From Methanobacteriota archaeon (GTDB lineage Archaea > Thermoplasmatota > Poseidoniia > Poseidoniales > Poseidoniaceae), in assembly GCA_009937025.1 (NCBI GenBank), contig JAACDG010000171.1:1-32843 (forward strand): a stretch of DNA of 32,843 nucleotides. The letters are read 5' to 3'. The notes under the pieces are model-generated. The model made no database searches and was not told the origin of the DNA. It saw only the letters and a program-made list of their open reading frames with translations. The number at the start of each line of letters is the position of its first letter. Positions within the stretch are counted from its first letter, which is position 1. Position numbers and translations under genes: made by a program. This document shows positions 1 to 32,843 of this stretch, one piece after another.

Positions 1-3000
1 AACCCAACAACGAATGTCGGATATGACCCAGTTCTAACTGGAACACAAACCACGCCTACACCTTACTATTTCGCTGTTAACGATGTCCTGGATGCAGGAG
101 ATGACAAAAAGTTGACTGTGTTAACAACCGATGTCCACGCTGGAAGCTACTACAACCCGAACAGCAACCAATACCTCGACCGTCAATTCACACACTTTGA
201 CGGAAGCGATGAATTCTACTTTGAATTCGACACTTCATCATGTGGGACTGGAAGCAACTCTTGCTGGTACACTTCTTCCTACTACTTCTACAACAACTGG
301 GTCATGCAACACACTACCGTTGCTGGCTCTGGATACAACGGAATGGCCTCGTCTTCGCAACGCTCGAACCTCGATGAGTTGCACCGAAGCGATGGTGGAT
401 ACCTCACCACCGCTGCTGATGACGGCCCTGGAATGAACTTGCTCTACCTCTACGACTCTGGCGAAGATGCATTCGCTATGGTTGGTATCGGTAGTTCACC
501 TTCGATCAGTGAGAAGTTGTCCGGCGGTTCATCTGCTACAAATTCCTACGGATATGGATACACCAAGTCGTTCAAGATTACTCTTGGCTCCGACTACGGT
601 GGACAAATGGGTAAGTTCTCATTCGGTAACGCTACTGGCGGTGCTGGAACCAATGCTAACAGACTTTGCGTAACCTCCAACGGGTTCACCTACTTCATGC
701 GAAGTCCATACAGCAGCCGAGACCAGTGCTCTGGAGCATACTACTACGGTGGAGCATACTCTGGTTCAACCAGCTATGCTTGGGCAGGATGGGCTCTCGG
801 AATGGGATACTACGGTCGAATGGCAGCATCTGGCGATGTTACCTACAAGGTCGGAGGCGTTGCACCAACACCTGACACCTTCAGTCCTGACATCACGCAC
901 GCTGCTCTTGCAGATTCGCACAGCAAGTCTCGAACAATCTCCGCATCAATCTCTGATGCTGGTGACCCACCGAGTGGATTGAACGTCAGCACAACTGCTG
1001 GTGTCGGTCCTACAATGTATTACCGTGTCACACCTGATGGCGGTAGTGCAGGTTCATGGACTTCTGAAGTCATGTCTCCAGGAACAGGAACAACACGCGC
1101 TGAGTGTGTTCTTTCGATCTGTTCTTGGTCTGCTGATATCGATGACCTCGAACGTGGAGACTCTGTCGAATACTACATGACAGCTCAAGACGTTTCGACT
1201 GTTTCCTCTGGAATCAACACAGAAACAACCTCAACAGAATCTTTCTCTGTCGGCGATCCAAACAAGATGTTTGTCGTCGAATGGAGAGACATGCAGTACA
1301 CAAACAGTGCTGACCGTTGTTCTTACCAAGCAGTCTTCTATGACGTTACAAACGAAATCGAATTCAAATACGATGACGCTTGTACCAACTCATACGATGC
1401 AGCAACAGTTGGATTCATGGATCAAACCCGAACAAAGGGTCAAACAATCCGTCATTCAACAAGTACCCAGTACATTACCGGAACAAACCCACACACCAAC
1501 AACTACCGTATCTCTACGGACAGTGGCGATGGTGCTTGGGAATCCTTTGACCGTGGAATGACTGGATTGGTTAACGCTGATGCTTCCGCAATTATAGGCT
1601 CATCTGGTGGTACACCATCTGGTTACTACTGTGCTTCGTCCTGGTACTGGAACACATGGAAATCAAAGTGTGCTGATAACATTGCAATGCCTGAAGGTTT
1701 CAACTTTACCTACTTTGGTACAGACTACAACCATACAGACAGCAATGACCGTATCCACCTTGGTCGACACGGAAACATGCACTTTATCGACAACGGTGCT
1801 ACATCAATCGTGCGAAGTATGACCACTTGGTATGGAAACATGCCTCAGTTGCCATACTCTTCGAGCAGCTTTGCTCGAGCAGGACTGATTGCTCCTTACT
1901 GGTCATACTACGGACCATACTACTGCTACCAAAGCAGTAATGCTGATTGTGGTGTATACTACCGAACCATGCCTTTCGAAGGTAAGGGAACGGATGTTAC
2001 CTCTGACATTACTCAAGATACAACTTGGGATTTGACAGACAGCCCAATCCGCATTAACCCGAGCAGCGATTATCTCACGATTTCCGCTGATTTGACCATT
2101 GAAGCAGGAACTGTCATCCAAGTCGGTGCTGGCAAGGGAATCTCCTTTGACGGTGCTTGCGACCAAATGACCATCAATGGTAACAGTACTGACCACGTTC
2201 TTTTCGAAGGACAAAGTGGCGCAGACTGGATTGGAATGGCATTCACAGCTGCTTGTTCAACAGGCACTGATGACCGCCACGTCTTCAGCTATGTTGATTT
2301 CAAGAACACTTCTGATGCTGCAATTGCTGCAGGTTCTCGCCACGGCTCGAACCCATCCAGCAACGGAAACGTTGGAAACTTCACAATGGATCACGTAACC
2401 TTCACCAATGTCGGTTCCGCATTCTCTCACGGAAGTGGACAAGGCACAGTTGTGTCGATGAACGAATTCGACGTGAATGGAGCAGATGGCTCATGTTTCA
2501 ACTTTGCTGAAAACTCTGTAGTTTCATTGACAGAGGGTACCATGGAGAACTGTAACACTGACGGTGGCGCCGCTGATGGTGCAATCGTTAACGTCGCAGG
2601 TTCGACAACTGGTTCTCTCTTCCTTGAGAACACAACAATTACCAACGCATACGTCAACTTGATTGATGTTGATTTGGAAATGGTTACAGTTTCAAACGTT
2701 ACTGCTACTGCAACATCAGCACAATCTGGTGATGCAATCGGTTCCGCTGCTGGTGCAGGTAGTGAAGTTGTTTTGAACAACTTCGATACTGATGACTATG
2801 CTTCGGTTTCTATTGATGCAATGAGTGTCGTAATGTTGACAACCGTCGACTTCGGCACAGCAGCTATGTCCTTCTACCCAGGTGGTAGTTCGGCATCTTC
2901 TGCAGCAGGTGCTTCTGGAGACAATGCCGTCTTTGACGATGTCACTGGTGGCAGTATGATGATGCGCAACCTTCAACCTGGAACATTTGACGATGTGTCC

Positions 3001-6000
3001 GTTGGAGACTTGGGAATCTCAGGAACTCCAGCAACATCCACAGTGCTCAACATCAACAACCTCGATGCAGAAGTTGTTACACTATCTGGCTGTGGCTGGA
3101 ATGTTATCGCTGATAGCATGGATGCAGAACGTCTGTCCTCGAATGGATGTTCCGCTGCTCAAAACACAATTGTTGTGTCTGACTCAACAATCACCCACAC
3201 AGATTCTACCCATTCTGCGTTCTTTGCACGATATACTGACCTCACCATTGGTGAAACTGCAGTTACTTCAACGACAGCAGGATCTGGAACCTACCTCGCA
3301 GAAACATCTACCAACTCGGATATTCGACTTATCGAAGTAACTCAAGACGGCAATGATTGTGCAGATACAGCAGGTGCAACTGGAGACTGTGATGTTGATG
3401 TCGGGTCTTCGACTTCTGAAGTTTGGTATGGTGGATTGGCAACAGTCCGCACCTACCGAGTTGCATTGGTCGGTGGAAGCCCAACGAACATCTACAAGGG
3501 TGGGCACACAGTTACCGCAGCAGTAGTTGACGGTTCCAGCTCGGAATTATTCGAAGTTGGAAGTCACGTTACAGATACAACACCAGGAACTACACTTGGT
3601 TCAACCAATGTTTGGGTTATTACAGGTGACGAATCTGGAAACTCCTACGGCGACCACAACCTTCGTGCATTCGGACCTGCTGGTCAGAATGAAACAATGA
3701 CTGGCGATTCATGGTATCCTACTGCAGGATTTACCATTGGAAGTAGCATTGACCTCTTGCTCGAACCAGCACCTGTTGACTTCGACCAAGCTGGCATGGA
3801 CTGTGCTTGGATGGACGCATACGTCGACCCTAACAACGGCGCATCGCTACCAACCAACGGTACCACAGCATCTGGACACACAATCTTTGAGTTCGATGGA
3901 ACACCAATGACCCTTTCCGCAGACCTCAACCTTGACGGTTGTAAGATGATCTTGAAGGGTTCATCCTTGAAGGTGAAGAGCACTGCTACATCAAGCCCAG
4001 TTCTCACCTTGAGCAACGGTGGCTCGATTGCCGTTACTGTTTCACCAGACACTGGTGCAGTTGGTTCAATTCGAGCAATCTCCAGTTCATACGGTCTTCA
4101 CTTGGACATCGTAAGTGGTTCCCTCATCCTTGATGGTGGAACTCTCCGTGATGTCGCTCAAGACACTTCAACTGGTGCTGCTCTAATGATTGGCGACGGT
4201 GCAACATTGCAAATGATGGACGGTGCAACAATCTACGGTTCAGCAGCAAACAGTGATAGCATGGCTACTGTGAAGGTTGATGGTGGAACTGTCAACATCG
4301 CAGATTCTTCAATCATCAACAATGGACAAACTGGAACGGCTCTTTGGGTCGAAGCAGCAGGTGGTTCAATTGACAACATTGTTGTCAAGAACGCAGCTGT
4401 TGGTATACAAGCCTACAACGGAGCTCCTCAAATTGATGGATTCACAGCGACCGACAACGTCGTTGGTGTAGATGTCTACGGTGGTATGTCTCTACCTACC
4501 CTTTACCGTAGTACTCTGCTCAGTGGACAAAGCACTGGCTGGACAACATACAAGATTGACTTGTCGACCTACTTGGCAAACGATTACCTCCAAGTTGGAT
4601 GGAACAGTATCTACGGTGGCGGAAACGCTCACCCAACATACAACTATGCTACAAGCAAATACTACATGATTACCGACCGATACAACATTGAATTGGAAGA
4701 TGATGCAGGAAACGCTTGGAACATTACTGATTCTGACGACCTTGGTTACTATCCATACAGTGCTGCTGACCCAGCCTCTGGCGATGGAACACACGCTACT
4801 TACACAACCGGTGCATCTGGTGGTGTCCCAAGTTGGAATTGTAACAGCTATGGATACAGCTATGGTCCGAACTACCCATCCTCGTTTGATGGATACTTCT
4901 ACTACATCTGGCAATCAATGGCAGGAACAAACCCAGGATACCCTGGTTACTACTCGGCTCCTGCTCAGTTTGGTTTCGATTGGGAAAACATCGATGGCGT
5001 TAGTCCAACTGGCTCCTATGCTTACTACCCATACCACTACTGGGGCTACTACTACACCTCCTACCACGGTGGACAAGGTGTCTACAAGCCTCCTGAAGGA
5101 TACGCTGGTTCTTACAACGTCTGTCTTGATTATGCTTACTCATACTACATGAGTGCTGGACAAGGTGCACGTTTGACTATGCCTATGATTGATGTATCTG
5201 CATCGAACATCTCGAAGGTCTCGTTGTATATTGACGTCCTTCACAACCGTGCAGACAACTTCCAAGACCGTTTGGAATTCGTTGCTCGTTCGAGCAACTC
5301 CGTAACGGACCTTATCGACGCTTCATATGTCCGTGAATCTGGAACTCCGCTCTTCAAGGACGGAATCATCACCGGTGCTGACACCGGTGTTGTTGTAGGT
5401 GGCGCTTTCGCAGCTGCTCACTTCCAAGACATCACAGTGACCAACCCTACCAATTCTGGTATGGAAGTCTCAGGACAAGTTGCTTCAACTGTTGATGGAT
5501 TCGATGTAACTGGTGGCGACTATGGTGTCCTCGTTGGCAACTCAGCATCTGGTTCATTGGACCTTGAAAACATTGCTCTTGATGGTCAAAACAATGCTGG
5601 TGTTTACTATGCAAAGGACATCACAGGCACTATGTCAGGTTCTGTAGTAAACAGTGCAGGCGCTGCTTTCGAGTATGGTCAAAACACCGGTAATGATGTT
5701 ATATTTGACGGAATTTCGATCTCTTCGAACGCTGTCGGTATTGAAACTTCAGGTGATGGTGATATCACTATGACTGATGTTACCATGGGTAACACCAAGG
5801 ATGTTGTTATCAACAGTGCAGCGAATGTGGACTTCATTGAAGGAACCGTTGACTCATCAAGTGTTGATGTTCTTGGAACTGGTATGTTCACACGCATGCG
5901 TCAACTCGATGTCACACTGACTGCTGATGGTGCTGCTGTTACCGGCGCAACTGTCACATTGGTTGATGGAGATGGTGCATCTGCTGGAAATGGAATTACT

Positions 6001-9000
6001 GATTCATCCGGTATTGCTCAAGACCTCACATACGTAACTGCAACCGTTGACTCAACTGGTTTGAACACACCTTCATTGGCAGGATACGAAGTAATGAGTG
6101 TCGCAGAAGTTGAATACTACTACACATCTTCTTCAGACAACACTGCTGACTTCCGATATGCATCTCAAGGAGTAACTTTGACAGATGCAAGTGGAAACGC
6201 AGAAACTGTTGCTTTGACGACTCAGATCACTGAGCGTGTTTGCTGGTATTCAACCAACACTGCATACACAACTGTCTCGCCTTGTAAAGGAACGTTCTCA
6301 ACATCGGGTACACGAAATCTCGATGATGGAAACGGTGGAACAATCAACGAGTATGGATACTTTGCTGGTTTGACAACGAGTCAATCCAACAAGGTCATTA
6401 TGCTTGACACGCCTTACATGTATCTGAAGACAAACCAAGATTATGACTTCAATGGCTCAACGCTTTTGTCAACAGGTGCGTATGATTACTTTAACACACA
6501 ACGTTGGTACAGTCAATTCCCATACGGTGCAGGTGTCTACATGAATGATGCATCTGTATATGGTGTGGCATCTGATTCATCTGATGGAAGCATGTATGGT
6601 GTTGAAATTGGATACTACGGTTCCCCAATCACAAATATTGTTGCAAACAACACAGTGTTCTCGAACGTTGCTAAGATTGAAGCAACAAACGGTTACAAGT
6701 ATTCCAACCGATATTGGGAAATTGAAGATGTCTCAATTACGAACTCTTCTATCTCTCACTTCCAGGGATACCAACAATTGAACAACGCTATCCAATACAC
6801 AGACATCTGTCTAGTGCTTGGTGGCGGTGACGGCGCAGTCGTGAGTGGCAACACTTTCAATGACTGTGGTGTTGGTGTTATGCTACAACGTTCAGCATAC
6901 TACAACTACCATACAGCTGATGAGTGGGGTGCAGATAACGCAACAATCTCCAACAACGTGTTCAACGATGGTGGAGAAATTGCAGATATTTGGCTCTACA
7001 GCAACGGATACTCTGATGATGCTGTTATCACTGGTAACACAATCAACAGTGGCTCTGCTGCAGTTGCTGCAATTGGTGTCTACAACGGTCAGCACAAACG
7101 AATGACCATTTCGGACAATACAATCAACGCTGGAACTGATGGAATATATGTCAGCAACGGTGTCGATTACCACATCACAGGCAACACCATCAACGGTGCT
7201 GGCGATGCTGCATACGCAGGAATGTCACTTGTTGGTGGATACGGTGATGTCGATAACAACACACTCGTCGACGCAGACGGTGGATTGATCCTCGACAGTG
7301 CTTCTGCACCACCTGCTCCGACAACATCTCTGTGCTCAATTGGACGATACTCCTACAGCTACGGACCTGCTACATGCACCGTCAACCTCGCTGCTGGAAA
7401 GACAATGACTGTTAACATTGAAACTGACAGCTGGGGATACGAAGCGAGTATCACCCTCTCGAAGCCTGATGGAACAACACAAAGTTGGCCTACTTGGACC
7501 TTCAACAGTAACAGTGAATACACCTTGGGAACATACACTGACTCCGGAAACTACACTCTGACTCTCAGAGATTCCTATGGAGACGGTGGAACCAATGTGT
7601 TCATGGTCGAAGGTGGCGCAGCAGGCGGATATTCCGGACCAATGATTGCTGATAACTCGATAACTTCATCTCCAGGTCGAACTGCTCCTTCAGCAGTCGG
7701 AGTGGGGTTCGAAGATTGTTCGAGTGTCTCGATTAACTCTGCTCGTAACACTGTTACATTGTCTGACAATGCAATGGTTATCAGTAACTGTGATGTTTCT
7801 GACACATCCTCTGTCCTTCAAGGACAAGGGGATTCAACAACAGTCGGAATTGATGCTGACGATCCTAACGGTGACCTCTTGACTCTTACAGGAACCACCA
7901 TTGCAGGATTCGCTACAGGTGTTGAAAAGACCAGTGGAGAACTCACATTGACCGGTGATGCATCAATTTCTGGTGATGATTACGGTGCCTATGTCGATGA
8001 TGCTACTGTGGTTGCTATCAATGCAGCAGTTAACGGAGGCTCAACTGGAACAGGTCTACACGTCGTCGACAGCGATGATGTCTGGGTCTATCCAATGAAC
8101 GCTTCTGGACTCGTTGGTATGTATGTCGAGAACTCTCCATTCCGTTGGGATGGCGGTACATCGACAGCAGACACAACACTCGAAGCTGTTGAATCAATCG
8201 GGTCTGTTGAAAACATGACCTGGTCTACTTCAACTGTTCAGATTGATGCTGGAAGTAACGCATACGTAACTTCGATTGGTAACACAATTACTGCTTCGAA
8301 ACTCAATGTTGCATCTTCTGCAACCATTGACGAGGCTAACTTGTTTACAATGGGTTCAACCCACTTGACCGCTGCACCTTCGAATGAAGTTGCAATGTTG
8401 ATTCAATCAACTGACGGAGCACGTGCATCTTACGTCTCAACCAGTTTCCAACCGGAAGTCATGGTCGTTGACGGCGATGACAGTGATTGGAACGGTGGTA
8501 ACGCCCTCAACCCATCTGGCTATGCAATGCCAGGTGTCATGAGCGGTGATGCAACCAACGACATGATGGTTACTTACATTGAAGGTGATGACCTCTACAT
8601 CGGTTTGACCGGTGAAGACCTCACTGCAAGCGATGTTCTCATCTACCTCAGCGTCGATGGCAGTGGAAGCAGCACCGGATACAACCTCGGTGGTGCACAC
8701 ACTTTGCCATTCCAAGCCAACTACGTGCTTTGGGCTGACAGTGATTCGTCCTTTGACTTGTATAGTTACGGTTTCCTTGGATGGGGCCCAACAACACTCA
8801 GCTCTGCGAATGTTGATGTTGCTTCTTCAAGCACCTTGACTGAAATATCCATCCCATTCTCACGAATTGGTGGAACACCAAGTCAGATTGATATTGTTGC
8901 AATCGTTCAAGGAGAGACTACTGCTGATGTCAGCACAGTCCACCCAACACAAACCATTGACTCTGTAAACACTTTGCAGTCGTTCTCTGAATACATGACC

Positions 9001-11727
9001 GTTGAGCTCACGCACGACGACCTTTCAGATGGTGCTATTGCAGACGAAGTTCTTGTCTACCGATCATACAAGGGTTCCAACACTCCAAGTGTTGCTAAGA
9101 ACTACGATGTCATGATTAAGACAGAAGCAGACTGTGAATACGATTGGGCTACTGCAACAGACTTGTCTCTTGCTACCAACGTTGCAATCAACCTCAATAT
9201 GGCTCGTGCATGTCCTGAAATATTGTCAACACTTGCTGATATTACTGTTACGGAAGATTCTGCAGCATACACATTCAGCCTAACAAACTTGGTTGACGAT
9301 GTTCAAGACCTTGAAGCAGACCTTACTTGGGCTTCTTCTGATAGCAACTTGGTTGCCTTTGACGACAACGATGTAGTTGCATGGAATCAAAATGGTCAAA
9401 CAATGACCATTACGCCTCTTGCTGACCAATTTGGAACACTTGAATATGACTTTGTAGTTACTGACAGCCACGGCTTGACTGACTCTCAGAGCATCACATT
9501 CGAAGTAACCAACGTTAACGATGCACCAGTGATTTGTAACGTCCAGGAAGTTGATTGCATGCCAATCATCTCGACTGACCAACTCGCTGATGGAACTCCT
9601 GTGAACAACATTCTCGCAGAAGGATTTGGTTCTTGGACCAAGTTCCTCGGTGATGTGTCGAACGCTTCGAGTTCTTACATCCGAGACATGGCAAACGAAC
9701 AATCACCTGACCGCCAATCCTACGATTGGAGTGCAGCTGTTGACTCGTCCTGTGTAGCATTCGGTGTTGAAGTGGACGCATTGAACAACCTTGTCATTAC
9801 TGAGAACACAGCAAATGAGAAGGGTGGAATGTGTACCATCACACTTGACTTGTCTGATAACGGTAACGAGAACACAGATGCAACTTCATTCGTTGTCGAC
9901 TTCTCAGTCGCACCAGTGAACGACGCTCCAGTGATCTCCTTGCAAGATGCGAACGGTCAAAACTTGTTGTTGAACACAGCAGGCGACCGAGCAACAGGTG
10001 AAGGTGAATACATCAGTATGACTGAAGACGATACCAATGCTGACAACCTCACTTGGGACCTTCTACCATTGATGAGTGATATTGACCACGATGTTCCAAC
10101 AGACCACACATGGACTGTTGAACCGACCAGTCAGTGCACATACACCAACTACTTCACAACTGCAATCGTTGGCACAGACCTCGTGTTTACCCTCATCCCA
10201 GATGCAACCACAAACGGTTACGATTGGGAAGTTGACTACATGAACGACAACGGTATCCACCAATTGCGACCAAATGGACAGACATTCTGTGCAATCAACT
10301 TGGTTCTCAAGGATACTGCTACTGCACCATCACATACACCTAACTACGATAACCAAGTTATGCCTATTGCTGATTACCAGCAAGGAACTGACGACGTAAT
10401 CATGTATGTTACTGTAGAACGTGTTGCAGAGAATGTTGCTGATTATTCGCTTGACGATGTTTCTGGTATTAACTTCAACGGAATTACCAACATCATGACT
10501 GGCACATATATTCCTGTTTCAGTGAATATCGATGCTGGTGGCGATGAAGGACCATACAACTACGACCACATGCTCGCAGTAACCTTCCACACGGACGGAC
10601 ACTCTGAAGCAGAGACGACCAAATACTACAATGTCCCAGATTACGGAACAAGCATCACTGTTAACGAAGAAATCTTCATGACAAAGGATACGACAAAGGT
10701 CGAAGTTTCAATGGATGTTCTAACATGCCTTGATGAAGTATGCGACTTGACCGTTCCTGCAAGTGAGCGATTCCAAGCAGATGACCCAACGTCCCACCGC
10801 TCGAACAGCGGTGGTTCACAAGGCTCTGATTGGTCTGCTCCTGGTCAATACGGACAGAGTTCTTCACAGACCTCTGAACGCCGACCAATGCTTGAAGACA
10901 GTTACTGGTGTAACAACCGCCTAACAACCCTCGACTTGGATACTGCTGAAGCAAGTTCCGACTGGGGTAAGTGCAATGAATTTGCTGCAGGTTCAGAATC
11001 GTTCGGAGCTACCGACCAACCTCTGCCTGCTGTTGTCCGAACCATCGGTGCAAATTCAGTGCCTTCATTCGCACCAAGCATTGTTGTTGTCAGCCTAACA
11101 GGCCTCTTTGTCAGCGCTCTTGCCTTCTCCAGCCGCCGTGCTGAAGATGAGGAAGAAGTTACAGAGAACCTCGAAGATGATGACATGGCAGTGAGCCCAG
11201 TTATTGCTACCATCTTGATGGTCGCAATCACTGTTGTTCTCTCTGGTGTGATCTATGTTTGGGCAAGTAGTCTTGCTGATACCGATGTCAAGGGTGTTCC
11301 TCGTATCACCTTCGATATGGAAGATGTCAACGGTTTCGATGTTGATGATGGCCACTGGCGAATCAGTGTCCAGTCCTCTGAAACTGACTTGGCAACTCAA
11401 GCGGTTCAGGTTCGAGTGCAATATGTAGACGGTGCTGGTGCTCCACAGGTTGATACTTACAATCTGGCGGATACCAATGGCGTGTATGGATTCAATCCGG
11501 CAAACAGCGACTCTATGGTTACGTTTGTAGATCAAGTTAACACCGAGGGTGAAGATAAAGTTTCAACCTTCAACACTGGTGATGAAATCTTTGTGCGAAC
11601 GCACCTTGCAGATGGAACACCTTTGGAAGATGTGAAGATAACTCTTATCTACAGTCCTGGAACTGTTGGTGATTCAGGTTCGCTATTGCGAACTTGGAAC
11701 GGATTGTCATACAACCTTGACGCTTGA
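1..11727 (+). CDS. Giant modular cell-surface protein (beta-helix/cadherin-like) with C-terminal type IV pilin domain; 5' partial
   Basis: The frame is open from base 1 to the TGA at 11725-11727, giving at least 3908 residues; the true start and signal peptide lie left of the window, and the TTG at 112 is only an internal codon. By nucleotide position I read: Tyr/Cys-rich sandwich-like domains (1-1985); a first parallel beta-helix whose opening 'LTIEAGTVIQVGAGKGISF' is typical of such folds (about 1990-3330); an Ig-like module (3400-3780); a second beta-helix (3800-5890) interrupted by an aromatic-rich sandwich (4480-5330); a carboxypeptidase-regulatory-like Ig module (5900-6200); a third beta-helix (6300-8400) with a small Cys-containing sandwich inside it (7330-7620); a CBM9/DOMON-like domain opening 'VVDGDDSDWNGG' (8461-8940); cadherin-like repeats ending in 'VNDAPVI' (9220-10440); and a last Ig-like module. 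A transmembrane helix (11077-11130), an acidic loop and a pilin-like module (11185-11727) follow. The role is probably adhesion or surface-layer-associated, exported by Sec. Architecture is well supported, function is inferred. Confidence 0.9.
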   Translation, partial: NPTTNVGYDPVLTGTQTTPTPYYFAVNDVLDAGDDKKLTVLTTDVHAGSYYNPNSNQYLDRQFTHFDGSDEFYFEFDTSSCGTGSNSCWYTSSYYFYNNWVMQHTTVAGSGYNGMASSSQRSNLDELHRSDGGYLTTAADDGPGMNLLYLYDSGEDAFAMVGIGSSPSISEKLSGGSSATNSYGYGYTKSFKITLGSDYGGQMGKFSFGNATGGAGTNANRLCVTSNGFTYFMRSPYSSRDQCSGAYYYGGAYSGSTSYAWAGWALGMGYYGRMAASGDVTYKVGGVAPTPDTFSPDITHAALADSHSKSRTISASISDAGDPPSGLNVSTTAGVGPTMYYRVTPDGGSAGSWTSEVMSPGTGTTRAECVLSICSWSADIDDLERGDSVEYYMTAQDVSTVSSGINTETTSTESFSVGDPNKMFVVEWRDMQYTNSADRCSYQAVFYDVTNEIEFKYDDACTNSYDAATVGFMDQTRTKGQTIRHSTSTQYITGTNPHTNNYRISTDSGDGAWESFDRGMTGLVNADASAIIGSSGGTPSGYYCASSWYWNTWKSKCADNIAMPEGFNFTYFGTDYNHTDSNDRIHLGRHGNMHFIDNGATSIVRSMTTWYGNMPQLPYSSSSFARAGLIAPYWSYYGPYYCYQSSNADCGVYYRTMPFEGKGTDVTSDITQDTTWDLTDSPIRINPSSDYLTISADLTIEAGTVIQVGAGKGISFDGACDQMTINGNSTDHVLFEGQSGADWIGMAFTAACSTGTDDRHVFSYVDFKNTSDAAIAAGSRHGSNPSSNGNVGNFTMDHVTFTNVGSAFSHGSGQGTVVSMNEFDVNGADGSCFNFAENSVVSLTEGTMENCNTDGGAADGAIVNVAGSTTGSLFLENTTITNAYVNLIDVDLEMVTVSNVTATATSAQSGDAIGSAAGAGSEVVLNNFDTDDYASVSIDAMSVVMLTTVDFGTAAMSFYPGGSSASSAAGASGDNAVFDDVTGGSMMMRNLQPGTFDDVSVGDLGISGTPATSTVLNINNLDAEVVTLSGCGWNVIADSMDAERLSSNGCSAAQNTIVVSDSTITHTDSTHSAFFARYTDLTIGETAVTSTTAGSGTYLAETSTNSDIRLIEVTQDGNDCADTAGATGDCDVDVGSSTSEVWYGGLATVRTYRVALVGGSPTNIYKGGHTVTAAVVDGSSSELFEVGSHVTDTTPGTTLGSTNVWVITGDESGNSYGDHNLRAFGPAGQNETMTGDSWYPTAGFTIGSSIDLLLEPAPVDFDQAGMDCAWMDAYVDPNNGASLPTNGTTASGHTIFEFDGTPMTLSADLNLDGCKMILKGSSLKVKSTATSSPVLTLSNGGSIAVTVSPDTGAVGSIRAISSSYGLHLDIVSGSLILDGGTLRDVAQDTSTGAALMIGDGATLQMMDGATIYGSAANSDSMATVKVDGGTVNIADSSIINNGQTGTALWVEAAGGSIDNIVVKNAAVGIQAYNGAPQIDGFTATDNVVGVDVYGGMSLPTLYRSTLLSGQSTGWTTYKIDLSTYLANDYLQVGWNSIYGGGNAHPTYNYATSKYYMITDRYNIELEDDAGNAWNITDSDDLGYYPYSAADPASGDGTHATYTTGASGGVPSWNCNSYGYSYGPNYPSSFDGYFYYIWQSMAGTNPGYPGYYSAPAQFGFDWENIDGVSPTGSYAYYPYHYWGYYYTSYHGGQGVYKPPEGYAGSYNVCLDYAYSYYMSAGQGARLTMPMIDVSASNISKVSLYIDVLHNRADNFQDRLEFVARSSNSVTDLIDASYVRESGTPLFKDGIITGADTGVVVGGAFAAAHFQDITVTNPTNSGMEVSGQVASTVDGFDVTGGDYGVLVGNSASGSLDLENIALDGQNNAGVYYAKDITGTMSGSVVNSAGAAFEYGQNTGNDVIFDGISISSNAVGIETSGDGDITMTDVTMGNTKDVVINSAANVDFIEGTVDSSSVDVLGTGMFTRMRQLDVTLTADGAAVTGATVTLVDGDGASAGNGITDSSGIAQDLTYVTATVDSTGLNTPSLAGYEVMSVAEVEYYYTSSSDNTADFRYASQGVTLTDASGNAETVALTTQITERVCWYSTNTAYTTVSPCKGTFSTSGTRNLDDGNGGTINEYGYFAGLTTSQSNKVIMLDTPYMYLKTNQDYDFNGSTLLSTGAYDYFNTQRWYSQFPYGAGVYMNDASVYGVASDSSDGSMYGVEIGYYGSPITNIVANNTVFSNVAKIEATNGYKYSNRYWEIEDVSITNSSISHFQGYQQLNNAIQYTDICLVLGGGDGAVVSGNTFNDCGVGVMLQRSAYYNYHTADEWGADNATISNNVFNDGGEIADIWLYSNGYSDDAVITGNTINSGSAAVAAIGVYNGQHKRMTISDNTINAGTDGIYVSNGVDYHITGNTINGAGDAAYAGMSLVGGYGDVDNNTLVDADGGLILDSASAPPAPTTSLCSIGRYSYSYGPATCTVNLAAGKTMTVNIETDSWGYEASITLSKPDGTTQSWPTWTFNSNSEYTLGTYTDSGNYTLTLRDSYGDGGTNVFMVEGGAAGGYSGPMIADNSITSSPGRTAPSAVGVGFEDCSSVSINSARNTVTLSDNAMVISNCDVSDTSSVLQGQGDSTTVGIDADDPNGDLLTLTGTTIAGFATGVEKTSGELTLTGDASISGDDYGAYVDDATVVAINAAVNGGSTGTGLHVVDSDDVWVYPMNASGLVGMYVENSPFRWDGGTSTADTTLEAVESIGSVENMTWSTSTVQIDAGSNAYVTSIGNTITASKLNVASSATIDEANLFTMGSTHLTAAPSNEVAMLIQSTDGARASYVSTSFQPEVMVVDGDDSDWNGGNALNPSGYAMPGVMSGDATNDMMVTYIEGDDLYIGLTGEDLTASDVLIYLSVDGSGSSTGYNLGGAHTLPFQANYVLWADSDSSFDLYSYGFLGWGPTTLSSANVDVASSSTLTEISIPFSRIGGTPSQIDIVAIVQGETTADVSTVHPTQTIDSVNTLQSFSEYMTVELTHDDLSDGAIADEVLVYRSYKGSNTPSVAKNYDVMIKTEADCEYDWATATDLSLATNVAINLNMARACPEILSTLADITVTEDSAAYTFSLTNLVDDVQDLEADLTWASSDSNLVAFDDNDVVAWNQNGQTMTITPLADQFGTLEYDFVVTDSHGLTDSQSITFEVTNVNDAPVICNVQEVDCMPIISTDQLADGTPVNNILAEGFGSWTKFLGDVSNASSSYIRDMANEQSPDRQSYDWSAAVDSSCVAFGVEVDALNNLVITENTANEKGGMCTITLDLSDNGNENTDATSFVVDFSVAPVNDAPVISLQDANGQNLLLNTAGDRATGEGEYISMTEDDTNADNLTWDLLPLMSDIDHDVPTDHTWTVEPTSQCTYTNYFTTAIVGTDLVFTLIPDATTNGYDWEVDYMNDNGIHQLRPNGQTFCAINLVLKDTATAPSHTPNYDNQVMPIADYQQGTDDVIMYVTVERVAENVADYSLDDVSGINFNGITNIMTGTYIPVSVNIDAGGDEGPYNYDHMLAVTFHTDGHSEAETTKYYNVPDYGTSITVNEEIFMTKDTTKVEVSMDVLTCLDEVCDLTVPASERFQADDPTSHRSNSGGSQGSDWSAPGQYGQSSSQTSERRPMLEDSYWCNNRLTTLDLDTAEASSDWGKCNEFAAGSESFGATDQPLPAVVRTIGANSVPSFAPSIVVVSLTGLFVSALAFSSRRAEDEEEVTENLEDDDMAVSPVIATILMVAITVVLSGVIYVWASSLADTDVKGVPRITFDMEDVNGFDVDDGHWRISVQSSETDLATQAVQVRVQYVDGAGAPQVDTYNLADTNGVYGFNPANSDSMVTFVDQVNTEGEDKVSTFNTGDEIFVRTHLADGTPLEDVKITLIYSPGTVGDSGSLLRTWNGLSYNLDA
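11185..11727 (+). other. Type IV pilin-like module (archaeal Pilin_N/DUF1628 type) fused in frame to the giant surface protein
   Basis: The last 180 residues begin Met-Ala and continue 'VSPVIATILMVAITVVLSGV', the hallmark of archaeal type IV pilins: a short polar leader, a class III signal cleavage point before VSP, then a long hydrophobic H-domain. About 150 residues of beta-rich sequence follow, so the module has the length of a complete pilin. It is preceded by the helix at 11077-11130, two arginines and an acidic loop, which would put the prepilin-peptidase site on the cytoplasmic face. No stop codon separates it from the upstream protein, and no strong ribosome binding site precedes the ATG at 11185. 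It may be cut out by a PibD/EppA-type peptidase, stay fused as a double anchor, or be translated separately from the internal ATG. Confidence 0.85.
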
Positions 11728-11758
11728 GCGTAATCGTTCTGACGAAATCGGACGCATT

Positions 11759-11785
11759 GGGGAGGGACACATGTCCCTCCCCTTT
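11759..11785 (+). terminator. GC-rich hairpin just after the giant gene
   Basis: A perfect 10 bp stem (11759-11768 with 11773-11782) with a 4-base loop ACAT starts 31 bases after the stop codon and is followed only by TTT. It could act as a transcription terminator or mRNA 3'-end stabiliser. The short T-run makes it a weak archaeal terminator by itself; longer T-tracts lie about 100 bases downstream. Confidence 0.5.
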
Positions 11786-11793
11786 GTCTCCCG

Positions 11794-11915
11794 CATCCCT
11801 GTAATGGGATGACTGTCTCCTTGGAGACAGAGAGCCACCCGATCGCAGGGGGTTACCGAAAGGAGCCCCCTGCCTTCGGACCCTTTTTTCTTTTGACTTC
11901 GGTCAATTTTGTTTT
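11794..11915 (+). other. Cluster of four further hairpins with T-tracts; possible structured RNA or composite terminator
   Basis: Four hairpins follow one another. The first is catccc/gggatg (11794-11811, 6-base loop). The second is ctgtctc/gagacag (11813-11830) closed by CUUG. The third has an 8 bp stem gcaggggg/ccccctgc (11843-11871), an internal loop and an apical CC-GAAA-GG. The fourth is ttgac/gtcaa (11893-11906) closed by UUCG. A T-rich tract (11884-11894) and TTTTGTTTT (11907-11915) follow the last two. This may be a 3' structured end of the giant transcript, an independent small RNA, or a 5' leader element of the HAD phosphatase gene. I do not recognise a known riboswitch or ncRNA class. 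Confidence 0.5.
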
Positions 11916-11967
11916 CTCAACTGAGCGAAGCCTTTCAAGTAAGGTCGTGTTCAGAGGAATGAATCAC

Positions 11968-12648
11968 ATGATTGAATCGATGCTCACCCCTAAAACAACA
12001 TGCGTTGTGTTTGATTGCGATGGCGTTCTGGTTGATGCAGTCAGTTCCTGGCGAACTCTCCATGACCATTTTGGTACGGACAATTCTGTAAATTTACAAC
12101 GTTTCATTGATGGAGAGTTTTCTGACGTAGAATTCATGCGTTCGGACATTCGGATGTGGAAGTCTATTCAAGACCCGATTTATCGTGATGAACTGTTTCG
12201 AGCTTACTCTGGTGTAAAATTAATGCAAGGTACAAGGGAAGTTGTCGAGAAATTACAAGCAAATGGGATATTTGTCGCCATTGTAAGTGCAGGTGTCGAC
12301 CTCTTTGTTGCTTCAATCGCCTCTATGCTGAATGTCGATGATTGGATTGCAAATGGTTTTGTTTTCAATGATGACGACACTCTTTCCGATGATGGAGTCT
12401 GTCGGTTGCATGCTACTGGTAAAGGGGAGATTATTCTTCGGTTATTGGAAATGAATAATCTTGAAGTCGAGAATTGTGTCTCCGTTGGTGATTCAGAAAT
12501 GGATTTGTCTATGCACGTCAATGGAAGTCGCTTTATTGGATTTAATCCAACCCGCGAGTCTTCACTGGCTGCTTTTGAGAAGGCTGGCATCGATGTGATT
12601 CACGAAAAAGATTTGCGTGCTATCCTTCCATTGTTGCGCTTTGAATAA
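11968..12648 (+). CDS. HAD-superfamily phosphatase, phosphoserine phosphatase-like
   Basis: This is a cytoplasmic hydrolase of the HAD superfamily with all four motifs: DCDGVLVD (nucleophile and acid/base aspartates), the IVSAG motif II serine, a GKGEI motif III lysine, and VGDSEMD with the Mg-binding acidic residues. The order and cap placement resemble SerB-type phosphatases, so phosphoserine or another small phosphomonoester is a plausible substrate, but specificity cannot be read from sequence. I prefer the ATG at 11968 because AGAGGA lies 9 bases upstream; ATG 11959 and ATG 11980 are alternatives. The open frame reaches back to 11809 but crosses the hairpin cluster, so that part is unlikely to be coding. 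Its stop abuts the stop of the convergent DP1 gene with no gap. Confidence 0.85.
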   Translation: MIESMLTPKTTCVVFDCDGVLVDAVSSWRTLHDHFGTDNSVNLQRFIDGEFSDVEFMRSDIRMWKSIQDPIYRDELFRAYSGVKLMQGTREVVEKLQANGIFVAIVSAGVDLFVASIASMLNVDDWIANGFVFNDDDTLSDDGVCRLHATGKGEIILRLLEMNNLEVENCVSVGDSEMDLSMHVNGSRFIGFNPTRESSLAAFEKAGIDVIHEKDLRAILPLLRFE

Positions 12649-14271
12649 TCAAGCAAACGGAATTGCTGTTGTAGCATGGCTCTTGAGATTGACAATTGTC
12701 AGCATACATGGTTTTGGCTGGAATCCGAGCATTCGCTGGTATGAAGTTTGATCTTGCCATGTACTTGAACAAATGAGTGTTGTACCTTTGAAATCAACAC
12801 AAGCATGTCCGTGAACGTGGCCAGTTACGAAGATGTCCGGTACTTCCCGGATGACTAAGCCATCTTCAGGTTCGGGTGAAAGTGGAGTTTTCCCCCCCCA
12901 TTGAGGGGCTAAGTGCCGACGTCGAAGCATTTGTCGCATTGCTTCGACTGGGTCAGCATAGGTGACTGTACGAAGACCTGCTACGAAGTCGTCAATTGAC
13001 TTTCCGTGGTAAGAGAGCAGTCGGACGCCATGTAAGGAGAAATCACATGGGTTTCCAACAAAAGTAGTCGTGTTGTAATCTTGTTGAATATCCTTTTCAA
13101 AAGTGGGTTGAGGTTCTGCTGGCCGAACAGCATCGTGATTTCCTGGCAGCATGACGCATTCTACCCAGTCTGGCAGTAATTCCAAAAGTCGTGCAAATTC
13201 AGCATATTGCCCAAAGAGGTCGGGAATAGAGAGTTCACTGTCCTGTCCCGGATAGATTCCTACGCCATCGACACAGTCTCCAGATAAAATGAGATATTTG
13301 ATGGTCTTCGCAAGCGGGTCGGAATGGAACCATCGAACCATCTTGTGCCATTGTGCCTCCAAGAATGTCTTTGAACCAACGTGAATATCTGAAAGGAAAG
13401 CGACGCTCACGCCGTGCTCAGCAGAAGCTTTCTGATGACTTGCTTCCATTGGGAAATGTAAATCATCGACATAGAACATGTCGCCAGTTTGACTGAAAGT
13501 GCCAGATACTCCGAGCACATCATCTGGCATTAAACCCGCCTCTAAGATTTGTTCATGCGCTCGGTCTCGGTCATCGCCCTTACGCTTGGTAAGTAGGCAG
13601 GTCAATTCCCCAGTTTCATCCTCCAGCCTCCACATGAGGTGGCCGTTTTTGGTATAACGCGGTTCATTGACTAACCCAATTGCAACAGCCTTGTTTTCAT
13701 AGCCTTGGTATCGGCTGCTTTCTGCGTGAAGGCGTGAAATTTCTGTCGGTGTACGAGGTAGGCGAGAATTTTGAATAATCATTTTTCGGATACTCTGTAA
13801 GCGGTCGGTAAAACAAGAGGTGATATCACTCATTTTCCCCTCAGTAATGCTGTTTCCGGTTATGTCGTAATGAACCAAAATATCGCTTGGGGCATCGGAT
13901 GCATTTTCACTGAAATCCGCTGTATTCCAATCGGGAAGATTATTTCGAAATTTCAAATCCAGTGGCTCAGGGGCTTGAATGGGAGCAATTGTTCGGCCCA
14001 AGACCGGTGGTGTTTCCTTAGCAGGTGCGGGTTGAACAGGTGTTGAACTCTTGCCTTGGCGTTGATTCCAAACTTCAACCATCGAATCGAGAATCTCAAG
14101 GGTAAGAAATCCTTTGAGGAAACCAACCTCGTCAGCACAATTCAATACGCCTTCAAGGTCCTCCATTTCCAAAAGTTTGCTCCGTATGGATGCAGTTGGA
14201 AGAAATCCTCGTTGCCGTAGGAGTGCAGTCATCTCCTCCTCGGTCGCACCCATAAATTGGAGGTGTCGCAT
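12649..14271 (-). CDS. polB: DNA polymerase D small subunit DP1 (3'-5' proofreading exonuclease)
   Basis: DP1 is the small subunit of the archaeal replicative polymerase PolD, which pairs with DP2 and provides Mre11-like 3'-5' exonuclease activity. The protein has a helical N-terminus, a low-complexity linker (about residues 70-110), an OB-fold (about 190-275) and a calcineurin-like phosphoesterase domain with SDIHVGS, LSGDCVDG, PGNHDA, YHGKS and TGHVHGH. All metal-binding positions expected of an active nuclease are present. At 540 residues it has normal family length. I chose the ATG at 14271 (GGAG nearby); a GTG at 14286 would add five residues. The large subunit is not in the window. The pncC-like gene lies just upstream on the same strand. 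Confidence 0.95.
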   Translation of the reverse strand: MRHLQFMGATEEEMTALLRQRGFLPTASIRSKLLEMEDLEGVLNCADEVGFLKGFLTLEILDSMVEVWNQRQGKSSTPVQPAPAKETPPVLGRTIAPIQAPEPLDLKFRNNLPDWNTADFSENASDAPSDILVHYDITGNSITEGKMSDITSCFTDRLQSIRKMIIQNSRLPRTPTEISRLHAESSRYQGYENKAVAIGLVNEPRYTKNGHLMWRLEDETGELTCLLTKRKGDDRDRAHEQILEAGLMPDDVLGVSGTFSQTGDMFYVDDLHFPMEASHQKASAEHGVSVAFLSDIHVGSKTFLEAQWHKMVRWFHSDPLAKTIKYLILSGDCVDGVGIYPGQDSELSIPDLFGQYAEFARLLELLPDWVECVMLPGNHDAVRPAEPQPTFEKDIQQDYNTTTFVGNPCDFSLHGVRLLSYHGKSIDDFVAGLRTVTYADPVEAMRQMLRRRHLAPQWGGKTPLSPEPEDGLVIREVPDIFVTGHVHGHACVDFKGTTLICSSTWQDQTSYQRMLGFQPKPCMLTIVNLKSHATTAIPFA

Positions 14272-14317
14272 TCGCTCCAAAAGCACACCGGTAGGAAGTG
14301 TTCAATTTTGGTATCAA

Positions 14318-15007
14318 TCAATCCCATTCTGCTTCAACATCAAGTGATGAATCTCCGCCAGGTGGAGCACCTTCACCATCCCAAGAATCGTCTTGCCAAG
14401 GCGCTGATTCACGAGCATCTTCTTCTCTTTTTGCACGGTCCAATTCAAACTGAATTCTTTCCGCTTCAATTTCAGCCTTTTCTCGTTCAAGTTCTTTACG
14501 ATGATTTTCTGCTTCAACCATGGCGACATCCCAACGTTTGATTGTTGATAACAATGCAAAATGAACGAATCCGATTTTGTTTTCTGCTCGGTTTCCACCA
14601 ATCTGTGTCGATTCAGCATTGGCCCAATTGTTGGAGGCGATTCCAACATAGACCAATCCAATTTTTTTATTGGTTCCGTCATTCTTTGGTCCTGCGATAC
14701 CAGTGATTGAAATTGCGATGTCAGCATCTGCTTTTTCCAAAGCACCTTGAGCCATTTGAATGGCAACTTCAGCAGAAACTGCACCCTTTTTCTCTATGGA
14801 CTCTGGTTTCACACCTAATTCTTTGATTTTGGCATCATTCGAGTATGTTATCCATGCTTGGTTAAACCAAGCAGAAGCACCTGCGATATCTGTAAAAGCA
14901 CTCGCAAGAAGCCCACCAGTGCAGGATTCAGCCACTGTAATACTGTGCCCACCTTCCTTAATGCGCCGTACGAGACGAGCCGCAGCGGCTTGAACATCTT
15001 CATCCAT
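14318..15007 (-). CDS. pncC: Nicotinamide-nucleotide amidase (CinA C-terminal/PncC family) with C-terminal coiled coil
   Basis: Members deamidate nicotinamide mononucleotide to nicotinate mononucleotide in NAD recycling. The catalytic core spans residues 1-160, with AESCTGG (26-32), SITGIAGP (100-107), GLVYVG and the GGNR motif, all as in PncC. The usual stand-alone enzyme ends here, but this protein continues for about 70 residues: a strongly charged Glu/Arg/Lys helix (about 163-200) that should form a coiled coil, then an acidic Gly/Trp/Asp-rich tail. The ATG at 15007 is preferred over an upstream TTG at 15022. The gene lies 46 bases upstream of the DP1 start (31 from the alternative GTG) and probably shares its transcript. 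Confidence 0.88.
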   Translation of the reverse strand: MDEDVQAAAARLVRRIKEGGHSITVAESCTGGLLASAFTDIAGASAWFNQAWITYSNDAKIKELGVKPESIEKKGAVSAEVAIQMAQGALEKADADIAISITGIAGPKNDGTNKKIGLVYVGIASNNWANAESTQIGGNRAENKIGFVHFALLSTIKRWDVAMVEAENHRKELEREKAEIEAERIQFELDRAKREEDARESAPWQDDSWDGEGAPPGGDSSLDVEAEWD

Positions 15008-15089
15008 GCAATTCAATGGCAATGTTCCTCGGTTTTGAGGTTAACCCCTGCATCAATGCCTTCAATAACACCTTCTTACAGGCATGGCT

Positions 15090-15162
15090 GGGTCTGTGGT
15101 CTAGTGGTTATGACACCGCCCTTACACGGCGTTGATCGAGGGTTCAAATCCCTCCAGACCCA
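15090..15162 (+). tRNA. tRNA-Val (anticodon UAC)
   Basis: The 73-base cloverleaf has a 7 bp acceptor stem GGGTCTG/CAGACCC, discriminator A at 15162, D-arm TGGTCTAGTGGTTA, anticodon loop CTTACAC giving UAC, and a perfect T-arm GAGGG-TTCAAAT-CCCTC. The outermost anticodon-stem pair is a C/T mismatch. CCA is not encoded and no intron is present. The stop codon of the convergent hypothetical gene begins at the very next base. Confidence 0.95.
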
Positions 15163-15468
15163 CTACCAAAGGAATGTACGGATGTCTTCTTTTGTTCCAC
15201 CAATTACCTTTGTTATACCTGAACGGCGGCGAAATGCATCTGCCTCATGTTCATCATCAATCAAGATGAGGTGAACAGCACGCTGCCATAGACCATCTTG
15301 AGGAGTTGAGCCACGGTGGTCAACTGCAACAAGAATATCATCCAATTCAGTGAACATAAGTAATGATGTTGAATGTTCCAAATCATTTGCGGAAAGAATT
15401 AACCAGCGTGCGCCTTTCATATCTGCACGTTTATCTTCATTCAAGTCATTGAGAGTAACGATACGCAT
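15163..15468 (-). CDS. Conserved-looking hypothetical protein, 101 aa
   Basis: I do not recognise this family. The protein is soluble, of mixed alpha/beta character, with hydrophobic strands (RWLILSAND, DILVAVDHRG, AVHLILIDDE) alternating with charged helices, as in a small Rossmann-like or regulatory fold. The ATG at 15468 follows the pelA stop codon by ten bases, and GGTGA just after that stop gives a ribosome binding site at good spacing. It is therefore the last gene of the fhs-pelA operon. A longer frame back to 15522 would overlap pelA and is not needed. A link to translation or ribosome rescue is suggested only by its neighbour. Confidence 0.75.
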   Translation of the reverse strand: MRIVTLNDLNEDKRADMKGARWLILSANDLEHSTSLLMFTELDDILVAVDHRGSTPQDGLWQRAVHLILIDDEHEADAFRRRSGITKVIGGTKEDIRTFLW

Positions 15469-15478
15469 CCTCTTCACC

Positions 15479-16543
15479 TTACATTGCATATCGCAGCATG
15501 GCAATAGCCCCGCCAAGTCCAACTAATTGTTGTCCAGCATCATGGTCTGTCGAGCATTGAACAAGTTCAGCACCAATATCGGACAAGCCGTTGACCCATT
15601 GCATCCAAGTTTGTGTACCAATGAATTCAGTTTCATCACGCAACAGGTCTGCTGAGATGAGTAGAGTTTCAATGGCTCCTTCATTCATGGCCTTGTTCAA
15701 GGCTTCAGTCCCATAGGCAACTGCGCCATTTGTTGACAGTCGTTCCCAAGCAGTTTCAATGAGTTCGATTTCTCGAGAAATCGCATGTTCACTGAGAAGG
15801 CTCCCTGCTAAACCATCGCGTAGTACCTCATTCGCACCAGCTCTTCCCGCCATTGATGTGGCAACAGATTTCATCATTCGAGTTTCACCTGCTGCTTTCA
15901 AATCACTGTGTAAAGCATCGCGAGCATGACCTGGTCCGCAAAGTACCAGTGGAGTTTCTGGACCCAAAGTATCCACCAACGCACTGATTACCTTTGAGCG
16001 GAAAGTAGTGGCAATTCCAGCCGATTGACGCAGTTCACCTCTTTTCCCGCCACCCCGCATCGTCCAAGTCGCTCCTTCGCGCAAACCTCTGGCAGTTACA
16101 TGGAATATTACGACTTCATCTGTTTCTGCCACGGCGATAACAACATTCGTTTGGCCAGATGCACGTTCTGCTTGTTTGAGGAGATCTTTATCGGAAGATG
16201 AAAAGAGTTGAGAGGATGTCAATTCGACTTCATCACGTATTTCCACAACATGTGTATGATGCATTCCAATATCAAACTGAGCCTCTTCAATGGTTCCATG
16301 AATCCGTAGATTTTCACTGAAGGTTTGGTATTCTGTCGTTTCAATATGAAGTCGAATCCACATTTTCTTTCGTTCTGCAGCCTTCGCCCTTCCTCCCTCA
16401 TCTCCACCAGTGGTTTGGTCCCTGCGTTCTCCAAGCATTCCGATTTGCATACCTTTACGAGCAATTCGAGCAAGAGCCCATAAGTCATCTTCAGTCTCGA
16501 TACGGAGGCGCCAAAGTTGAGGTTCACGTTTGAGAATTTTCAT
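15479..16543 (-). CDS. pelA: mRNA surveillance protein Pelota (aPelota/Dom34)
   Basis: Pelota binds stalled ribosomes with aEF1A and, with ABCE1, splits them in no-go and non-stop decay. The 354-residue protein has the three expected domains: an N-terminal Sm-like domain (about 1-125, with the family pattern 'LRIHGTIEEAQFDIGMHHTH'), a central eRF1_2-like domain (about 130-255, containing VIAVAETDEVVIFHV) and a C-terminal eRF1_3-like domain (about 258-354). There is no GGQ motif, as expected for Pelota rather than a release factor. The ATG lies five bases after the fhs stop, with GGGTGA as ribosome binding site inside the end of fhs, so the two genes are probably translationally coupled. Confidence 0.95.
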   Translation of the reverse strand: MKILKREPQLWRLRIETEDDLWALARIARKGMQIGMLGERRDQTTGGDEGGRAKAAERKKMWIRLHIETTEYQTFSENLRIHGTIEEAQFDIGMHHTHVVEIRDEVELTSSQLFSSSDKDLLKQAERASGQTNVVIAVAETDEVVIFHVTARGLREGATWTMRGGGKRGELRQSAGIATTFRSKVISALVDTLGPETPLVLCGPGHARDALHSDLKAAGETRMMKSVATSMAGRAGANEVLRDGLAGSLLSEHAISREIELIETAWERLSTNGAVAYGTEALNKAMNEGAIETLLISADLLRDETEFIGTQTWMQWVNGLSDIGAELVQCSTDHDAGQQLVGLGGAIAMLRYAM

Positions 16544-16548
16544 TCAGT

Positions 16549-18273
16549 TCACCCAAAGACGCCCGTAAGATTGCCTTCCTCATCCATGTCCATGTCGAGA
16601 GCAGCAGGACGCTTTGGTAAACCAGGCATCGTCATCATGTTTCCAAGAATCGCAACGATAAATCCAGCTCCAGCATTAAGCCGGAATTCACGGACAGGAA
16701 TTGTGAATCCTACAGGTGCTCCTAACTTTCCAGGGTCATGAGAAAATGAATATTGGGTTTTTGCCATGCATACGGGGAGGTGGTCGTATCCCCATGCTTG
16801 GAATTTGGAGAGTTGTTTCATTGCGGATGCGCTGATTTCGACACCATCTGCTTTGTAGATACGTGAAGCAATCGCATTCATTTTCTCGAGGATTGGTAAT
16901 TCGGGCGTGAACAATGGTGTAAAAGGTCGACCATTGGCAACATGGTCTTGGATTACGGCAACAACGGCCTTAGCTAAATCCTCGCCGCCTTTTCCACCTT
17001 TGGCATGAACTTCAGTCAAAGTAACTTCAGAGGCACCGCTTTTTTGTGCGGCCATTCGGAGGGCATCCAATTCAGCATCGGTATCCGATTCAAAACGGTT
17101 TATCGAAACGATGACTGGCATCCCAAAACCAGCCATATTTTGGATGTGGCGGTCAAGGTTACCTTGTGCACCGCGAACAACTGCTTCGACATCTTCCTTG
17201 TGTAATTCTTCTTTTGTTGGGCGATATCCACCTCGACTTCCAAATGCGCCGCCGTGGAGTTTCATCGAACGTACTGTGACATTCATCACGACGCAATCAG
17301 GAGCCTTCCCGGAAGTTGCAGCCTTGATGTGCATGAATTTCTCTGCGCCCATATCCGAGCCAAATCCTGCCTCAGTAACGACAATGTCTGCTGCACCTAG
17401 TGCAAGTCTGTCGGCAATAATACTCGAGTTCCCATGTGCAATATTCGCAAAGGGCCCTCCATGAATAAATGCAGGATTACCTTCGAGTGTTTGTACCATA
17501 TTTGGGAGAAATGCATTTCGAAGAAGTAAGGTCATCGCTCCAGCAGCACCGATTTCATCCGCCTTCACTGGATTACCTTCCGTTGATTCTCCAACGACGA
17601 TTTCTCCAATTCTTTTTCGTAAATCAGCATAATCTTGTGCCAATACGAGGATTGCCATTACTTCACTTGCAGCAGTAATGTCAAATCGTTCTTGACGTGT
17701 ATTTCCATTCGCAGGACCTCCTAAACCAATCACAACATCACGGAGTGATCGGTCGTTCATGTCAATAACACGTGGCCAAAAAATACGAGTTGGTTCCAAA
17801 TTTGATTCGTTTCCTTGTTTAATGTGATTGTCAATCAATGCTGAGAGAAGGTTATGAGCCGAGGTTACAGCGTGTAAATCTCCTGTGAAATGGAGATTGA
17901 TTTCTTCCATTGGAAGAACTTGTGAATGGCCACCTCCAGCAGCTCCACCCTTAATTCCAAAGACTGGCCCCATCGATGGCTCCCGAATAACACATGTTGC
18001 ACTTTGCCCAATTGCACACAGAGCCTGAGTGAGACCGATTGTAGTCACTGTTTTTCCTTCTCCAAAAGGTGTTGGATTGACTGATGTAACCAATACTAGA
18101 CTTCCTTGGGGTTTTGAAAAACGCTGACTGAGCGCTTCCCAAGTAATCTTTGCCATTCCCTTCCCCATTGGAACGAGTTCGTGAGAAGAGATTCCTAATT
18201 TCCAAGCAATTGCCTCTATTGGTTCAAGGGTAGCAGAACGTGCGATATCCAAATCACTTGCCATGAGCAGCAT
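16549..18273 (-). CDS. fhs: Formate-tetrahydrofolate ligase
   Basis: The enzyme joins formate to tetrahydrofolate using ATP, making 10-formyl-THF for purine synthesis and one-carbon metabolism. The 574-residue protein has normal family length and carries the P-loop-like TPFGEGKT (near 68-75), the EPSMGPVFGIKGGAAGGG signature, the IDMNDR and HGGPFANIAHGNS segments, and the conserved C-terminal MTMPGLPKRPAA stretch. Start is the ATG at 18273, or ATG 18264 three codons later; neither has a clear ribosome binding site, consistent with a first gene on a leaderless or short-leader transcript. It heads a three-gene minus-strand operon with pelA and a hypothetical gene. Fhs is patchy in archaea, so an ancient bacterial transfer is plausible. 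Confidence 0.96.
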   Translation of the reverse strand: MLLMASDLDIARSATLEPIEAIAWKLGISSHELVPMGKGMAKITWEALSQRFSKPQGSLVLVTSVNPTPFGEGKTVTTIGLTQALCAIGQSATCVIREPSMGPVFGIKGGAAGGGHSQVLPMEEINLHFTGDLHAVTSAHNLLSALIDNHIKQGNESNLEPTRIFWPRVIDMNDRSLRDVVIGLGGPANGNTRQERFDITAASEVMAILVLAQDYADLRKRIGEIVVGESTEGNPVKADEIGAAGAMTLLLRNAFLPNMVQTLEGNPAFIHGGPFANIAHGNSSIIADRLALGAADIVVTEAGFGSDMGAEKFMHIKAATSGKAPDCVVMNVTVRSMKLHGGAFGSRGGYRPTKEELHKEDVEAVVRGAQGNLDRHIQNMAGFGMPVIVSINRFESDTDAELDALRMAAQKSGASEVTLTEVHAKGGKGGEDLAKAVVAVIQDHVANGRPFTPLFTPELPILEKMNAIASRIYKADGVEISASAMKQLSKFQAWGYDHLPVCMAKTQYSFSHDPGKLGAPVGFTIPVREFRLNAGAGFIVAILGNMMTMPGLPKRPAALDMDMDEEGNLTGVFG

Positions 18274-18360
18274 GCGGTTCGATGTGGCTTTGAACCCCTC
18301 GGCTCATGCAAGGCAAAAAATGGCGGTTTTAGCACCCGTTCACAATGACCAAAGTTGGCA

Positions 18361-19827
18361 TCATTCGTCCTTCATTGCACCAAGATACTCTGGCAATTCA
18401 ACACCAGCCATCTTTGCTACATCGTGGACAGGAGGCAGACTTTGCATCAAAGATGAGATAAAGTTCGAAGTTGAACCTCCTTCACCATTCTTACCGCCAT
18501 TGCCAGAATCCCAAACAGTAATCTTATCGATCTTAAGGTTCGAAATTGCTTCGGTTTGACGTGAGACCAAGTCTTCAATCTTTTCAACCATCAAAAGAGT
18601 TGCAGCAGCCTTGGGGTCGCCGCCAGCACTTGAAACAAGTAATTTGTATCCAGCAGCCTTCGCTTCCAGAACGGACTGTTGACCTTCTGCTTCTGCTTTG
18701 TATCGTGCAAGAATTGCGTCTGCTTGACCTTGTGCAATACGACGTTGGCGCTCTGCTTCAGCATCTGCAGCAATCTCGATTTGCTCTTTAGCGACCTTTT
18801 CACGGGCGATGTCAGCAGCACGTAGACGCTCGCTTTCGAGTGAATACTGTGCTTTTTCAATCTCTTCTTGTGCTCTGCGTTGTGCAACTTCAGAACGTTG
18901 ACGAGCCTCTGCCTCTTTCTCTGCCAAAACAGCATTCGAAATCGCAATGTCAGCCAAACTCAAGTTAACTCCCTCAATAGCGAGTTTTTGTTGGTCTTGA
19001 ACAGAAATTTCTTCTCGGCTCTTTGCAACTGCGATTCCCATCTTGGATTCGGAATCCGCTTCTTGAACCGCAATCACTTCAAGTTTCTTTGCAACAGCCT
19101 TACCGGCGATAGCGTCGGATTCTCTCTTTTGAACTTCGATTTCACGGTTTGCGTCTGCTTGAGCAACCTTGATCTGTCCCATTTCCAGAGCCTTTGCACG
19201 GTCTCCTTCTGCACTTGCAATTGCTTCTGCAGCTGCCTTAGCACCAATCGACACGATGTATTCTGCTTCATCAGTAATATCGGTGATGTTGACGTTGATG
19301 AGGTACAATCCAATCTTGTGCAATTCTGAGTCGACGTTGCTTGAAACCATGCTCAAGAATGCTTCACGGTCTTGGTTGATTTGTTCAATAGTAAGCGTTG
19401 CAACAGTCAAACGAAGTTGACCGAAAATAATCTCACTTGCCATATCTTCAATTTGAGGTTGAGAAAGGCCAAGAAGACGTTCTGCCGCATTCTGCATGAT
19501 AGAAGGTGATGTGGAAATACCAATCGTAAAAGTCGATGGGACATTGATACGAATGTTTTGTTGAGATAATGCATGTTGCAAATCGATACGGATGGTCATT
19601 GGTTTGAGGTCCAGGTAAGCATAATGTTGAATCAACGGCCAGACAATTTTTCCACCACCGTGATAACAAGCTGCAGCGCCTGCATCTTTGACGTTACCAT
19701 AGACGACAAGAATTTTATCTGAAGGTGCTAACTTGTATCTGCTTGTTGCAACATAGATTGTACCAAAAACTGCCAAGGTGAACAAGAATAATCCAATTAC
19801 TGCTATCGAAGTGCCAACATCTGCCAT
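18361..19827 (-). CDS. Flotillin-like SPFH-domain membrane scaffold protein
   Basis: Flotillins form oligomeric rings or cages on the membrane and organise protein-lipid domains. The 488-residue protein has one N-terminal transmembrane helix (about 5-28), an SPFH domain (about 30-195), then a long Ala/Glu/Lys/Arg-rich coiled coil (about 195-410) containing flotillin-type repeats such as KAEAEGQ, and a C-terminal region ending near the membrane-domain DSGNGGKNGEGG tail. I chose the ATG at 19827; a GTG at 19863 would add twelve basic residues before the helix. It follows an NfeD/YqiJ-like gene by 67 bases, the same pairing as bacterial yqiJ-yqiK and yuaF-floT, which strongly supports the assignment. 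Confidence 0.92.
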   Translation of the reverse strand: MADVGTSIAVIGLFLFTLAVFGTIYVATSRYKLAPSDKILVVYGNVKDAGAAACYHGGGKIVWPLIQHYAYLDLKPMTIRIDLQHALSQQNIRINVPSTFTIGISTSPSIMQNAAERLLGLSQPQIEDMASEIIFGQLRLTVATLTIEQINQDREAFLSMVSSNVDSELHKIGLYLINVNITDITDEAEYIVSIGAKAAAEAIASAEGDRAKALEMGQIKVAQADANREIEVQKRESDAIAGKAVAKKLEVIAVQEADSESKMGIAVAKSREEISVQDQQKLAIEGVNLSLADIAISNAVLAEKEAEARQRSEVAQRRAQEEIEKAQYSLESERLRAADIAREKVAKEQIEIAADAEAERQRRIAQGQADAILARYKAEAEGQQSVLEAKAAGYKLLVSSAGGDPKAAATLLMVEKIEDLVSRQTEAISNLKIDKITVWDSGNGGKNGEGGSTSNFISSLMQSLPPVHDVAKMAGVELPEYLGAMKDE

Positions 19828-19894
19828 GATTGCTCTTATGCGCTGTCCCTTAAGAGGTTTCACCCGTTGAAGTCCCGTATTGGGATACCGAAAA

Positions 19895-20521
19895 TCACTC
19901 TTCTTCAGCCATGACCGATGAAACAGAAAGTGGTTTCACAATCAGTGTTTCACCAATGGCCTTGACAACTTCGACAAATTTGCCAGTTTTAAGGCTTAAA
20001 GTTTCATCTTCAAGAACAGCATCGCATGTCCTCATTGCATTTTGGAATTCAACTTGAACTTGGCCTGTTTGACCTGCTTTAATGTCCATGTATACTTTCC
20101 CTTGTGCGCCTACTGCCAACGAATGTTTGACAGTTGCATCTATTTCGAGAGACTTCATGACTTGGAACACTTTGCCAATAATATACATCGAAAAGAGACC
20201 GGATACGATTGCTACAAAGATGGCGAGAAGATCTGAGCCATCACTTTGAGTTACAGCGAGTCCAGCAATACCGAACATCATAATAAAACTCAAGATTCCT
20301 TGGATAGTCAGCATATGGAATATGCCTTCTGCACCCATGTCGAAGTCAGTATCAAATCCAGCTATTTCGAGTGCTCCATCAGCGACTCCGCCGATTAAAA
20401 TAAGGATAAAATAAATCAAGAACAAGAACGTTCCGATAAGAGCCATCACTGCAAAGAGAATATCAATGCCGGTTATGCCACCTAATCCCACGAGTTCGAG
20501 TACATTTGAAATTAAGGACAT
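19895..20521 (-). CDS. NfeD/YqiJ-like membrane protein, flotillin partner
   Basis: This 208-residue protein has a hydrophobic N-terminal half with about three transmembrane helices (about 20-45, 72-92, 97-118) and a soluble C-terminal domain (about 130-205) with the short beta-strand pattern of the NfeD OB-fold (VGAQGKVYMDIKAGQTGQV). Such proteins are encoded next to flotillins and assist the SPFH assembly at the membrane. The context here is exactly that: it directly precedes the flotillin gene. Family assignment rests on topology, C-terminal domain and synteny. It starts at ATG 20521, 27 bases after the preceding small membrane gene. Confidence 0.8.
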   Translation of the reverse strand: MSLISNVLELVGLGGITGIDILFAVMALIGTFLFLIYFILILIGGVADGALEIAGFDTDFDMGAEGIFHMLTIQGILSFIMMFGIAGLAVTQSDGSDLLAIFVAIVSGLFSMYIIGKVFQVMKSLEIDATVKHSLAVGAQGKVYMDIKAGQTGQVQVEFQNAMRTCDAVLEDETLSLKTGKFVEVVKAIGETLIVKPLSVSSVMAEEE

Positions 20522-20548
20522 TGTATCACTGGTCTCTACTGGTAGGTT

Positions 20549-20845
20549 CTACTCTTCAACCTTCGCCTTTTGGAGTTTTAATAATGGGCGAATGTAAATG
20601 AAATAATAGTGGCCAAATATAACCGGGCCTATTGAAAGTCCGAACATTAATCCAACGCCCCAAGAAGGCAAATCGAGTGCTATTCCAATGGCGAGAATAA
20701 TCAGTAAGCAAATCAAAATCGATGCCTTTTCAAGAATAATCATTACGGATGAAACTCCACTGTTCATTCGCTCTTTCATGATGAAAACATCACGCAGACC
20801 TGCCAATGTATCATCCCAATATGAGGTCAGACCATGAGATTTCAC
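20549..20845 (-). CDS. Small two-helix membrane protein, uncharacterised
   Basis: I do not recognise this family. The predicted 98-residue protein has a charged N-terminus, two hydrophobic helices (about 34-56 and 62-85 in the long form) and a basic C-terminal tail ending KLQKAKVEE. The start is uncertain: GTG 20845 overlaps the upstream gene by 35 bases; TTG 20806 lies behind a GGGATGA; ATG 20779 would give 76 residues. It sits between another small membrane protein and the NfeD/flotillin pair, all co-directional, so it is probably part of that membrane cassette. Confidence 0.65.
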   Translation of the reverse strand: MKSHGLTSYWDDTLAGLRDVFIMKERMNSGVSSVMIILEKASILICLLIILAIGIALDLPSWGVGLMFGLSIGPVIFGHYYFIYIRPLLKLQKAKVEE

Positions 20846-21188
20846 TCATTATGACAATCAAAAAGTAAATCATGCCAATGAAAAAAGTTGGATTGCGACC
20901 CTTTTCAATTTTACTTTCAACCTGTTGAAGACGCCCTTCACTGTCTCTAACGATTGCAGTACCCTCAGAAGTGAGATAATTTCCGCCTTGAGAAAACTCG
21001 TTTTCATTTTTCTTAATTTGATACGCCATAAGGATAATTGTTCCAACAACGATGCCGAGACTTGGTCCCAAAAATATGCCGAGAGCAGAATTAAATTCAG
21101 TCCACATTGCTGCAGTCAAATAGAGACCAAAAAGTCCAGTTAATACAGAAATTAATCCTTTTCCCTTACTTTGGTTCGAATACTCCAT
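20811..21188 (-). CDS. Small membrane protein with central soluble segment, uncharacterised
   Basis: I do not recognise this family. The 125-residue protein has two N-terminal hydrophobic helices (about 13-32 and 36-56), a charged middle segment (about 57-100) and a third helix (about 100-118, FFIGMIYFLIVIM). The ATG at 21188 is preferred; the frame continues upstream through a GTG that overlaps an AAGGAG-like sequence. It is the first gene of the minus-strand cassette that leads to the NfeD-like and flotillin genes and is divergent from the shikimate dehydrogenase gene, with about 90 bases between them. Confidence 0.7.
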   Translation of the reverse strand: MEYSNQSKGKGLISVLTGLFGLYLTAAMWTEFNSALGIFLGPSLGIVVGTIILMAYQIKKNENEFSQGGNYLTSEGTAIVRDSEGRLQQVESKIEKGRNPTFFIGMIYFLIVIMSEISWSDLILG

Positions 21189-21281
21189 GATAACGCTAAG
21201 ACTCACTCCTTTTTCAACTCTGCCCCGTTTCAACAGGATTCAAGGCATGATGTTGAAGAACTTCGGAGGCCAAGACACTGC

Positions 21282-22322
21282 ATGGCACAGGTGCGGTATG
21301 CGATATCGGGGCATCCTGTGTCGCATTCTCTTTCACCGCTCTTGTTTGGTTTAGTCATCTCAAATGTAGAGAAATTTGGGAAAAAAATGGAATTTAATTT
21401 CAAGAATTCTTCGATTGAACTTGTCGAAACTTCAGCCATAGAGGATGCTTTGGGTTGGGGCTATGCCGGCCATACGCCGAATGCGCCGTCCTGGGAATAT
21501 ACTGGAGCAGCATTCGGAAAATACCGCACACAGGCTCTGTTGGGCAGAGCAATTGAGGCTGCAATGGAAGTGGAAGATTCAGACCAGCGTCTTGCCACCA
21601 AATTTGAATCTAAACTCGAGGTACAATCAGAACTTGCCCGCTCGTTCTTATTGGACGCCAAATCTCATCACCTTCCTACGCATTGTCTTGAAAAGGAAGT
21701 TTGGCTCAACCTTACCGCTCCACTCAAACATCAACTTTCAAGTGAAGCAGTTTCAACAATCGATAACTCGATGGCTCTTCAGGCAGTTAATACTTTGCGC
21801 TGGGATGGCCAAGGATGGTGGTGTGCAGGCGTTGATGGATTTGGCGTTGTCTCCATTGCCCGACATCATGGGGTGGTGTTGGAAAAAGGAGCGCTGCTCG
21901 GCATCGTTGGCGGTGGTGGTGCTGCAAGAGCAACTGTTGATGCTTGGCTGAAAGCAGGAGGAAATGTTCGATTGTATGCTGGTAGGCGCCCATTGGAATT
22001 GCCCCAGGGAGTTGAATCTGATCGGTCCGACCAGCCGCTTGATTTTGCTGTAGATTTTGATGGAAAAGAGGTACATCATTCTGAATTCGAATCATGCCGT
22101 CTTCAATTGATTCCGAATTACCAATTAATGAAGGGTGATTTAGAAACAAGAATCAAGCAACTTGCCACTACGCCTTTGGATGGGAGATGGATGTTAGTTG
22201 CCCAACATTTGGAAGCGTGGAAGCGACTTTGGGCACCACAATATGCAGAACTGCTACCTTCAATCGGTTTACTTCTCACTCAATTGATACATGCTGAAAA
22301 CTCCCTTGAGACCCATGCATAA
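21282..22322 (+). CDS. aroE: Shikimate dehydrogenase-like protein with a large N-domain insertion
   Basis: AroE reduces 3-dehydroshikimate with NADPH in aromatic amino acid synthesis. The N-terminus (YAISGHPVSHSLSPLLF) is the substrate-binding SxS motif of the family. LNLTAPLKH contains the catalytic lysine, but at residue 149 rather than near 65: about 85 extra residues lie between the two motifs. ALQAVNTL, GVDGFGV and the nucleotide-binding GIVGGGGAARA follow in the right order. The C-terminal part (about 245-346) is divergent and lacks an obvious AroE ending. At 346 residues it is clearly longer than the usual 260-290. The ATG at 21282 places the SxS motif at the normal distance; GGAGG lies twelve bases upstream. 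Substrate could differ from shikimate. Confidence 0.8.
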   Translation: MAQVRYAISGHPVSHSLSPLLFGLVISNVEKFGKKMEFNFKNSSIELVETSAIEDALGWGYAGHTPNAPSWEYTGAAFGKYRTQALLGRAIEAAMEVEDSDQRLATKFESKLEVQSELARSFLLDAKSHHLPTHCLEKEVWLNLTAPLKHQLSSEAVSTIDNSMALQAVNTLRWDGQGWWCAGVDGFGVVSIARHHGVVLEKGALLGIVGGGGAARATVDAWLKAGGNVRLYAGRRPLELPQGVESDRSDQPLDFAVDFDGKEVHHSEFESCRLQLIPNYQLMKGDLETRIKQLATTPLDGRWMLVAQHLEAWKRLWAPQYAELLPSIGLLLTQLIHAENSLETHA

Positions 22323-22371
22323 CTCCCAAAGCAATTAGAATGATAACGCTAAGGAATAGGTGGGGCTGAAT

Positions 22372-25161
22372 ATGAAATCGACGAAACAACTTGTTTGTCT
22401 TTTGGTTTTAGTCGGGTTCTTACTGCCAAGCATTGGGGTTTTTGTATCGGCTCAACACTTATCTGAAGATACAAATTTCACTCCCATACATACCGGTACT
22501 GATTTCCCAGTAGGTTGGGAGGACATTGAATACAGTTCCTTCCCCCCAAACCAACTTCGTCTTCTTTATCCTGCAATGACTTCAGGTGAAAGTGCAGAAA
22601 TGGCTGGAAATGGCCCCTTCCCTCATATTCAATTTTTGGTTGATTCAGGGGAGTCATCCGATTCATACATGGATTTCACTTCACGATTGGTCGAGCGCGG
22701 TTATGTTGTTGTAGTACATCGTCAATCGTATGATTCGACGGACTTTGAAGAGATTCTTGAACAAATTGTCGATGTTCATGAGGTTCTTCAAGAAATCAAT
22801 AATTCAAGTTCGAGTCCAGTCGTTGGTTCCTTTGGCCAATTTGACCTTACACATTGGGGATTAGGAGGCCATGGGGTCGGGGCAGCTGGTGCCTATGGCG
22901 TGTATCCCTATTGGATGAATTCAAGTTCTCAAGAAACAGTACAACCACCGAGAAGCGTATTTGGCCTAGGTACTGATTTTTCAGATTGGGGGAGCAATCA
23001 TTGGGATGAATTAGCACCTACAACATGGCCTCATCTTCCAGCCCCACCATCTGTGGGGCTGTTTTTGACTGGTTCTGCTGACGAAGTCTATTCTGCGCTT
23101 GATGTAGAATCAGTACTTGTTCAAGGAGATGGTCTTGGTTGGCAATTAATGGAATTGATTGGAGCCGACCATTACCAATTCCAAGATTCAACTTCTTTCT
23201 TTGAAGGCCTAGGTGATGGGGACGCATCCCTTACCCAAGAAGAGCAAAATTCTATCGCTTCAGAACATATAACTGCATACCTTGACCTTACACTCCGCGG
23301 CTCGCATGAACGTTTCCGTGATGCGTTTAATCGGCCTCTTGGTCCACATGTAGTCAGTGATACAGGTGCATACTTTGTCGAAGACCTTCTCGAAAGTAAT
23401 TTATTACTCTTGAATGAAACATTGATTGCTCCCAATGGAACATCAACTTTCGGGCCGCAAATTACTGTGAATTCTTTTGTCAATTGGACCATGAGAGACG
23501 GCCGAAATTATGGTGAATTGCCGAGTGGATGGGACCTTGATATCGAATGTAGAGTATTAGGAATGAACATGACTGCGGGCAGTTTTGATACGAATGGAAC
23601 CGCGCTTTGCCTCTTCCCAATGCAAGATGTTGCACCGGGACCCCATACCGCTCAAATGAGAATCTTCGTTGAAGGAGGTGGCTCAACAATCGAGTTTGAT
23701 TTTGTTCGGACAGATGCCCCTCTGATAGTCACTGATCCAGTTCCTGATATCGAGGTTGAACAAAGAGGAAGTACACATGTCGATGCTTCGCTGTTTGGTT
23801 ATGATCCTGATGGCCAAGATGTCTTCATTCATGCTGCAGAACTTATCGGTGGCTCGGTGTCTGATTTCACCTTCCTTATCGATGAAGACAAGCGAGGGGT
23901 GACTGTGGACCACATTGTGAGTGGAGAATTCATTGATGGGGCAGAGATTATGTTGACTCTTCGAGCAGGTGGAGAGGGCATTGTTGACGAGGCTGAGACC
24001 ACTTCGATGATTCGTATTATTCCAGTGGATGACCCCGTCGTTAAAATTGGGGATGTACCGATGCAAAACCTCATTGAAGATGGTGAATCCATTTTCGTCA
24101 ATTTATCTCAGTATGTGCAGGACCCTGAAGGCGAGATGTTGTTTGCGACGGTCGGTGGTGAGGCGAGTGGGATCTATGGGCCTGTTTACTTTAGTTTTGC
24201 CAACGGGCAGATGAACATCACTCCAATCTCAAACGCAAATGGGGCAACAATTGTTCACCTTTTGGTAGGTGATGGAGTCAACATACCAATAGAATTGGAT
24301 GTACCGTTATATGTTGAACCAGTCAATGATGAGATTATTGTCAATGAATCCATGTGGTCAATCACTCTCCCCGAGGATGACAGTTTGTATCTGAACCTCT
24401 CCGAACTTGCCTGGGACTTGGATGGAGATAATCTCTTTTGGACTATTGACAGTCAATCGCAATCAGTTGAGGTACTCCGTTCATTTTCCCAATTCATCAT
24501 TACCCCAATCTTGGATTTTTCAGGTTTCGATGATTTGACAACCATCAATGTTACCGATGGAACAATCACTGTTTCACGGATTTTGAACATCACAGTTACT
24601 CCTTCACCAGATGCTCCAATTCTAACCTTACAAGAATTGAATTTAATCGATTCCAGCGCAGGAAGCCTCCAATGGTGGGTCTACGACGCTGATGGAGTCA
24701 TCCCCAACACAACTGAAATCCAAGTGAACGGCTCCATTCTTGAAAATCTATCACATTCATGTGTTTATGATTCAAATGATTTCACGAATAGGTGCCTTTC
24801 GATGCTCCCTCTTCCTGAATCACACAACGGTTCAATCGAAGTTCGAGTTTCAGTATTCGATGAAGAAATCGGTTCGGCTACAGTCGCTTATATCTCCATC
24901 AATATGACACCGACACAACCAGTGGTAGAACCGCCCCCAGTTGTTGAAAATGATGGACTGGAATTACTTAACGGGACCCTATTGGCTCTTGGAGGAATTG
25001 TGGTTCTTGTTGTTTTGATTGGCATCATTGTTGGGCTTCGAAAGGGCTCAAAAAACTATACTCAATTGCCAATGGTTGAGGTCGAAGAGGAAGCACAAAT
25101 AGAAACTCCAGCTGTTTCAAGTGGTGGCGGATTATTGGCACGGGCTCAACAAAAACAGTGA
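22372..25161 (+). CDS. Secreted, membrane-anchored protein: alpha/beta-hydrolase fold lacking the nucleophile, plus cadherin-like repeats
   Basis: The 929-residue protein starts with a Sec signal peptide (KSTKQ, hydrophobic core, likely cut after VSA near residue 27). Residues about 40-330 resemble dienelactone-hydrolase/PETase-type alpha/beta-hydrolases: the nucleophile-elbow region GLGGHGVGAAG, an LTGSADEV acid loop (Asp237) and a GADHYQF histidine loop (His267). The elbow reads Gly-His-Gly-Val-Gly, so the catalytic serine is replaced by Gly168. Then come several cadherin-like repeats (about 440-860) with 'PVNDE' and 'SPDAP' junctions, a transmembrane helix (about 870-892), and a basic then acidic cytoplasmic tail. 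It is probably a surface binding protein rather than an esterase. The ATG at 22372 follows GGTGGGG at six bases; GTG 22360 is less likely. Confidence 0.82.
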   Translation: MKSTKQLVCLLVLVGFLLPSIGVFVSAQHLSEDTNFTPIHTGTDFPVGWEDIEYSSFPPNQLRLLYPAMTSGESAEMAGNGPFPHIQFLVDSGESSDSYMDFTSRLVERGYVVVVHRQSYDSTDFEEILEQIVDVHEVLQEINNSSSSPVVGSFGQFDLTHWGLGGHGVGAAGAYGVYPYWMNSSSQETVQPPRSVFGLGTDFSDWGSNHWDELAPTTWPHLPAPPSVGLFLTGSADEVYSALDVESVLVQGDGLGWQLMELIGADHYQFQDSTSFFEGLGDGDASLTQEEQNSIASEHITAYLDLTLRGSHERFRDAFNRPLGPHVVSDTGAYFVEDLLESNLLLLNETLIAPNGTSTFGPQITVNSFVNWTMRDGRNYGELPSGWDLDIECRVLGMNMTAGSFDTNGTALCLFPMQDVAPGPHTAQMRIFVEGGGSTIEFDFVRTDAPLIVTDPVPDIEVEQRGSTHVDASLFGYDPDGQDVFIHAAELIGGSVSDFTFLIDEDKRGVTVDHIVSGEFIDGAEIMLTLRAGGEGIVDEAETTSMIRIIPVDDPVVKIGDVPMQNLIEDGESIFVNLSQYVQDPEGEMLFATVGGEASGIYGPVYFSFANGQMNITPISNANGATIVHLLVGDGVNIPIELDVPLYVEPVNDEIIVNESMWSITLPEDDSLYLNLSELAWDLDGDNLFWTIDSQSQSVEVLRSFSQFIITPILDFSGFDDLTTINVTDGTITVSRILNITVTPSPDAPILTLQELNLIDSSAGSLQWWVYDADGVIPNTTEIQVNGSILENLSHSCVYDSNDFTNRCLSMLPLPESHNGSIEVRVSVFDEEIGSATVAYISINMTPTQPVVEPPPVVENDGLELLNGTLLALGGIVVLVVLIGIIVGLRKGSKNYTQLPMVEVEEEAQIETPAVSSGGGLLARAQQKQ

Positions 25162-25162
25162 T

Positions 25163-26725
25163 TCACAATGGAATATTTCCGTGCTTTTTCGGTGGGCTCC
25201 ATTCTCGCTTTGATTGAAGGATTTTGAGGGAGCGACATAATCTCAACCGGCTTTCACTTGGTTCAATGACATCGTCAAGCCAACCGTTTCGTGCGGCAAC
25301 ATAAGGGTCACCAAATTTGGCTTTATATTCAGCAATCAAACGTTGCCGAGTTTCTTCTTTCTGGGCATCAGGCATCTTGCCAATTTCTGCTCTGTGAATG
25401 ACATTGACTGCACCTTCAGCACCCATGACTGCCAATTCTGCAGTTGGCCAAGCGATGTTGTAATCACTTTGCAAATGTTTGCATGACATCGCCAAATACG
25501 CTCCACCATACGCTTTGCGTGTAACAAGTGTAAGTTTTGGAACGGTTGCTTCAGCATAGGCAAACAAGAGTTTCGCACCATGGCGAATAATTCCACCCCA
25601 TTCTTGAACTACACCGGGTAAAAACCCAGGGACATCCTCAAAGGTAACCAAGGGAATATTGAAAGAATCACAGGTACGGATAAAACGAGCTGCTTTGATT
25701 GACGCGTCAATATCAAGACAACCTGCCAATACTTTTGGTTGATTGCCAACGACTCCAATTGTTTTGCCTTCCAAACGTGCAAAACCAATAATGATGTTAT
25801 CTGCATACGCCTCAAACAGTTCGACAAAGATACCGTCATCGACGATTTCTTCTACTACCTTGACCATATCATAGGGCTTGTTCGGATTTTCAGGAACCAA
25901 GGATTCGAGTTCAGAGTTTAATCTTCCAGGTGGGTCGGCAGTTTCCTCATAAGGAGGGTCAGCCATGTTATGGTCCGGCAAGAATGAAAGAATCTCTGTG
26001 GCAAGGCTACAGGCATCTTCTTCATCATCAGCAATCAAGCATGCGATACCTGAACGCGAGGCATGAAGCGACGCCCCGCCAAGTCCTGCCGCGTCGATTT
26101 CGCCTTCGATAACTTCTGGAGTCTCCAACGGGGATGAAAGAAATAATTGCCCATGTTCTTCGCCTAAGATGGTAAAGTCGGCTAAACTCGCAGCAAGTGC
26201 TGAAACTCCTACGACTGGGCCGAGAACTAAACTGATTATCGGTACTCTTCCACTGCATTGGACCAAGCGGTCGAGTAATTCACCTGTGCCTGCCAGGGCA
26301 GAGATGCCGTCATGTGCACGTTGGCCTCCTCCGTCCCACATTCCAATGATTGGTGCCTTCACGCGTTCGGCCATTTCGACAATCTTCGCGATTTTTTTAG
26401 CATGCATTTCACCCATACTTCCGCCATGGACGCTGAAATCTTGTGCAAAACAGTAGATGCGCCGACCATTGACAGTTCCATGACCGGCAACAACGCCATC
26501 TCCGAGTGTGTGGTGGAGAAACATACCGTTATCGGTAGAACGATGGGTGACAAAATCATCGATTTCGATAAATGAGTTTTCATCAAGAAGAAGAGATATT
26601 CGGTCTCGGGCAGTGCCTCTACCGCTTGTGCGAATTGCTTCTTGACGCTTCAAACCGCCACCAAGTCGGGCTTGCTCTCGCTTGTATTGGAGTTCCTCGA
26701 GACGTTCACTCGAATTCCCTGCCAT
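25163..26725 (-). CDS. Acyl-CoA carboxylase carboxyltransferase subunit (propionyl-CoA carboxylase beta-like)
   Basis: This subunit moves CO2 from carboxybiotin to an acyl-CoA, most likely propionyl- or acetyl-CoA. The 520-residue protein has the paired crotonase-like domains: N-domain motifs FAQDFSVHGGSMGEMHAKK and a GLGGASLHASRSG stretch, and C-domain motifs DVPGFLPGVVQEWGGIIRHGAKLL, VTRKAYGGAYLAM and MGAEGAVNVI. In the N-domain the common DSGGARIQEG sequence reads DGGGQRAHDG, so it belongs to a divergent branch. The ATG at 26725 is preceded by GAGGTGG at good spacing. It lies 37 bases after gatD on the same strand; biotin carboxylase and biotin carrier subunits are not in the window. The stop is one base from that of the convergent surface-protein gene. 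Confidence 0.9.
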   Translation of the reverse strand: MAGNSSERLEELQYKREQARLGGGLKRQEAIRTSGRGTARDRISLLLDENSFIEIDDFVTHRSTDNGMFLHHTLGDGVVAGHGTVNGRRIYCFAQDFSVHGGSMGEMHAKKIAKIVEMAERVKAPIIGMWDGGGQRAHDGISALAGTGELLDRLVQCSGRVPIISLVLGPVVGVSALAASLADFTILGEEHGQLFLSSPLETPEVIEGEIDAAGLGGASLHASRSGIACLIADDEEDACSLATEILSFLPDHNMADPPYEETADPPGRLNSELESLVPENPNKPYDMVKVVEEIVDDGIFVELFEAYADNIIIGFARLEGKTIGVVGNQPKVLAGCLDIDASIKAARFIRTCDSFNIPLVTFEDVPGFLPGVVQEWGGIIRHGAKLLFAYAEATVPKLTLVTRKAYGGAYLAMSCKHLQSDYNIAWPTAELAVMGAEGAVNVIHRAEIGKMPDAQKEETRQRLIAEYKAKFGDPYVAARNGWLDDVIEPSESRLRLCRSLKILQSKREWSPPKKHGNIPL

Positions 26726-26762
26726 ACCTTCTCCACCTCTTCTAGGTTTTTCATTCAAGCGC

Positions 26763-28118
26763 TTATGTGCGAAGTAAATTGTTTCCTTCTCCACACAGAT
26801 TTGCAGCAACAGCATCTCCAACTTTCATGTTGTTTGAAAGAGCCCAATGCACTTTGACAACAACGGTGTCAGGAGCAGCCACGCTGCCGTGGCCAAGAAT
26901 ACCCATATCCATCTGTTTTCGCCCCTTTGAATAGACATTCATGTCAACGGGGCCATGAATACACTGATTGGTCACTATGATCGGAATCTCTCGATTTACA
27001 CAACGGGTAAGTGCACGCCCAACTTTCGTATTTTCGGGTGCATCTTTTGCAGGATCTTCGATTGGTAAGTGGCCAAGACCAGTTCCTTGAATGACGATTG
27101 CTTGAACTCCAGTTTGAACGATAGCCTCGATTTCTTCAGAATGAAGCCATGGTCCGGCAATAAATTGAGCGATTCGCACACTGGTTTCGTAGCGAGTCGG
27201 GTGGGTGCAAAAAGAACGAGCGGTACTTGAATCAAGCATGTTTTGATATTCATCGGTAAGGGTGTGAGAGCATACGCCGTTGTCGATGGTAATCATTGCA
27301 AGAGATTCACAATTGACCGGCTGAAACGCATCTCTGCGAGAGGAATGTAATTTCCGAACACCAATGCCAGGATAGACGGCACAGACGCCATCGTTGTTGG
27401 ATGCATGCATGACCACAACCACAGCATCGCCCGCATCCCCACATGGCGCGGGGCCATGCGCTGCCCAATGGACAGCAGAGAGTAAATTCTCACTTGCATC
27501 AGAGGAACCACGGTCTGATGAACGTTGTGAGCCTACAAAAGCGATACGACCCGGAGGAGTTTCACCTTTTCCAGCCCAAGCAAAACTCAAAGCCGCTGAA
27601 GAAATATGCAAAGTATCGGTCCCGTGGGTAACGACAACACCATCGCAACCATCCTCGAAGGCTTGTTTTGACGCTTGGATAATCGAATTCCAATGTTGAG
27701 GGCGAATGTCATCACTGAACATGTTTCCAAGTTTGACTGCTTCAATACGAGCAAGACTCGTCAGCTCTGGTAAAGAGGCAATGAGCTCTTCTGGTTCGAA
27801 ACGAGCGACGACAGCGCCTGTTGCATAGTCAACTTTTGATGCAATTGTTCCGCCAGTGTGGAGAATCCGAACACGTGGCAGGGAATCATCCACATTGGTT
27901 TGCACAGGAACAGATTCAGTCTGTAGCGCTGTTGAACCGAGGATTTCAATCGCCTGCACATCTTCCAAGGGATAACTTGCATTGTAGCCATTGACCAGTT
28001 TGACAGTCAAGTGATTCTTTGCAGCAGGATGGAGAGCGACCCCTTCAATGGTCGTCAAACCATTATGGCTGTTCACCTCGACTTTTACCCGTTGACCTGC
28101 GCTAGGTGCATCAACCAT
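26763..28118 (-). CDS. gatD: Glutamyl-tRNA(Gln) amidotransferase subunit D
   Basis: GatD is the asparaginase-like subunit of the archaeal GatDE complex; it releases ammonia from an amide donor so that GatE can convert Glu-tRNA(Gln) to Gln-tRNA(Gln). The 451-residue protein has an N-terminal small beta-barrel domain (about 5-65) and the type I asparaginase core with TGGTIAS (88-94) and THGTDT (164-169) carrying the catalytic threonines, then NNDGV, and near the end IVTNQC. These and the N-domain separate it from stand-alone asparaginases. I prefer the ATG at 28118, preceded by GGGGA; a GTG at 28157 would add thirteen residues. GatE is not in the window. Confidence 0.93.
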   Translation of the reverse strand: MVDAPSAGQRVKVEVNSHNGLTTIEGVALHPAAKNHLTVKLVNGYNASYPLEDVQAIEILGSTALQTESVPVQTNVDDSLPRVRILHTGGTIASKVDYATGAVVARFEPEELIASLPELTSLARIEAVKLGNMFSDDIRPQHWNSIIQASKQAFEDGCDGVVVTHGTDTLHISSAALSFAWAGKGETPPGRIAFVGSQRSSDRGSSDASENLLSAVHWAAHGPAPCGDAGDAVVVVMHASNNDGVCAVYPGIGVRKLHSSRRDAFQPVNCESLAMITIDNGVCSHTLTDEYQNMLDSSTARSFCTHPTRYETSVRIAQFIAGPWLHSEEIEAIVQTGVQAIVIQGTGLGHLPIEDPAKDAPENTKVGRALTRCVNREIPIIVTNQCIHGPVDMNVYSKGRKQMDMGILGHGSVAAPDTVVVKVHWALSNNMKVGDAVAANLCGEGNNLLRT

Positions 28119-28226
28119 GTATTCCCCACATGTCGAGGGCACATCAACAGTTCGCACCGTCAGGACTGAAACAAAATCGGTTTTACCGCAGAGTTCGTTT
28201 CGAAAGGGCGCTAAACTTACGTCTTC

Positions 28227-30983
28227 TTATTCCTCGCTTTCTGCAATTTTACGGGCATCTTGTATGAGGAAAGGAGTGTAGAGTGCTGGTAGTAAGAAGA
28301 GACTTGAAACCAGTGCAAGAACAATTGCGACTACGAACACTTGCCCGAACAGTTGTAGAGGTACCAAAGATGAGAAATTTAGAACAGAGAATCCACCTGC
28401 AGTGGTAAGGGCTGCTCCAAACATTGCTCGACCAGTTGTTGCTGCTGATTTTGTCGTCCACTCCGATGGTTGCGCATAGGGTGCATGTTCCGCCTCTTCC
28501 TCCATTCGGGTCGTGAAATGCACTGCATAATCAACACCTAAACCGAGCGTCAACGCCCCTATGGTTACTGTTTGGGAATTGAGTTGATATCCAGTAAGGC
28601 CCATGATCCCATAAACCCAAACAACGACGACCATTAACGGAATACAAGTTACAAATCCTCGTGCAGCACCTCGTTGGAATCTCTTTTGTCGGACGGTATT
28701 TATTCCAATCAACATTACCAAAATAACTCCTGCAACCGTTGCAGTAGAGACCACTGCCGATTCTGCAACATCTTCGGTAACCTGAGCGACAATGAGGGAT
28801 CTTCCAGAGATGCGAATCGTATATTCACTTTCTCTGTTCTCTTCTAATTGAGATAAGTCCTCACTTAACTCACTCTCAAAGACAACTGTTGCACCCCAGT
28901 CAAGGGTTGCTGCTTGGAATGAAATCACAGTTTGTGTCGCATCAGAATTTAGATTTCCAGATGAAACATTTCGGCCGTCTTCGCTCAAGAGCCATGTTTT
29001 GAGAAGTTCCCAGGAGGCATTCGAATCATCTAACTGATTCAGTGCGATATCGAGTTCAACATGCGTTGAGCGTGATTCTTCAAGAATTCCCCAAATACCA
29101 ATTGGCAATCCATTTGTTTCATCTGTATTCGACAACTTTTCTATGACTTCATCATAAACAAATCTGCCTTCCTGAGAGATGACTTCGCCGTCGAGAACGA
29201 CGTAAAGTGGTGACGGACTACTCTGGAACTCATCAGCAATCATGAGGAAATCTTCAACCACTGGAACAGATTCATCAAAGTTATCCCTCGTGTCAAAACC
29301 GACTTCCAACTGTTGGAAACCAATGAACATTGGAATCGATATTATGACGGTAACCAATATGACGAGGGTTGGATTTTCAGTAAGACCACCGACCCATTTC
29401 GAAACAGGCCCAATGTCATTTTTCCCGGATTTAGCCAAAGGCAATTTCTTGGGGGGAATAATCATCATAAGAGCAGGCAGTGCAGTTATACTCAGCAAAT
29501 AGATGAAGAACAATCCAATGGCAATTACGGTTCCAAAGGAAACTAAAAATTGTTGAGATGAGAATCGGAAGGAAAGGAAACCAACCATGTCAGTAAAGAT
29601 GGCCACCATGAGTGCGGCAGAAGTCAAAATGGTTCCTTTACGAATCGCTAATCGCCTTGCCTCTATCGAGTAATCACGCAGCGTTTCTCTGCCTTGAGGG
29701 TCGTTCTTTTCTTGGTCTTGTAACTCTTCTCTAATTCGAGCAACAACGTGTAAACCGTAATCGACACCAATTGCGAGGAGGAGAATCGGAATCGAATTCA
29801 TCGCTGCATTGAATACCATTTCAGTCCCTAAAAGAGTAAGTAAACCGGCCATACCATACGTTGCTAATATTGCGAAAACAGTCAGTACTAACACACTCGC
29901 AGTATCTCTTTTACTTCGGAATTTGGTCCATAGGATAAAACCGAGAAGTAGCAAACAAAGAGAGTTTAGAATGGCAAGTTCCTTACCTAGGTTTTCATTT
30001 TGCCCCGTCGATAACTGCGAAAACGAAAAGACAGATATTTCGGTATCTCCGGTTTCTGCAGCTGCTTGTTCAGACAAATTTTCAGCCCACTGCGCAACCT
30101 CTACTTGCACATCTCCAATGACATCGACACCGTGTTCTTCAGGGTCGGCGACGATAACGTAGGAAGTCAATACCGGTCCATCTGAATCCCAAGGATTATT
30201 GGTATCCTCAGCAGGAAGATTCGATACCATCATCGAACGGTAATCAAGAGTTTGCAGTCCATTCAGCATCCCTAGTTTTCCAGTAATCGGTCCAGTGACT
30301 GCTGATATTTCCGAAGCATTTTCACCCTGACTTAGGCCGTTGAGTTGTCCCAACATCAATCCCAATGATTGAGACAAATTGTTGCCAGAATCAAGTCTTT
30401 CAAGCCAAATGACAGGGTCTGATGGTTCCCAAGCACGCAATTGCTCAGCACTGACGACGCTTGGAGAGGGAATCGAGGTACTTGTAGAATCAAGTGCGTC
30501 CAAATGAGTTTGCAATGTCGAGTTATTCGAATTAGCGACATTGGTAATTGCTAAATTCATTTCTGAGATCCACTCAGAAGCAGTGTTCTGGTCTTGCAAA
30601 TTGTGCCATTGGATGGCAGAACTGGCCATGCCACTATTCGCTTGGATGCCGAACAGTGGATATTGATACTGATTCAGATCTGGGTTTTCAATGAGAATTG
30701 CTTCAAGGATTGCTAATTGTTTCCAAGTTGAAACCTCATACAAATCTCCGGAGTCAATATCGTCAATAAAGCGAATGAAATCAATCGATGCTTGATAATC
30801 ATCTTCAACATCATTCAGTAGTCTTACAGTGTCATTATCTGGGAAAAAGGCGTCTTCACTGTTATCAAAATTGATGAACATTGCATTTGGGGTGAGTGCG
30901 AGTAAGAACACCACAATGATTGCCAGAGCAGTTTTAGGACGGTTGACACTGAAATTTGTCAACTCATTGAAAATATTCGTCAT
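28227..30983 (-). CDS. RND/MMPL-superfamily membrane transporter
   Basis: The 918-residue protein has the duplicated RND layout: a transmembrane helix near 17-33, a large exterior loop (about 35-330), five to six helices (about 335-515), a second exterior loop (about 565-735) and a second helix bundle. Each bundle carries the family's GVDYxxH motif (near residues 405 and 817). The single-chain form resembles archaeal and actinobacterial MMPL/HpnN-type exporters of lipids or hydrophobic compounds rather than tripartite drug pumps. Substrate is unknown. The Asp of each GVDY motif is the likely proton-relay residue by family analogy. It starts at ATG 30983 behind a TATA-like box and is upstream of gatD on the same strand. 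Confidence 0.9.
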   Translation of the reverse strand: MTNIFNELTNFSVNRPKTALAIIVVFLLALTPNAMFINFDNSEDAFFPDNDTVRLLNDVEDDYQASIDFIRFIDDIDSGDLYEVSTWKQLAILEAILIENPDLNQYQYPLFGIQANSGMASSAIQWHNLQDQNTASEWISEMNLAITNVANSNNSTLQTHLDALDSTSTSIPSPSVVSAEQLRAWEPSDPVIWLERLDSGNNLSQSLGLMLGQLNGLSQGENASEISAVTGPITGKLGMLNGLQTLDYRSMMVSNLPAEDTNNPWDSDGPVLTSYVIVADPEEHGVDVIGDVQVEVAQWAENLSEQAAAETGDTEISVFSFSQLSTGQNENLGKELAILNSLCLLLLGFILWTKFRSKRDTASVLVLTVFAILATYGMAGLLTLLGTEMVFNAAMNSIPILLLAIGVDYGLHVVARIREELQDQEKNDPQGRETLRDYSIEARRLAIRKGTILTSAALMVAIFTDMVGFLSFRFSSQQFLVSFGTVIAIGLFFIYLLSITALPALMMIIPPKKLPLAKSGKNDIGPVSKWVGGLTENPTLVILVTVIISIPMFIGFQQLEVGFDTRDNFDESVPVVEDFLMIADEFQSSPSPLYVVLDGEVISQEGRFVYDEVIEKLSNTDETNGLPIGIWGILEESRSTHVELDIALNQLDDSNASWELLKTWLLSEDGRNVSSGNLNSDATQTVISFQAATLDWGATVVFESELSEDLSQLEENRESEYTIRISGRSLIVAQVTEDVAESAVVSTATVAGVILVMLIGINTVRQKRFQRGAARGFVTCIPLMVVVVWVYGIMGLTGYQLNSQTVTIGALTLGLGVDYAVHFTTRMEEEAEHAPYAQPSEWTTKSAATTGRAMFGAALTTAGGFSVLNFSSLVPLQLFGQVFVVAIVLALVSSLFLLPALYTPFLIQDARKIAESEE

Positions 30984-31015
30984 AGTCTTAACCTAACCTT
31001 GCCGTATTCTTCACT

Positions 31016-31023
31016 CTTATATT
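31016..31023 (-). promoter_or_regulatory. Putative TATA box for the RND transporter gene
   Basis: On the minus strand the sequence reads AATATAAG, close to the archaeal box A consensus, centred 36 bases before the ATG at 30983. With the usual 22-27 base offset, transcription would start about 10 bases before the start codon, giving a short leader. The call rests on motif and spacing only. Confidence 0.45.
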
Positions 31024-31071
31024 GACTTGTTTGGAAAAGGAATGCACAGCACGAAATCTTGTGTTTCGGAA

Positions 31072-31201
31072 TGGTGCCGGGAGCGGGGCTTGAACCCGCG
31101 ACCTTCGGATGTCTCAGACACCGCAAGGGGTTTGCACGTCATACGATTGCCTTGTAGGCTGCCCTATGAGTCCGACGCGCCACCAACTACGCCACCCCGG
31201 C
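31072..31201 (-). tRNA. Elongator tRNA-Met (CAU) with a 54-base intron
   Basis: Reading down the minus strand from 31201, acceptor GCCGGGG pairs with TCCCGGC (one G-T pair), followed by discriminator A (31075) and an encoded CCA (31074-31072). The D-arm is GCG-CGC, the anticodon stem TCGGA/TCCGA, and the T-arm GCGGG-TTCAAGC-CCCGC. The anticodon CAT is at 31168-31166. An intron (31164-31111) sits at the canonical 37/38 position; removing it gives a 73-base body plus CCA. The acceptor start and the lack of initiator features make it the elongator, which commonly has an intron in Euryarchaeota. Confidence 0.93.
31111..31164 (-). other. tRNA intron with bulge-helix-bulge splice motif
   Basis: The exon-intron junctions form the standard archaeal endonuclease target: a 4 bp central helix CTCA (31170-31167) with TGAG, a 3-base bulge TA|G on the 5' side and AC|A on the 3' side, and an inner helix GGCA/TGTC. 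The cut after the second base of each bulge gives exactly the 37/38 junction. Inside the intron, GCCT-ACA-AGGC and GCAA-ACCCC-TTGC can form small hairpins. Confidence 0.88.
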
Positions 31202-31299
31202 TTATCTCTCGCCTGTCGCGTTCCCCATTTCAACCATACGGATGAAAAGTGATGTAATTTCACCGTAGCCTTCATGCACTCTACTCCTTACGAGTTAGC

Positions 31300-32223
31300 A
31301 TGGTTGACCTCAATACCGCGATGGCGGCTGCCTCTGTGGACCGTCAAAAACGGGCGGCTGATGAAGGTAAAGAGCGTATGAAGCGTCGCAGTGGACGCGA
31401 CCTTGGAATCGAGGCGTTCGACCCTGTCAAACACGTTGCTAAAGAAAAAGCAGAAACCGCATCGATGTGGCTTGTTATCACCTTCTCCGTGGTTATTTCA
31501 TTACTGATGCGCTATGTTCTGATGCCAAGGACTACCGTTGAAAAATCCGATATCCTTTACTTGGCCCCATTGGCTGCAATTTTCCTCATCCCCCAGGTTC
31601 ACCGAATGGTTTTACCTTCATCTTTCAATGAATTGTATACGAAAGGAACTTGGTTCAAAGCAGGTTTCCTCCATACATTCACGTTCTTAGCCATGGCCTT
31701 TCTTCTTGTGAACCCTCCTTTGGGCGATATTGTGGCGCCGCAATTAGCGGACAAGTGGGTTTTGGTTCAAAACGAGGGAGATGAATTTAATTTTTCTAAG
31801 GGCATTGGTGACACAGGAGCTCTCACATGGGAAGTCGAGCAAGGCGCAAAATTAACTGGAGATATTTGGCTTCTCTTTGGATTAGCAGATAACGTCAATG
31901 TTGAAGGAGCAAGTATTTCGGTTACGCTTTCTAATAATGCGGGTGATATAGAACTTGAAAGTGATGATAATTTCTGGGTGAATAATTCGGAAGTAATCGC
32001 TGAAAACACCGGGAATATTTCGAATACTGAACGCAGTTCAAAACTTATGCCGCATGGTGATTTAGACCAAGCATTTGCAATCCTTCTTGGCTCTGACCTC
32101 TCGATTGGAGAGCATAATATCATCGTGACGATTTCAGAACAAGGAGACCCTTGGGAGAACTCTCGCGTATACGAATGGAAACTCAGAGTCGTTGAACTCC
32201 TTCCGGAAACGCCTGAATCATGA
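31300..32223 (+). CDS. Three-helix membrane protein with C-terminal exterior beta domain, uncharacterised
   Basis: I do not recognise this family. The 307-residue protein begins with a charged, Arg/Lys/Glu-rich cytoplasmic segment (about 1-52). Three hydrophobic helices follow (about 55-76, 84-103 and 119-138), then a domain of about 165 residues with alternating beta strands, several Asn-Asn/Asn-Ser sites and acidic stretches. The last part (IGEHNIIVTISEQGDPWENSRVYEWKLRVVEL) reads like an Ig-type strand pair, so the domain is probably outside the cell. The ATG at 31300 is the first in frame; no convincing TATA box or ribosome binding site was seen. It follows tRNA-Met divergently. Confidence 0.8.
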   Translation: MVDLNTAMAAASVDRQKRAADEGKERMKRRSGRDLGIEAFDPVKHVAKEKAETASMWLVITFSVVISLLMRYVLMPRTTVEKSDILYLAPLAAIFLIPQVHRMVLPSSFNELYTKGTWFKAGFLHTFTFLAMAFLLVNPPLGDIVAPQLADKWVLVQNEGDEFNFSKGIGDTGALTWEVEQGAKLTGDIWLLFGLADNVNVEGASISVTLSNNAGDIELESDDNFWVNNSEVIAENTGNISNTERSSKLMPHGDLDQAFAILLGSDLSIGEHNIIVTISEQGDPWENSRVYEWKLRVVELLPETPES

Positions 32224-32394
32224 AAGTAAATCGCTGTGTGCTAACAGAATACTGTTGAGCAATCGGCTGATTCGGTGGACATCACGTTGTTCTTGGGTTT
32301 GCTTATGCAATTGTCTTTTTCGTAATGCGCGAACCAATGGTGCAGCGGCAGTCCAACACATGAGGTCTAAGCAACGGTTGACAAGAGTCGTCAT
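32218..32394 (-). CDS. Small hypothetical ORF, 58 aa, basic and helical
   Basis: An ATG at 32394 opens a 58-codon frame to a TGA that overlaps the stop codon of the convergent membrane-protein gene. The product starts MTTLVNRCLDLMCWTAAA and continues with a basic helix (VRALRKRQLHKQTQEQRD), then a hydrophobic-basic end. GGTTGAG lies just upstream of the ATG as a possible ribosome binding site. It is co-directional with the RFC gene 65 bases upstream. No family is recognised and it may be a non-coding frame, but it fills the only plausible coding space in this gap. Confidence 0.4.
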   Translation of the reverse strand: MTTLVNRCLDLMCWTAAAPLVRALRKRQLHKQTQEQRDVHRISRLLNSILLAHSDLLS

Positions 32395-32459
32395 ATCTCA
32401 ACCGAGGAGATAGGTAAGGAGTTGTTTTCTAACGCCCTTAGCGAAAAGTGAAAGTGAAA

Positions 32460-32843
32460 TTATGCACGTAAATGAGTGACAAGTCGTGCAGTAAGTGCAT
32501 CCAATTGAATTTGTTCACCACCGCCCTCGACCAAGCGATAATCGACTTCAGCCATCCATTCAGTCATGTCCAACTTGGCATCTTCAGTGAGGAAATCAGC
32601 GGTGTAGAGTTCTCGGTGTAATTGGTTCACAAAATCAGTTCCTGCAAGTCCATATTTATCCAGTAATTCACGCAATCGGCGTCGTGCAGCATGGAACCCA
32701 TCATCTCGACATGCCATGAGGAATTGATGGAGTGCTTCTGGTGGAGCAGTTGCCGATGTCTCATAGATCAATTCACGTGAAACTTTCATATCCAGAGCTG
32801 CGGCTACTTGGAGGCCAGTGATTGCTTTACGTAAGTCGCCCTG
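32460..32843 (-). CDS. rfcS: Replication factor C small subunit, C-terminal part (partial)
   Basis: The frame is open through the right edge of the window, so only the last 127 residues are visible. They begin QGDLRKAITGLQVAA, the sensor-2 motif of clamp-loader AAA+ ATPases, followed by the helical C-terminal collar domain (PPEALHQFLMACRDDGFHAARRRLRELLDKYG and VDYRLVEGGGEQIQLDALTARL), as in the RFC small subunit, which loads PCNA onto DNA. The internal ATG at 32789 is not the real start. The stop is the TAA at 32462-32460. Confidence 0.9.
   Translation of the reverse strand, partial: QGDLRKAITGLQVAAALDMKVSRELIYETSATAPPEALHQFLMACRDDGFHAARRRLRELLDKYGLAGTDFVNQLHRELYTADFLTEDAKLDMTEWMAEVDYRLVEGGGEQIQLDALTARLVTHLRA

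Follow-up and report, generated by a model that had tools for sequence, protein, structure and literature searches.

A giant surface protein fused in one reading frame to a type IV pilin in Poseidoniales

The Poseidoniales (Marine Group II) rank among the most abundant archaea in ocean surface waters, and the locus described here raises the question of what becomes of a single gene product in which a giant surface adhesin runs directly into a type IV pilin. The window, the whole stretch of 32,843 nucleotides that was analyzed, comes from a MAG that is fragmented into 186 contigs.

Architecture of the giant reading frame

As the initial annotation had noted, no stop separates the adhesin from the pilin module: the frame is open on the + strand from the first base of the contig to the TGA at 11725-11727. 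The window copy is the C-terminal part of a Poseidoniales surface protein and lacks the N terminus, which is present, with a signal helix, in full-length relatives of 4512-5507 residues. Transmembrane helix 1 (TM1), a 16-residue acidic linker, an Ala-Val pair, and a type IV pilin follow one another without interruption:

1..11727, + strand: giant surface protein continuing into a type IV pilin (3908 residues present; 5′ end lost at the contig edge; TGA stop at 11725-11727)
10429..10803, + strand: last extracellular β-rich domain of the adhesin (residues 3477-3601; in relatives the pilin head always comes next unless the contig ends)
11023..11037, + strand: LPxVV motif marking the adhesin-side end (Pro invariant in 95 junctions; also retained in the hairpin-less paralogues discussed below)
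11056..11133, + strand: TM1, SVPSFAPSIVVVSLTGLFVSALAFSS (from hydropathy; V, S, F, P, and G unchanged across all 95 sequences)
11134-11139, + strand: Arg-Arg after TM1
11140..11187, + strand: acidic linker, presumably cytoplasmic, AEDEEEVTENLEDDDM (14-20 residues in relatives, with a net charge averaging about -9)
11188..11193, + strand: predicted prepilin-peptidase site Ala(-1)/Val(+1) (predicted cut between 11190 and 11191; Ala and Val in 95 of 95)
11188-11190, + strand: Ala(-1)
from 11191, + strand: start of the pilin, VSPVIATILMVAITVVLSGVIYVW
11191..11277, + strand: N-terminal helix of the type IV pilin, VSPVIATILMVAITVVLSGVIYVWASSLA (PF07790, TIGR02537; pN/pS 0.009)
11290..11724, + strand: β-rich pilin head domain (residues 3764-3908)
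11759..11782, + strand: terminator-like hairpin 3′ of the gene (more GC-rich hairpins extend to about 11890)

The helix, Arg-Arg, acidic loop, and Ala-VSPVI of the initial annotation are thus all present, with the helix at 11056-11133 rather than 11077-11130; the Met that it placed before the Ala is found in only 20 of 95 junctions. The pilin part scores above the curated cut-offs of both PF07790 (33.8 bits; cut-off 25.2) and TIGR02537 (38.8 bits; cut-off 20). In most full-length homologues only three segments are strongly hydrophobic, namely the N-terminal signal helix, TM1, and the pilin helix. An NCBIfam search for an established C-terminal sorting signal ahead of the pilin found nothing, and neither the window part nor a full-length relative (L061) has a Pfam match to a DUF2341 or PilY domain. 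AlphaFold2 models of 253 and 432 residues, built with six sequences, reached pLDDT values of 41 and 38, too poor for domain packing, and only helices and strands were read from them.

Distribution and conservation of the junction

A search for relatives with the same helix, acidic loop, and VSPVI ending, as suggested in the initial annotation, recovered the junction in a single open frame in 107 of the 194 genomes of the order, spanning 14 genera and both families. A stop between the two parts, which that annotation had named as the observation that would speak against a fusion, occurs in none of the 107. The fragmented source genome could hint at an assembly error, but the same junction recurs in these 107 genomes, including one assembled as a single contig (G002), which makes such an error a negligible prospect and rules out a missed stop or frameshift. 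Because the open-frame junction is so widely shared, the fusion is confirmed as real, neither a chance occurrence nor an assembly artifact. The TGA and TAG codons that seemed to lie inside some matches and to mark separate genes are genuine 3′ stops that end shorter C termini. No adhesin without a pilin was found; the reading frames examined that stop short of the pilin do so at contig ends. The N-terminal domain of the adhesin is confined to the genera that carry the fusion. When a profile was run against 390 genomes of the phylum, no fusion was seen outside the order, and only standalone pilins appeared elsewhere among the matches listed; a related-locus search with one protein as query gave five loci.

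Junction statistics were drawn from 95 distinct junctions. Ala(-1) is present in all 95 and VSPVIATIL (+1 to +9) is invariant, so that the site has the class III arrangement of Gly or Ala at -1 followed by the hydrophobic pilin helix recognized by TIGR02537 and PF07790. The genome also encodes standalone pilins with an identical start, DEA followed by VSPVIATILMVAITVVL, behind a short leader. Two features depart from archaeal prepilins. Recognition of archaeal prepilins has been reported to depend critically on a charged residue at -2 (PMC4371748), whereas position -2 of the fusion has an entropy of 3.0 bits, is charged in 23 of 95 junctions, and is Met in the window copy; it is position -3 that is acidic instead (Asp or Glu in 94 of 95). 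Where a prepilin would have a short hydrophilic N-terminal leader, the fusion has a transmembrane helix and over 3700 residues ahead of the site, and it is therefore not classed as an ordinary prepilin.

The linker is variable in sequence yet always acidic. Its pN/pS of 0.207 indicates that it is translated and under selection as protein, which bears on the proposal that the pilin is also or mainly translated from a start codon inside the linker, for example the ATG at 11185, the fusion then being a translational overlap of two genes. An ATG does occur in 69 of the 95 linkers, and Shine-Dalgarno-like 5-mers lie within 60 nucleotides upstream in 20 of 95. However, 19 linkers contain no ATG, GTG, or TTG and a further 7 contain only GTG or TTG, the Met position varies, the Val at +1 is encoded by GTG in only 49 of 95, and the two parts are never separated by a stop. 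The internal start envisaged near the junction in the initial annotation is thus not conserved; the 19 linkers without a start codon rule out internal initiation as the general mechanism, and it seems quite improbable as the source of the pilin.

The two membrane helices differ sharply in constraint, with a pN/pS of 0.009 for the pilin helix and 0.096 for TM1, which argues that selection preserves the second helix as a pilin and not merely as an anchor. The opposing reading, in which the pilin-like end stays uncut and acts as a second membrane anchor, a transmembrane hairpin holds the adhesin, and the pilin head serves as the last extracellular domain, fits the mostly uncharged -2 position, the lack of adjacent pilus genes, and the paralogues in which the extracellular halves can function as one module with another C-terminal anchor. 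An anchor of this kind would, however, need neither Ala(-1) in 95 of 95 junctions, nor an invariant VSPVIATIL, nor a pN/pS tenfold below that of TM1, and the co-occurrence of a peptidase and cognate pilus systems also speaks against it. We regard an uncut anchor as rather unlikely.

Prepilin peptidase and pilus machinery

The genome of the window encodes a divergent homologue of the A24 prepilin peptidase (G000:C160, L109). In a test against the Peptidase_A24 and Arc_PepC_II domains, this protein reaches the cut-off for PF06847, its C-terminal domain (37.0 bits; cut-off 29.9), and falls below that for PF01478, which a homologue (L070) exceeds (38.3 versus 26.5 bits). Both catalytic Asp residues are accounted for, the first Asp (D26) and that of the GxGD-type motif (D160, in GGAD) being invariant in A1, and the copy of the window genome carries AAWMDHKERR and HGGAD motifs. 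Homologues are encoded in 134 of the 194 genomes and in 118 of the 123 genomes of genera with the fusion.

Non-archaellar pilus ATPases, belonging to Tad-like and PilB3-like machines, are likewise encoded in the genomes. The Tad-like ATPase is found in 118 of the 123 genomes of the fusion genera and in none of the 71 others, a co-occurrence that may reflect few loss events, since the genera that lack the fusion may be relatives of one another. The pilus ATPase and peptidase genes sought by the initial annotation are therefore encoded in the genome, but no pilus gene adjoins the fusion gene.

Processing of the precursor and comparison with known systems

Two products, a giant adhesin and a pilin, probably arise from one protein. 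Of the three options in the initial annotation (a polyprotein, a double-anchored adhesin, and an uncut pilus subunit), the invariant Ala(-1)-VSPVIATIL, the peptidase in the genome, and a constraint on the pilin helix far above that on TM1 favor the cleaved polyprotein. On balance, we think it probable that prepilin peptidase nicks a precursor, yielding a giant adhesin anchored in the membrane and a pilin, which possibly stay associated outside the cell. The gene product would be a single precursor whose chain is exported, placing the 4000-residue adhesin part outside the cell. TM1 would then run inward, Arg-Arg and the acidic loop would be cytoplasmic, and the pilin helix would cross back outward, so that the pilin head also lies outside. 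Cleavage after Ala(-1) by the A24 peptidase at the cytoplasmic face would free the pilin N terminus for assembly by a non-archaellar type IV pilus machine (Tad-like or PilB3-like) and leave the adhesin anchored through TM1 with an acidic tail. One adhesin would be produced for each pilin, and if the nicked chains stay associated, the adhesin would end up at the base of the pilus or on it.

A clade of derived paralogues suggests how such an association could arise. These proteins have lost exactly the membrane hairpin, keep the flanking extracellular domains joined directly, and use another C-terminal anchor; the last domain of the adhesin and the pilin head therefore probably form one extracellular module, and the two chains may stay together after the nick without a covalent bond. 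A two-chain pilus-adhesin, in which nicking of the cytoplasmic hairpin loop converts a double-anchored protein into a pilus-associated adhesin with its chains locked through complementary extracellular domains, can be put forward tentatively. Such an assembly would load a 0.5-MDa adhesin onto a type IV filament, or at its base, and has no described counterpart.

The closest bacterial parallels are PilB and PilC of Streptococcus sanguinis (PMC9934059, PMC10191384), modular type IV pilins in which a single gene likewise encodes a pilin together with an adhesive module and the cleavage motif is of the class III signal type. In PilB and PilC the class III signal is N-terminal and the module comes after the pilin, whereas in the fusion the order is reversed and a giant adhesin with its own transmembrane helix comes first; a cut would therefore part two chains rather than trim a short leader. 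Modular pilins with adhesive domains lend some precedent to the idea that the protein acts, uncut, as a pilus subunit bearing the adhesin covalently on the filament. That idea is very improbable in view of the reversed domain order, the processing that precedes pilin assembly (PMC10191384), and the topology, as TM1 and the 14-20-residue cytoplasmic loop would hold the pilin helix by its N terminus on the cytoplasmic side.

Among archaeal proteins, the PilA-type pilins (Pilin_N/DUF1628; PF07790, TIGR02537), such as PilA1-6 of Haloferax volcanii (PMC4371748), share the (A)VSPVI start, the hydrophobic helix, and a small residue at -1; they differ from the fusion in having a short leader, in place of the adhesin and TM1, and in the -2 position, usually uncharged in the fusion. 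The large adhesins of archaeal type IV pilus loci, including DUF2341 proteins that have been compared with PilY1 (PMC4858521), are likewise large surface proteins thought to act with a type IV pilus, but they are separate genes within pilus loci, whereas the fusion is a single gene away from any pilus locus with no DUF2341 or PilY match. No description of a pilin polyprotein or of Poseidoniales pilins was found in open-access papers; the giant adhesin-pilin fusion is a variation on known pilin biology, with no published precedent found there.

If the cleavage is real, class III processing extends beyond the trimming of short leaders to the splitting of an internal membrane loop of a giant polyprotein, and Poseidoniales would have a defined particle-attachment system distinct from the archaellum. 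The attachment of these uncultured cells becomes a directly testable question, and pilin searches that demand an N-terminal signal overlook a conserved class. An adhesion role has been proposed for the archaellum operon of Poseidoniales (PMC6461757), which occurs in the same organisms and presumably shares the peptidase. The distribution of the fusion does not follow that of archaellin: two genera have the fusion but no archaellin (g16, g21), and two have archaellin but no fusion (g13, g20), a double dissociation that rules out dependence of the fusion on the archaellum.

The fused gene and its distribution

The fusion of a giant surface adhesin with a C-terminal type IV pilin is real and conserved. 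In the source genome of the window (Poseidoniales, 1.88 Mb; contig C107), positions 1-11727 (+) encode the 3908 C-terminal residues of the giant surface protein, in a frame that begins at the contig edge and stays open up to a TGA; the pilin part exceeds the curated cut-offs in both Pfam and NCBIfam. Full-length homologues comprise 4512-5507 aa, and in most of them strong hydrophobicity is confined to three segments: the N-terminal signal helix, the helix before the acidic linker (TM1), and the pilin helix.

Features of the fusion gene in the window
10429-10803 (+): last adhesin domain, followed by a spacer and LPxVV
11056-11133 (+): TM1, followed by Arg-Arg
11140-11187 (+): acidic linker, between Arg-Arg and the Ala-Val junction
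11190/11191 (+): Ala-Val junction, followed by the pilin helix, the pilin head, and the stop

The last 253 residues are matched in 123 of the 194 genomes sampled from the order, and in 107 of these, a count derived from the listed query coverage of the matches, the junction lies in a single open frame; the remainder have a fragment or a standalone pilin only. The 107 genomes span 14 of 21 genera and both families. No stop separates the two parts in any member examined, and the single reading frame claimed in the initial annotation stands after this homologue search. A junction profile searched against 390 genomes of the phylum finds the fused form in this order only, with short standalone pilins elsewhere among the matches listed. 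The adhesin N-terminal domain is restricted to the genera with the fused gene (fusion genera), and the examined ORFs that have this domain without a pilin end at a contig edge, with locus L220 breaking off inside TM1. In one genome, G179, the giant gene lies in two separate frames.

In modular pilins, the module is placed after the pilin (PMC9934059, PMC10191384), whereas in the Poseidoniales fusion the pilin is the C-terminal part of the adhesin. Archaeal type IV pilus adhesins have been described as separate genes (PMC4858521), unlike the single gene observed here. A search of the open-access literature, with most subscription papers outside its scope, yielded no earlier example of an adhesin whose C-terminal part is a pilin. 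The passages found in Rinke et al., in which archaellum distribution is reported and adhesion via the archaellum proposed, make no mention of a giant adhesin-pilin protein (PMC6461757).

The junction and the predicted membrane hairpin

Judged from its sequence, the adhesin-pilin junction looks like a processing site. Among 95 distinct junctions, Ala(-1) and positions +1 to +9 (VSPVIATIL) show no variation, position -3 is Asp or Glu in 94, position -4 is Asp in 87, and position -2 is occupied by twelve residue types; the linker has 14-20 residues, and its net charge averages about -9. Standalone pilins of the source genome have the same start sequence after a short leader (for example, MKNENKNDEA before the predicted cut and VSPVIATILMVAITVVL after it). 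Counting against this reading, only 23 of the 95 junctions have the charged residue at -2 that is regarded in the literature as critical for archaea (PMC4371748). This residue is also missing from some standalone pilins of the order, perhaps a sign that the divergent peptidase reads the site differently. The main rival to processing is an uncut protein with a double anchor. A mere anchor would be expected to behave like TM1, yet pN/pS across 135 close pairs falls from 0.207 in the linker and 0.096 in TM1 to 0.009 in the pilin helix; the constraint on the pilin helix is thus ten times that on TM1, which argues that this helix is not merely an anchor.

Internal initiation is ruled out as a general explanation by linkers without start codons: ATG, GTG, and TTG are all missing from 19 of the 95, and seven further linkers have no ATG. 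The +1 Val codon is GTG in 49 junctions and another codon in 46.

In the paralogues at loci L159, L160, and L162, the last adhesin domain and the pilin head are linked by ~20-30 residues. Missing are exactly TM1, the linker, and the pilin helix (together, the hairpin), and on either side of the gap the flanks are kept, namely the LPxVV end and (V/I)PRF; identity is 33-56% to the last adhesin domain (aa 3477-3601) and 37-52% to the pilin head (aa 3764-3907). Since these paralogues form one clade (support 0.85) nested within the fused sequences, the hairpin has been lost in them; that nothing else was disrupted is consistent with a hairpin topology in which both flanks lie outside. Searched alone, the last adhesin domain is found in 107 genomes, without exception as part of a fused ORF or of L159, L160, or L162. 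The hairpin loss also suggests that the last adhesin domain and the pilin head form one module.

Peptidase, pilus machinery, and proposed order of events

A PF01478 search of the order gives almost no matches. The weak ones, membrane proteins of 327-340 aa, contain both catalytic motifs as well as PF06847; used as a profile, they detect a peptidase homologue in 134 of the 194 genomes. The peptidase and pilus ATPase genes for which the initial annotation pointed to the full genome have candidates there: the peptidase homologue is on contig C160 (10248-11228), C34 encodes a Tad-like ATPase together with two T2SSF proteins, and C106 a PilB3-like ATPase, likewise with two proteins of the T2SSF type. 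An archaellum operon is located on C126. Among the 123 genomes of fusion genera, 118 have the Tad-like ATPase, versus 0 of 71 others. Losses with shared ancestry weaken these statistics; the genus-level test (14 of 14 fusion genera versus 0 of 7 others) is fairer. The PilB3-like class is likewise found in fusion genera, so that either machine may be the partner of the fused pilin. Archaellin does not follow the fusion, being absent from fusion genera g16 and g21 and present in non-fusion genera g13 and g20.

Most likely, the giant precursor would be exported and its hairpin inserted in the membrane, after which a cut following Ala(-1) on the cytoplasmic side would allow the pilin to enter a non-archaellar type IV machine; the giant adhesin would remain in the membrane, possibly still attached to the pilin head. 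Of this scheme, the frame, its conservation, the hydrophobic pattern, the gene content, and the hairpin loss are observed, whereas cleavage, assembly, and association are inferred.

Neighboring features and other pilins

The giant gene is present twice in some genomes (L218, G102:C73; L065/L066, G145; L067, G010:C20). In the relatives read, a conserved gene of ~1014-1084 aa, not in the window, lies upstream of the giant gene (for example, L055:3092-6151 and L061:1189-4443); its product has a signal peptide and a C-terminal TM anchor and may be a surface protein that acts as a partner. Window positions 11755-11890, which separate the fusion gene from a HAD-type gene, contain at least three stacked GC-rich hairpins with a poly-T end, a pattern kept in relatives with changed sequence and without a match in Rfam. 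A tRNA match at 31075-31201 (-) extends over ~127 nt versus the 71-position model, probably owing to an intron.

In a standalone archaeal pilin (L164:2095-2883, G147:C11; also L230:7595-8383), which has a VSPVIATILMV start with Cys at -1, a near-perfect ubiquitin (PF00240, 110 bits) is inserted in frame in the head. The GC and third-position GC of the insert are in line with those of the rest of the gene, which is flanked by archaeal genes on a 167-kb contig. In the same genus, g9, pilins of 689-701 aa (L228:2730-4799, L229:1197-3302) have a large domain inserted at nearly the same point in the pilin head, and a plain pilin gene adjoins. The source genome also encodes two neighboring large pilin-like proteins (L113:6226-9518, G000:C173), with VSEVLGVIMM (361 aa) and VSAAVATVLL (736 aa), that are possibly minor pilins.
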